48,238 nucleotides of DNA from Acetofilamentum sp. (lineage in GTDB: Bacteria > Bacteroidota > Bacteroidia > Bacteroidales > DYOH01). The position numbers and the translations under genes are program-made. Where the stretch lies: the NCBI GenBank assembly GCA_020720625.1, contig DYOH01000016.1, forward strand, positions 1 through 48,238, read 5' to 3'. Below, in pieces: positions 1 through 48,238 of the stretch; position 1 is the first letter of the stretch, and each line of letters begins with the position of its first letter. The notes beneath the pieces were generated by a model that saw only the letters and a program-made list of their open reading frames with translations, made no database searches and had not been told where the DNA came from.

Positions 1-54
1 ACGCTGGCAGGGGTATAATCATTTTTTCAATCTTTTTAGACTGAACTCAATAAT
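1..54. repeat. Right half of the inverted-repeat element, at window start
   Basis: The first 54 bases match positions 4629-4682 of the internal copy with only two differences (positions 13 and 50). It carries the arm acgctggcaggg and the outer arm actcaataat (45-54). The left half of a copy is found at the very end of the window (48148-48238), and the two halves meet with a two-base overlap when laid on the internal copy. Confidence 0.85.
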
Positions 55-77
55 GTATCTTTCACGCATAATGATTT

Positions 78-971
78 ATGGAAATGAAAATACTACTCTA
101 TTTTAATTCATTTGCCGGACAAAATAAAGCCGGCTCTATGCGTGAAAGGCTTATTAGTCTATTGCATGCCTCCAGGCATGAAGTAAGTATAATAGACACA
201 AAAACCAAAGCGGCCGACCAAAGCAATTTAAGAGTAATGGATCTAAATCCATTCGATGCCTTTGTGATTGCTGGTGGAGATGGCACTATTATGCAAGCTT
301 TAAACGGTTATATGCACAATATTAGCATACAAAAACCTCCCGTAGGATTTATTCCTCTAGGAACAGGTAATGCATTTATTCGTGATATTAATTTACTTAG
401 CAATGAGATAGAAGCTGCTGTTGAAAAAATTAATCAGCGGAAAATTATCTCTGTGGATATTGCATTGGCTGAATCAGCGAATGAAAATTTTTATTTTTTT
501 AATATTCTTGGAATCGGTTTTGTGGCAGATGTGGTAGCTACCGGCAAAAAAATGAAGTTTTTGGGTAATATATCTTATTCAATTGGTGTTTTAATTGAAG
601 CATTAAGATTAAAAAATCAGTATGTAGATTTGATTGTAGATGGCGAAAAACACAGATTTAACTACACATTTGTAGAAGTTTCGAATACGCGCTATACATC
701 CAATTTTCTAATGGCTCCTGATGCAAGTTTTAACGATGGTTTACTGGATGTTACGGTACTAGAAAAGATAAATATATGGAGGCTCCTCTCCTCTTTTCCC
801 AAAATTTTTAAAGGTACGCACATTGAGATGCCCGAAGTAAAAACATTTAAGGCTAAAACAATTGAGCTTCTTACAGATGATAAAAAATTGGCTACGCCAG
901 ACGGTGAACTTACAGGCCTTACTCCTATTCGTATTGAAATAATTAAACATGCTTTAAAGATTTTTGCCTGA
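78..971 (+). CDS. Diacylglycerol/lipid kinase family protein (YegS/DgkB-like)
   Basis: A 297-residue protein of the diacylglycerol kinase catalytic family, which phosphorylates a lipid hydroxyl (diacylglycerol or a related lipid) with a nucleoside triphosphate at the cytoplasmic face of the membrane. The nucleotide-binding signature GGDGT lies at residues 66-70 and the second family motif GTGNAF at 95-100; the C-terminal half has the family's second domain ending in a PDGE-like turn near residue 274. Length is normal. A start two codons later (84) is equally possible because the protein opens M-E-M-K. It stands alone, just inside the repeat half at the window start, with a hairpin terminator about 90 bases downstream. 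The exact lipid substrate cannot be read from sequence. Confidence 0.85.
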   Translation: MEMKILLYFNSFAGQNKAGSMRERLISLLHASRHEVSIIDTKTKAADQSNLRVMDLNPFDAFVIAGGDGTIMQALNGYMHNISIQKPPVGFIPLGTGNAFIRDINLLSNEIEAAVEKINQRKIISVDIALAESANENFYFFNILGIGFVADVVATGKKMKFLGNISYSIGVLIEALRLKNQYVDLIVDGEKHRFNYTFVEVSNTRYTSNFLMAPDASFNDGLLDVTVLEKINIWRLLSSFPKIFKGTHIEMPEVKTFKAKTIELLTDDKKLATPDGELTGLTPIRIEIIKHALKIFA

Positions 972-1057
972 AAAAGTAATTTTCGCTTGATTTAGTTTTG
1001 CTTTGGCAAGCTAATTATTGTGCTAAAAAATATTGATTTGCAATGGTTTATAACACT

Positions 1058-1095
1058 GCTTATCTTCATTTGTGTAAAATGCAGATAAGCTTTTT
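1058..1095 (+). terminator. Intrinsic terminator after the lipid kinase
   Basis: An 8-bp perfect stem (gcttatct at 1058-1065 with agataagc at 1083-1090) is followed directly by five Ts (1091-1095). It sits about 90 bases after the stop codon of the lipid kinase gene. Confidence 0.7.
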
Positions 1096-1494
1096 ATTAG
1101 GTAATGCTCTGAAAAACCATTTCCTTTTTTTCTAAAACAAATTCGCATATACTACACAGCATCCCAGACACTTAACTAATATGCTTATTTTTAAGTATTT
1201 ATAATAAAAAAATGATGATTTCCTTTTTTGGAAAATATATGCAAATACTTTCTAAACACCTAAAAATACTTTTTCATCCTCTCCTATTTATTTGTTTTTA
1301 AGTATGTTGTTATAAAATTATGAACAGATAAACACTTCAAATATTTCTAAAAAAAGTAAACTAAATAAAAATTTATTAAACTAAGCTTAATAAATGTATT
1401 CTAAAATTTGTATTTATATATATAATGCATTAGTTTTACAACTAAATAAAAAATAAATCGTATATAATACAGAACAAACAAAATATAAGCCAAA
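1096..1494. other. AT-rich intergenic region with repeated AAATACTT words
   Basis: About 400 bases without a credible gene, strongly A+T. The 8-mer aaatactt occurs at 1243-1250 and 1264-1271 and its reverse complement at 1193-1200, with a related aagtat at 1300-1305. No RNA gene or clear promoter was recognised. A sigma-70-like tataat string lies about 40 bases before the next gene. Confidence 0.4.
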
Positions 1495-2256
1495 ATGGGA
1501 AAATACATACAGGATAAAGCGAAGCGCATTTTTATTCCAAGTGAAGAAGAAATTATGCAAAAAGCCAGCGAAATTTATCTTTTACTAAAAGACATGGAAC
1601 CCGAATTAGCCATATATGGAATTACTAGTGAGCAAATTGACCGGATAAAAGCACTACAAAAGGAGATAGTTGAATTAAATGCATCCATACAAGCAAACAC
1701 CGAATCAAAAGGAGCAAACAAAAACAAAACTTTTGACGACATAAAAAATTATCTAAAACTATGGAGTTCAAGAATAATGCTCGAAGAAGGCAATCAATCT
1801 TTTTTAGCTTTGTATATAAAAAATCAGGCAAAGCATTATATCTCAGATATTGAACTAATTGGAGTAGGAGAGAGTGTGCTATATTTTGTATTGACCAATA
1901 AGCAATCTACGATAAAAAATAAAGAAATTCTGTTGCTGCGCGAATTATTAAAAACTGCCAAACAAATGCATTTTGAACTTGAATACCAGCTGTTTGATAA
2001 GGAGCATAGGGGAAATGAGAAAAATAATAAATTAAACGAATTGTATGAGCTTATGGCTCGTTTATCGCAAATGGCCATCAATCATTTAAAAATAGCGGAG
2101 AAAAAAGAAGAAACTATTAATTTTCAACTCCTTAATAAATACCGTTACCGAATTTCGAATAATCAAAAGTATTACAAAATTAAAGCAAGCAAACAAAAAT
2201 ATACGGAAGGTATGCCATTAAATCAGGTTTTAAGGGCCGTTGATTTAATTATTTGA
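1495..2256 (+). CDS. Hypothetical protein, helical, cytoplasmic
   Basis: A 253-residue protein I do not recognise. It has no signal peptide, no membrane segment and no cysteine. It is lysine- and glutamate-rich and looks largely alpha-helical, with probable coiled-coil stretches around residues 45-70 and 140-200. The C-terminus (about 205-253) is basic and ends in a short hydrophobic tail. It lies 68 bases upstream of the TPR histidine kinase gene in the same orientation, but that gene has its own promoter-like element, so a functional link is only possible. A long AT-rich gap precedes it. Codon use looks like its neighbours. Confidence 0.6.
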   Translation: MGKYIQDKAKRIFIPSEEEIMQKASEIYLLLKDMEPELAIYGITSEQIDRIKALQKEIVELNASIQANTESKGANKNKTFDDIKNYLKLWSSRIMLEEGNQSFLALYIKNQAKHYISDIELIGVGESVLYFVLTNKQSTIKNKEILLLRELLKTAKQMHFELEYQLFDKEHRGNEKNNKLNELYELMARLSQMAINHLKIAEKKEETINFQLLNKYRYRISNNQKYYKIKASKQKYTEGMPLNQVLRAVDLII

Positions 2257-2294
2257 GTCCTTACATTAATCGAAAATAAACTCAAAAAAAAAAC

Positions 2295-2302
2295 TAAATT
2301 TG
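2295..2302 (+). promoter_or_regulatory. Bacteroidota-type -7 promoter element
   Basis: taaatttg matches the Bacteroidota -7 consensus TAnnTTTG exactly and ends 22 bases before the start codon of the histidine kinase gene at 2325. I saw no clear -33 TTTG. Confidence 0.5.
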
Positions 2303-2324
2303 TGCATAATCTGCCAGATTAACT

Positions 2325-4181
2325 ATGAAAAAAATAAGCTTGCTGATTTGTTTTGCCAATGTGGTAATGCCGGGTTTAATATTGGCCCAAATAAATACTG
2401 TAGCATCAACTGAAAAAACGAAACAACTTGCGGATTCTCAACAAATTATCCTACTTCAGGAGAAAGCCAAAAAGTTCTATCCGGAAATGTTGGATTCCAT
2501 GTTGATTTACCTCGATCAAAGCATAGCATTGTCGGAAAAAATACATTGGGATGAAAGAATAGCAGATGCCTATATAGAACAATCGAAGGCATATTATGTA
2601 AAAGGAAAATATTATCTATCGCTGGAAGTAGCCACCAAAGCCGCCGCCATTTATCAGCAGTATAAAAACGATAAAGGTTTGGCCGCCACTTACAATACCA
2701 TTGGAGCAATTTATGCAGTACTGGAAGAATTCCAAATAAGTGCCGGATATCACAGAAAAAGTATAGAAATGGCTAAAATAAGCAACGATTCATCCATGAT
2801 AGCCAGGAATTATTTCAATTTAAGCATTTGCTACGAATCGCTAAATACAGATAGTGCCCTCTTCTTTGTAAATAATGCCATTGCGATGTATATTCCACTA
2901 AAAGATAGTGTTTTGCTTGCCATGGCTTATAACCGGCGTGGAGAAACTCATTTCAACAGACAGGAAATAAAGGCAGCGATACGCAATTATGAATACACAC
3001 TGGCGCATTTTTCAAATTTAAACAATTGGGAAAAAAGCTTTAGCTACAGTGGTTTAGCCAAATCTTATCAGCATTTGGGCAATTATCAGAAAAGTATTGA
3101 ATATGGCGAAAAAGCTTATTCCATCGTTACTTCTATTAATGCTGCCTGGGATATCTGGAATATTACAAAAATATTATCAGAATCGTATGCCCAACACAAC
3201 GAATATGCTAAAGCCTATTCAATGTTGCAGGAGTATAGCCGGCTAAACGACAGTATCTACAATGCAGACAAAAACAATCAAATTAATTTTTTGCTTGTAA
3301 AACAAAAAGAATTAGAAAACAAAGAATTACAAGCAAAAACTGAAGCGCAACTGAGCAAAATTCATAACAAAAATTATCAAATGTTTATTGTGCTGGCGGG
3401 TTTATTTACTCTTTTGTTTTTTAGTGCCAATCTCTTTAGGCAGAATAAGCGAAAAAAGAGAACAAACGAGGCCTTGCTGCATCTAAACAACGAAATTGCT
3501 CATCAGCAAATTGAAATAACAGATACTCTACTAAAAATTAAGGAATTAAGCGCCTTCAAAAAATCGATGAATGCCATGATTGTGCACGATATGAAAAATT
3601 TACTTAATGTGGTAATACACATGGGACAATCAGACATGGCGGTGTATGCCGGAAAATCAATGCTCAATATGGTGAATAATATTCTGGATATAGAGAAGTT
3701 TGAATCTACGAGCATCAAACTAAATAAAGAATTAGTAAAAAGTGAGCAGTTAGTTCATGATGCCATAAAGGAGATTGAATATTCTATGCAAATGAAAAAC
3801 ATTTCTATAAGCAATAAATCAGAAGAAAATTGCCATATACAAGTAGACAGAAATTTAATAAACAGAGTGATTGTAAACTTGCTTACAAATGCGATTAAAT
3901 TTTCGCCGGAAAAAAGTACAATAACCATAAAAGCTAATTGCACCGAGAAACTATATACACTAAGTATTCAAGACGAAGGGGAGGGCATTGAAACCTCGCA
4001 ACTGAATAAGATTTTTGAAAAATACTATCAGGCAAATGCCAAAGACTACGATTCTGTGCGTTCCACTGGCTTGGGGCTTAGTTTTAGCAAAATGGCAGTA
4101 GAAGCGCATAAAGGAAGCATAAGAGCAGAATCGGTATTCGGAAAAGGAGCCAAATTTATTGTTGAATTACCGCTAAGTTAA
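2325..4181 (+). CDS. TPR-containing sensor histidine kinase
   Basis: A 618-residue membrane sensor kinase. Residues 1-22 are a signal peptide ending in a LAQ cleavage site. Residues about 40-330 form tetratricopeptide repeats that should lie in the periplasm, followed by a coiled coil and a transmembrane helix near 352-372. The cytoplasmic part has a histidine box with the phosphoacceptor in MIVHDMKN (His421), an N-box NLLTNAIKF from Asn518, a G1 box DEGEGI, an F-box FEKYYQ and a G2 box GLGLSFSKM. All catalytic boxes are present, so it should be active. No response regulator gene is adjacent, so its partner is elsewhere. The next gene region downstream, convergent, is the wreck of a kinase with the same architecture. 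Confidence 0.9.
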   Translation: MKKISLLICFANVVMPGLILAQINTVASTEKTKQLADSQQIILLQEKAKKFYPEMLDSMLIYLDQSIALSEKIHWDERIADAYIEQSKAYYVKGKYYLSLEVATKAAAIYQQYKNDKGLAATYNTIGAIYAVLEEFQISAGYHRKSIEMAKISNDSSMIARNYFNLSICYESLNTDSALFFVNNAIAMYIPLKDSVLLAMAYNRRGETHFNRQEIKAAIRNYEYTLAHFSNLNNWEKSFSYSGLAKSYQHLGNYQKSIEYGEKAYSIVTSINAAWDIWNITKILSESYAQHNEYAKAYSMLQEYSRLNDSIYNADKNNQINFLLVKQKELENKELQAKTEAQLSKIHNKNYQMFIVLAGLFTLLFFSANLFRQNKRKKRTNEALLHLNNEIAHQQIEITDTLLKIKELSAFKKSMNAMIVHDMKNLLNVVIHMGQSDMAVYAGKSMLNMVNNILDIEKFESTSIKLNKELVKSEQLVHDAIKEIEYSMQMKNISISNKSEENCHIQVDRNLINRVIVNLLTNAIKFSPEKSTITIKANCTEKLYTLSIQDEGEGIETSQLNKIFEKYYQANAKDYDSVRSTGLGLSFSKMAVEAHKGSIRAESVFGKGAKFIVELPLS

Positions 4182-4260
4182 GCTGCATTACTCCTAAACA
4201 TTTAGGTTTATGACTCAAAAGGCACGAAATTTTAACCAAATTAAGTCATTATCTAATTGT

Positions 4261-5072
4261 TTATAGTGTAGGAATGGTAACAATAAACCTGCTACCTGCG
4301 CCAAATTGACTTTCCACAGCTAAAGAACCTTTGTGCTTTTGAACAAAGTCTTTACACAAGATTAGTCCCAAACCAACCTGTCTCTCCGTTAGTGCGGGAG
4401 AACTGTTTTTTTGTTCCAACAAAAACAATTTTTCAATTTGTTCGGTTTTAATCCCCAAACCCTTATCAATCACTTCAAAAACAGTATTATTATAATCTTG
4501 GTAAGCCTTTAGCAACACCAATTTTCCTTCGGAAGAATATTTAATGAGTCTAGTTTAAAAACCCTGCCAGCGTTGATTTTTATAAAATGCTGTAACTGTA
4601 CTAATCAGTTTATAAGTCAATTAAGAAAACGCTGGCAGGGATATAATCATTTTTTCAATCTTTTTAGACTGAACTCATTAATATCTCCCAAATTATTATA
4701 TGCATAAGCTTTTTGGTGCAAACATGTTTCAGAATCGGCTATTGAAATGGCTTTAGCAAAATTATCGCGTGCAAGTGAATATTGTCCCAGATTTCGTTTT
4801 ACAATACCGAGTTTATTTAGAACTTCTGATTGCTTGCAAGGCAAATTTAACTTTTCGAAATAGAGATAGGCCTTATTTCCGTACTCAATCGCTAAAAATG
4901 GACTATCGGCCCTATGTTTCCAACACAAATCGTAAAGCAAGTTAGCTCTCTTTTCTAAATCCATTGAAGCCAAAAATGCGCTATCGTTTGTATTATATAA
5001 CTGTGCATGTGCCAAGTAGCTTTTAAATAGCCATAGAAAAATATAAAAACAGACCGTTTTTAGCTTTATCAT
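4261..5072 (-). pseudogene. Broken TPR sensor histidine kinase, middle part missing
   Basis: Two minus-strand pieces of one kinase type flank the repeat element. The N-terminal piece (5072 down to about 4682) encodes a signal peptide and the first tetratricopeptide repeats and runs into the element just after NNLGDI, stopping at 4647. The C-terminal piece (about 4545 down to 4261) begins inside the N-box at I-K-Y-S and keeps the G1 box DKGLGI and the G2 box VGLGLILCK to the end of the ATPase domain. The remaining TPRs, the membrane helix, the histidine box and the front of the ATPase domain are absent. Compared with the intact gene at 2325-4181, roughly 350-380 residues are missing. No functional kinase can be made; the short N-terminal piece could still be exported. 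Confidence 0.85.
4541..4681. repeat. Inverted-repeat element inside the broken kinase gene
   Basis: A 141-bp element made of nested inverted repeats: outer arms 4541-4549 with 4673-4681 (9 bp, perfect), middle arms 4550-4561 with 4661-4672 (imperfect), and inner arms ccctgccagcgtt at 4562-4574 with its exact complement at 4628-4640 (13 bp). The loop is 53 bases. The right arm has an extra stretch at 4641-4660. Two half-copies form the window ends. It encodes no protein. It could be a small non-autonomous mobile element or another kind of dispersed palindromic repeat; no transposase is nearby. Confidence 0.8.
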
Positions 5073-5154
5073 ATAGCATCATAGCGTTTGTTCTCAATTT
5101 AAAAGTACGATTATTTTTTTAAGCATTGTTCTCTTCGGGGCATTATTCATAAAA

Positions 5155-5188
5155 AAAATGGTCTTTGTAAGTAATTTTACAAAGACCA
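5155..5188 (-). terminator. Intrinsic terminator of the 260-residue barrel gene
   Basis: A perfect 12-bp stem (5159-5170 with 5177-5188, loop gtaatt) is followed on the minus strand by eight Ts (the run of As at 5151-5158). It starts 24 bases after the stop codon of the gene at 5212-5994. Confidence 0.85.
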
Positions 5189-5211
5189 AAAACGGAAAAT
5201 AAACAGTAAAA

Positions 5212-5994
5212 TCAGAAAAAATAACCAAAATTAAGCGTCAAACGATTGGCAAATTGTGTTTGAGTTGCATTTTGATTATAATAATTTTTATAATCGAATT
5301 TATCAACCTGGAAAAAGTATCCAATTCCCATATAAAAGCTTTCGTTGGCCAAACCATTAAATTTAACGCCAAATTCCGGGTTAATAAAAAATCCGCGTTT
5401 ATTGGTAATTTCAGATGTTTGTGTGTCGTAGTAATAGCCACCGTTGTAATCGTAAACATAATAATCGGTATAGCTTTCGGCTGCACTAATCAAAAGCGGA
5501 AAACCACTTCTAAGCCTAAAATAATGAGATTTTGAAGTATTGATGCGCGGATTAAAGTCGTATTGGAATTCGGCACCCATCTGTAAATAAGCATTATTTA
5601 TCAAAACCAATCCCGAAGCCAAGCCAATACTGGCATTCTCGTTGAACCGGTATCCCGAAGAAAAATTGAGATTAAACGGAATGCCCATAAATTCTCTCTC
5701 TCTCACAAATCGAATCATGGTGCCCATTTGCACGTTTCCGTAAAACTTGTTTTTATTCACTTTTACGGCAGTAAGATTTTCCATCTTATCAATGTCGTCT
5801 CTGTTTACAAGAAAACTAGTTCCGCGGGCAATATGAACCCTAATTTTATCGGGTTCCGAAACATATTCAATAGTACCGGTAAGAATATCGCCGTTTTTCT
5901 TATAAACTATAACTTTTTCATTTTTTTGTGCATTCAATTGTAATGAAATGCTCAAAAAAAACGTAATGGCTATTAAACGAAGACTTTTTTTCAT
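5212..5994 (-). CDS. Secreted outer-membrane beta-barrel protein
   Basis: A 260-residue exported protein. Residues 1-22 form a signal peptide ending in LNAQ. Residues about 25-75 are a small beta domain with the pattern KKNGDILTGTI, seen in many Bacteroidota surface proteins. From about residue 85 the chain alternates polar and aromatic residues as in an outer-membrane barrel, and it ends in the aromatic residues Y-F-F, the usual barrel end signal. Residues about 175-200 are unusually tyrosine-rich. It is monocistronic, with a strong terminator 24 bases downstream. No specific function can be assigned. Confidence 0.75.
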   Translation of the reverse strand: MKKSLRLIAITFFLSISLQLNAQKNEKVIVYKKNGDILTGTIEYVSEPDKIRVHIARGTSFLVNRDDIDKMENLTAVKVNKNKFYGNVQMGTMIRFVREREFMGIPFNLNFSSGYRFNENASIGLASGLVLINNAYLQMGAEFQYDFNPRINTSKSHYFRLRSGFPLLISAAESYTDYYVYDYNGGYYYDTQTSEITNKRGFFINPEFGVKFNGLANESFYMGIGYFFQVDKFDYKNYYNQNATQTQFANRLTLNFGYFF

Positions 5995-6097
5995 ATAGTT
6001 TTTGTTTTAATTATAAATTTAATTGCATCTACTTGTTTATTTACCATACGATAATTGAATTAAAAATGTGTCAGAAAAAAATGTTTTACTTTAAAAA

Positions 6098-7354
6098 ATG
6101 CATGAAATGAAAACGATACAATTGCTTTACCTCGTGGCCGGGATTATTCTTACCAGTTTAACCTGGAGTTGCGAAGACAGGGTTTACCAAACTTATATGG
6201 CCAATAAGCCTGTTTATATGAACTACGAAGAGTTTAGAGCGGCAGTAAAAAATGCTCCCGTAAAAAATTTTGAGCAACCCGGCAAAATATACTTAAAAGA
6301 TAATTATATCTTTGTAAATGAATATCTTAAGGGTATACATGTAATAAACAACAGCAATCCGGCATCGCCCATTGTAGTGGCCTTTATCGAAATTCCCGGA
6401 AATTTAGACATGAGTATTGTGGACAATCGATTATTTGCCGACAGTTATATGGATTTGGTTGAAATTGACATTAGTGATTTGCAAAATGTAAAAGAAACGG
6501 CCAGAATTAAAGATCATTTTCCGTATACCTTGCCTCCATACAACGAAGAATATCCGCTGGCTAAAATTGATTATACTCAAGGCGTAATTGTAGATTGGGA
6601 ATTAAAGGAAGTTACCGAAGAAATTGAGCGTCAATATTATCCAATATATTATGATTATGCCAGAAACGAATCAATGAGCGATGGTTCTTCAGGCGAAAGT
6701 GTAGGAATAGGAGGCTCTATGGCACGGTTTACCATTACCTCCGAAGTTTTATACACTACCAGTACCTATCAACTTAGCTGTATAGATATTAGAAACAGTG
6801 CCTTTCAAGTGGTAAATAAACTAAATATTGGGTGGGATGTAGAAACAATTTTCCCTAACGGAAATTATTTGTTCTTTGGCACGCAACAAGGAATGCTCAT
6901 TTACGATATAACTATTGCACTTTCTCCTGTGTTTTTAGCGCAATATAGCCACATAACCAGTTGCGATCCAGTCGTTGTAAAAGATACCATTGCTTATGTA
7001 ACACTTAGGAGTGGAAACACCTGTGGTTCGGTAGTTAATCGACTGGATATTATTAGTTTATCTAAAATTAATGAGCCCAAACTAATTCATTCGGTGGCCA
7101 TGACAAATCCGCATGGTTTGGGTATTTCCGACAGTTTATTATTTATTTGCGATGGCGATGCGGGTCTAAAAATTTATAATGCCAAAAATCCATTGCTGAT
7201 TCATGATAAGTTATTGGCTCAATTCTCTAATATACATGCCTTTGATGTTATTCCGCAAAAGCCCATATTAATTCTGATCGGTGAAGACGGTTTATATCAA
7301 TATAACTTTTCTGATCCGGAAAATATCGTGCTGCTAAGCAACATAAGTATGTAA
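6098..7354 (+). CDS. Lipoprotein with LVIVD-type beta-propeller repeats
   Basis: A 418-residue surface or periplasmic lipoprotein. The signal peptide ends in a lipobox with the acylated cysteine at residue 25 (S-W-S-C), counting from the first Met; a start at 6107 (second Met) gives a more typical signal peptide and is equally likely. The mature part has repeated beta-strand units such as GIHVINNSNP, LVEIDISD and GLKIYNAKNP, which match the LVIVD repeat family and suggest a beta-propeller. An acidic serine/glycine-rich loop interrupts it near residues 185-210. Two hairpins follow it. The next gene encodes a small barrel, but that gene has its own promoter. Function unknown; such proteins are generally thought to bind surface partners. 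Confidence 0.75.
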   Translation: MHEMKTIQLLYLVAGIILTSLTWSCEDRVYQTYMANKPVYMNYEEFRAAVKNAPVKNFEQPGKIYLKDNYIFVNEYLKGIHVINNSNPASPIVVAFIEIPGNLDMSIVDNRLFADSYMDLVEIDISDLQNVKETARIKDHFPYTLPPYNEEYPLAKIDYTQGVIVDWELKEVTEEIERQYYPIYYDYARNESMSDGSSGESVGIGGSMARFTITSEVLYTTSTYQLSCIDIRNSAFQVVNKLNIGWDVETIFPNGNYLFFGTQQGMLIYDITIALSPVFLAQYSHITSCDPVVVKDTIAYVTLRSGNTCGSVVNRLDIISLSKINEPKLIHSVAMTNPHGLGISDSLLFICDGDAGLKIYNAKNPLLIHDKLLAQFSNIHAFDVIPQKPILILIGEDGLYQYNFSDPENIVLLSNISM

Positions 7355-7375
7355 AAGTTTAGCAATTATCTAAGC

Positions 7376-7405
7376 AACGCTCATTTTTCATGACAGATGA
7401 GCGTT
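7376..7405. terminator. Hairpin after the LVIVD lipoprotein gene
   Basis: Nine-bp perfect stem (aacgctcat at 7376-7384 with atgagcgtt at 7397-7405) 22 bases after the stop codon. The following T-rich stretch is weak, so this may act with the next hairpin. Confidence 0.5.
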
Positions 7406-7415
7406 TCTTATGTTT

Positions 7416-7457
7416 ATCCTGCCAAATGTCTGCACAAGATATTGGCAGGATTTTTTT
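7416..7457 (+). terminator. Intrinsic terminator with seven-T tail
   Basis: Ten-bp perfect stem (atcctgccaa at 7416-7425 with its complement at 7442-7451) running into seven Ts (7451-7457). The T tail overlaps the promoter element of the next gene. Confidence 0.8.
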
Positions 7458-7464
7458 ATCTTTG
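7457..7464 (+). promoter_or_regulatory. Bacteroidota-type -7 promoter element
   Basis: tatctttg matches TAnnTTTG and ends 21 bases before the start codon at 7486. It begins at the last T of the preceding terminator. Confidence 0.55.
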
Positions 7465-7485
7465 CAAGACTAAAATGACCAAACA

Positions 7486-8052
7486 ATGAAAAAAATCTTA
7501 TTTACAGCAGCTTTTGGGCTGTTATTGTTTTATGTTGATGGCTATGCGCAAAGCAAGGAAAAATTTGCATTAGGTTTAAAAGCAGGAGTAGGCTTTACCG
7601 ATTTTCAAAACTATGGAGGTATAGGCGCCCGGGTAATCTTATCTGCAGAAAAAAAAATAAAAACAAACTTTAGAATTGCCGGCGAATACAGTTTTTCTAA
7701 CTATATTTATGCTGATACGGCCATAAACCTAAGTTTTTACTATGTACAACATCTCGGCCTCAAAACAGAATATTTATGGGTAAATAAACCCAAATTTAAC
7801 CTTTTTAGCGGTTTGGGACTATTGGCTCATCATACAACCGGCATTTACTTATCTCATGAATTAATCAATAACGGTATTGTACTACCAGAAATAATCCTAA
7901 ATAACTTCTTAAGTGCCCAATTTAGCAGTGGAATAAGATATAAATTTGAACAAGCACCAATTAGCATTGAATTTACCCCTTTTATCCTTAACCTGGGACA
8001 AAAAGAGTACTTAGCTTTTCATTCTGATTTAGGGCTGATTATTCATTTCTGA
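7486..8052 (+). CDS. Small outer-membrane beta-barrel protein
   Basis: A 188-residue exported protein with a signal peptide (residues 1-22, ending GYAQ) followed by alternating beta strands such as FALGLKAGVGF and RIAGEYSFSNY, ending in aromatic/hydrophobic residues (L-I-I-H-F). This is the pattern of an 8- to 10-stranded outer-membrane barrel of the kind common in Bacteroidota. It has its own promoter element and ends in a bidirectional terminator shared with the convergent gene at 8113. No ligand or role can be read from the sequence. Confidence 0.75.
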   Translation: MKKILFTAAFGLLLFYVDGYAQSKEKFALGLKAGVGFTDFQNYGGIGARVILSAEKKIKTNFRIAGEYSFSNYIYADTAINLSFYYVQHLGLKTEYLWVNKPKFNLFSGLGLLAHHTTGIYLSHELINNGIVLPEIILNNFLSAQFSSGIRYKFEQAPISIEFTPFILNLGQKEYLAFHSDLGLIIHF

Positions 8053-8059
8053 TAATGAA

Positions 8060-8090
8060 AGCCCTTTAGCAAAAATATGGCTAAAGGGCT
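8060..8090. terminator. Bidirectional terminator between convergent genes
   Basis: Perfect 11-bp stem (8060-8070 with 8080-8090, 9-base loop) placed between a plus-strand gene ending at 8052 and a minus-strand gene ending at 8113. Confidence 0.75.
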
Positions 8091-8112
8091 AAAATAAAGC
8101 GTAAAAAAAAGA

Positions 8113-9807
8113 TTAATTCATTCTGATATACAATTTAGAGAAGTAATTGGCCGATAATTCTTCGCCGGTTGCATTTTTGAGCAATTCGTTGTAGTTGTAT
8201 AAGGCTCCCTTATTGTAAAACATCTTTTTTAAATAATCGCCAATAATTGGGTTATTTACACAGTCGAGCATGCATCCATCTTCCGATTTTAACACTTCGG
8301 AGTTAATATAAACCTGAATTTGTGCCGCAACCAATTCGCCAAGCATGTATTGATAATAAGTACATGGCTGCGTGGCAATATGGGTTTTAGTAGCCCAATC
8401 GGACGAATGGCGCATCACCGGACGATTTATTAACTGATATTTTTCAACAAGTTGCCACCATAGCGCATTCAAATCCTGGTCGGGATTGGCATACATTTCT
8501 TTTTCAAATCGATACATTACCTGAGCCCATCTGCTAAAGACGAATTTTTCCAAGCGTAAATATTTTCCGCTAACTTTTTTTACATGCTCAAGTTCCTCTT
8601 CCGGAACTTGCAAAATATCTCTTATCCAAACCGGATTTGCAGCAAAATTGCTCATAAATGTTGCAATAGCATCGATAATAAAAAATTGTGGTGCCTCGCG
8701 CAAAATATAGGGCAAGCTGCGGTCAATATTCTTGTAATAGGCCGCAAAACCGCATTCGTAAAGCAATGACGACATAGAATAATGCGATTTATCAAGATTA
8801 AGCAAAATTCGGATATCGCCTTCGCGGTCTATATCGCTAGTAAACCCCAATTGCGATTTTTTTGCCGCCGGAAATAAATCGCTAGCCATTAGTATATTGT
8901 CTACGGATAAACCAATTCCATTGTAAAACAAATTGGCCTTTTCTATCAAATCTGTATTTTCATAAAATTTATCGAGTTTTAAATCATAAATCTGAGGAGC
9001 TTGCTGAAAAAATCGGTTTTGATAGTTCCATGGCATCAAATTTTCGATTGGCACCTTATAATATGCAGCCAGAATAGTGTCTAATTCGGCTTTCAGTTGT
9101 GAATAAGGTTCGCGGGTGAGTATATCTAATTCTTCGTAAAGCTCGTTTATTTGTGCCGGATTTAAACCTTTTAAAATCATTTGCATTTCGAAATAGTTAT
9201 TATACCCCATTTTCAGGGCTATTTCGTTTCGCTTCTTAACTGCCAGAATAATATTTTGGGCCACTTTAGCGCCAATTTGCTTGCTAGCCTCCCAGGCCGC
9301 CCTAAGCTCGTCATTATCGCGCGATGTAGTTAAAATCTGTTCTAGCTCCAAATCGGAATATTCGCGGGAATTTAGCTGAGCGCGATGTTCCGAAAAGGTC
9401 TGCGCAATCTTATTTTCTAAGGTAATTAGCTTTACCTGGGTCTCTTCATCAACCTGATAAGGCATATAAAGGGAAAAAAGAATATCTAACTGACGCTTTA
9501 GCAAAGTATCGGATATTATTCCTGATTGCTTAAGTTCTTTTAAAAGTGCAAAACTTTCCGGATTACTTAAAACGCGCGCTATCCCAATTTTGAGCAATGA
9601 AGCATTTTCGTAATCATCTTCCATTCCTTTAGTTGATGACTTAAATGCAGCCAAATGATAGTCTTTTTGAAGGGGAATCATTTTACTTTCGTAATCGTCT
9701 ATTAATGCGACGAGCTTTTTGGTAGCTTTTTCTTCATCTTTCTTTTTACAGCCAAAAATTGATAAAGCAAATACTCCTAACAAGATGAAATGCAGCAATT
9801 TTTTCAT
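8113..9807 (-). CDS. M2 peptidase (ACE-family) homologue, lipoprotein, probably inactive
   Basis: A 564-residue lipoprotein: signal peptide with lipobox cysteine at residue 20 (IFGC) and a lysine-rich linker. The body aligns by eye with family M2 dicarboxypeptidases related to angiotensin-converting enzyme. The C-terminal motif KTHIATQPCTYYQYM lines up with the ACE segment KFHIPSSVPYIRYF. The zinc site is altered: where active members have H-E-M-G-H, this protein has Y-E-C-G-F (residues 350-354), and the third zinc ligand, a glutamate in H-E-A-I-G-D, is an aspartate in I-D-A-I-A-T (Asp379). Both zinc histidines are gone, so catalysis is unlikely although the fold seems kept. Monocistronic and facing a convergent gene. 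It may be a binding protein derived from a peptidase. Confidence 0.8.
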   Translation of the reverse strand: MKKLLHFILLGVFALSIFGCKKKDEEKATKKLVALIDDYESKMIPLQKDYHLAAFKSSTKGMEDDYENASLLKIGIARVLSNPESFALLKELKQSGIISDTLLKRQLDILFSLYMPYQVDEETQVKLITLENKIAQTFSEHRAQLNSREYSDLELEQILTTSRDNDELRAAWEASKQIGAKVAQNIILAVKKRNEIALKMGYNNYFEMQMILKGLNPAQINELYEELDILTREPYSQLKAELDTILAAYYKVPIENLMPWNYQNRFFQQAPQIYDLKLDKFYENTDLIEKANLFYNGIGLSVDNILMASDLFPAAKKSQLGFTSDIDREGDIRILLNLDKSHYSMSSLLYECGFAAYYKNIDRSLPYILREAPQFFIIDAIATFMSNFAANPVWIRDILQVPEEELEHVKKVSGKYLRLEKFVFSRWAQVMYRFEKEMYANPDQDLNALWWQLVEKYQLINRPVMRHSSDWATKTHIATQPCTYYQYMLGELVAAQIQVYINSEVLKSEDGCMLDCVNNPIIGDYLKKMFYNKGALYNYNELLKNATGEELSANYFSKLYIRMN

Positions 9808-10264
9808 GATAATCGTTTTTATCTGTTTATTGAATCTGTTCTATTTCATCAAAAAAATAAAGGCGTTTATCTTTCTGTAAATTCTTATTTGATAAGAATG
9901 AATTTATCTTTTGCGCACACCTTGCATTTTGTTTATTTTCAAATATAGCAAAATATTGTGCATGAAGTACTAATTTTTTTAATTATTTTGTTAAAATCAA
10001 GACTTTAACTTCAAGCAAGTTTTTAAAAAATCGTATAAATTTACATTTATTGACGGCGATAAAAATTTATTCATCCAACGCTAAAAAAATCCTTTTTCTA
10101 AAATATTTCGGCACTGTTTTGGTACTACAATACTGGTAGTAAACCAATTTTTTATCAATAGAAAAAATTGTATACAAAATGGATTACAAAATTCTTAGAT
10201 TTTTTGATTAACTTGTGAAATAAAACGTTTTTTCCATCTAATAATAAATTAAATCTTTCAGGCT
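9808..10264. other. Divergent AT-rich intergenic region with an imperfect palindrome
   Basis: 457 bases between the divergent M2-like and serpin genes; no credible gene. An imperfect inverted repeat lies at 10119-10147 (ttggt-actac on the left, gtagt-aaaccaa on the right), about 120 bases before the serpin start, and could be an operator. I saw no clear TAnnTTTG promoter. Confidence 0.35.
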
Positions 10265-11446
10265 ATGAAAAAGTATATAGTAGGACTATTAATGATCTTA
10301 ATGAATTTTCAAATATTTGCTCAAAATCAAGCTGTTCAGTCTATTAATGGATTTGGATTGGCTATGTACAAACAACTCCCCAAAGACACCAATCTTTTTA
10401 TCTCCCCTTTTAGCACTAATGCTGCATTAACAATGGTTTTTGCCGGTGCATCGGGCAAAACAGAATTAAATATGTCCTGGATTATGAAAATTAGTAATAA
10501 TAGCGAACACATCAATTCGTTTAAAGAGGTGCAAAAATCAATTCTTAATGCCAATAACAACAATATTATAAAAGTAGCTAATTCTTTATGGTATCAGAAA
10601 GATTATAATTTTGAGAAAAACTATATCAAATTTATTACCGATAGTTTTGATGCCTTTGTTGAAAAAACAGACTTTGTTGAACTGGAATCAAGAGAAAAAG
10701 CCCGAAGAAACATTAATGCCTGGGTTGAAAAAAATACCGAAAACAAAATCAAAGATTTACTCGACCCTACAGTACTTACACCACAAACACGTATGGTTCT
10801 TACCAATGCCATTTACTTTAATGCAGCATGGGAGCACTCATTCGACGAAAATAAAACCCGACAAGATATTTTCTATCTCAACAAAAGCGAAAATGCCACC
10901 ATCGATTTTATGCACAAAAACAGCGATTTAGCCTACATGGAAACCGATAGTTTTCAGGCTGTGGCTATACCTTACAAAGAAAATGCGCTCTCTTTTCTCA
11001 TTTTTTTACCCAAAGATATTGAAGGGCTTCAAGAACTTGAAAATAAACTAAACGATAATTTTGTTCAACAATTTTTCGCTCAGCATTTTTTAGAGGCTAC
11101 TTCGCTTACCATTCCAAAATTCAAAATGGAATATTCTGTAGAATTAAGTAAAACACTTATAAATATGGGAATGGACAATCCTTTTTCCGGTGAAGCTGAT
11201 TTTTCGAAAATAAATGTTGATAAAGAAATAAAACTAGACAAAGTAATACATAAAACATTTATCTCAATTGACGAAAAAGGTACCGAAGCTGCCGCTGCTA
11301 CTGCCGCTGTTACAGTTAGAAAAACTTCTATCGGCAACTTAAAAGAAAAAACGTTTAAGGCTAATCATCCTTTTCTGTTTGTAATTGTGGACAATAAAAC
11401 CAAAGCCATTTTATTTATGGGCAGGTACGCTCAGCCGGAAAACTAG
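10265..11446 (+). CDS. Secreted serpin (serine protease inhibitor)
   Basis: A 393-residue serpin with a signal peptide (residues 1-19, ending IFAQ). Family features include FISPFSTNAALTMVFAGASG near the start, NAIYFNAAWEHSF in the middle and HPFLFVIVDNKTKAILFMGR at the end. The reactive-centre loop hinge is GTEAAAAT at residues 339-346, with the small residues required for loop insertion, so it should be inhibitory. Counting from the P15 glycine (339) as in alpha-1-antitrypsin, P1 is Lys353, P2 is Arg352 and P1' is Thr354, which predicts trypsin-like target proteases. Length is normal. It has no lipobox, so it should be released to the periplasm or beyond. It stands alone with no protease gene next to it. 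Confidence 0.93.
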   Translation: MKKYIVGLLMILMNFQIFAQNQAVQSINGFGLAMYKQLPKDTNLFISPFSTNAALTMVFAGASGKTELNMSWIMKISNNSEHINSFKEVQKSILNANNNNIIKVANSLWYQKDYNFEKNYIKFITDSFDAFVEKTDFVELESREKARRNINAWVEKNTENKIKDLLDPTVLTPQTRMVLTNAIYFNAAWEHSFDENKTRQDIFYLNKSENATIDFMHKNSDLAYMETDSFQAVAIPYKENALSFLIFLPKDIEGLQELENKLNDNFVQQFFAQHFLEATSLTIPKFKMEYSVELSKTLINMGMDNPFSGEADFSKINVDKEIKLDKVIHKTFISIDEKGTEAAAATAAVTVRKTSIGNLKEKTFKANHPFLFVIVDNKTKAILFMGRYAQPEN

Positions 11447-11557
11447 TTCTATTGCTCATTACATGAGTAAAACAGTAGTTTGAATAACACAAACAACTGT
11501 TTTTCGTTTATTTCAGCAAATTTTCTATTTTGGTATTTTGTTTGCAAATAGTTTATT

Positions 11558-14188
11558 ATGATGAAGTTTAAACTTACATTTCTGCTTATGCTTATTGCCC
11601 AATTGGCCAAATCGCAATTTAGCGGTGGAGTAGGAGATGGGCATAGCGCAGTATTGCTGAAAAATAAATTGCCTGTAGGCAATAATTTTAGTATTAGCTT
11701 AGCAGAAAATGAAGATTATTGGTTCAAGGCTTCTGATTTTGTTTTCAGCGATGGAGATGGTTATTTCAAGGCCATTAAAATAACTTCCTTAGAAAGCGAC
11801 GGTGATCTCGAATACAGAAACGAAAATGTTCTTATCAACGATACAATTTCGGATTTAGGCCTTTTGCATTTTAAAACCCTATTCAACGAATACGGTTGGC
11901 CTTATGCTCAATTTAAGTTTCAGTTGGTAGATAATGAGAATGGCTTAAGTGTTGAACATTACACTTGTACTATTTATGTAATTCATAATCCGATAGGAAA
12001 CAGCTTAGTAACAAGTGTTAACGAGGATGATACTTTAAATATTCCTGCCGATTTTTTTGCGGCTGTATACGGCCAAAACAGGAGTTTTAAATCCATCACC
12101 ATTAAATCTTTACCTTCCAAATCTAAACTTTTTTATAATAAGCAGGAGGCCTCAATAAATACGGCCTATACAGATGCCTCGGCCTTTCAGTTTATTGCTC
12201 CGCCCGATAGCACTGGCCTTTTGTTCGATGAATTTAGCTTCCAACTAACGGATAATGAAAACCATAATAGTGATTCGGTATATTTCTTTCGAATACATGT
12301 TAAAGCTACTGACGATACTCCTCTAAGCCAAAATACACAAATTACAGTACTTGAAGATATTAAATATATTTTTGCCAGCCAAGTATTTAGCTTTTTAGAC
12401 GCAGACGAAGACGCTTCTTTTAGTGGTATAATTATCAGCAACATTGCTGGAAATGGAACATTAGCTAATGCGAGTGAGATTGTTAGCAACGGAGATACCA
12501 TTCGTAGCATCAACGAATTAAGCTATTTTGCCAGCGAAAACCTTTATGGAAACTATTTCGACGAATTTTATTTTAAAGTGCTCGATAATACAAATTTAAG
12601 CAGTGTTTTTACTTATGTTTGCCGCATTCATGTTTTACCTATTAACGATGCTCCAACTTCGGCAGATACAAGTATTACTACCAGCGAAGACCAAAGCTAC
12701 GTTTTCGGCATCAACAACTTCGTTTTTAATGATATAGACTCAAAAAGTCCGGGAATTTTGCGCATTGTAAGCTTACCGCCAAAAGGAAGTTTAAAATACA
12801 ATAATGCGCTGATAACGCAGCCGATGAACATAAGCAACTACAGTTTATTGAGCTATTCGCCGCCGGCAAATCAATTTGGCCAAAATTTTACGAGTTTTAC
12901 TTTTTGCCTACTCGACGATTCACTTGCGAAAAGTGAAATACATACCTTAAGTATTGATGTAAATGAGATTAATGACTTACCTGTAGCACAAAATTTCACA
13001 AAATATGTAACAGAAGACCTGCCATATTATTTCAATAAATATGACTTTAAATATGCCGATGCAGAAACTGATTCGCTATTTGGCTTCATATTCGACAATC
13101 TGCCGGCAAAAGGGAAACTACTTAGCTTTGGCAATCCAATTTCTGGCAATACCTTATATGCTGTAAAAGATTCGGTGTATTTTGTATCGGAGCAAAACGA
13201 TTTTGGTTCTTATTATGCAAGTATTCCGGTAAAAATGGTGGATGCCCGAATGGGCATAAGTTTGCTGAGCTATACCGCCCAATTTCATGTAGATGCAGCT
13301 CCGGATGCACCATATTCCGAAACTGTGCATCTAAGCTTTTTCGAAGATAGTTTACAGGCATTTACCAAAAGCCAAATTCCTTTTTACGATGCCGATGGAC
13401 AAAGTTTATTTGCCCTGACTTTCGACAGCCTGCCTAAAAATGGTATAATTACATACGAAAATAAAGAAATTAGTAGCGGAGAAATTTACACCGATTTTGC
13501 TCTTCTTAAATATCTCGGAAATAAAGACCTGAATGGAACAGGAATTGATTATTTATATGCTCGTGTTATAGATAAAACGCTGCTTGCAAGCGTGCTTGCC
13601 TATAAATATATGATTGATATAATGCCAGTAAATGATGCACCTCATGCCATTTTCTTGTCGGAAAACCATATTGGAGAGAGTATGCTTATTGCATCAACAA
13701 TTGGCACTTTAACGGCCGAAGATATTGATAGTGAAATATTTGAATTTGCACTTACAGAAAGCAACGATTTAAGCGATATCGACAACGACTATTTTGTAAT
13801 TGAAGGCAACGAACTTAAAACAGGCATTAGTCTGGACTACGAAAACCAGTATTTATATTTTATACGAATTGGGGCCATCGACGATGAAGATGCCATATTT
13901 TCAATGGGCTTTATGATCTATGTTGATAACGAAGCGGAAAACAAAGTTGGCCAACTTACATCGGGCTTAAGATTTTTCCCAAACCCTGCAAGCGACTATA
14001 TTCAATTCGAAATAGACCGGAATGCTCCAATTAGCTATCGTATAATTAATATCCAAGGAAATAAGGTTTTGGAAGGAAAACTCGAAACAGAAAACAGAAT
14101 ATCAGTGTCCGAATTAAAAAAGGGCTTCTATTTATTACAAATAGTCTCCGATGCAAAATTTTATCAGTTTAAACTCATCAAAGAATAA
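11558..14188 (+). CDS. Large secreted protein with cadherin-like repeats and T9SS sorting domain
   Basis: An 876-residue exported protein. The signal peptide covers about residues 1-20 (ending AKSQ); a start at the second Met (11561) is also possible. The body has about six units of 90-110 residues, each with the pattern E-D-x...F.F.D.D followed by the linker xNDAPxxx (for example PINDAPTS and PVNDAPHA), which is the tandem cadherin/CADG-like arrangement of calcium-binding adhesins. The last 75 residues are a type A T9SS sorting domain: FFPNPASDYIQFE, then NIQGNKVLEGKL, then SELKKGFYLLQI. The protein is therefore expected to cross the outer membrane by the type IX system and be anchored or released. 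A terminator hairpin overlaps its stop codon. Confidence 0.88.
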   Translation: MMKFKLTFLLMLIAQLAKSQFSGGVGDGHSAVLLKNKLPVGNNFSISLAENEDYWFKASDFVFSDGDGYFKAIKITSLESDGDLEYRNENVLINDTISDLGLLHFKTLFNEYGWPYAQFKFQLVDNENGLSVEHYTCTIYVIHNPIGNSLVTSVNEDDTLNIPADFFAAVYGQNRSFKSITIKSLPSKSKLFYNKQEASINTAYTDASAFQFIAPPDSTGLLFDEFSFQLTDNENHNSDSVYFFRIHVKATDDTPLSQNTQITVLEDIKYIFASQVFSFLDADEDASFSGIIISNIAGNGTLANASEIVSNGDTIRSINELSYFASENLYGNYFDEFYFKVLDNTNLSSVFTYVCRIHVLPINDAPTSADTSITTSEDQSYVFGINNFVFNDIDSKSPGILRIVSLPPKGSLKYNNALITQPMNISNYSLLSYSPPANQFGQNFTSFTFCLLDDSLAKSEIHTLSIDVNEINDLPVAQNFTKYVTEDLPYYFNKYDFKYADAETDSLFGFIFDNLPAKGKLLSFGNPISGNTLYAVKDSVYFVSEQNDFGSYYASIPVKMVDARMGISLLSYTAQFHVDAAPDAPYSETVHLSFFEDSLQAFTKSQIPFYDADGQSLFALTFDSLPKNGIITYENKEISSGEIYTDFALLKYLGNKDLNGTGIDYLYARVIDKTLLASVLAYKYMIDIMPVNDAPHAIFLSENHIGESMLIASTIGTLTAEDIDSEIFEFALTESNDLSDIDNDYFVIEGNELKTGISLDYENQYLYFIRIGAIDDEDAIFSMGFMIYVDNEAENKVGQLTSGLRFFPNPASDYIQFEIDRNAPISYRIINIQGNKVLEGKLETENRISVSELKKGFYLLQIVSDAKFYQFKLIKE

Positions 14189-14213
14189 AACCGGCCGCAA
14201 TGCATCCGGTTTT
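14187..14213. terminator. Terminator overlapping the stop codon of the adhesin gene
   Basis: Eight-bp perfect stem (aaaaccgg at 14187-14194 with ccggtttt at 14206-14213) starting inside the stop codon (14186-14188), between convergent genes. Confidence 0.7.
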
Positions 14214-14243
14214 ATTTAAAAACAATAAAAACGAAAAAAAAAT

Positions 14244-15008
14244 CTAATTAAACTTTTTACAGAAATAAATACTGCTATAATGATGTGAATCAATTAATTG
14301 ATAATTTTTGATAAATACATCCTGGAAACCAGCTCCTTTAAGCATGCGGCGAAATTCTTCCCGACCATACCAGCGCACCGTTAACTGAGAAAGTTGAGTT
14401 TCGAGCAATCGGCTGCTTTGATACAAATCGTAGCGATAGGTGCCAAACTGTACTTGATTCATAAAATCGAAGCTTAAAGAATAATTGATTACCAATTGTT
14501 GATCGTCGATACTGGCCGAACGTCCTAAATACCAAGCACCTTCGTTGGTTCTACGAATTTCGGGCCATGGAATATAGGTATCGAGAATAAACATGCCACC
14601 AGGTTTGATGGCTTTAAAAATGCGTTGTAATGCATGAAAAGCAGCACTATAATCTGCAATTTGCTGAAAAGCGCCTCCCGAAATAAAAATTGTTTGGTAT
14701 GTTTCTTCAAAATCAATATCTTCGATTGACTGATGATAAAGCTTACTATATAAGCCGAGTTGCTCGAGCTTATCGCTGCAAACCGAAAGCATATCATGCG
14801 AAACGTCTAATCCATCAACTTGTAGGCCGTCTTTTAGCAATTCTACCAGAATTCTGCCTGTTCCACTGCCCAATTCTAAAACAGGGCCGCCACTTCTTTT
14901 CACCTCATTTAAATAAAATTCTATATCCTTTTCTTCATCGAGCATCAATTGGTCGTACCATTGAGCCATGATATCGGTGTAATAATTATAATTCTCCTGA
15001 TAATTCAT
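14244..15008 (-). CDS. Class I SAM-dependent methyltransferase
   Basis: A 254-residue cytoplasmic protein with the S-adenosylmethionine-binding glycine motif VLELGSGTGR at about residues 43-52, the acidic ribose-binding residue in GLDVS, and the post-motif III region IKPGGMFILDTY near residue 140. This is the Rossmann-like methyltransferase fold; the acceptor substrate cannot be read, though the C-terminal beta region resembles small-molecule methyltransferases rather than RNA or protein ones. It is monocistronic on the minus strand, convergent with the adhesin gene and separated from the Rrf2 gene upstream by about 140 bases. Confidence 0.85.
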   Translation of the reverse strand: MNYQENYNYYTDIMAQWYDQLMLDEEKDIEFYLNEVKRSGGPVLELGSGTGRILVELLKDGLQVDGLDVSHDMLSVCSDKLEQLGLYSKLYHQSIEDIDFEETYQTIFISGGAFQQIADYSAAFHALQRIFKAIKPGGMFILDTYIPWPEIRRTNEGAWYLGRSASIDDQQLVINYSLSFDFMNQVQFGTYRYDLYQSSRLLETQLSQLTVRWYGREEFRRMLKGAGFQDVFIKNYQLIDSHHYSSIYFCKKFN

Positions 15009-15147
15009 TTCTATATCAATTTAAGTTGAATCTGAGTAATAAACTACAATCAAGTAGCAGCATCTCTCAAAATAAAACAAAATACCCCTGCTAAGTAAAA
15101 AAAAACTTCTGGAAAGAAATTCCTAAAATAACAAGTGTAAAAAAATG

Positions 15148-15591
15148 CTATATATATACGTTTTTACCGTTGGCTTTAATCTTATCGGCCACATCGCCCA
15201 CAATTTGCTCCTTAAACAAACTATAGAACGCATCGCGCACCGGTCGGGATGTATTATGAACAGGGCATAAATTACGGAAAGTTTCGTCTTTCTCGCATAC
15301 TTTCAACCCAAATACACATTCCTCAAACATGTCTAAACCATCGATAATTTCAACAATGTCTAAAAACGAAATTTCATAAGGATTTTTGCCAATGCTAAAA
15401 CCACCATGTGGACCTTTTGTAGAATCGAGCATCTTATGTTTCGATAAATTTTGCAATATTTTAGCCAGGAAAGGAGCGGGGATAGTTAAATCTACGGAAA
15501 TTTGTTTAATGCCAATTTTCTCGCCATCTTTAAATTTTACCGCCAGATAAAGCACCGCCCTTATAGCATATTTTGCCGTATTCGATATCAT
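15148..15591 (-). CDS. Rrf2-family transcriptional regulator with three cysteines
   Basis: A 147-residue DNA-binding protein. The N-terminal winged helix opens with the family signature KYAIRAVLYLA, and the wing has GPHGGFSIGK at about 60-69. Cys92, Cys99 and Cys109 (C-x6-C-x9-C-P-V-H) fall where IscR and NsrR bind an iron-sulfur cluster, so it probably senses redox state, nitric oxide or cluster supply. Its start codon lies one base after the rpiB stop codon, so the two form an operon. It carries no neighbouring iron-sulfur assembly genes, so its regulon is not evident here. Confidence 0.85.
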   Translation of the reverse strand: MISNTAKYAIRAVLYLAVKFKDGEKIGIKQISVDLTIPAPFLAKILQNLSKHKMLDSTKGPHGGFSIGKNPYEISFLDIVEIIDGLDMFEECVFGLKVCEKDETFRNLCPVHNTSRPVRDAFYSLFKEQIVGDVADKIKANGKNVYI

Positions 15592-15592
15592 T

Positions 15593-16030
15593 TTAAAAAA
15601 TATTTATGGGAATTTTGTCTATTCTTCGCATGTGTCTTCCGCCTTCGAAATCGGTGGTAAGAAAAGTATCTACAATTGCATTGGCTTCTTCTTCGGAGAT
15701 AAATCGCGCAGGTAAACTACAAATATTGGCGTCGTTATGATATCGCCCTAAACTGGCAATTTCAACATTCCAGCATAAAGCTGCCCTTATACCCTGATGT
15801 TTATTTACTGTCATATTAATTCCGTTTCCGCTGCCGCACAAGGAAACACCACAATCTACCACACCATTTTCAACAGCCTCAGCCATTGGGTGAGCAAAAT
15901 CCGGGTAATCTACAGATGCATCGGTATGTGCTCCAAAATCTACTACTTTATATCCTTTATCGCTTAAATGCTTTGCCAAACTCAACTTAAGCTTATATCC
16001 TGCATGATCGCATGCAATTCCAATTCTCAT
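15593..16030 (-). CDS. rpiB: Ribose-5-phosphate isomerase B
   Basis: Interconverts ribose 5-phosphate and ribulose 5-phosphate in the cytoplasm (pentose phosphate pathway). I chose the Met at 16030, which gives a 145-residue protein opening MRIGIACDHAGY, the family N-terminus; a start six bases upstream is possible. Visible motifs are DHAGY, the active-site loop LCGSGNGINM with the catalytic cysteine (residue 65 in this numbering), and YHNDAN with the active-site histidine. Length is normal. It is the first gene of a two-gene operon with the Rrf2 regulator and lies next to the candidate replication origin. Confidence 0.93.
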   Translation of the reverse strand: MRIGIACDHAGYKLKLSLAKHLSDKGYKVVDFGAHTDASVDYPDFAHPMAEAVENGVVDCGVSLCGSGNGINMTVNKHQGIRAALCWNVEIASLGRYHNDANICSLPARFISEEEANAIVDTFLTTDFEGGRHMRRIDKIPINIF

Positions 16031-16525
16031 ACACATATATTTATTTTTGCAAAGGTATAAAAACTAATGCATACTATAAGGTCTTTTTTTATAATTTTTG
16101 AGCATCATTTTCTGTTATTGCTTTGTATTTCAATAGCTAAAAAATTGTTAATAACTATTATTTTTTTTTTAGATTCAAAGTCAATTCAATAGGCTATTAA
16201 CTTCTCATTAAGATACAATTACTTAACTAGTTACAAAATTGTTAATACCATGTTTAAAACCTAGACTTTTATGGTGGATAATTATCTATATTAAAACTAA
16301 TACTTTTTTTTGGTGCTTTACGCGATATAATTATACCGAACAAATTTTTAATTACACAATAGCTTTCCTAATTTTTCTATGCTTTTTTGTCCACAAAATT
16401 TTTATTTTCTTTCCACATCTCATTCTTTTTCTTTTTTCCACTGCTTAGTTTATTAGCCTTGTTAATAACTTTTAATTTATAGCTAATATTTAATAATTTA
16501 GCAGCAAAATGCCTATTAAATACCC

Positions 16526-16534
16526 TGTGGATAA
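16526..16534 (-). promoter_or_regulatory. DnaA box (perfect consensus)
   Basis: tgtggataa, the reverse complement of ttatccaca, the classical high-affinity DnaA box. Confidence 0.65.
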
Positions 16535-16570
16535 CTTATGAATAAAAAAATAAATCTAATTTCGCAAAAG

Positions 16571-16579
16571 TTTTCCACA
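16571..16579 (+). promoter_or_regulatory. DnaA box (consensus)
   Basis: ttttccaca matches TTWTNCACA. It lies 36 bases from the end of the box at 16526-16534, in opposite orientation. Confidence 0.55.
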
Positions 16580-16643
16580 GAACTAACAAACTATTATCAT
16601 CATCATTTTTTATATAAATTAATTAATAAAGAATATAATATTA

Positions 16644-17645
16644 ATGATTCAGAAAGAGCAAGTAAGACAAAAAGGTTTTATAGACAGAGCTATTCCAAAT
16701 GTAGATATTATTTCGGAAATAGGCCGGATGAAGAAGGAAAAAAATGCTGTTATCTTAGGGCACTATTATATTGATTCGAGATTGCAGGATATTGCCGATT
16801 TTGTTGGCGATAGTCTGGCTTTGGCACAACAGGCAGCAAAAACTGATGCTGAAATTATTTTGTTTTTGGGTGTGCATTTTATGGCCGAAACTGCCAAGAT
16901 TTTGTCGCCGCAGAAAAAAGTGCTTTTGCCGGATTTTAATGCCGGATGTAGTCTGGCAGATTCTGCGCCTGCTGATGAATTCGAAAAATTTGTGGCGGCG
17001 CATCCCGACCATCTTGTTATTTCTTATGTGAATACTACAGCGGCAGTAAAAGCGCTTACTGATATTGTTTGCACTTCGTCTAATGCTGTGCAGATTGTTG
17101 AAAGTTTGCCTAAGTATCAGAAAATAATTTTCGGTCCGGACAGAAATCTTGGTCGTTATATTCAGTCGCTAACCGGTCGGGATATGCTTATCTGGAATGG
17201 TGCATGTCATGTGCATCAGCAATTTGATGTTAACGAAATTGTGCGTTTAAAGTTGGAGTACCCGCAGGCTAAAGTACTGGCTCATCCGGAATGTAATCAA
17301 ACTGTGCTGATTTTATCCGATTATATTGGTGCTACGAGTGGCATACTCAAGTATAGTATACAAGATAGTGCTAAGCAATATATTGTGGCCACTGAAAGCG
17401 GAATTCTGCATCAGATGAAAAAGGCCAGTCCGGATAAAATATTTATTCCTGCTCCGCCTGAGAAGATTAACGATGTGTCTTGCGCCTGTAATGATTGTAT
17501 TTATATGAAACTTAATACAATTGAGAAAGTTTACAATACGCTTAAATATGAGTATCCGGAAGTGGAGTTGGACGAGAGTTTGCGTTTAAAGGCTTTTCGT
17601 TCGATAAATAAAATGTTGGAAATTTCTGCTAAACTTGGTTTATAA
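16644..17645 (+). CDS. nadA: Quinolinate synthase A
   Basis: A 333-residue cytoplasmic [4Fe-4S] enzyme that condenses iminoaspartate with dihydroxyacetone phosphate to quinolinate in de novo NAD synthesis. Likely cluster cysteines are Cys102 (GCSLADSAP), Cys188 (GACHVH) and one of the C-terminal C-x-C-x-x-C group (279, 281, 284), probably Cys284. The opening motif AVILGHYYID is typical. The start chosen is the first in-frame Met and gives the usual length. The stop overlaps the next start by one base (TAATG), so nadA leads an operon. nadB and nadC are not in the window. It is the first gene to the right of the candidate origin. Confidence 0.95.
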   Translation: MIQKEQVRQKGFIDRAIPNVDIISEIGRMKKEKNAVILGHYYIDSRLQDIADFVGDSLALAQQAAKTDAEIILFLGVHFMAETAKILSPQKKVLLPDFNAGCSLADSAPADEFEKFVAAHPDHLVISYVNTTAAVKALTDIVCTSSNAVQIVESLPKYQKIIFGPDRNLGRYIQSLTGRDMLIWNGACHVHQQFDVNEIVRLKLEYPQAKVLAHPECNQTVLILSDYIGATSGILKYSIQDSAKQYIVATESGILHQMKKASPDKIFIPAPPEKINDVSCACNDCIYMKLNTIEKVYNTLKYEYPEVELDESLRLKAFRSINKMLEISAKLGL

Positions 17646-18088
17646 TGGATAATGTTGAGATTAAAAGCTTTGAAATGACTGATGTAATTCAGTTTAGTAA
17701 AGCTATGAATATTCGCACGCAGGTTTTTGTGCATGAACAAAAGGTTGACGAATTTTTAGAGTTTGATGGCTACGATAAATATGCAAGGCACTACTTACTT
17801 TACGAGGATGATAAGGCAGTTGCAACCGCCCGCTGTAGAAATACAGAAGAAGGTATTAAGCTTGAGCGTTTTGCCGTTTACAAAGATTTTAGAGGCAAAG
17901 GGTATGGAAAAATGTTGCTCGAAATATTGTTAAAAGACATTTTACCCACTCCAAAACTGATATATCTGCATGCCCAGTCCTATGCCGTTTCTTTTTATAA
18001 GCCTTATGGTTTTGATGTAATTGGAAAGATGTTCTTGGAAGTTGATATTGAGCATTATATGATGATTTACAAACGAAAAAAATCTTAA
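17645..18088 (+). CDS. GNAT-family N-acetyltransferase (ElaA-like)
   Basis: A 147-residue cytoplasmic acetyltransferase. The acetyl-CoA-binding loop R-G-K-G-Y-G is at about residues 82-87 after the strand LERFAVYKDF, and the C-terminal motif SFYKPYGFDVIG is the usual GNAT strand-helix pair. The region NIRTQVFVHEQ near residue 25 matches the ElaA-type subgroup. It is translationally coupled to nadA by a one-base overlap and the flippase follows after one base. The acceptor substrate is unknown. Confidence 0.88.
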   Translation: MDNVEIKSFEMTDVIQFSKAMNIRTQVFVHEQKVDEFLEFDGYDKYARHYLLYEDDKAVATARCRNTEEGIKLERFAVYKDFRGKGYGKMLLEILLKDILPTPKLIYLHAQSYAVSFYKPYGFDVIGKMFLEVDIEHYMMIYKRKKS

Positions 18089-18089
18089 T

Positions 18090-19583
18090 GTGTTTGCTAT
18101 TTTTAAAAAGTTACTTAAAGATACGGCTGTATATGGTTTAAGCACCATCGTTGGGCGTCTGCTCAATTATATGCTCGTGCCATTTTATACACGTATTTTT
18201 CTTCCTGATGAATATGGTGTAATTACTGAGCTATATGCATATGTGGGTTTTTTTCTTACACTTTTGACTTTTGGACTTGAAACCGGGTATTTCCGTTTTA
18301 ATGAATCGCTTCATGTTGAACGCAAATTATTCTCTAGTTTGTTTTATTTTTTGCTTTTGGCTTCATCGCTATTCGTTTTTGCGGTAATTTCTTTTATGCC
18401 AGAAATTGCGTCTGTAATCGATTATTCCAAGCATAGTGAATACATTGTTTATCTTACTTTAATTATTGCTTTAGATGTTGTTTCTGCGCTTCCTTTTGCC
18501 CGGTTGAGGTATTTGAATAAGGCCTTTCTTTTTGCAGGTCTAAAAATTGCTTCTATTGTGGTGAATATTTTGTTTAATGTATTTTTTTATGTCTTGTTGC
18601 CATATTTGATTTCGGCAGCTTATTTTGATGCTTTTACGGGCATATTTACCGGCTTGGATACCGTTAAATATGTTTTTATCAGTAATTTAATCTCTAGTTT
18701 TATTACAATAGTTTTATTGTTTCCGCAGCTCAGGGTGCTTGTGTTTAGATGGGATTTTAGCCTACTTAAAAAGGTTTTATGGTATAGTTACCCTCTTTTG
18801 CTTGTAGGCTTTACCGGTATGGCTATTGAATCTTTAGATAAAGTGCTTTTAAAGCATTTTATTTCAGTACCCGAAACTGTAGCAAATGCGTCTAGTTATG
18901 TAATGGCCGAAATTGGTATTTATGGCGCTAATTATAAGTTGGCGGTATTTATGTTGCTATTTATTCAGGCCTATCGTTTTGCTTCCGAGCCTATATTTTT
19001 TAAGCAAGCCAAAGATTCCAATGCCAAAGAAATTTATGCCGCTATGATGAAATATTTTATCATTTTTGGTTTGTTTATCTTTTTAGGAATTATGCTTTAT
19101 CTGGATATTGTGAAACTTTTTATCGATGATGCCTATTTTGCAGGACTATCGGTTGTGCCTGTATTGCTTTTGGCAAAATTGTTCTATGGCATTGTTTTTA
19201 ATCTTTCTATTTGGTATAAGCTGAGCAATAAAACTCATTATGGTATTTGGGTTACCTTATCGGGCTTGTTTGTGAGTGTGTTCATAAATGTTGTTTTTAT
19301 TCCGGAATATTCGTATCAGGCATCTGCCTGGGCTGCTTTTGCGGCCTATTTTGTAATGGCTGTATTATCTTGGTGGCTTAGTTTAGGTAGGTATGAAATA
19401 AATTATCCATTTCTTGAAATTGGTTTTTATTTTTTTGTTACTTTCAGTATCTTTATCGTTTATAAATTGTGTGTATTATACATCGGAAATCAATACCATT
19501 GGTTGAGTTCATTATTGATAGTTTTTTTCCTTTTACTGATTATGTATAAGGAAAGAGGTTTTAGATTACTAAGACGTAATTAA
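18090..19583 (+). CDS. Polysaccharide/lipid-linked oligosaccharide flippase
   Basis: A 497-residue integral membrane protein with about 13-14 hydrophobic helices and the N-terminal pattern TAVYGLSTIVGRLLNYML..FYTRIFLPDEYG, typical of the Wzx/MOP flippase superfamily that moves undecaprenyl-linked sugars across the inner membrane. The start is GTG at 18090, one base after the acetyltransferase stop; the ATG at 18088 is in another frame. Its position at the head of a block with a sugar nucleotidyltransferase and an EnvC-like protein fits envelope polysaccharide or peptidoglycan precursor export. The precise cargo is not readable. Confidence 0.85.
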   Translation: MFAIFKKLLKDTAVYGLSTIVGRLLNYMLVPFYTRIFLPDEYGVITELYAYVGFFLTLLTFGLETGYFRFNESLHVERKLFSSLFYFLLLASSLFVFAVISFMPEIASVIDYSKHSEYIVYLTLIIALDVVSALPFARLRYLNKAFLFAGLKIASIVVNILFNVFFYVLLPYLISAAYFDAFTGIFTGLDTVKYVFISNLISSFITIVLLFPQLRVLVFRWDFSLLKKVLWYSYPLLLVGFTGMAIESLDKVLLKHFISVPETVANASSYVMAEIGIYGANYKLAVFMLLFIQAYRFASEPIFFKQAKDSNAKEIYAAMMKYFIIFGLFIFLGIMLYLDIVKLFIDDAYFAGLSVVPVLLLAKLFYGIVFNLSIWYKLSNKTHYGIWVTLSGLFVSVFINVVFIPEYSYQASAWAAFAAYFVMAVLSWWLSLGRYEINYPFLEIGFYFFVTFSIFIVYKLCVLYIGNQYHWLSSLLIVFFLLLIMYKERGFRLLRRN

Positions 19584-19595
19584 TGTAAATAAGAA

Positions 19596-20027
19596 ATGAG
19601 AGTTAAAGTGCGAAATACATCAAAACATCCGCTTCCGGCCTATGAAACGCTTTCATCGGCCGGAATGGATATTAGAGCAAACCTTGAATCATCTTTGCTT
19701 CTAGAACCCGGACAAAGGGTGCTTGTTTCAACTGGCTTGTATATTGAGCTTCCTTCGGGATATGAGGCACAAATACGTCCAAGGAGTGGTTTGGCCATAA
19801 AGGCTGGTATTACTGTTCTAAACTCACCTGGCACAATTGATGCTGATTATCGAGGTGAGGTTAAAATTATTTTAATTAATCATTCAAACGAAAGTTTTGA
19901 GATAAAAGATGGCGATCGTGTTTGTCAGATGATTGTTCAGAAGGTAGAGCAAGCCGTTTGGGAAGAAGTTCTGCAGCTCACAAAAACTGACAGGGGAGAT
20001 GGTGGGTTCGGACATAGTGGTGTCTAG
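19596..20027 (+). CDS. dut: dUTP diphosphatase
   Basis: A 143-residue trimeric dUTPase that hydrolyses dUTP to dUMP and pyrophosphate. All five family motifs are visible: SAGMDIRA (about 21-28), PRSGLA (about 62-67), [11 protein letters not shown] (about 79-89), [10 protein letters not shown] (about 106-115) and the C-terminal P-loop-like arm [11 protein letters not shown] (about 131-141). The last motif differs a little from the usual R-G-x-G-G-F-G-S-T-G, with His-Ser in place of Ser-Thr. It is 12 bases downstream of the flippase gene and in the same operon. Confidence 0.95.
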
Positions 20028-20060
20028 GCGATGTAATAAACTTTATAATTTGTAGATAAT

Positions 20061-21059
20061 ATGAAATTAATTATTCCAATGGCAGGCATGGGTAAACGCA
20101 TGCGGCCACATACTTTGAGTGTTCCAAAGCCATTAATTCCGATTGCCGGTGTCCCTATTGTGGAGCGTCTGGTAGAAGAGATTGCTGGATTGGTATCTGA
20201 GAAGCTAGATGAGATTGGTTTTATTGTTGGACACTTTGGCCGGGATGTTGAAAATCGTTTGATGGCAATCGCCCAAAGGTTTAATTCTGTTGGTAAAATA
20301 TATTATCAGGAGGAGGCACTTGGAACCGCCCATGCCATTTATTGTGCCGAAGCGAGTTTAAGTGGAAAAATAATTGTTGCTTTTGCTGATACTTTGTTTA
20401 AGGCTAAGATGGATATCAGGGAAGAACTCGATTCCGTAATTTTTGTAAAAAAGGTGGATAACCCGGAATCTTTTGGGGTTGTGCAGCTTAATGATAATTT
20501 AATAAGCGGATTTTTTGAAAAACCTAAGCAATTTGTTTCCGATTTGGCCATTATTGGTATCTACTATTTTAAAGATGGATTAAATCTTCGTTCCGAACTC
20601 AAATACCTGCTCGACAACAACATTAAAGGTAATAATGAGTATCAGCTTACCGATGCTTTGGAAAACATGAAACAAAAAGGACTAAAATTTGGGGTTGGTG
20701 AAATTGAGGAATGGTTAGATTGTGGTAATAAGGATGCTACAGTATATACCAATCAGCGTATATTGCACCATCTTAATGGTCAAGTTCTCGTGCATCCCAG
20801 CGTTAGTTTGCAAAATGCAATTGTTATTCAACCAAGCTTTGTTGGCGAAGGTGCTGTTTTACAAAATTGCATTGTTGGCCCTTATGCGTCTATTGGTGAA
20901 TCGTGCAAAATTATTTCCAGTGTAGTAGAAAATTCTATTATACAGGAGAGTACAATAATCGAGAATGCTGTTTTGAAGAATAGCATGGTTGGCAATTTTG
21001 CAGGTATTAAGCTTAATTACCTTGATTTGAGCGTGGGTGATTACAACATAATTAGCTAA
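20061..21059 (+). CDS. Sugar-phosphate nucleotidyltransferase with left-handed beta-helix
   Basis: A 332-residue cytoplasmic enzyme. The N-terminal domain opens with IIPMAGMGKRMRPHT and PKPLIPIAG, the nucleotide-binding and catalytic signature of NTP:sugar-1-phosphate nucleotidyltransferases; GTAHAIYCAE and the acidic metal residue in FADTLF follow. Residues about 255-325 carry hexapeptide repeats (isoleucine/valine at every sixth position), so a left-handed beta-helix domain is likely. The sugar and nucleotide cannot be decided; glucose-1-phosphate with dTTP or UTP is the commonest choice. Gene order with the flippase upstream fits surface-glycan precursor supply. Confidence 0.85.
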   Translation: MKLIIPMAGMGKRMRPHTLSVPKPLIPIAGVPIVERLVEEIAGLVSEKLDEIGFIVGHFGRDVENRLMAIAQRFNSVGKIYYQEEALGTAHAIYCAEASLSGKIIVAFADTLFKAKMDIREELDSVIFVKKVDNPESFGVVQLNDNLISGFFEKPKQFVSDLAIIGIYYFKDGLNLRSELKYLLDNNIKGNNEYQLTDALENMKQKGLKFGVGEIEEWLDCGNKDATVYTNQRILHHLNGQVLVHPSVSLQNAIVIQPSFVGEGAVLQNCIVGPYASIGESCKIISSVVENSIIQESTIIENAVLKNSMVGNFAGIKLNYLDLSVGDYNIIS

Positions 21060-21070
21060 TTAGGTTTTAT

Positions 21071-22780
21071 ATGAAATATACTTCTGTAGCTATGCTTTTG
21101 TTTCTGTTTCTATCCTTTTTTTCGTGTAAGGAAAAAAGCACACTTGTTACTATGGAAGTTGAGAAAGACAATGCAGCAACAGAAGCGCTTCTCATAGAGG
21201 CAAATAAATATAAATTGTTGGGACAGTATAATGCCGCTTTAGAGTTATTTCACGATTTCGTGTTAAAAAATCCGGGTAGCAGCACTGGTAATTATCAGCT
21301 AGCTCTTCTGCATTTTGAATTGGGTGAATATACTGAGGCTTATCTTACTTCAAAAAAAGCTTATCATTTGTCGCCTTCAAATAAGTATATTGCCTTATTT
21401 CATATCGATTGTTGCTTGCAAACCCAACAAACAGACGAAGCTTTTAATGTTTATAACCAGTTAATTGTAAAATTTCCTGCGGATTACGATTTGCATATAA
21501 ATTTTGCCCGTTTACAGCACGAAGCCGGAAAATTTACCGAATCTTTAGCACTTCTGCGGCGTTATACTGTAAACAACGGGAATAAGTTATCTACTGAATT
21601 ACTTTCGCTAAAGAATCAGAATTTTTATCATCTTAAGTGGACTGATAGTATTGAAGTTACCCTGGGAGAACTGATTAAATTAAATCCGGCGAATATGCAA
21701 TACAAAGGATTATTGGCGGAGCTCTATGTTTCAGTAGGTAAATATGCCCAGGCTGATACTGTTTATAGTGCCTTATTGGCGCAGCATCCTACCAATGCGC
21801 AAATTTTGCTTAGTATTGCCAATTATAAGCGTATTGCAGGAAAGGATCAGGAGATGCTGGCACTTTTTTATCGGGCATTATGTGATAAATCGTTGAGTTA
21901 TAAACCATTTTTTGATTTGTATGCCTATTTTAAAAGGCAGCAGGCAAAGAACGATTGTTCATTGTGCAGCGTTATGCTTGATAGTTTGTATCATCGTTTT
22001 CCGGATGAAAAATTGATATTGGAAGAGAAATATTTACTTGCCTTTCAGGAAAATAATCAGAAAGACAAAATTTTTTATTTGCAGAGACTCATTGATGCCG
22101 CTCCTAATGATTTTCAGTTTTGGCAGAATTTGCTTGATATTTATTTTGTAAATAACGATTTCGAAGAGCTATACAAGGCAGCAAATAGTGCATTGGAGTT
22201 TTTTCCTAATCAGGCTATTTTGTATTATTATGGCGGTATCTCAGCGCTGCGCTCCGATAGACCTGCAGAGGCTGTTTCTATGCTAAAATCTGCGGAGATG
22301 TACGAAATTGCCTTGGAAAATCTTAATTTGAGATTTCAGATTTATTATGCACTTTTAGAAGCAAATCACTTTACGGAGAGCTACGCGGAGGCCGATTTTT
22401 ATTTTGATAAGGCTATACTTTTAGAGCCTGATAATTTGTCTCTGATGAATAATTATGCTTTTATGCTTTCTCAGCGACAATCGAAACTGGAATTGGCCTT
22501 GTCTTTTATTGATAAATGTTTGTATTATCAACCTGATTATTATGTTTTTATTGATACAAAGGCCTGTGTTTTCGAAGCTATGAGAGATTTGGATGCTGCC
22601 CTTAAGCTTACTAAATTGGCTTTACTGAAAGGGGGCAATACGGATGCTGCCGTGCTTGAGCATCATGCCGATTTATTGCTTAAGCTCAATAAAAATGAGG
22701 AAGCTTTGGAATTTTATGAAAAAGCTTATAAACTTAGACCATCTGATGAATTACTTTTAAAAATACAAAATGAGAAATAA
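21071..22780 (+). CDS. TPR-repeat lipoprotein
   Basis: A 569-residue lipoprotein: hydrophobic signal peptide and lipobox cysteine at residue 19 (SFFSC). The rest is a series of tetratricopeptide units, for example YKLLGQYNAALELFHDFV, NYQLALLHFELGEYTEAY and LLKLNKNEEALEFYEKAY, probably more than ten, forming a superhelical protein-binding scaffold. It overlaps the start of the DUF4292 lipoprotein gene by 11 bases, so the two are translationally coupled and probably work together on the inner or outer membrane. No enzymatic domain is visible. Confidence 0.88.
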   Translation: MKYTSVAMLLFLFLSFFSCKEKSTLVTMEVEKDNAATEALLIEANKYKLLGQYNAALELFHDFVLKNPGSSTGNYQLALLHFELGEYTEAYLTSKKAYHLSPSNKYIALFHIDCCLQTQQTDEAFNVYNQLIVKFPADYDLHINFARLQHEAGKFTESLALLRRYTVNNGNKLSTELLSLKNQNFYHLKWTDSIEVTLGELIKLNPANMQYKGLLAELYVSVGKYAQADTVYSALLAQHPTNAQILLSIANYKRIAGKDQEMLALFYRALCDKSLSYKPFFDLYAYFKRQQAKNDCSLCSVMLDSLYHRFPDEKLILEEKYLLAFQENNQKDKIFYLQRLIDAAPNDFQFWQNLLDIYFVNNDFEELYKAANSALEFFPNQAILYYYGGISALRSDRPAEAVSMLKSAEMYEIALENLNLRFQIYYALLEANHFTESYAEADFYFDKAILLEPDNLSLMNNYAFMLSQRQSKLELALSFIDKCLYYQPDYYVFIDTKACVFEAMRDLDAALKLTKLALLKGGNTDAAVLEHHADLLLKLNKNEEALEFYEKAYKLRPSDELLLKIQNEK

Positions 22781-23561
22781 ATTATTTTATTCGATTTTAT
22801 TTTTTTTGTTTGTCGTATCTGCGTGCAAAATCGGAAAAAAAACTGTGGGAGAGGAGAATCTGGTAGATAATTCTTTAAAAGATTTAATTTCGGCTACTGA
22901 ATCTAAATTATTACATTATAAGGATCTAAAAATTAAATATACCGGTAAGATTAACACGCAAAGCACCAAGCTTAATCTCAGCGGTCAGATTAGGATTATT
23001 CATGATAGTCTTATTTGGATGAATGCAACGGCTCTGCTTGGTATTGAGGCCGGAAGGGTTTTGATTACCAAAGATACGGTCTTTTTGCAGGATAACTTTA
23101 AAGCTAGCATAAAAGTGTTTTCGGTGGAACAATTTGCCGATAGTTTTGGTATTACTGCCCGGCTTGATGTTTTAGAAAAATTACTTTTGGGTGAATTTGC
23201 ACGCATGGAGCTTGGAAATTATCAGCGTGTTGAAGATTTAGCAGTTTTTACTGGATATTTTCAATATATGGCGCTTTATCTTGGTAACAATAATACAATA
23301 GATTATAAGGCCTACCTCGGCTCGGCTCATTATAGGGTAGATAGTATGTTTGTACGCGATTTATCAGGGGGAAAGAGTTTTAGATTAGATTATGGTGATT
23401 ATGTATCTTTGGATAATATATTGCTTCCTTCTCAGTTGAGCGTTCAATTTGGTGTAGGGGAGCAAATTTCAAGTGCGGAATTGTTGTATAAGAAATTGAC
23501 TTTTGATGAGAATACTACGAATCCGGGTTTATCTTCGGGTTTTGTAAAAATTAAGATGTAA
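22770..23561 (+). CDS. DUF4292 family lipoprotein
   Basis: A 263-residue lipoprotein with the lipobox cysteine at residue 19 (VVSAC). The region KDLKIKYTGKINTQSTKLNLSG followed by RIIHDSLIWMNATALLGIE is the recognisable DUF4292 pattern of Bacteroidota. Its long antiparallel strands suggest a LolA/LolB-like half-barrel able to hold a lipid, but that is inference. It overlaps the TPR lipoprotein gene by 11 bases and precedes the EnvC-like gene by 17 bases, so all belong to one envelope operon. Confidence 0.8.
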   Translation: MRNKLFYSILFFLFVVSACKIGKKTVGEENLVDNSLKDLISATESKLLHYKDLKIKYTGKINTQSTKLNLSGQIRIIHDSLIWMNATALLGIEAGRVLITKDTVFLQDNFKASIKVFSVEQFADSFGITARLDVLEKLLLGEFARMELGNYQRVEDLAVFTGYFQYMALYLGNNNTIDYKAYLGSAHYRVDSMFVRDLSGGKSFRLDYGDYVSLDNILLPSQLSVQFGVGEQISSAELLYKKLTFDENTTNPGLSSGFVKIKM

Positions 23562-23578
23562 ATTTAATTACTGCAGAT

Positions 23579-24784
23579 ATGAAATTTTATGCCATTTTTT
23601 TCTTTTGTTTATTTTTTGTTTTTCAAGTTGATGCTCAATCGAGAGAAGAATTAAGGGTCAAACAAAAACGTATTGAGCAGGAGCTTAATTCATTGTCGAA
23701 TCTGGTTAGTCAAACGGGTAAGGATGTTAAACAAAATCTAATAAAATTGCAGTTACTTGAGAAACAGATATTTGCTCAGGGAGAACTAATTTCTAATTTG
23801 CAGCAGCAAAACGACAAAACAAGTTCGCAGATTCAGTTTCATTTAGATGAAAAACAAAATTTGGAGGATCGGTTTAATCAATTGAAGGAAGAATATGCCA
23901 AGGTACTTATGTCATATTACAAAACACGCAACGCCTATAATGATTGGATGTTTATATTAGCCGCTGAGAATTTTAATGCTATTTATAAACGTTTCGTTTA
24001 TTTACATCAATACGGAGATTATAGAAAATCTCAAGCTTCAGAAATTAAGGAAACAGAAGGACTTTTGCAGGTGGTTATTGATTCCATCGAGATTGAAAAA
24101 TTAGAGCAGGAGAGGCTTATTTCTCTTGAGAATGATAAATTGGAAGAATTGAATACCTTAAAAGAGAATCGCCTGGTTTTATTAGCGGAAATTCGTGATA
24201 AGCAGGCCGAATTGCAAAGTCAGTTAAACATGGTTGCCGCAAAAGAGAAGGCTGTAAAAACGGAGGTAATGAAGTATATTATGGAAGAGCGCAGCGAGAG
24301 GGTTCAGAAGGAGAAGATTGTGGAGGCTGCATCCGGTAATAATAAATATAAACTGTTAAACACCGTTTTCGAAAGTGCTAAGGGTAAGCTTAATTGGCCT
24401 GTGGAAAATGGCATTATTGTAAAGCGCTTTGGTGTTTATCATCCGGCCAACATGTCGCAAATTACGCTTAGAAACGATGGAGTGGATATTCAAACTGATT
24501 TAGGTGCCGATGTGAAGGCTGTTTTTAAGGGTGAGGTAGTAAAGATTGTAAATATTCCTGGTGCTAATGCTGCGGTATTGGTGCAACATGGGGATTATTA
24601 TATGTTGTATACCAATCTTAAATATTTAAACGTTAAAGTAGGTTCAAAGCTTGAAATTGGGCAACTTCTTGGCAAGGTTTATGGTGAATCTACTGAAGAC
24701 AGGATGGCTATTCTTAATTTTCAGATTTGGAAGAACCAAGAAAAATTAAATCCCGAAAAATGGTTGAATACAGGCAAAATATAA
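23579..24784 (+). CDS. EnvC-like murein hydrolase activator (coiled coil plus LytM domain)
   Basis: A 401-residue periplasmic protein with a signal peptide (1-20, ending VDAQ). Residues about 20-260 are a long coiled coil in two segments; residues about 280-400 are a LytM/M23 domain (GKLNWPVENGIIVKRFG at its start). The zinc-binding positions are altered: the first motif is N-D-G-V-D rather than H-x-x-x-D and the late H-x-H motif reads Y-T-N-L. As in Escherichia coli EnvC, this means a non-catalytic activator of amidases during septum splitting rather than an endopeptidase. The next reading frame starts before its stop. Confidence 0.88.
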   Translation: MKFYAIFFFCLFFVFQVDAQSREELRVKQKRIEQELNSLSNLVSQTGKDVKQNLIKLQLLEKQIFAQGELISNLQQQNDKTSSQIQFHLDEKQNLEDRFNQLKEEYAKVLMSYYKTRNAYNDWMFILAAENFNAIYKRFVYLHQYGDYRKSQASEIKETEGLLQVVIDSIEIEKLEQERLISLENDKLEELNTLKENRLVLLAEIRDKQAELQSQLNMVAAKEKAVKTEVMKYIMEERSERVQKEKIVEAASGNNKYKLLNTVFESAKGKLNWPVENGIIVKRFGVYHPANMSQITLRNDGVDIQTDLGADVKAVFKGEVVKIVNIPGANAAVLVQHGDYYMLYTNLKYLNVKVGSKLEIGQLLGKVYGESTEDRMAILNFQIWKNQEKLNPEKWLNTGKI

Positions 24785-27700
24785 CTGAGTTTGATGAACT
24801 TCTTAAAAAACTGCATGCTTTCAGAAAACTCTATCTGAGAAATGAGTTTCTTAAGCATGTTTTATTGTTTTTTATGGCTTTTGTGCTCACGGCGTTTTTG
24901 TTTTTAATGGCTGAATCTTTTTTTTACTTAAGTCCTGCACTTAAGGTCTCTTTACTTGTTACTTTTTTACTTTTGTTTGTCAGTTCGGCAGTGTACATTG
25001 TTTTGGTTTTTCTAAAAAAGAGAAGCATTTTTTGGCAAACCATCGACGACACTTTTCTTGCGAATTTGATTGCCCGGAAATATGTACTATTTGGCGATAA
25101 ATTTATAAATGTTCTTAGTTTGGCTGCCATTGGTGCAAACGTTTATAGCAGCGATTTATTAGCTGCCGGAATTGTCGAACGCTCCTTGTATTTAAATCGC
25201 TTTGCTTTTGCGGAGGCTTATAATCATACCAATTTTAGGCGTACTATTTTGTTTTCGCTTACTTTTTATTTAGTTTTTGCTGTTTTTTATGTCTTTAAAT
25301 ATGATTCATTAAAAACGGCTTTTTATCGCTTGGCACATCCTACTGTGTATTTTTCAAAACCTGCTCCTTTTAAATTTATGGTGCTAAACGAGGCTTTGCA
25401 GGTTGAGAGTCAGCAGGATTTTGTGTTAAGGTTGAAATTAGAGGGCGATGTTATTTCCGACAATGTTTCGCTCATTGTCAAAGGAAAGTCCTTAATGATG
25501 AATCGCGATTCCTTAGGTTTTTTTTCATATACTTTTTATGGGCCGGTAAATGATATTGATTTTCAAATGGAGAGTTCCGGATTTTACAGTGATTTGTATC
25601 ATTTGAGTGTTTTAAGAATCCCTGTTTTTACTTCTGTTAAGGCAATGGTTAAGGTTCCTGAGTATACTGGTGATTCGTCTTATGTGCTCGAAACATTATC
25701 CGATGTTCTGGTACCTGAAGGCACAAGCATCGAATTTTTTATGAAGACAGCAAATGCTGATACTATTTTTATTAATGAAAATTCGGAATTATTCCGCCGT
25801 GTATTGGTAGATAATGCCCTCAATTATAAGAAGAATTTCAAACATAATACCAAATATCAATTTGCCTTGAGTAATGCTGATATTAAACAGAGAAATCCTT
25901 TAGAGTTTAATGTAACTGTGGTTAAGGACAGGTTTCCTCTTATTGATGTGCTCAAATATGTTGATAGTGTTAATGTTTATGCTCATTACTTCTACGGACG
26001 TATTAGTGACGATTATGGGTTTAGCATGCTCAGGTTTAAGTATAGAATTAAGGGCGAATCATGGAGTTATTTACCCATACAGTTTGTTCCAAATTTATTC
26101 ACCCAGGAGGTGATGCTTTTTTTTGATTTTGCCAGCCTTAAGAAGAATAGTACCATTGAATACGCTTTCCAGGTTTATGATAACGATAGGGTGAATGGTG
26201 CCAAACTTACTGAATCGGCTGTTTTTGTTTTTCAATCGCCCGGCACTAAGGAATTGAGCGAGATTCAGGAAAAGGCAACCAAAGCCTTAAGCGGTCTTAC
26301 CAATCAAACGCAATCTGTTTTGCAAGAGTTACGGCAAAGCATGGAAGATTTATCAAAATCTACCACAACTGAAAAATTAGATCAGTGGGAAATGAAACAA
26401 AAACTCGAAGAGCTCGAAATGCAAAAAGAGAAGTTAGAGAAGTTGGTAAAAGAGATTCAAGAGAAATTTGAGAATAAAACCGAGATGGAAAAATTTCTCG
26501 AACAGAGCGATGATTTGTTGGCTAAGCAAAAAGAAATTCAGGAATTGTTCGAAAAACTAATGGATGAGGAAATGATGAAGTTATTTGATGAGCTTAAAAA
26601 TCTTGAAAATGAATTTGAGCAATCTGAATTAAACGCATTGCAGGAGCAATTAGATAATAAACTAGAAGATTTACAAAAAGAATTGGAGCGAAATCTTGAA
26701 TTACTCAAAAGGTACGAGGTTGAAAGAGATGTTGAGCAGCAAATAAATGAATTGAACGAACTTGCCGAAATGCAACAAAATGTCGCTGATTCTATTCAAA
26801 AGTTTAAAAACCAACCCGAAATGAAATCTGAGTTGATTAAAGAAATGGAACAGAAACTGAATGAGATTAACCAGGAGTATCAAGATATTCTCAAGAAGAA
26901 TGAGGCTTTGAAGGAACCAATGCCTATGGATAATTTTTCGCAGGAGTTTGATTCCATACAACAAAATTTTCAAGATCAAAAGGAGAATAATAATCGAAGG
27001 GATTTGAAAAATGAGATGCAACAGAATCAGGAGAATATTCAGGATCTTGCTGAAAAAATGTCGCAAATGATGGATCAGGCAGAATCTCAACAACTCGATA
27101 TGTCTATCGAAGAACTTAGGCAAATTCTTGATAATATAGTGGAATTTAGTTTTAAACAGGAGGAATTGCTCAACGATATGAATAATGTTTCGTTGGATAA
27201 TCCCAAGTATATTGATTTAATTCAGAAACAGCAAAATCTGGAACGCGATTTTTCTATCATTCAGGATTCCTTATTTTCAATTAGTGAACAAATTCCGCAA
27301 ATTGCTTCGCTTATCAAAGAAGATATCAGGAAAATAAGAGAATATGGCACCGAAGCTGTAAATCATTTTGAAGCCCGCAGGATTAATAGTGGTCGCACGG
27401 CACAACAATTTATTATGACCTCTGCAAACAATTTGGCTTTGTTTCTGAATGAATCTCTTGAAAGTTTAAAAAACATGCAAAAAAATGCATCACAGGGCAA
27501 GAATGGGAAACCTCAACCGCAAAACGGTGAACCTGGCTTGATGCAAATGCAACAGCAACAACAAAGTCTCAAACAGCAGATGCAAAAGATGATTGATGAT
27601 ATGAAATCTGGAAAATTGAAGAAAGGTGATAAGGAGTTTTCAAAACGTTTGGCTGAAATATTGGCTCAACAGGAAATTTTGCAACAAATGCTTAATCAGA

Positions 27701-28053
27701 TGCAAATGAATGGCGAATTATCGCCAAATGCCCAAAAAATGCTGCAAGAAGTAAAAGATTTACTTAAAAAAAATGAGGTCGATATTGTGAATAAAAATAT
27801 TACTCCGGAGTTACTGAATCGACAGCAAGAAATTTTAACCCGTTTGTTAGAAGCCGATAATGCCGAAAATGAACGTGAGAAAGAAGAGAAGCGTGAGTCT
27901 GAGACTGGGGAGAATAATATCAGGAGAGAGGTGGAGTTTGACTGGGAGAAATTTAATAAATCGCTTTTTCGACAGGAATTTCAGCAAAATCAGTTAAATT
28001 TGTTGCCTTTTTATAAACAATTGTACGAGAAGTATCAGACTAAAGAGAAATAA
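24760..28053 (+). CDS. DUF4175-like membrane protein with long coiled coil
   Basis: A membrane protein of 1097 residues from the Met at 24760, which overlaps the EnvC-like gene by 25 bases; an upstream start at 24727 would add 11 residues but deepen the overlap. Two transmembrane helices lie near residues 34-50 and 63-85 and another near 160-180. A beta-rich region spans about 200-490. From about 500 to the C-terminus the chain is glutamine/glutamate/lysine-rich coiled coil with many M-Q-Q-Q repeats. This architecture matches the DUF4175 group of Bacteroidota. It is probably a large periplasmic scaffold anchored in the inner membrane. Downstream ybeY follows after three bases. Confidence 0.75.
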   Translation: MVEYRQNITEFDELLKKLHAFRKLYLRNEFLKHVLLFFMAFVLTAFLFLMAESFFYLSPALKVSLLVTFLLLFVSSAVYIVLVFLKKRSIFWQTIDDTFLANLIARKYVLFGDKFINVLSLAAIGANVYSSDLLAAGIVERSLYLNRFAFAEAYNHTNFRRTILFSLTFYLVFAVFYVFKYDSLKTAFYRLAHPTVYFSKPAPFKFMVLNEALQVESQQDFVLRLKLEGDVISDNVSLIVKGKSLMMNRDSLGFFSYTFYGPVNDIDFQMESSGFYSDLYHLSVLRIPVFTSVKAMVKVPEYTGDSSYVLETLSDVLVPEGTSIEFFMKTANADTIFINENSELFRRVLVDNALNYKKNFKHNTKYQFALSNADIKQRNPLEFNVTVVKDRFPLIDVLKYVDSVNVYAHYFYGRISDDYGFSMLRFKYRIKGESWSYLPIQFVPNLFTQEVMLFFDFASLKKNSTIEYAFQVYDNDRVNGAKLTESAVFVFQSPGTKELSEIQEKATKALSGLTNQTQSVLQELRQSMEDLSKSTTTEKLDQWEMKQKLEELEMQKEKLEKLVKEIQEKFENKTEMEKFLEQSDDLLAKQKEIQELFEKLMDEEMMKLFDELKNLENEFEQSELNALQEQLDNKLEDLQKELERNLELLKRYEVERDVEQQINELNELAEMQQNVADSIQKFKNQPEMKSELIKEMEQKLNEINQEYQDILKKNEALKEPMPMDNFSQEFDSIQQNFQDQKENNNRRDLKNEMQQNQENIQDLAEKMSQMMDQAESQQLDMSIEELRQILDNIVEFSFKQEELLNDMNNVSLDNPKYIDLIQKQQNLERDFSIIQDSLFSISEQIPQIASLIKEDIRKIREYGTEAVNHFEARRINSGRTAQQFIMTSANNLALFLNESLESLKNMQKNASQGKNGKPQPQNGEPGLMQMQQQQQSLKQQMQKMIDDMKSGKLKKGDKEFSKRLAEILAQQEILQQMLNQMQMNGELSPNAQKMLQEVKDLLKKNEVDIVNKNITPELLNRQQEILTRLLEADNAENEREKEEKRESETGENNIRREVEFDWEKFNKSLFRQEFQQNQLNLLPFYKQLYEKYQTKEK

Positions 28054-28056
28054 ATT

Positions 28057-28479
28057 ATGGCTATAATTTTTGATAATGGGGAAACAAGTTTTAAGCACCA
28101 CAACACCAAGTTTATTAAACAATGGATAAAGCAGGTAATACAAGCAGAGAGTAAGAAACCTGGTGATTTGGCCATTGTTTTTACATCCGACGATTATCTG
28201 CTTCAAATTAATAAGCAATATCTGAATCATGATTATTATACAGATATTATTACTTTCGATTATTCCGAATTTCCTTTGGTTTCGGGTGATTTGCTGATTA
28301 GTATCGACAGGGTAAGAGAAAATGCCGAACTCTTGAATATTGGGTTTGATAATGAGCTATACCGGGTAATTGTTCATGGAGTGTTGCATTTATGTGGTTA
28401 CGGTGATAAATCTGATGCGGAAGAACTCAATATGCGTTCAAAGGAGAATTTCTATCTGGAGCTAATTCCACTAGCTTAA
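28057..28479 (+). CDS. ybeY: Endoribonuclease YbeY (rRNA maturation)
   Basis: A 140-residue cytoplasmic metalloenzyme required for 16S rRNA 3'-end processing and ribosome quality control. The family motif appears as VHGVLHLCGYGDKS at about residues 109-122. The first two zinc histidines (H-G-V-L-H) are present, but the third histidine of the classical H-G-x-x-H-L-x-G-Y-D-H is replaced by Lys/Ser; this variant is, to my knowledge, usual in Bacteroidota. The domain start NKQYLNHDYYTDIITFDY is also typical. It sits between the DUF4175-like gene (three bases) and mnmG. Confidence 0.9.
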   Translation: MAIIFDNGETSFKHHNTKFIKQWIKQVIQAESKKPGDLAIVFTSDDYLLQINKQYLNHDYYTDIITFDYSEFPLVSGDLLISIDRVRENAELLNIGFDNELYRVIVHGVLHLCGYGDKSDAEELNMRSKENFYLELIPLA

Positions 28480-28525
28480 TGTAGACGAATATTGCCTGTT
28501 TTTATGAGTACTGAAAATTAAATTG

Positions 28526-30403
28526 ATGAAAGATATATACGATGTTATAGTAGTTGGTGCCGGACATGCAGGTAGTGAAGCTGCTGCTGCCGCTGCAAAT
28601 TTGGGTTCTCAAACTTTGCTCATTACAATGGATATGACAAAAATGGCCCAAATGAGCTGCAATCCGGCAATGGGTGGTATTGCAAAAGGTCAGATTGTTC
28701 GCGAGATAGATGCTATGGGTGGTTATAGTGGCATTGTTACCGATAAAACGGCCATTCAGTTTCGCATGTTGAATAAAAGCAAAGGTCCTGCTTTATGGAG
28801 TCCGCGAGCTCAGAGCGACCGTGCATTGTTTACTTCGGAATGGCGGTCAATGCTGGAAAAAACACCCAATCTTTTTTTCTGGCAGGATTCAGTTGTTGCA
28901 CTAATATTTTCTGACGATAAGAAAAGTATAAAAGGGGTAATTACCTCACTTGGGGTGCAGTTTATGGCTAAATCTGTTGTTTTAACCAACGGAACTTTTA
29001 TGCGTGGCCTTATTCATATTGGTGATAAGCAACAAAGTGGTGGTCGAATTGGTGAAAAGGCCAGTTATGGTATATCTGAGCAATTGGCCGACTTAGGTTT
29101 CACTGTTGGTCGTATGAAAACTGGAACACCCGCCCGTATTGATGGCAGGAGTGTTGATTTTTCGCAACTCGTGGAGCAACCTGGCGATGATGCACCTTCA
29201 AAATTTAGTTATAGTGCACAAACGAAACCACTAACAAAGCAGTTGAGTTGTTTTATGGCTTATACAAATCCTGTTGTGCACGACACATTACGGAATGCTT
29301 TTCAGTTTTCGCCCTTGTTTAATGGTTCCATTCAAGGCGTGGGTCCTCGCTATTGTCCAAGTATTGAAGATAAGGTAAATACTTTTGCTGATAAAACCAA
29401 GCATTTGCTTTTTCTTGAGCCGGAAGGATGGGATACTGTAGAGTATTATCTCAATGGCTTTAGTTCTAGTTTGCCACTCGAAGTGCAGTACGATGCTTTG
29501 CTCAAGATACCTGGCTTTCAGAATGTGTCAATTTTTCGACCTGGATACGCAATTGAGTACGATTATTTTGATCCTACGCAGTTAATTGCAACCCTCGAAA
29601 CTAAAGCCGTAAAAGGTTTGTTTTTTGCCGGGCAGATCAATGGAACTACCGGATATGAAGAAGCAGCAGGGCAGGGGCTTATGGCGGGTATAAATGCAGC
29701 ACTTTCTGTGCAAAATCGTGGTACTTTTATTTTGCAACGTAATGAAGCATATATTGGCGTACTTATTGATGATTTAATTACCAAGGGAGTTAACGAACCA
29801 TACAGGATGTTTACAAGCAGAAGCGAATACAGACTATTGCTACGCCAGGATAATGCCGATATTCGCTTAACTGAAAAATCTTATAATATTGGGTTAGCCA
29901 GAAGCGAACGACTTGACGCTCTTAAGCAAAAAGTTAACGATATTGCAAAGGTTATTTACTTTTTGTCGGGCACCAGTGTAGCACCAGAGCAAATTAATGC
30001 ACTTTTGGCCGAGAAGGACACACCTGCAATAGAACAAAAAACACGACTTGATAAAATACTTTTAAGACCCCAGATACATCTTTCTGAATTGATTGAAAAG
30101 ATTTCAATTGTTGGCGAATTTGCTCAAAGTATGGTTTTGATGCACGACACAATAGAGTCTGTAGAAGTGGAAATAAAGTACAAAGGATATTTAGAACGTG
30201 AGCAAATTATAGCGGACAAAATTAAGAGACTCGAAGACTTGACACTTAATCCGGACTTTGATTACGATACATTGCACAACCTTACAATCGAAGCGAGACA
30301 AAAACTGAAAAAAATAAGGCCAGTAAATATAGGACAAGCTTCACGTATTAGTGGTATTAGTCCGTCTGATGTAAATGTTTTACTTGTGCACCTTGGGCGT
30401 TAA
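28526..30403 (+). CDS. mnmG: tRNA uridine 5-carboxymethylaminomethyl modification enzyme, MnmG subunit
   Basis: A 625-residue FAD enzyme that, with MnmE, makes 5-carboxymethylaminomethyluridine at the wobble position of tRNAs. The FAD-binding Rossmann motif VVGAGHAGSEAAAAA is near residue 10, the family motif SCNPAMGGIAKG near 48, and GLFFAGQINGTTGYEEAAGQ near 370. The C-terminus has the helical SRISGISPSDVNVLL domain. I chose the ATG at 28526 rather than the TTG directly before it. mnmE is not in the window. The stop codon touches a 50-bp perfect palindrome that carries a parS site. mnmG is often close to the origin in bacteria. Confidence 0.97.
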   Translation: MKDIYDVIVVGAGHAGSEAAAAAANLGSQTLLITMDMTKMAQMSCNPAMGGIAKGQIVREIDAMGGYSGIVTDKTAIQFRMLNKSKGPALWSPRAQSDRALFTSEWRSMLEKTPNLFFWQDSVVALIFSDDKKSIKGVITSLGVQFMAKSVVLTNGTFMRGLIHIGDKQQSGGRIGEKASYGISEQLADLGFTVGRMKTGTPARIDGRSVDFSQLVEQPGDDAPSKFSYSAQTKPLTKQLSCFMAYTNPVVHDTLRNAFQFSPLFNGSIQGVGPRYCPSIEDKVNTFADKTKHLLFLEPEGWDTVEYYLNGFSSSLPLEVQYDALLKIPGFQNVSIFRPGYAIEYDYFDPTQLIATLETKAVKGLFFAGQINGTTGYEEAAGQGLMAGINAALSVQNRGTFILQRNEAYIGVLIDDLITKGVNEPYRMFTSRSEYRLLLRQDNADIRLTEKSYNIGLARSERLDALKQKVNDIAKVIYFLSGTSVAPEQINALLAEKDTPAIEQKTRLDKILLRPQIHLSELIEKISIVGEFAQSMVLMHDTIESVEVEIKYKGYLEREQIIADKIKRLEDLTLNPDFDYDTLHNLTIEARQKLKKIRPVNIGQASRISGISPSDVNVLLVHLGR

Positions 30404-30452
30404 ATTTAACCTAAAAATACGTTCCACGTGGAACGTATTTTTAGGTTAAATT
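30403..30452. promoter_or_regulatory. parS site 1 within a 50-bp perfect palindrome
   Basis: The core gttccacgtggaac (30421-30434) is the ParB/Spo0J-binding parS palindrome. It is centred in a perfect palindrome that extends 25 bases each side, from the last base of the mnmG stop codon to 30452. The long arms could also form a terminator hairpin for mnmG. Confidence 0.85.
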
Positions 30453-30454
30453 CG

Positions 30455-30478
30455 ATTTTGTTCCACGTGGAACAAAAT
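30455..30478. promoter_or_regulatory. parS site 2
   Basis: The 16-mer tgttccacgtggaaca (30459-30474) is a near-canonical parS; it sits in a perfect 24-bp palindrome. Its centre is 39 bp from the centre of site 1. Confidence 0.88.
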
Positions 30479-30568
30479 TTAAATAAGATGGCAGATGTGT
30501 TTGATGTTTAAATTATTGGCGTATTGTTTTAAAGTGCTTAATTTAAGTATCACTTTAATCTTTTTATT

Positions 30569-32200
30569 ATGGAAAAACTGAGAATAAATATTGTTGATGT
30601 AATATCGCGAAGAACGTTTTTGGCCGAAATGCTTATCGAAAACGGAATTATTTCACAAATTATAGATTTAGGCGCTGAAGATCCAGACTTGAATTACGTT
30701 CTTCCGGGCTTTGTAGATGCTCATGTGCATATAGAGAGTTCAATGATTAGCCCTGCCGAATTTGCACGTTTGGCTGTACGGTGGGGTACTATAGCTACTG
30801 TTTCGGACCCTCACGAAATTGCAAATGTATTGGGTGTTGATGGGGTAGAACTTATGCTTAGATCGGGCAGGCAAGTCCCTTTTAAATTTTACTTTGGTGT
30901 ACCTTCTTGTGTGCCGGCTACTGACTTTGAAACTTCAGGTGCTCGATTGGATGCATCAGATGTAGATATTCTGCTTAGCAGAAACGATTTTTTGTATCTC
31001 AGTGAAATGATGAATTTTCCTGGAGTTGTGTATCAAAACGATGATGTGATGGCTAAATTGGCCGCAGCAAAAAAATATAATAAACCAATCGACGGTCATG
31101 CCCCCGGCTTAACCGGCGATTTGCTTTTTAAATATGTTAGTGCCGGAGTTGCTACAGACCACGAATGTTCAAATCTGGATGAAGCCATTGAAAAAATTGC
31201 CCTTGGTATGCAAATTCTAATCAGAGAAGGCAGTGCCGCAAAAAATTTTAGTGCATTGCATCCTTTATTCAATTTGTATCCCGACAAAATAATGCTCTGT
31301 AGCGACGATTTACATCCCGACGACTTGTTGAATGGACATATTAACCTACTTGTTAAAAAAGCTTTGGCTTTGAATTATAATTTTTTTGATGTTATTAGCT
31401 CGGTTACGCTTCATCCAAAAAAGTTTTACAATTTAAGTACAGGTTTAGTTCAGATTAATGATTCTGCTGATTTTATTGTTGTCGATAATCTTTCCAAGCT
31501 TCAGGTGATTTCTACCTATATTGGAGGTGAAAGAGTTTTTCACGATAATGAAGTTCATTTTCCTGCTTTTCAACCTGAAATTCGGAATACTTTTTTTGTG
31601 AATAAACTCAGTATCGACCAAGTTTTGGTAAAGGCGCAATCTAACACTATAAAGGTTATATTGGCCGAAGATGGGGAATTGTTGACTAAAAGTATTAGCC
31701 TTAAAGCTAAAATAGAAAATGGTTTTGTTATGTGCGATACCGAAAGAGATATAGCAAAATTATTGGTTCTTAATCGTTATAAGAAAGCCGAACCCGCAAT
31801 AGCATTTATCAAAGGTTTTGGTCTTTTTAAGGGTGCTCTTGCAAGCACTGTGGCCCACGATAGCCATAATATTGTAGCTGTTGCTACAAACAACGACGAT
31901 TTATTAAGGGCTGTGGCTCTTATACAGAATCATAAAGGGGCTTTGGTGGCAGTTTCTGGTAACGACGAATTGGTGCTACCGCTCGAAATTGCTGGCATCA
32001 TGTCGGCTCTAAAAGGGGAGGAGGTTGCAGAGCTTTACCACAAACTCAACCGTAAGGCAGCTGAGTTCGGTTCCGGATTGCGCGCTCCTTATATGACCCT
32101 TGCATTTATGTCTTTGCTGGTTATTCCTGCTTTAAAACTTGGTGATAAAGGCCTTTTTGATGGAGAAAATTTCGTATTTACATCATTGTTTGTTTCCTAA
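30569..32200 (+). CDS. ade: Adenine deaminase
   Basis: A 543-residue metal-dependent amidohydrolase that deaminates adenine to hypoxanthine in purine salvage. The metal-binding motif DAHVHIESSM is at about residues 49-58; GHAPGLTGDL, the histidine of DHECSN and CSDDLHPDDL follow in the barrel, and the C-terminal domain has HDSHNIVAVATNNDDL, a hallmark of Ade. Length is slightly below the usual 560-600. It follows the parS pair by about 90 bases and runs into uvrC after six bases, so ade-uvrC are probably co-transcribed. Confidence 0.93.
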   Translation: MEKLRINIVDVISRRTFLAEMLIENGIISQIIDLGAEDPDLNYVLPGFVDAHVHIESSMISPAEFARLAVRWGTIATVSDPHEIANVLGVDGVELMLRSGRQVPFKFYFGVPSCVPATDFETSGARLDASDVDILLSRNDFLYLSEMMNFPGVVYQNDDVMAKLAAAKKYNKPIDGHAPGLTGDLLFKYVSAGVATDHECSNLDEAIEKIALGMQILIREGSAAKNFSALHPLFNLYPDKIMLCSDDLHPDDLLNGHINLLVKKALALNYNFFDVISSVTLHPKKFYNLSTGLVQINDSADFIVVDNLSKLQVISTYIGGERVFHDNEVHFPAFQPEIRNTFFVNKLSIDQVLVKAQSNTIKVILAEDGELLTKSISLKAKIENGFVMCDTERDIAKLLVLNRYKKAEPAIAFIKGFGLFKGALASTVAHDSHNIVAVATNNDDLLRAVALIQNHKGALVAVSGNDELVLPLEIAGIMSALKGEEVAELYHKLNRKAAEFGSGLRAPYMTLAFMSLLVIPALKLGDKGLFDGENFVFTSLFVS

Positions 32201-32206
32201 TCGCTT

Positions 32207-34003
32207 ATGGCTTACCCATCGGAAGAGTTTCGACTTAAAGTAATTAATTTACCGGAATTACCTGGCATTTATCAGTATTTTGATAAATCCGGGAAAATTA
32301 TTTATATTGGAAAGGCAAAAAAATTACGGAAAAGGGTTTCTTCTTATTTTACCAAAATACACGACTCGTTTAAGACCCAAATGCTTGTAAAAAAAATTGT
32401 TTCGATGGATTACATGGTCGTAGATTCGGAACAAGATGCGCTTTTACTAGAAAATAATCTTATTAAGAAATATCAACCAAGGTATAATATTTTATTGAAG
32501 GATGATAAATCTTTTCCTTGGATTTGTGTTAAAAACGAATCTTTTCCCAGGGTTTTCTCCACACGGAATATTATCAAAGACGGTTCTAAATATTTTGGCC
32601 CATACACCAATGTAAAAATGATGAACTCTTTACTCGAGTTAATTCGCCAATTATATCCGCTTAGAACTTGTAGACTCGATTTGCGTGAGAGTATTATTCA
32701 GGAAAATAAGTATCGCCCTTGTTTAGAATACCATATTGGAAAATGCAATGCACCTTGTATTGCAAAAGAATCTGTTGAGCAATACGAAGTATATATTGAT
32801 AATATTCAAAAGCTTCTGAAGGGAAATATCAATCTGGTGATTCAATACTTAAAAAACCTGATGCAATCTTATGCTGATGATTATCAGTTTGAGAAGGCAC
32901 ATCATGTAAAGGTAAAACTTGCACTTCTCGAAAATTATCAAAGCAAATCAACAATTGTTAGTCCCAGTGTTCACGATGTGGATGTATTTAGTTTCCTGGA
33001 CAAAAACAATGATGTTTTTGTGAATTATTTAAAAGTAGTGAACGGACAAATTATTCAGGCGCATACTGTTGAAATTAAAAGAAAACTCGATGAAAGTAAA
33101 GAAGAAATACTCGTCTATGCGATTTTAAATATTCGTGAGCGATTGGCTAGCCAGTCGAATGAAATAATTGTTCCATTTGAAATAGATTTTCCCTTTACGC
33201 ACATAAAAATTGTGGTGCCTAAAATAGGGGATAAGAAGAAATTACTAGAATTATCTGAAAGAAATCTGCTCTATTATGCTAACGATAAACTAAAACAGCG
33301 CGAACTTGTGGATCCGGAGCGCCACACCAAACGTATTTTAAACAGGTTGAAAGATGATTTGCACCTTAACGAGCTTCCGGTGCATATTGAATGTTTTGAT
33401 AATTCCAATATTCAGGGCACAAACCCTGTGGCTGCTTGTGTGGTTTTTAAGAATGCTCGTCCGGCAAAAAGAGAATATCGGCATTTTAATGTGAAAACAG
33501 TTATTGGTGCTAATGATTTTGCTTCCATGGAAGAAATTATCTACAGGCGCTATAAGCGATTATTGGACGAAAAAAAATCGCTACCACAACTCATTATTAT
33601 CGATGGGGGCAAAGGGCAACTGGGCGCTGCATTGCAAAGTCTCGAAAAACTCGAACTGAGAGGTAAAATTGCCATTATTGGTATTGCAAAAAAACTTGAA
33701 GAAATCTATTTTCCCGATGATTCTCTTCCTCTTTATCTTGATAAAAATTCTGAATCCTTGAAGGTTATTCAATTTGCACGAAACGAAGCGCATCGTTTTG
33801 GTATTACCTTTCATCGGCAAAAAAGATCGGATAGTATGATTCAAAGTATTTTGAATACCATTCCAGGCGTTGGTGAAAAAACTGCCGAAAAACTTTTGCT
33901 GGATTTTGGCTCAATCGACGAAATTAAAAAATTAGATATGAATGCCCTTAGCAATTCTATTGGCCTTGCCAAAGCAAAAATTGTATACCGCTTTTTCCAG
34001 TAA
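32207..34003 (+). CDS. uvrC: Excinuclease ABC subunit C
   Basis: A 598-residue nuclease that makes both incisions in nucleotide excision repair with UvrA and UvrB. The GIY-YIG domain is at about residues 14-95 (PGIYQYFDKSGKIIYIGKAK), the UvrB-interacting UVR domain near 205-240, the RNase H-like endonuclease half with HIECFDNSNIQGTNPVA near 395-410 and DGGKGQLGAA near 465, and the helix-hairpin-helix pair IPGVGEKTAEKLLLDFG near the C-terminus. Length and domains are complete. It starts six bases after ade. Confidence 0.97.
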   Translation: MAYPSEEFRLKVINLPELPGIYQYFDKSGKIIYIGKAKKLRKRVSSYFTKIHDSFKTQMLVKKIVSMDYMVVDSEQDALLLENNLIKKYQPRYNILLKDDKSFPWICVKNESFPRVFSTRNIIKDGSKYFGPYTNVKMMNSLLELIRQLYPLRTCRLDLRESIIQENKYRPCLEYHIGKCNAPCIAKESVEQYEVYIDNIQKLLKGNINLVIQYLKNLMQSYADDYQFEKAHHVKVKLALLENYQSKSTIVSPSVHDVDVFSFLDKNNDVFVNYLKVVNGQIIQAHTVEIKRKLDESKEEILVYAILNIRERLASQSNEIIVPFEIDFPFTHIKIVVPKIGDKKKLLELSERNLLYYANDKLKQRELVDPERHTKRILNRLKDDLHLNELPVHIECFDNSNIQGTNPVAACVVFKNARPAKREYRHFNVKTVIGANDFASMEEIIYRRYKRLLDEKKSLPQLIIIDGGKGQLGAALQSLEKLELRGKIAIIGIAKKLEEIYFPDDSLPLYLDKNSESLKVIQFARNEAHRFGITFHRQKRSDSMIQSILNTIPGVGEKTAEKLLLDFGSIDEIKKLDMNALSNSIGLAKAKIVYRFFQ

Positions 34004-34161
34004 ACTTTGTCTTGCATGTTGCAAAATGTAAGGCGCTTAACTTCCTATTAACTTTTTAAATTCAATATTTTTTCTTTTGTATAGAACGTCTTAAGGCTGT
34101 GCATTGCTCTAAACTCTGTTTTATTACGTAAAAATATTTTTCGCTTAAAACGTAAAGCTAT

Positions 34162-34169
34162 TAACTTTG
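34162..34169 (+). promoter_or_regulatory. Bacteroidota-type -7 promoter element
   Basis: taactttg matches TAnnTTTG and ends 16 bases before the start codon at 34186. No clear terminator was seen between uvrC and here. Confidence 0.5.
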
Positions 34170-34185
34170 CACAAAAATATTTCGC

Positions 34186-34836
34186 ATGCAACAAACCGAA
34201 TGGTTAATTATATTTTTGGCTATAATTTCTTTCTTGTTAATAACGCTGAGAAACTATTATCAGAAGGAATATTTTTATTTTGTCAGGGCACCGTTCTCTT
34301 TTAAAATTTTTAACGAGTACGTTTACGAATTAAACCAGCGCCCCGGACTATTCTCATTTGTCATGTATTTTATTGCACTTACCTTGTCTGTTACGCTGAT
34401 TTATTTCTTAATCTATTATTTTAGTTTATCATTTTTGATTCAAAGTTCAGTTATTTCCTTGGTATATTTGTTTTTAAGCGCACTTATGTTGTTGGTGGCA
34501 AAAAATTTAGTGCTCAGGATTATACAATTGGTATTTAAATTTAGTGAGTTAATCAATATACATATATTAATTATATTAATATTTAATTCGATAAGCGGAT
34601 TAATCATTTTTCCGTTTTTATTAATGATAGTTTATTTAGATGCAAATTTAATCGACTTTAGCTTAGTAGCCTTAATTACAGTTATTTCTGTATTATTTTT
34701 GATGCGAATTATTTATCTTACAAAAATTTTATTTCGCATAGGATTTTCAATTCTCAGTATTCTTTTATACCTTTGTGCCCTTGAAATAGCACCCCTTTTG
34801 GTGTTATTAAATGTAGTAAAACTTTTAGTGAATTAA
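34186..34836 (+). CDS. DUF4271 integral membrane protein
   Basis: A 216-residue inner-membrane protein with about six hydrophobic helices. The N-terminal region RNYYQKEYFYFVRAPFSFK and NQRPGLFSFVMYFIAL matches the DUF4271 family of Bacteroidota, which is typically encoded just upstream of the uroporphyrinogen-III synthase gene, as here. No catalytic motif is visible; its role is unknown. The gap to hemD is 33 bases, so they probably share a transcript from the promoter element at 34162. Confidence 0.82.
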   Translation: MQQTEWLIIFLAIISFLLITLRNYYQKEYFYFVRAPFSFKIFNEYVYELNQRPGLFSFVMYFIALTLSVTLIYFLIYYFSLSFLIQSSVISLVYLFLSALMLLVAKNLVLRIIQLVFKFSELINIHILIILIFNSISGLIIFPFLLMIVYLDANLIDFSLVALITVISVLFLMRIIYLTKILFRIGFSILSILLYLCALEIAPLLVLLNVVKLLVN

Positions 34837-34869
34837 TGTAATTATTTACTAATCTTAAATCTTTAGGCT

Positions 34870-35631
34870 TTGAAAATTAGAAGAGTTTTAGTCTCACAGC
34901 CGGCTCCTCCCAAAGATGGAAAATCTCCATTTCAAGAACTTGCCGAAAAAAATAACCTGATTATTGATTTTCGTCCTTTTATCAAGGTTGAAGGTGTACC
35001 TGCGAAGGATATACGTAAGGAAAAAGTAAATTTGCTCGATTTTACTGCGGTGATTTTTACCAGTAGAACAGGAATTGATCATTATTTCAGGGTCGCAAAG
35101 GAGCTGAGAGTTACAATTCCCGAAACTATGAAATATTTTTGTAAAACTGAGGCAATTGCCCATTATTTGCAAAAATATATTGTTTACAGAAAACGTAAGA
35201 TTTTTCATGGTCAAACCCGTATTGAGGATATCCTTGATTTAATGTCTAAACATAAGGATGAAAAATTCCTTATTCCAATTAGTGATACACACAACGATTC
35301 CATTCCGGAATTACTTAAATCTAAAAAATTGACCTATCGGTCGGCCGTTTTCTACCGAACAGTTAGTTCAGACCTTTCTGATTTAAAGGATGTGGATTAC
35401 GATTTGCTTATTTTTTATAGCCCGAGTGGCATTAAATCTTTGTTCGTTAATTTTCCAAATTTTGATCAAAAAGAAATCAGAATTGCCTCTTTTGGAAAGC
35501 AAACTGCACAAGCAGTGCGAGATGCCGGATTAAGACTCGACATTGAGGCTCCTTTGCCCGAAGCTCCATCCATGACAATGGCTGTTGAACAGTATATTAA
35601 TAATTTGATGAAGAAAATAGTGAATAAATAG
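34870..35631 (+). CDS. hemD: Uroporphyrinogen-III synthase
   Basis: A 253-residue cytoplasmic enzyme that cyclises hydroxymethylbilane with D-ring inversion in tetrapyrrole synthesis. The N-terminus LKIRRVLVSQPAPPKDGKSP is typical for the Bacteroidota version, and the late motifs YSPSGIKSLF and IASFGKQTAQAVRDAGL fit the family's second domain. The start is a TTG at 34870; an in-frame TAG at 34864 leaves no other option. No other heme genes are nearby, and rnpA follows after eight bases. Confidence 0.88.
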   Translation: MKIRRVLVSQPAPPKDGKSPFQELAEKNNLIIDFRPFIKVEGVPAKDIRKEKVNLLDFTAVIFTSRTGIDHYFRVAKELRVTIPETMKYFCKTEAIAHYLQKYIVYRKRKIFHGQTRIEDILDLMSKHKDEKFLIPISDTHNDSIPELLKSKKLTYRSAVFYRTVSSDLSDLKDVDYDLLIFYSPSGIKSLFVNFPNFDQKEIRIASFGKQTAQAVRDAGLRLDIEAPLPEAPSMTMAVEQYINNLMKKIVNK

Positions 35632-35639
35632 TTTTATTC

Positions 35640-36032
35640 ATGACTGCAAATAAAAACACCTTCACTAAAGAGGAACGACTTTGCTCCCTTGCGCAAATTG
35701 AAAAACTCTTTCTCGAAGGTGTTTCTTTGTTTTCCTATCCTTTTCGAATAATTTATTTAAGATCCGAAGCGCTAAATTCACCCCAGGTTAAAGTGCTTTT
35801 TTCGGTACCAAAGAAGCGATTTAAGCTTGCTAAAGACCGTAACCGCATTAAGCGTCTGTTGCGTGAGCTTTACAGGCTAAAAAAACCTGCATTTTATGAG
35901 TTTATAATATCCCGTAACATAAGCTTGCATCTGGCTTTGGTTTATACCGAGAACTCAATACTTTCCTTTAAAGAACTTAGCTTGAAGATGGACAAGCTTT
36001 TTCTTTCCTTGGAGCATCATTTAAATGCCTGA
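35640..36032 (+). CDS. rnpA: Ribonuclease P protein component
   Basis: A 130-residue basic protein that assists the RNase P RNA in trimming the 5' ends of tRNA precursors. The N-terminus (FTKEERLCSLAQIEKLF) and the RNR motif KDRNRIKRLLRELYR at about residues 61-75 identify the family. Length is normal. rpmH, usually its neighbour, is not here, as is common in Bacteroidota where the partner is hemD. It lies eight bases after hemD and about 108 bases before the protease gene. Confidence 0.93.
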   Translation: MTANKNTFTKEERLCSLAQIEKLFLEGVSLFSYPFRIIYLRSEALNSPQVKVLFSVPKKRFKLAKDRNRIKRLLRELYRLKKPAFYEFIISRNISLHLALVYTENSILSFKELSLKMDKLFLSLEHHLNA

Positions 36033-36139
36033 TTAATTATCATTTTTGTTTCTTTGCCTTTTTAAAGATAAGGAGAAAGTATTTTCTTTCTTTTTTTCTT
36101 ATATTTTGGCTTGTATTTTGAATACTAAATTTTACAAAA

Positions 36140-37846
36140 ATGAAAAATATGAAAGATTTTTTACTTAAGCGGAAATTATTATCTGTTCTTATAGCTGCAT
36201 TTTTGCTTTTGTTTGTCAATACTGCTTTTTATAGAGACGATCCACGCAACTTCGAAATTACTAAGAATATGGATATCTTTTTTAGTATTTTTCGGGAGGT
36301 TAATACTTTTTATGTGGATGAAATTGATCCCGGTATTACTATTAAAAAGGCTATTGATGCAATGCTTGCATCTCTGGATCCTTACACGGTCTATTATCCT
36401 GAATCGCAAATTGAAGATTTTAGATTTATGACTACAGGCGAGTATGGCGGGATTGGTGCTGTAGTGCAGAAGCGCTCTAATTCTGCTATCATTGTGGAAA
36501 TTTATGAGAATACTTCGGCCGCAAAAGCTGGATTAAAGGCAGGTGACGAAATTGTTAAAATAGGGGAGGTCGATATCTCTACAAAAACTTTAGATGAGAT
36601 TAGTGAGTTGCTTAAAGCTGAAAATAATAGTTCTATCAATGTTTCTGTAAAACGATTAAAGCATGCTAATTTATTGTCTTTTTCTATTATTCCGGAAAAG
36701 GTTGATATTCCTAGTGTTTCTTATGCCGGGTGGGTTTCTGATGAGGTAGGCTACATTCGTTTTACTCAGTTTACCGAAAATTCCGCAAACGAGTTTACCG
36801 CTGCTCTTTCTTCGCTTCAGACTGAAAAGCAAATGAAAGGTTTAATTATTGATTTACGAGGAAATCCGGGTGGTTTATTGAATGACGCTGTGAACATTGT
36901 GAATTTATTTGTTCCACGAGGACAGCTTATTGTGGAAACAAAAGGTAAGGTACAACAATGGAATGCAAAATATTATGCCGAATTTGAGCCTCTATTTCCC
37001 GATTTGCCGCTTGTTGTGCTCGTGAATAGGTCTTCGGCTTCGGCGTCGGAAATTGTATCGGGAGCGCTCCAGGATTTAGACCGGGCAGTTGTGGTAGGGG
37101 AACGCACCTACGGTAAAGGCCTTGTGCAAACAACCCGCAAGATTGTTTATAACTCCAGAATGAAAGTTACAACTGCCAAATACTATATCCCTAGTGGCAG
37201 ATGCATTCAAGCTTTGGATTATTCCAACCGTAATGCCGATGGCAGTGTTTCGCATGTGCCAGATTCTTTAATTAGCGAATACTTTACCAAAGCAAGCAGA
37301 AGTGTGCACGATGGGGCAGGAATTTTTCCTGATATTTTAGTTGACACAAGTCAATTTTCAGTAAATTTTCAAAAATTAGTTAACGAAAACTATATTTTTG
37401 ATTTTGCAACCGAATTTTCATCGAAAAACGATTCTATTGCTTCGCCTGAGCAATTTATTCTAAGTGATGAGCAATTAAATGTGTTTTTTTCATACCTTAA
37501 GACTAAAAATTTTGATTTTGAATCGAAATCTTCTGCACTATTGGCACAACTATATGCCCAAATTGAGGAGGAAAATCGTTTAAGCGAATTTGCCGATGAG
37601 TTAGGCCTAATGCAATCTAAATTAAATGATTTTGATGAGTCAATTAAACGTTTGGATAAGAATTTGATTGTGAAATTTTTGGGTGGTGAAATTGCCAGTC
37701 GGTTTTACTATCAAACAGGGCGTATAAAATTCCAGATTAGACACGACAATGCGGTTGATACAGCCCTACAAATAATAAATACTTCTGTTTTATACCGCAA
37801 AATTCTGAACGGTGAGTATGGAAATCATCTAAAAAAATCTAAATAA
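36140..37846 (+). CDS. S41 family C-terminal processing protease (CtpA/Prc-like)
   Basis: A 568-residue periplasmic serine protease anchored by an N-terminal hydrophobic segment (about residues 14-30). A PDZ domain spans about 95-175 (EYGGIGAVVQKR at its start). The catalytic core has LIIDLRGNPGGLL, the nucleophile Ser301 in S-A-S-E-I and the general base Lys326 in YGKG, exactly 25 residues apart as in E. coli Prc. A C-terminal extension of about 190 residues is helical. It closes a long plus-strand run and is followed by a gene-free structured region. Confidence 0.92.
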   Translation: MKNMKDFLLKRKLLSVLIAAFLLLFVNTAFYRDDPRNFEITKNMDIFFSIFREVNTFYVDEIDPGITIKKAIDAMLASLDPYTVYYPESQIEDFRFMTTGEYGGIGAVVQKRSNSAIIVEIYENTSAAKAGLKAGDEIVKIGEVDISTKTLDEISELLKAENNSSINVSVKRLKHANLLSFSIIPEKVDIPSVSYAGWVSDEVGYIRFTQFTENSANEFTAALSSLQTEKQMKGLIIDLRGNPGGLLNDAVNIVNLFVPRGQLIVETKGKVQQWNAKYYAEFEPLFPDLPLVVLVNRSSASASEIVSGALQDLDRAVVVGERTYGKGLVQTTRKIVYNSRMKVTTAKYYIPSGRCIQALDYSNRNADGSVSHVPDSLISEYFTKASRSVHDGAGIFPDILVDTSQFSVNFQKLVNENYIFDFATEFSSKNDSIASPEQFILSDEQLNVFFSYLKTKNFDFESKSSALLAQLYAQIEEENRLSEFADELGLMQSKLNDFDESIKRLDKNLIVKFLGGEIASRFYYQTGRIKFQIRHDNAVDTALQIINTSVLYRKILNGEYGNHLKKSK

Positions 37847-38370
37847 TTTCTCTAAGTATGTATTTTATTGAAATTTTTGTTGAATTTTTTTTACAGTTGT
37901 AAATTATTGAAATATTGTATTATATGATATTTTTTAAATTAATTTTTATGCATTTATTTTACTTTACTTAAATTTTTACTTTAAAAAATTTGTTTTTTAA
38001 AAATCTCGTATTATATTTGCAGTTATAGAAAAGATTTAATTGACGTATTGGAAATAATTTCTTATCAGGAATAAGACTTTATATAACGATTTGGTTCGTG
38101 GGGACATGTCATTGAGCAAACCCCGATATTCGGGGTTCTCAGTGGCATTATTATAAAAATTGATTTGATTTTGTTATCGAGATAAGTTTGGTTCGTGGGG
38201 GATCAGTCATTACGAGAAAAGGAGGGGCTAGACCAAAATTACTGAAACGTCAGGAATTTTTCCCTCCTCTCGAATGACTTTAATAAAGAATGGTTGAACA
38301 AAGATAAAAATCTTTTATCTTTATACTAATTTTTTTATCATTGTATTTTAACCTTAAGAACTATTTTTTT
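37847..38370. other. Structured intergenic region with tandem motif and two hairpins
   Basis: About 520 bases without a credible gene. The first 200 are very AT-rich. Then the string tttggttcgtgggg occurs twice (38090-38103 and 38187-38200), each time followed by a gtcatt and a hairpin. Hairpin A has stem 38119-38126 with 38130-38137 enclosed by cattgag/ctcagtg. Hairpin B pairs agtcatt...ggaggg (38205-38226) with ccctcctctcgaatgact (38262-38279). The gtcatt...gaatgac pattern resembles dispersed REP-like intergenic palindromes. A small RNA or a leader for the next gene is also possible. Confidence 0.5.
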
Positions 38371-38784
38371 ATGAGAGTACTTTATTTGCCTCCAACCGAG
38401 GACACTCCCGAAGTTCTACTAGAACCTGGAAACAAAATTCAGAAAATTGTGGGGCGTTCCTATACCGATAATACCGAAATGTTCTATATTCCCATTATAA
38501 ATTGGATGGTAGATTATTGTGCTTTGCCCGAAGCGGAGGTAAATTTACATTTGAAATTTGTGTATTTGAATACCTCGACTGTTAAAATCCTTATTCATCT
38601 CTTTACTAAGCTCGAAGCATTTGTTTTAAAAGGTTTGCCTGTGCAGATTTTTTGGTATTATTCCTTCGACGACGATGATTTACTCGAAACCGGAAAGGAA
38701 TTTAGTGAAGTAGTAAATTTGACTTTTTATTATATCCCTTACAATCCCGATGATGATGATGAACAAAAAACATTGTCGCAATAA
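38371..38784 (+). CDS. SiaC/DUF1987-like regulatory phosphoprotein
   Basis: A 137-residue cytoplasmic protein. I chose the ATG at 38371; a TTG at 38341 would add ten poorly matching residues. The core GRSYTDNTEMFYIPIINWMV and the loop F-V-Y-L-N-T-S-T-V-K correspond to the SiaC family, where a threonine or serine in the N-T-S-S/T loop is phosphorylated and controls a diguanylate cyclase in Pseudomonas. No SiaA/B/D partners are in the window. Its stop lies four bases from the convergent moaD-like gene, and its upstream region is strongly structured. Confidence 0.78.
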   Translation: MRVLYLPPTEDTPEVLLEPGNKIQKIVGRSYTDNTEMFYIPIINWMVDYCALPEAEVNLHLKFVYLNTSTVKILIHLFTKLEAFVLKGLPVQIFWYYSFDDDDLLETGKEFSEVVNLTFYYIPYNPDDDDEQKTLSQ

Positions 38785-38788
38785 TATG

Positions 38789-39019
38789 TCAGCCGCCTAT
38801 AACTGGCGTTATGATGCTTATGTTATCGCTTGATTTGATGGTTTTTAGTTCTTCCGAAATTGCTCCGTTGATTGCTATTTGATAGGCATATTTTTCTATA
38901 TCAGGATATTTTGATCGCAGCCAGCTCTTTAATTCGGCTGTATTTTTTATTTTATCTTCGCAACTTATTTTTTTGCTGCCCGTTTTTTCTTTTACTGTAC
39001 CAAAAAACTGAATTTCCAT
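38789..39019 (-). CDS. moaD: MoaD/ThiS-family sulfur carrier protein
   Basis: A 76-residue ubiquitin-like protein ending in Gly-Gly (P-V-I-G-G), the thiocarboxylation tail of sulfur carriers. The pattern FFGTVKEKTG at the start and the acidic strand before the tail fit molybdopterin synthase small subunit MoaD better than ThiS. It lies on the minus strand 165 bases downstream of the mobA-like gene, which favours molybdenum cofactor synthesis. moaE and other cofactor genes are not visible in the window. Confidence 0.82.
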   Translation of the reverse strand: MEIQFFGTVKEKTGSKKISCEDKIKNTAELKSWLRSKYPDIEKYAYQIAINGAISEELKTIKSSDNISIITPVIGG

Positions 39020-39184
39020 ATTTGTCTTTTTTACGCAACCTATATTTGCCTGATTGCATCTTGCTACAAATTTATAAAAATGTTTTTAGTTTTAGAACCT
39101 TTTCTTGTTACCGAACACAGAGTTATTTTAATGAGTGAACGAAATGAGCCTGGATTAGTTTTTTTTGTGGTACTTAATAATGTT

Positions 39185-39763
39185 TCATTTGCCATTCGAA
39201 CCTAGCATTTTTTCTGCTTTTTCTAATTCTTCCGGTGTGTTTATATTGTATAATGAGGTATTTTCTCCCAGCTTTATTATTTTTGTGTTGGCATTTCGGA
39301 TGATATCCTTTAAATAGGGTTGATTTTTTTCCAGCATTGCTTTAATATGTGGGTATAAACTTTTAGAGTATAAGGCATTTAATGGTTGCAGATATCCTTC
39401 CGATTCGGGTACAACGATATCATAATCCTGGGCAAAATGTTCTAGTTTTTCAATTAATGCTGTGCTTATAAATGGTGTATCAACACTCCAAAGTATAATT
39501 TTTTCGTGGGAAGCAATTTTGAATGAGGCTTCGATGCCGCTTAAAGGGCCTTGGTTTTTGAAATTATCGTCTACGGTTTTTATATTTAAAAATTCGTATT
39601 CTTGCGAATCGCCGCTTACTATTACTTCGTAGTTTCTTTGTGTAAAAAATTCGATAGAATATTCGATAATTTTTTTATTTCCTAAAGTGCAGAGTGCTTT
39701 GTTTTTTTTCATTCTACTGCTTTTGCCGCCGGCAAGTATTACTGCCGTAAATTTTGTTTGCAT
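39185..39763 (-). CDS. mobA: Molybdenum cofactor guanylyltransferase-like protein
   Basis: A 192-residue cytoplasmic nucleotidyltransferase. The N-terminal signature AVILAGGKSSRMKKNKAL is that of MobA/MocA enzymes, followed by GPLSGIEASF, the metal-binding aspartate in WSVDTPF, and NINTPEELEKAE at the C-terminus. MobA attaches GMP to the molybdenum cofactor; a role in a related NTP transfer is possible. It is two bases from polA's stop and probably shares its transcript. Confidence 0.85.
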   Translation of the reverse strand: MQTKFTAVILAGGKSSRMKKNKALCTLGNKKIIEYSIEFFTQRNYEVIVSGDSQEYEFLNIKTVDDNFKNQGPLSGIEASFKIASHEKIILWSVDTPFISTALIEKLEHFAQDYDIVVPESEGYLQPLNALYSKSLYPHIKAMLEKNQPYLKDIIRNANTKIIKLGENTSLYNINTPEELEKAEKMLGSNGK

Positions 39764-39765
39764 CT

Positions 39766-42531
39766 TTAATGTGCTTCTAACCAGTTTTTTCCCTTTCCAA
39801 TTTCTGCTTTAAGCGGCACCGATAGTTTGGCGGCATTTTCCATCCCTTCGAGTATTATCAGTTGCATTTTCTCCCATTCATCCGGTTTAACGTTGAAAAC
39901 CAGCTCGTCGTGCACTTGCAGCAACATTCGTGAATGTTGCCCTTGGCTTTCTATTTTCCGATGAATTTCAATCATGGCTATTTTGATAATATCTGCCGCA
40001 GTACCTTGTATTGGGGCATTGATGGCATTTCGCTCTGCCACACCACGCATCACTTGATTCGATGAGTTTATTTCTTGTAAATACCTTCGGCGTCCAAACA
40101 TTGTTTCTACAAAATGGTTTTCTCGGGCTTGTTTTATCTGGGCATCCATATATTCTTCCACTTGTGGGTAAGCCGCAAAGTATCCGTCGATGAGTTCTTT
40201 GGCTTCTGTGCGGCTAATACGCAAATTTTGCGCTAATCCGAACGATGAAATGCCGTAAATAATTCCAAAGTTTGCTGATTTGGCTTTACTACGCATCTCT
40301 GAACTAACTTCACTTTCGTTGATATGGTAGATTTTAGCGGCTGTGGCGCGATGAATATCTTTGTTTTGATGGAAAGCTTCAATTAGATTTTTATCGCCGC
40401 TCAAATGAGCCATAATGCGTAATTCAATCTGCGAATAGTCGGCCGAAACAATGAAATCACTATCTGATTCTGCAACAAAGGCTTGCCTTATTCTTTTGCC
40501 TTCATCACTTCGAATAGGTATATTTTGTAGATTTGGATTATTGCTACTTAGACGGCCTGTGGCTACAAGCGCCTGATTAAATGATGTATGTATTTTGCCC
40601 GTTTTTTTGTTAATATTTTCGGGCAGGCTTTCTACATAAGTGTTGAGCAATTTTTTAAGGGATCTGTATTCGAGTATTTTGTCTATGATTGGGTGTTTGT
40701 CGGCCAATTTTTGCAATTCTTGCTCTGATGTGGAATATTGCTGTGTTTTGGTCTTTTTCTGATTATCGGTGATTTTCATTCTGTCGAATAGCACTTCGCC
40801 TAATTGTTTGGGAGAGCCAATATTAAATTCAAAACCGGCAATACCGTAAATTTCTTTTTCAATGAGCTGAATTTTGTCTATCAGCTCGTTACCAAATTTT
40901 TTTAATTCTTCGGTATTGATGTTTATGCCGTTTAATTCCATGGTAGCCAATACCGGAATAAGTGGTATTTCTATGCTATTGTAAAGCTCTGTAAATCCGG
41001 CCAATTTTATTTTTTCGTATAGTATTGAATAAAGTTGCCAGGTAATATCTGCATCCTCGGCGGCGTATTCTTTTATTTGTTGTAGTGGCACAAAACGCAT
41101 GTTTTTTTGGGAGCTGCCTTTTTTTCCGATTAGATTTTCTATTGAGACCGGGCTATAGCCTAGGTATTGCTCTGCCAATGCGTCCATATTGTGGCGCTGG
41201 TCTGCAAACAGCAAATAGTGGGCAATCATGGTATCGTGGAGATTGCCTTTTATTTCGATGCCGTAGTTTTTTAGTATTTGAATGTCGTATTTTATGTTTT
41301 GGCCTATTTTCGATATGTTTTCGTTAAGAAAAACTGATTTTAACTGATTTAGTCTGTTTTGCGTTTCTTTTTGATTTTCGGGCATGGGAATATAATAAGC
41401 CTCATGGGCTTTAAAAGCAAACGAAATTCCCACAATTTCGGCATCTACAACATCCAATGAGGTAGTTTCTGTATCGAAACAAAATTCTTTTTGTTGTTTA
41501 AGCATATTGGCCAGGGCAATTATTTCTTCTTCGGAATTAATTAACTGGTAATTGTGATTCGTTGTTTCGATAGTGGCCAATTTTGGCTTGCTTTCGGCCT
41601 GTTTATTTTCTTCGGGAAAGTTGAATAAACTTGTTTGTTGAAAACTTTGCTTTTCCTCTGTTTTTACAATTCTTTTGAGTAATGATTTAAACTCTAACTC
41701 ATTGAACACTTCTTCGAGCTTTTCGTCTTTAAAATTTTTTCGTTCGAATGTAGCAGTATCGTATTCAATAGGAACGTTTAAATCTATGGTTACTAATTCT
41801 CTGGCAAGAGTTAATTGCTCCTTGAAGTTAATTAGATTTTCTTTCAATTTGCCTTTAAACTGATCCAGGTTTTCGTAAATGCCTTCTATATTTTTAAATT
41901 GCCCAATTAGTTCTTTCGACCTTTTTTCGCCTACGCCAGGCATGCCTTTGATGTTGTCGGCAGCGTCGCCCCATAGCGCAAGCACATCTATTACCTGTTT
42001 GGGGTCTTCGGTGCCAAAGGCCTCATTTACTTCCTTTATTCCCCATATTTCTAAATCCTGCGCACCTTTTCGTAATTTATACATCATTATGTTTTCGCTA
42101 ACAAGCTGACAATAATCTTTGTCGGGTGTTACCATGTAAACTGTAAATCCTTGTTTTTCTGCTGCTTTGGCCACAGTGCCTATTACATCGTCGGCTTCGA
42201 AGCCATCTTTTTGCAGGATGGGTATTTGGTATGCTTCGAGAATTTTTTTGATATACGGAACGGCTATTTTTATTCCCTCGGGCGTTTCATCTCTATTGGC
42301 TTTATAATCGGCATACATTTCGTTGCGGAAAGTTGGGCCTGATGGATCAAAAGCAACTGCAATATGACTTGGTTTCTCCTTCCGCAGAATTTCGTCGAGC
42401 GTATTTACAAATCCAAAAATTGCCGAGGTATCTAATCCTTTTGAATTGATTCGCGGATTATTGATAAATGCATAATGGGCTCTGAAGATTATTGCATAAG
42501 CATCTAAAAGGAATAGTCGTTTTTGTTCCAT
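39766..42531 (-). CDS. polA: DNA polymerase I
   Basis: A 921-residue enzyme for Okazaki fragment processing and repair. The 5'-nuclease domain (residues 1-290) shows DGFEADDVIGTVA, DKDYCQL and the helix-hairpin-helix GMPGVGEKRSKELI. The 3'-5' exonuclease keeps its acidic residues (FDTETTSLD, NIKYDIQIL, YAAEDADIT), so proofreading should be active. The polymerase has motif A DYSQIELRIMAHLSGD, motif B RSKAKSANFGIIYG and motif C LLQVHDELVF. Length and domains are complete. It lies on the minus strand, about 80 bases after queD, with a promoter-like element upstream. Confidence 0.98.
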   Translation of the reverse strand: MEQKRLFLLDAYAIIFRAHYAFINNPRINSKGLDTSAIFGFVNTLDEILRKEKPSHIAVAFDPSGPTFRNEMYADYKANRDETPEGIKIAVPYIKKILEAYQIPILQKDGFEADDVIGTVAKAAEKQGFTVYMVTPDKDYCQLVSENIMMYKLRKGAQDLEIWGIKEVNEAFGTEDPKQVIDVLALWGDAADNIKGMPGVGEKRSKELIGQFKNIEGIYENLDQFKGKLKENLINFKEQLTLARELVTIDLNVPIEYDTATFERKNFKDEKLEEVFNELEFKSLLKRIVKTEEKQSFQQTSLFNFPEENKQAESKPKLATIETTNHNYQLINSEEEIIALANMLKQQKEFCFDTETTSLDVVDAEIVGISFAFKAHEAYYIPMPENQKETQNRLNQLKSVFLNENISKIGQNIKYDIQILKNYGIEIKGNLHDTMIAHYLLFADQRHNMDALAEQYLGYSPVSIENLIGKKGSSQKNMRFVPLQQIKEYAAEDADITWQLYSILYEKIKLAGFTELYNSIEIPLIPVLATMELNGININTEELKKFGNELIDKIQLIEKEIYGIAGFEFNIGSPKQLGEVLFDRMKITDNQKKTKTQQYSTSEQELQKLADKHPIIDKILEYRSLKKLLNTYVESLPENINKKTGKIHTSFNQALVATGRLSSNNPNLQNIPIRSDEGKRIRQAFVAESDSDFIVSADYSQIELRIMAHLSGDKNLIEAFHQNKDIHRATAAKIYHINESEVSSEMRSKAKSANFGIIYGISSFGLAQNLRISRTEAKELIDGYFAAYPQVEEYMDAQIKQARENHFVETMFGRRRYLQEINSSNQVMRGVAERNAINAPIQGTAADIIKIAMIEIHRKIESQGQHSRMLLQVHDELVFNVKPDEWEKMQLIILEGMENAAKLSVPLKAEIGKGKNWLEAH

Positions 42532-42561
42532 GGTTTGTATGTATAAATAAATAAGGCGCTA

Positions 42562-42569
42562 CAAAATTA
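42562..42569 (-). promoter_or_regulatory. Possible -7 promoter element for polA
   Basis: On the minus strand this reads taattttg, matching TAnnTTTG, about 30 bases before the polA start codon. No -33 TTTG was seen. Confidence 0.35.
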
Positions 42570-42613
42570 ATTGTTTTTTTATATTCAGCTTCATAATTAA
42601 AAAACAGGCGGCT

Positions 42614-43063
42614 TTATTCATTATCCGATGCATACCACTCTGCATAAGAAGTGCTTGTTTCATATAGCTTTAGACTATGCAATTGGACTTTTGCGGGCAA
42701 TTGATTTTTTAATTTCATTGCAAAATCCAGTATCAGGTTTTCGCAAGTTGGTTGATATTCTGAGATTTCCATTCGACCGAACATTTGAGCTATATTTTGA
42801 ATCTGTAATTGTTGGGCATCTTTACTTAATACGATACTGTGATCGTATTTTTCAGTAATCTCCTTTTTTACAATTTGCTTTAAATCGCTAAAATCCATAA
42901 CCATTCCTAATTTTGGATTTTTTTTGTCTGTAATGGCTTCGCCAATTACGGTTACCAACAGCTTATATGAATGTCCGTGTATATTTTTGCACAATCCATC
43001 GTAGTTCCACAGTGCATGCGCCATTTCGAAGTTAAATTCTTTGGTTAATCTAATTTTTGCCAT
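42614..43063 (-). CDS. queD: 6-carboxytetrahydropterin synthase / 6-pyruvoyltetrahydropterin synthase family
   Basis: A 149-residue cytoplasmic zinc enzyme. Zinc histidines are His16 (EMAHAL) and His29 and His31 (IHGHSY), with the catalytic cysteine at Cys25. These residues define the QueD/PTPS family; in bacteria the usual role is the second step of queuosine synthesis. The C-terminal YETSTSYAEWY carries the family's conserved glutamate. No other queuosine genes are in the window. It is separated from the surface cassette upstream by about 100 bases. Confidence 0.9.
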   Translation of the reverse strand: MAKIRLTKEFNFEMAHALWNYDGLCKNIHGHSYKLLVTVIGEAITDKKNPKLGMVMDFSDLKQIVKKEITEKYDHSIVLSKDAQQLQIQNIAQMFGRMEISEYQPTCENLILDFAMKLKNQLPAKVQLHSLKLYETSTSYAEWYASDNE

Positions 43064-43170
43064 TTTTATTTTTGCTTAAAATGCGCAAGTTTAATAAAAA
43101 TATCACTGCCAAAAAAGCTTTATCTGTTTCTTATTTAGAATTAATTTAAATTAATGATTTTTAGAATTAC

Positions 43171-43704
43171 TTATTTTAAACCTTCTCCTGGCGCTTGGTT
43201 TCCTAATATAATGCCATTTCGTGTAAATACATCTTTACCTGAACGTAGTATTGGAGTTTTCGGATCGTATGGATTTCCGCCATAAGCCCAGCCTGGTCGT
43301 TCCAGTAGCATCGATTTTATTATTTCTGCATCCTGGGGCCACTGGTTTTGCAAACGGTGTATAAATACGACTATATTTTTCGGTAATTTGTCGTGAAGCA
43401 TTTTTACTTCTTCTATGCTTAATGTGCCATCTAAAATCATAAAGATATAGCTGTTGATTTTTACTTTATTGGTGGCATTAGCATAGATAAAAGTGCTGTT
43501 TTTATCCCAATAGCTTTTTTGTTCTACTTTCGGAAATCCATTATAGTTTGGGTTACGTGAAACTATGAGATAATCTTTATTGCCGTTTTTTACCGACATG
43601 TGCTGAATGGCAAAATAGGGAAATGCCCAGTGAAAGTTGAATTGGGCCACTGCTATGGAAGGAATAATTAGCAGCAAGAAATATAAAATGATTGTTTTTT
43701 TCAT
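43171..43704 (-). CDS. Exported protein of unknown function, last gene of the surface cassette
   Basis: A 177-residue exported protein with a clear signal peptide (residues 1-20, ending IAVAQ). I do not recognise the family. The mature part has aromatic strands (FNFHWAFPYFAIQHM), a central strand-helix segment KINSYIFMILDGTLSIEEVKML, and a glycine/proline-rich C-terminus (RPGWAYGGNPYDPKTP, ILGNQAPGEGLK). It has no C-terminal sorting signal and no lipobox, so it is likely periplasmic or secreted. It starts 15 bases after the stop of the 76-residue-repeat protein and should be co-expressed with it. Confidence 0.65.
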   Translation of the reverse strand: MKKTIILYFLLLIIPSIAVAQFNFHWAFPYFAIQHMSVKNGNKDYLIVSRNPNYNGFPKVEQKSYWDKNSTFIYANATNKVKINSYIFMILDGTLSIEEVKMLHDKLPKNIVVFIHRLQNQWPQDAEIIKSMLLERPGWAYGGNPYDPKTPILRSGKDVFTRNGIILGNQAPGEGLK

Positions 43705-43719
43705 GGCATTTTTTTTGTA

Positions 43720-45537
43720 TTAGTTGCTTAAGTTGTTTACTATAAATGGTTTATCGAAATATACGGCTTTCTTTATCCGTAGAAGTTCTTTTGCAGGCAC
43801 TTTGGTGCGGTAAAGGTATAGTCCTTTGCCTTGGATGCTGAAAATAGGCAATGACTTTAAGTATTGATAATCTGCTTTACTTATTTTTGCTTTTTCAAAA
43901 AGATAGGAGGCAAAATCTTGGTGTTCGTTCAGGTAAGCCCCTATTTGAACAGTAACGCTATCGCTTATTTCTAAAGGAATATTCTCGTCCCAGGAGCGTT
44001 GAATCAGTATTTTAGTGAGCTCTTGTTTTTTTTCCGGATCTTCCACTTTTTTTATGTATTCTTTGAGTTCGTTGGTACTTATTAAGCCCATATTATCTGT
44101 TTCTTCGGAGGCCTGCATTTCGCTTATCCAACTGGCAGTATCTGCAAAAAATCCATAAAAAGCTACTAACTCTTCATTATTTGGTGGATTTAGGGTATTG
44201 CTGAGCATCACTTTTCTTTCGTGGCTAAAATATGTTTCGTCGGCTTGAAGCTTTGCCAATACTCTCTCTTTTATTTGGGGTTTTAGCACTCCGTCTTCAA
44301 TGGCGTGTTTGTCTATACCCAAATAATCGGCTTCGGTAGCTGTGATACTTGCAGCCTCTTCATATTCATCATTTAAAAAGAAGAACACAAACGAAATAAT
44401 TTCTGAATTTTCCGGGCTTATTTGGCTTTGCAATTGTTTTTTTCGCTCAACTGTGAAAAATGTTTCATCCGCTTTTAGTTTAGTTTCCAAATTTTGCAAT
44501 GCTTGTTTTTGAATTACTCCGTCTGTTATGGAGTTTGTATCCAGATTTAAATAATCTGCTTCTGCTTTTGTGAGGCTTAGGGCTTCTTCGTACTCATCAT
44601 TCAAAAAGAAGAATACAAAAGAAATTATTTCCGAATTTTCGCGTGCAATGTTGGCCAGAAGCATTTCTTTGCGTTCCGCTGTAATAAGTGTTTCCGCTTC
44701 ATTTAATCGGTTTTTTAGGTTTTGCAGTGCATGTTTTTCTAATACCCCATCGCTTATGCTGTTGCTATCCAGATTTAGATATTCTGCCTCTGCTTTTGTA
44801 AGCGAGACAGATTCTTCGTATTCATCATTCAGGAAGAAAAATACAAACTGAATTATGCTGCTTTCAGGAGAGGCACTACGTATTTTCAAGCTGTCTTTTT
44901 CGATGTATACCAATAGATTATCTGTAAAACTGATGCTTCGGGCAAAGAAATTCACTGAGGTAAGTTTATTTTGTGCAAATACTAATGCATTACTTTCGCC
45001 TGTTTCGATGTTAATGGCATCAAAATAAATTTCCGAATTATTGCTCCATAAATTGATGATATGTTGCTGATTGAGTTCGTTTATCACTATTTTTTCTGCA
45101 TAGTTTTTTTTTAGCCTGTAGAGTTGAAATAATCCTTCGGCATCGCTTGTAAACCATGTTTCATTTTCGGGGCTGCTCACAATATCCCTTTCGTTGCCAA
45201 GGTTTGGTATTCCTTTTATATTGGCTGTTCCTCCGGGAATAATTTGGCCGGCTATACCGTTTCCTGCATAGAAAGTGCCTGTGTTGCCAATGTAGAATGG
45301 AATAAATGCTTCATCGCCGGGTCGAAAAATAACGTATTTTTGTATGTCCTGGTTAATATCGAGCACTGTGCAGTGAATATTTCCTTCATAAATTTGTACT
45401 TTCTGAAATTGTGCGGCAAATGGGAGCTCTTGGTATGGTATTGCTTTACCATAAATCAGGTTTTCGGGCAATGTGCTATTTTGCGCATTTACCAACAGAG
45501 GCAGTAAAATCAGTAAAGAAAGGATAATTCTTTTCAT
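43720..45537 (-). CDS. Exported protein with three tandem 76-residue repeats
   Basis: I chose the Met at 45537 (MKRIILSLLILLPLLVNAQ), which gives a clean signal peptide; an earlier Met at 45561 would put eight charged residues before it. The protein has 605 residues. Residues about 25-220 are a beta-rich domain. Three nearly identical units of 76 residues follow (about 224-451), each opening FVFFFLNDEYEE and including K-A-E-A-x-Y-L-N-L-D and an E-R-K motif; a fourth, diverged unit begins AFYGFFADTASW. The repeats lie 228 bases apart at DNA level. I know no matching family. It sits between a PorP/SprF-like barrel and a small exported protein, so a role in that surface system is likely. Confidence 0.75.
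   Translation of the reverse strand: MKRIILSLLILLPLLVNAQNSTLPENLIYGKAIPYQELPFAAQFQKVQIYEGNIHCTVLDINQDIQKYVIFRPGDEAFIPFYIGNTGTFYAGNGIAGQIIPGGTANIKGIPNLGNERDIVSSPENETWFTSDAEGLFQLYRLKKNYAEKIVINELNQQHIINLWSNNSEIYFDAINIETGESNALVFAQNKLTSVNFFARSISFTDNLLVYIEKDSLKIRSASPESSIIQFVFFFLNDEYEESVSLTKAEAEYLNLDSNSISDGVLEKHALQNLKNRLNEAETLITAERKEMLLANIARENSEIISFVFFFLNDEYEEALSLTKAEADYLNLDTNSITDGVIQKQALQNLETKLKADETFFTVERKKQLQSQISPENSEIISFVFFFLNDEYEEAASITATEADYLGIDKHAIEDGVLKPQIKERVLAKLQADETYFSHERKVMLSNTLNPPNNEELVAFYGFFADTASWISEMQASEETDNMGLISTNELKEYIKKVEDPEKKQELTKILIQRSWDENIPLEISDSVTVQIGAYLNEHQDFASYLFEKAKISKADYQYLKSLPIFSIQGKGLYLYRTKVPAKELLRIKKAVYFDKPFIVNNLSN
44330..44863. repeat. Three tandem 228-bp coding repeats
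   Basis: The string catcatt with its surroundings recurs at 44367, 44595 and 44823, exactly 228 bp apart. The copies keep reading frame (76 codons) but differ at many bases, so they are old or have been converging under selection. The coordinates mark the most conserved parts and the span between them. Confidence 0.8.
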
Positions 45538-45580
45538 GATTCCGTTTTTTGTGCGGCGCAAATTTTCATTTTATAAAATA

Positions 45581-46423
45581 TTATAAGGCTAATTTTTGCG
45601 ATTTCCACAAATACGCACTGTAAATGCCGTAGCCCGGAATGTTATTTGCGGGGTTTAGCTCGTAACTAAAGCCCAAACTGAGCCATGTGTATGGTTTAAA
45701 ACCCATTTCGAAGGCCATTCTTGATTTTATATTGCTCTGGGCATAAATGTAATTGTTTTTGTAAGCTATATAAATGCCAGCATAAACATTATTTTTATCA
45801 AAATGGATTAAATCGAATGCTTGAATCGGGAGTTTGATTTCCCAATCGTTTAGTTGATATTGTGCTCCCAGAGTGGCATTCATATATTGCATTTTGTAAG
45901 CATTGTATTCGGAATTTAAGGCAAATATTTGATTGTAACCGCTAATCAGCCAAAAATATTTTTGCAAAACGCCAATGGAAGCAGTAACTCCTGCGTTATT
46001 AAATGCTTGATAAGAAACGAGTGGGTCGGCCTGATTAAAACTTTCGCTTTGCCTGTTTACCTCATTTCGTTGAAAAATAGTTCCTGCGCTGGCGCTAATT
46101 TTCCATTGTGGTATAATTTCCATCGTCCAACCTAATGCCATCAAAGCTTCCAGCTTTTGGTCGCTTAACAGGCTTTCCTTTTTTATTTCCGTTTCTAGCG
46201 CAAATAGTTGTTTTTCATTTTGATAAAATGGTGCATGTAAACTCAATTTTATGCTTTTGTAGGCATTCATGCTGCCATCGCTCTCGTGGCTGATGTATAT
46301 ATGGCCACGGGCAGTATAATGATTGAGCAAAACAAAGTTTTTTTGCTGATTATATTGTGCTTTAGCTAAACCAATTGTTGTCGTGAAGCTTATCGTAATG
46401 ATGATTATTTTTAGTATTTTCAT
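45581..46423 (-). CDS. PorP/SprF-like outer-membrane protein
   Basis: A 280-residue exported barrel protein with a signal peptide (residues 1-22, ending AKAQ). The gene directly follows one for a gliding-motility-associated C-terminal domain protein, as PorP/SprF genes do, and the body has the many short amphipathic strands of that family (ISASAGTIFQRNE, YMNATLGAQYQLNDW, WLSLGFSYELNPAN). The classical N-terminal D-P-x-F-S-Q-Y motif is absent, so it is a diverged member. PorP/SprF proteins are needed to deliver type B CTD proteins through the T9SS to the surface. Confidence 0.6.
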   Translation of the reverse strand: MKILKIIIITISFTTTIGLAKAQYNQQKNFVLLNHYTARGHIYISHESDGSMNAYKSIKLSLHAPFYQNEKQLFALETEIKKESLLSDQKLEALMALGWTMEIIPQWKISASAGTIFQRNEVNRQSESFNQADPLVSYQAFNNAGVTASIGVLQKYFWLISGYNQIFALNSEYNAYKMQYMNATLGAQYQLNDWEIKLPIQAFDLIHFDKNNVYAGIYIAYKNNYIYAQSNIKSRMAFEMGFKPYTWLSLGFSYELNPANNIPGYGIYSAYLWKSQKLAL

Positions 46424-46472
46424 AAGGATGGGTTTAGCGTCTGTTTGTTAAATTCATTGCTTTCTTCATGGC

Positions 46473-48008
46473 TTATCTGAGAAGTTTTACTACATGTTTT
46501 AGAGTGCTGGTGGCTATATTCATGTATGCAGGATAAGCGATTGTTGAAATTATCAAATAGTATCCTGCTGTGGCTCCGGTGCCCGTAAGGTTGTTGCTTC
46601 CGTCCCAGGCGGTGCTGCCTTCGTATATTTCTTTGGATGCTATGGCATTCATTTGTATGTCTCTATATGTGTATACCCTGAATGTTAATGTTGTTCCCTG
46701 TGGAACCAAAGGCATCCAAATATCGTTTATTCCATCGCCGTTTGGACTAAATATATCTGAGGTCTGAATGCAGGCATCCTGGGATTGCGGTACAATAAAT
46801 ACCTGGCTTGTGCTACAGCCTCTGGCATCGGCCAAAAATAAACTGTGTTGTCCCGCTGACAAGTTCAAGAGGCTATCCTGTAATGGGGTAGCCTGGTTGT
46901 CTGTTTCAAGATAGACAACCTCGGCCGGATATTGCAGAATGGCGCTTCCATCAGCACTTTCGGAGCAAATCGGTGATTCTATTTCGCTTACGCCCACATA
47001 TATGGACCAGTCTCCTTCTTTTTCGATGATTCTGTGGATCTCAAAAACCGAATTGCCGCTGTAAACAGTAAAAGTCTGACCTCCAAATGAGCTTGGAATA
47101 TAAGCTGAATCGTTGTTGATGGTATGCATAACGGTGTGGAAAAGGCTATCAATTAGGCCCCTACTGATAACTATTTCTATTTCGGCATCTGCTCCATCGC
47201 ACCATCGGGCTACCTGGGTTTGCTCTATTTCGAAGTTCGGATCTGGCATACTTTCCACAAAAAATTGTTTTGTCCAGCTAAAACTGCCCGAAGTAACAAC
47301 CAGGGTTTGCATGCCGCCCGCTAAAGGTATATTGAAAGTACTGGCATCTATGGTACTCCCATTTAATGTGTTGATGATACTGCCATCGGATAAATTCCCG
47401 GTGAGGCTGCCCATAGCTCCAATTGGGTCGGCTAGCACAATTTGTTCCAGAATTAATTCGGGCTGCGTTTCCAACGGGATATATAATGCAATATGCTCAA
47501 TACAGCCCGAATTGTATGTGCACGCTATATTTACATTACCATTTGCCTGAACGTATGCTTTTCCGTAACTCGAACTTATCAGGCTGCCCTGACTTAAAGA
47601 CCATTGGTTTACCTTAAAGAGGTTTGAATCGCTCAGCCAAACGGTGGATGTGTTTAGGTTATATCGTGTATTGTTGGTTACGAAGCTTTTGAAACTTATG
47701 CTTTCGGTAGATACTACAACCAAAGTGTCTATTACCGTAATTACCGGATTATTGTAAAAAAATCGCACAATTAACTGGTCGCCTAGATTCGCTTTTATTA
47801 TTTGCGATTTTTGTGCACTCAACATACCGTTTATTCTCCAGCTTAGGCTATCCCATTTAATCGTATCAGGGAATAGATAGGCGCTTACATCAATAGTGCT
47901 CACAGAATCGCAAGCTCCTAGCTGCTCTTGCATAAACTGGATACTTTGTGCCTTTACTATCGTTTGAAAGACTAGAATGCTCAACAAGTGAAAGAAAAGT
48001 TTTTTCAT
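46473..48008 (-). CDS. Surface protein with gliding-motility-associated C-terminal domain
   Basis: An exported protein of 511 residues from the Met at 48008 (MKKLFFHLLSILVFQTIVKAQ signal peptide); the earlier Met at 48026 adds six residues. The middle is beta-rich with immunoglobulin-like segments. The last 90 residues are the type B T9SS/gliding C-terminal domain: DIFSPNGDGINDIWMP, followed by the strand pattern ending in HVVKLLR. Such proteins are carried across the outer membrane by the T9SS together with a PorP/SprF partner, which is the next gene downstream. It is the first gene of the four-gene cassette. Confidence 0.85.
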   Translation of the reverse strand: MKKLFFHLLSILVFQTIVKAQSIQFMQEQLGACDSVSTIDVSAYLFPDTIKWDSLSWRINGMLSAQKSQIIKANLGDQLIVRFFYNNPVITVIDTLVVVSTESISFKSFVTNNTRYNLNTSTVWLSDSNLFKVNQWSLSQGSLISSSYGKAYVQANGNVNIACTYNSGCIEHIALYIPLETQPELILEQIVLADPIGAMGSLTGNLSDGSIINTLNGSTIDASTFNIPLAGGMQTLVVTSGSFSWTKQFFVESMPDPNFEIEQTQVARWCDGADAEIEIVISRGLIDSLFHTVMHTINNDSAYIPSSFGGQTFTVYSGNSVFEIHRIIEKEGDWSIYVGVSEIESPICSESADGSAILQYPAEVVYLETDNQATPLQDSLLNLSAGQHSLFLADARGCSTSQVFIVPQSQDACIQTSDIFSPNGDGINDIWMPLVPQGTTLTFRVYTYRDIQMNAIASKEIYEGSTAWDGSNNLTGTGATAGYYLIISTIAYPAYMNIATSTLKHVVKLLR

Positions 48009-48028
48009 ATTTTTATATTTATTCATCC

Positions 48029-48048
48029 AATCATAAAATATTATGATT
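48029..48048. promoter_or_regulatory. Short palindrome just upstream of the surface cassette
   Basis: aatcataa (48029-48036) and ttatgatt (48041-48048) form an 8-bp stem with a 4-base loop immediately before the first possible start codon of the cassette. It may be an operator or a leader hairpin. Confidence 0.35.
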
Positions 48049-48147
48049 CATCTTTTTGATTTATGTGCAAAATAAATGAAATAATTATGATTTTCATCTC
48101 TCCTGATTATTGAGTATTCAGATTTGGTTCTTTTAGTCTCAATAGCT

Positions 48148-48238
48148 ATTATTGAGTCTAGTCTAAAAACCTTGCCAGCGTTCATTTTTATTAAATGCTG
48201 TAACTGTACTAAACAGTTTATAAGTCAATTAAGAAAAC
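48148..48238. repeat. Left half of the inverted-repeat element, at window end
   Basis: The last 91 bases match 4540-4630 of the internal copy with about seven differences. It carries the arm ccttgccagcgtt (48169-48182 region) and the outer arm attattgagt (48148-48157), which pairs perfectly with actcaataat at 45-54 at the window start. Confidence 0.85.

Follow-up and report, generated by a model that had tools for sequence, protein, structure and literature searches.

The rpiB-nadA Intergenic Region

The window, i.e., the whole stretch of 48,238 nucleotides analysed here, is one contig (C130) of a 3.8 Mb draft genome in 143 contigs, from an order in which the named relatives are Bacteroidetes metagenome genomes. 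A gene-free gap of 607 bp with a GC content of 22% (16037–16643) separates two divergent genes that recur as neighbors of this site: rpiB on the left (ribose-5-phosphate isomerase B, 15593–16036, minus strand; NCBIfam TIGR01120 above cut-off) and nadA on the right (quinolinate synthase, 16644–17645, plus strand), homologs of which were found in 127 of 149 genomes of the order. An earlier note on this DNA had proposed the gap as a candidate replication origin without dnaA, and its description of an AT-rich, gene-free region between diverging genes holds. The genome encodes one DnaA (TIGR00362 above cut-off), located on another contig (C14), and with dnaN on C78 the usual (though not required) adjacency of dnaA and dnaN is not found. 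Reading the gap as an RNA element was rejected, as no Rfam family matched.

DnaA Boxes in the Gap

The number of DnaA boxes depends on the consensus that is chosen. Using the relaxed form TTWTNCACA, the gap holds two exact boxes, at 16526 (minus strand) and 16571 (plus strand), and four with one mismatch (16273, 16387, 16409, and 16434), spanning 307 bp together (16273–16579), in agreement with the earlier count of two consensus and four one-mismatch boxes within about 310 bases. With the same consensus, this cluster is the densest 310-bp stretch in the window, and the whole gap, including further one-mismatch boxes, has 11 matches where 3.0 are expected (P ∼0.0005, Markov-1 resamples). The strict form TTATCCACA occurs once exactly and three times with one mismatch against an expectation of 0.17, a number reached in none of 5000 resamples; the intergenic clustering of boxes is thus beyond chance.

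From left to right, the dispersed boxes comprise a divergent box TTATTAACA (16146–16154, minus strand), a further divergent box of the same motif family, GTATTAACA (16240–16248, minus strand; TGTTAATAC on the plus strand), the one-mismatch boxes TTATCCACC (16273–16281, minus strand) and TTGTCCACA (16387–16395, plus strand), two weak boxes, CTTTCCACA (16409–16417) and TTTTCCACT (16434–16442), both on the plus strand, a second copy of TTATTAACA (16460–16468, minus strand) and a perfect box TTATCCACA (16526–16534, minus strand). The sequence TTGTTAATAAC occurs at six sites in the 3.8 Mb of the genome, two of them inside the gap. Unbiased k-mer counting in 11 gaps pointed to TGTTAATA, which describes the TTATTAACA-like boxes and was counted 25 times where 1.8 were expected, and the 600 bp upstream of nadA in 29 relatives of the order contain 46 TTATTAACA-like copies against four of the mirror-image control. 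The canonical TTATCCACA alone was rejected as the conserved signature, being mostly absent from the gaps of relatives. Genome-wide, TTATTAACA is found 49 times and its mirror image 174 times, which suggests avoidance outside the origin or possibly a coding bias.

A Conserved Unit of Tandem Boxes and Trinucleotide Repeats

Relatives share a common layout near nadA, consisting of two tandem boxes, a GC-containing step and trinucleotide repeats, with the consensus AACAGTATTAACAGnCTATnATTATCATCAT (alignment A1). The corresponding unit of the window (16571–16610, plus strand) reads TTTTCCACA-GAACTAACA-AACT-ATT ATC ATC ATC ATT TTT. Box 1, TTTTCCACA, lies at 16571–16579 and is directly followed by box 2, GAACTAACA (16580–16588), which is GTATTAACA in relatives in alignment A1, while the DnaA-trio-like repeats (16593–16610) start 13 nt past box 1. 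They are adjoined by a very AT-rich stretch (16611–16643), a candidate for the site where the strands would first open. Upstream of nadA at three loci of relatives (L028, L095, and L111), an inverted repeat resembling CTGTTTTTTTAAAACAG overlaps box 1 of the unit.

The closest known counterpart is the basal unwinding system (BUS) of Bacillus subtilis oriC, formed by DnaA-boxes 6/7 and DnaA-trios (PMC6669920, PMC8287927). The published rule asks for a DnaA box, a spacer of at most 16 and at least three repeats 3′-NAN-5′ (PMC8287927), and published spacers peak at 10–13 with a limit of 16 (PMC6669920, PMC8287927); the gap offers the box at 16571, a spacer of 13 nt and six repeats. At least five repeats beside a box with at most one mismatch arose in 1.8% of resamples. 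Both systems have two tandem boxes in the same orientation, a short spacer and repeats with a middle A on the bound strand, and box 2 is kept as a TATTAACA-like sequence in relatives. They differ in that box 2 of the gap is of this TATTAACA type and that its repeats, in the register that keeps the middle A, read 3′-TAA/TAG-5′ rather than the consensus 3′-GAT-5′, a motif that is degenerate in the literature.

A weak sequence model of the unit (64 positions) was trained on 16 genomes, a set that excluded the window and its family. Its top match in the 3.8 Mb of the own genome is the rpiB-nadA gap (16567–16621, plus strand; E 0.0012), followed by a match at 0.076; these E-values are rough, and the top place leans mainly on the ranking. 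At the thresholds used, the model matched in 56 of 149 genomes of the order. In 35 the best match lies 10–350 bp upstream of nadA on the same strand, and 27 of these 35 are not among the eight training genomes contained in that sample. Across the class, 20 of 295 genomes gave a match at the threshold used, so that most were missed, and rpiB or nadA stood beside the match in 17 of 18 newly fetched loci. Some weaker matches fall in coding sequence or come without a flip of the skew, and one genome of the same family as the window (G002) had no match at E 0.01.

Strand Bias and Neighboring Loci

The suggestion of a strand-bias change at the gap, which rested on four hand counts of G versus C that all proved exact on recount, is real. 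The cumulative G−C minimum of the window falls on base 16604, inside the trinucleotide repeats, this minimum being a regional one given the 143-contig draft. Third codon positions sorted by gene strand separate the effect of replication from that of gene orientation: plus-strand skew at these positions is −0.14 (plus-strand genes) and 0.00 (minus-strand genes) left of the gap, and +0.23 and +0.24, respectively, to its right. Gene orientation was rejected as the cause of the skew, since the change affects genes of both orientations.

Other landmarks of an origin-proximal position lie to the right of the gap. The parS site TGTTCCACGTGGAACA (30459–30474) lies at 14 kb; the genome contains no other full match to TGTTNCACGTGNAACA, and a search allowing up to one mismatch returned this site alone. 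Of the parS pair that had been described, this perfect site stands and the second is a degenerate parS-like palindrome, CGTTCCACGTGGAACG (30420–30435). The identities of mnmG, about 12 kb from the candidate origin, and rnpA were confirmed.

The Site in Related Genomes

The earlier note had asked whether the gap is conserved in relatives, and the divergent order indeed recurs in many Bacteroidota genomes; in most genomes with this arrangement the skew changes sign at rpiB-gap-nadA. Genomes of relatives were sampled in 20-kb stretches for skew. In three complete genomes (G134, G341, and G301), the best match of the unit model lies at most about 15 kb from the sampled third-position skew minimum, with raw skew agreeing in two of the three; since some stretches in all three were placed because of the model match, positions in these genomes are resolved to about 20 kb, a value that partly reflects the sampling. 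The match in G134 is at 1,652,795 and the sampled minimum at 1.640–1.645 Mb, with the maximum (3.72–3.91 Mb) roughly opposite. In G341 the match is at 2,547,305, with rpiB as its neighbor, and the minimum at 2.545–2.550 Mb; rpiB is also the neighbor in G301, where the match is at 3,004,077 and the third-position minimum at 3.000 Mb. Raw skew is weak in the latter genome and has its minimum at 2.725 Mb, 280 kb off, and none of the counted boxes occur in the gap of G301. Two drafts (G144 and G065) show a third-position flip at the rpiB/nadA site. G144 has full parS matches at distances of 3.4 and 11.5 kb from the unit, G065 at 13 kb, and G134 has one-mismatch parS sites at 10–20 kb.

The unit is not always found with both of its usual neighbors. 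In G134, nadA is located at 1,844,208, 190 kb away, and no rpiB was detected beside the unit, whereas G040 and G024 have the unit next to rpiB with another gene in the place of nadA, and their short-range skew still flips. These placements indicate that the unit tracks the switch of strand bias and not nadA. The arrangement is not universal either, as the complete genome G317 of the same order lacks the signature: no significant match of the model was found, and its rpiB, at ∼1.24 Mb, is near the skew maximum. The origin of G317 must look different or have moved.

An Origin of Replication or Another Element

Based on the DNA sequence, we regard the rpiB-nadA gap as very probably the chromosomal oriC of this Bacteroidota genome, with a probability of roughly 0.92. 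The original proposal is thus supported by the conserved arrangement, the skew flips, the ranking of the unit model, the three complete relatives and the parS site 14 kb away.

Diverging genes and an AT-rich gap would also be expected if the region were merely the divergent promoter region of rpiB and nadA, with the conserved motifs acting as operators or elements of the promoters, and with gene orientation accounting for the skew change. We consider this very unlikely, given that in G134 the unit coincides with the global skew minimum although nadA is far away and no rpiB was detected nearby, that the short-range skew flips without nadA at the site in G040 and G024, that third-position skew changes in both gene orientations and that no Rfam family matched. 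The true origin could, even less probably, lie at another cluster of DnaA boxes, upstream of dnaN (C78: 16085–16104), upstream of parAB (C131: 8031–8080) or beside dnaA (C14), and at the first two sites a pair of perfect TTATCCACA boxes, separated by 11 bp, does occur together with TTATCAACA. However, the skew showed no switch of sign at the clusters upstream of dnaN and parAB, neither these clusters nor the dnaA contig appear among the 16 matches of the unit model up to E 10, and the only full parS match sits on the contig of the window. It appears extremely improbable that a recent inversion or rearrangement, and not the origin, produced the switch as a local artefact. Local skew reversals do occur in G134 (e.g., at ∼1.95–2.05 Mb), so that a switch alone is no proof, but in the window it coincides with the conserved unit of boxes and trios, and it recurs at rpiB/nadA in other families.

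Taking the gap as oriC, its working may be pictured by analogy with studied origins. DnaA, supplied from its distant locus, would bind the dispersed TTATCCACA-like and TTATTAACA-like boxes and, from the tandem boxes at 16571–16588, load onto one strand of the repeats at 16593–16610, thereby opening the adjoining AT-rich stretch. Helicases would be loaded there, and forks would leave to the left through rpiB and to the right through nadA, while ParB bound at the nearby parS would segregate the new origins.

Comparison with Known Origins and Implications

Origins remote from dnaA are reported to be common in Bacteroidetes (PMC4755523), and one between rpiB and nadA is accordingly nothing unusual in kind. 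The predicted oriC given there for Prevotella intermedia and other Bacteroidetes (DoriC) likewise combine a skew transition, several DnaA boxes and a distant dnaA; flanking rpiB/nadA genes, TTATTAACA boxes and a trio unit are not mentioned in the passages on them. Ori-Finder predictions for Flavobacteriaceae (PMC11278836, PMC12843772) similarly place the origin near mnmG and not at dnaA, whereas here the gap itself is resolved, from rpiB to nadA; in PMC11278836, text and figure legend conflict over the gene that marks origin and terminus. We found no report of the rpiB/nadA origin site, the TTATTAACA DnaA box or the unit, and the conserved site, the divergent box and the unit appear unreported within the literature searched, a scope that did not extend to most subscription journals or the DoriC database.

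We lean towards the view that much of the class Bacteroidia retains a single ancestral oriC, which has rpiB and often nadA at its flanks and carries a 50-bp unit of two boxes plus trios, with a lineage-specific box (TTATYAACA) and an altered trio register, and that this oriC could then serve as an origin marker even in fragmented metagenome genomes. Origin prediction in Bacteroidota usually relies on skew, and pipelines often take dnaA as the starting point of the sequence, a wrong choice for this genome. With a conserved rpiB-nadA unit, origins could be located at single-base precision, including those of draft metagenome genomes. Such a unit would also make read-depth estimates of growth rate more accurate and give a defined DNA for testing origin opening by the DnaA of this phylum.

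Additional Observations

Just upstream of dnaN (L208; C78, 16085–16104), the pair of perfect TTATCCACA boxes at a distance of 11 bp and the accompanying TTATCAACA possibly reflect control of dnaN by DnaA or are the remnant of an older origin. A similar arrangement of paired perfect TTATCCACA boxes and TTATCAACA precedes parA-parB (L187; C131, 8031–8080), where a coupling of DnaA to segregation is possible. The window further encodes a clear serpin (10265–11446; PF00079, E 2.6e-104), a protein family uncommon in bacteria.

Follow-up and report, generated by a model that had tools for sequence, protein, structure and literature searches.

A conserved four-gene type IX secretion cassette with a SPOR-like protein at the position of PorE

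Introduction

What holds a type IX secretion system (T9SS) surface protein to the cell wall when the gene at the place of porE encodes a protein of unfamiliar kind? A known T9SS operon encodes a type B cargo, the barrel PorP and PorE, a lipoprotein that links PorP to peptidoglycan via an OmpA domain. In a contig of Acetofilamentum sp. (GenBank assembly GCA_020720625.1, contig DYOH01000016.1), a cargo-like gene and a barrel-like gene are followed by two genes that the initial annotation could not place in any family. Here we analyze this locus within the whole contig stretch of 48,238 nucleotides (the window), and compare it with loci of other genomes and with described wall-anchored T9SS modules.

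Results

Layout of the cassette, its cargo and its barrel

Four closely spaced open reading frames, as initially annotated, lie on the minus strand, with intergenic gaps calculated from their coordinates of 49, 43 and 15 bp in the order of transcription. Gene 1 (48026/48008-46473; 517 or 511 aa, according to which of two candidate ATGs is used) encodes a type B-like T9SS cargo, and the gene for the barrel, gene 2 (46423-45581, 280 aa), starts 49 bp downstream. Gene 3 (45537-43720, 605 aa) and gene 4 (43704-43171, 177 aa) complete the set, and an N-terminal signal peptide is apparent by eye in all four proteins. Between positions 42500 and 48238 we found no terminator-like sites on the minus strand, and promoter-like matches occur at chance level (20 observed, 19.8 expected).

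The first two genes had been described as a pair made of a type B C-terminal domain (CTD) protein and a PorP/SprF-like barrel. The CTD half of this description finds a weak match: gene 1 scores below the cut-offs of both CHU_C (E=5.7e-4, 20.4 bits, cut-off 27) and TIGR04131 (E=2.1e-3, 18.1 bits, cut-off 35), the matching segment covering residues 415-487 of the 511-aa reading, close to the C-terminus. Orthologues of gene 1 are encoded at 32-1114 of locus L014 and 137-1402 of locus L015, the latter giving no CHU_C match. The barrel half is borne out by kinship. The gene 2 protein has no Pfam match at E<=10, PF11751 included, and the L014 barrel itself has no PorP_SprF match; the syntenic counterpart in L015 matches PorP_SprF above the cut-off (E=2.7e-10). 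When compared with the PorP proteins of its own genome (the four strong ones of five matches, the weak fifth being excluded), the gene 2 profile reached a score of 29.7, with none of 100 shuffles as good (maximum 22.3). Judged from its syntenic orthologue and its profile, gene 2 is a divergent PorP/SprF-like outer-membrane barrel. Its tail and those of the other cassette barrels, read by eye, contain no Cys-X-Cys or C-terminal cysteine pair.

A rare but conserved unit

The initial annotation had suggested looking for the four genes together in other genomes, and their order is indeed kept elsewhere. We identified the complete collinear cassette in two further genomes (L009/L014 and L010/L015), with differing flanking genes, which brings the complete copies to three with that of the window; a third further genome (L011/L013) carries genes 3 and 4 at a contig end. 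According to their coordinates, the cassette genes overlap by 4 bp in L014 and by longer stretches in L015. The gene 4 family occurs in 4 of 393 genomes within the order of the window organism and has no match in viral contigs, and a 76-aa repeat described below is confined, within the same order, to the gene 3 proteins of the four genomes that carry gene 4. In G019, a genome of another family, all four proteins are nearer to those of the window than are the proteins of G002, which belongs to the same family, as if the four-gene set had been inherited or transferred jointly. The cassette is a rare yet conserved unit.

Two further matches were set aside. One to gene 3 (L012, E=4.5e-4) is a long repetitive open reading frame of surface type and was taken as chance; one to gene 4 (G873, E=6.9e-4, residues 2-62 only) is a 563-aa open reading frame, L084, whose likeness is limited to the surroundings of the signal peptide.

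Gene 3 combines a possible propeller, tandem repeats and a SPOR-like end

The last two proteins had been called unfamiliar, and neither matches a Pfam or NCBIfam family above cut-off; in particular, no TPR or OmpA match was found in the four gene 3 proteins searched against Pfam. Foldseek likewise returned zero matches at E<=0.001 for the predicted models of genes 3 and 4. The N-terminal part of gene 3 (44863..45474, minus strand, residues ~22-225) is a strand-rich segment. Its structural matches are mostly propellers (Z ~5.4-6.6, best 6.6), obtained with a poor model (mean pLDDT 51), and its comparison with a PorE profile was no better than with shuffles (18 of 60 as good). We conclude that this part is possibly a beta-propeller. 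No lipobox is visible by eye.

The tandem repeat initially noticed in this protein is confirmed in both DNA and protein. Three 76-aa copies (44179..44862, minus strand: 44635-44862, 44407-44634 and 44179-44406) are spaced by 228 nt and correspond to residues 228-447, ~76 aa each. A fourth, degenerate repeat may be seen by eye past residue 447. The repeat unit gave a best E of 0.3 against PDB sequence profiles, and its candidacy as a relative of SPOR found no support, 39 of 300 shuffles being equally good.

SPOR domains bind the denuded glycan of the septum. The C-terminus of gene 3 (43720..43965, minus strand, residues ~525-605) matches a SPOR profile in hhalign with a probability of 56%, E=1.1e-4 and a score of 25.2, a value reached by none of 300 shuffles (mean 9.2, maximum 16.2). 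This comparison used all 28 listed reference domains; an earlier one with 12 of the 28 gave a score of 17.85, with 0 of 100 shuffles as good. When windows were slid along gene 3, 19 of 21 scored 6.4-11.0 against SPOR and only the last two scored high. The significant core of the match spans just 9-10 columns, and Pfam SPOR (PF05036) has no match in the four gene 3 proteins at E<=10. In the predicted model, this end is ordered E-H-H-E-E-H (strand, E; helix, H) with pLDDT ~70-84. SPOR chains are absent among the structural rows shown for gene 3, which are filled by the propeller region. Against PDB sequence profiles, the C-terminal domain retrieved two designed repeat proteins (E=5e-9 and 1.3e-7), whose scores add up from numerous short segments worth a few bits apiece, as well as matches at E=0.074 and 0.4; we find none of these credible.

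The gene 3 end shares with FtsN, DamX and RlpA, SPOR proteins named in the accessible part of PMC6895207, the strand-helix-strand-strand-helix order and a first-strand glutamine, which is invariant in all four gene 3 proteins and is called a critical residue in the same part of that source. It differs from SPOR proteins by a longer helix region, an unusual YR-x-K close of the third strand and the lack of a Pfam match. From its profile, the C-terminus of gene 3 reads as a SPOR-like domain, a putative glycan binder. A full-text search for SPOR domains together with type IX secretion listed a single paper, and its title concerns the type 2 secretion system.

Gene 4 belongs to a small exported family with a YfiR-resembling model

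Gene 4 shares 40-57% identity with its three orthologues, and these sequences define a conserved family of small exported proteins for which neither Pfam nor NCBIfam offers a named relative at the thresholds used. The five best structural rows for its predicted model (pLDDT 69) are all YfiR (VIA-align Z 6.7-7.5, rmsd 4.0-4.2, 121-127 residues aligned), values that, being below 8, may by the tool's own caution reflect a mere common arrangement; the next, unrelated rows reach Z 5.8. Kinship with YfiR finds no support at the sequence level: PF13689 has no match in the four gene 4 proteins at E<=10, the gene 4 profile scores 18.4 against 30 YfiR sequences (30 loci out of 111 listed matches), within the range of column shuffles (maximum 23.0 of 100), and hmmsearch scores fall below those of shuffles. 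A rank test placed real YfiR sequences slightly above shuffled ones (p=4e-4), to which we give no weight because any natural sequence may outscore shuffled ones on unspecific grounds. No match to gene 4 was found among PDB sequence profiles. At C11 and at its counterpart in G001, where YfiR and type B genes lie near each other, a permease-like gene stands between them and no barrel gene is seen, so the YfiR idea gains no support there. Gene 4 may resemble YfiR of the YfiBNR system in its predicted fold and, as a periplasmic protein, would likewise have a partner that binds the wall. No sequence kinship with YfiR is detectable, no YfiN-like receptor lies nearby, and the partner is SPOR-like rather than OmpA-like.

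The four gene 4 proteins are basic (pI 9.3-9.5). Mature gene 3 proteins are acidic in the three complete copies (pI 4.7, 5.5 and 4.7), and the L013 gene 3 fragment is basic (pI 9.3).

Discussion

Systems comparable to the cassette have been described in other Bacteroidota. Available sections of PMC9143113 report a PorE-PorP-PG1035 complex in Porphyromonas gingivalis, a PorP-PG1035 complex that forms without PorE, and porE-like genes adjoining porP-like genes, while those of PMC12618676 propose a static wall-anchored complex in Flavobacterium johnsoniae composed of the type B protein Fjoh_3952, the SprF-like Fjoh_3951 and the PorE-like Fjoh_3950. The cassette shares with both the order of cargo, barrel and candidate anchor, gene 3 directly following the type B-like cargo and the PorP-like barrel in the position of PorE. 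It also shares a signal that is type B-like, a segment that may be a propeller and a C-terminal domain of wall-binding type. It departs from them by a SPOR-like domain in place of OmpA, the absence of TPRs and, by eye, of a lipobox, the 76-aa repeat and an extra fourth gene, to which no gene of the compared PorE operons corresponds. G019, itself a cassette genome, also carries a canonical operon (a CHU_C protein, PorP_SprF and a TPR/PD40/OmpA protein), and a PorP_SprF-OmpA fusion adjoins a type B gene in the window's own genome (C120) and in G001 (C274). Such a fusion links a type B barrel with the wall, as the cassette is proposed to do, but its anchor is an OmpA domain fused to the barrel.

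Taken together, these observations lead us to favor, with somewhat better than even confidence, a cassette for a statically anchored surface protein that, once exported, stays in its barrel, with an unusual anchor tethering the barrel to the wall. Gene 1 would be exported by Sec and then by the T9SS through its type B-like C-terminal domain, and would remain bound to its own PorP-like barrel, as PG1035 is to PorP. Gene 3, which reads as a substitute for PorE, would be a soluble periplasmic anchor whose propeller-like N-terminal part grips the periplasmic face of the barrel, whose 76-aa repeats act as a spacer of variable length and whose SPOR-like end grips peptidoglycan, probably the denuded glycan of septa and young poles. 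Gene 4 would act as a small, basic partner in the periplasm and might bind the gene 3 protein, which is acidic.

Genes 3 and 4 could instead act as a YfiB/YfiR-like sensor, with a wall-bound gene 3 protein that captures or frees the YfiR-like gene 4 protein as the surface structure changes state; gene 4 would then act on an inner-membrane receptor. The five YfiR rows and the opposite charges of the two proteins in the complete copies speak for such a pair; we nonetheless hold it unlikely, given structural Z values below 8, the failure of profile, PF13689 and hmmsearch to reveal kinship, and the lack of a receptor gene within the cassette. We also doubt that genes 3 and 4 serve as specific helpers in the export or folding of gene 1 or gene 2 and leave no lasting structure. 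They do accompany genes 1 and 2 in all three complete copies and carry apparent signal peptides, but the PorE position of gene 3 and its SPOR-like, non-OmpA end favor a structural anchor over an export component, and the PorP-PG1035 complex, as noted above, can dispense with PorE.

That genes 3 and 4 are mere neighbors, functionally unrelated to genes 1 and 2, would fit the small number of complete cassettes known, three; we consider this quite improbable, since the genes are collinear in all three settings, where they overlap or lie no more than 49 bp apart, and since the four G019 proteins share a closeness to those of the window. Most improbable of all is a moving, gliding-type adhesin on a Gld track. 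Its support comes from FGE-sulfatase proteins, which we take to resemble GldJ and GldK, encoded beside PorP-type genes in the same genome. Against it, the cassette barrels lack the C-terminal cysteine pair that gliding SprF carries in the available text of PMC12635249, and the moving substrates covered in the accessible parts of PMC12618676 and PMC12635249 have no PorE-type neighbor.

We thus return to the wall-anchored reading: the cassette is real, and is a new version of the wall-anchored type B module, for which we infer the mechanism. Given that denuded septal glycan is what SPOR domains bind, division sites or poles are possible locations of the surface protein. A more elaborate picture strikes us as unlikely: a T9SS surface protein at division sites or new poles, with a SPOR-type replacement of PorE linking its barrel to denuded septal glycan and, attached to this anchor, a YfiR-like periplasmic protein that signals whether the surface structure is engaged. 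If an unrelated SPOR-like protein does fill the slot of PorE, the anchor of type B modules would be exchangeable, and a SPOR-like anchor, if true, would allow the cellular location of the surface protein to be predicted.

Gene order in the cassette is conserved

The cassette runs on the minus strand from 48026 to 43171, with intergenic gaps of 49, 43 and 15 bp. The proposal of the initial annotation that its four genes belong together is borne out by a conserved neighbourhood. A search of 99 relatives with gene 3 matched five genomes (the window's own genome, G001, G002, G019 and G051), the G051 match being weak and discarded. G019 and G002 carry all four genes in identical order on one strand, within flanks unlike the window's, while G001 carries genes 3 and 4 at a contig end, followed by counterparts of the window's two following genes. 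A gene 4 profile matched 4/393 genomes of the order, 3/3 of the family, 1/395 in a class sample, 2/395 in a phylum sample (one of these spurious) and three loci in public genome contigs, with no match in viral contigs. A profile of the gene 3 repeat found the same 4/393 genomes of the order (11 hits, all within gene 3). In whole or in part, the cassette is known from four genomes.

Identities to the window in G019 and G002, respectively, are 42% and 22% for gene 1, 32% and 10% for gene 2, 37% and 27% for gene 3, and 51% and 40% for gene 4. By taxonomy label G002 belongs to the same family as the window's genome and G019 to another, so that all four genes agree with one another against taxonomy. 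This concordance of identities suggests that the cassette moved or was lost as a unit.

A contig end adjoins every complete cassette (3/3), at 212, 31 and 136 bases from the gene 1 start in the window, G019 and G002. The window's cassette lies there because the contig stops in a 139-bp interspersed palindromic element: both ends break off inside a copy (48150-48238 and 1-52), and a full copy lies at 4542-4680. The element is MITE-like, with terminal inverted repeats and a strong hairpin (-47.4 kcal/mol, z -7.7), and occupies at least 42 places in its own genome, query included (40 of 145 candidates scored). It has no match in the G019 and G002 cassette loci, and an Rfam search of the window returned no match.

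The barrel and its probable T9SS setting

The C-terminal end of gene 1 weakly matches a type B-like T9SS signal, and gene 2 of the window is too divergent for the PorP_SprF model; by the curated cut-offs we claim neither CHU_C nor PorP_SprF membership for the window proteins. The gene 2 counterpart in G002 is a PorP_SprF member (E=2.7e-10), and a profile of the window and G019 barrels scores 29.7 against PorP of the own genome (maximum of 100 shuffles, 22.3).

Outside the cassette, four loci of the own genome give strong PorP hits. Three adjoin type B genes, one of the three being fused to OmpA; the fourth adjoins a gene for an FGE-sulfatase protein, which we take to be GldK, and genes that we assign to GldL and GldM, so a T9SS is probably present. 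PorP_SprF-OmpA fusions directly follow a type B CTD gene at L020 6581-8110 (own genome, contig C120) and L091 2102-3550 (G001, C274), and hit positions alone suggest a like arrangement on G002 C191 and G019 C178. Such a fusion would be a one-protein solution for wall anchoring.

A SPOR-like protein in the PorE position

Gene 3 (605 aa) has no family match above cut-off. It takes the place held in type B operons by PorE, the periplasmic protein encoded after PorP. G019 also has a canonical operon, encoding a CHU_C protein, a PorP_SprF protein and a 683-aa TPR-PD40-OmpA protein; unlike this PorE-type protein, gene 3 yielded neither a TPR nor an OmpA domain. The region of residues about 22-225 is rich in strands; its named structural matches, from a poor model, are largely propellers. 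A 76-aa repeat is present in three copies in the window, two in G019, five in G002 and at least one in the G001 fragment. Window units 1 and 2 share 66% identity, whereas unit 1 and units from other genomes share 21-40%, which implies that individual lineages have gained or homogenised copies.

The C-terminal 80 residues resemble a SPOR domain (hhalign probability 56%, E=1.1e-4; 0/300 shuffles as good). Of 21 sliding segments along gene 3, 19 stayed at scores of 6.4-11.0, and only the final two rose higher, to 19.9 and 25.1. The match centres on the first strand, with its glutamine, and the extended alignment spans 66 columns. SPOR domains are described as sharing <20% identity among themselves, with recognition depending on backbone contacts together with a glutamine and a basic patch (PMC6895207). 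We regard gene 3 as SPOR-like and in the PorE position, and claim membership in neither SPOR nor PorE.

Gene 4 is the best-conserved member

Gene 4 (177 aa) likewise has no family match above cut-off and is the most conserved cassette member. Its protein is basic and has invariant aromatic and charged residues in two places, immediately behind the signal peptide and close to the C-terminus. The five best VIA-align rows for its AF2 model (pLDDT 69) are all YfiR, at Z <8, and sequence tests for this kinship were negative; we treat the likeness as a lead only and do not claim YfiR membership.

YfiR-family (PF13689) proteins are numerous in the order (25/60 genomes; 9 in the own genome, 14 in G002), several of them within long open frames. 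A conserved trio of YfiR-family, permease-like and type B CTD genes occurs at L085 4979-8594 (own genome, C11) and L086 3957-7610 (G001, C62), with no adjoining barrel gene at either locus.

A proposed static, wall-tied surface protein

PorE, PorP and PG1035 are described as a complex in P. gingivalis, with PorE proposed to bridge PorP and peptidoglycan (PMC9143113). For F. johnsoniae, a static state is proposed for type B substrates that have a co-encoded PorE homologue, and movement for those that lack one (PMC12618676). In that species a cysteine in the C-tail of moving SprF is reported to form a disulfide link with GldK (PMC12635249), whereas no C-tail cysteine pair was found in the cassette barrels. 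Given this and the anchor-like gene, the best reading by analogy is that the cassette product would be a surface protein tied statically to the wall via the gene 3 anchor. A SPOR-like anchor would predict septal or polar placement of that protein.
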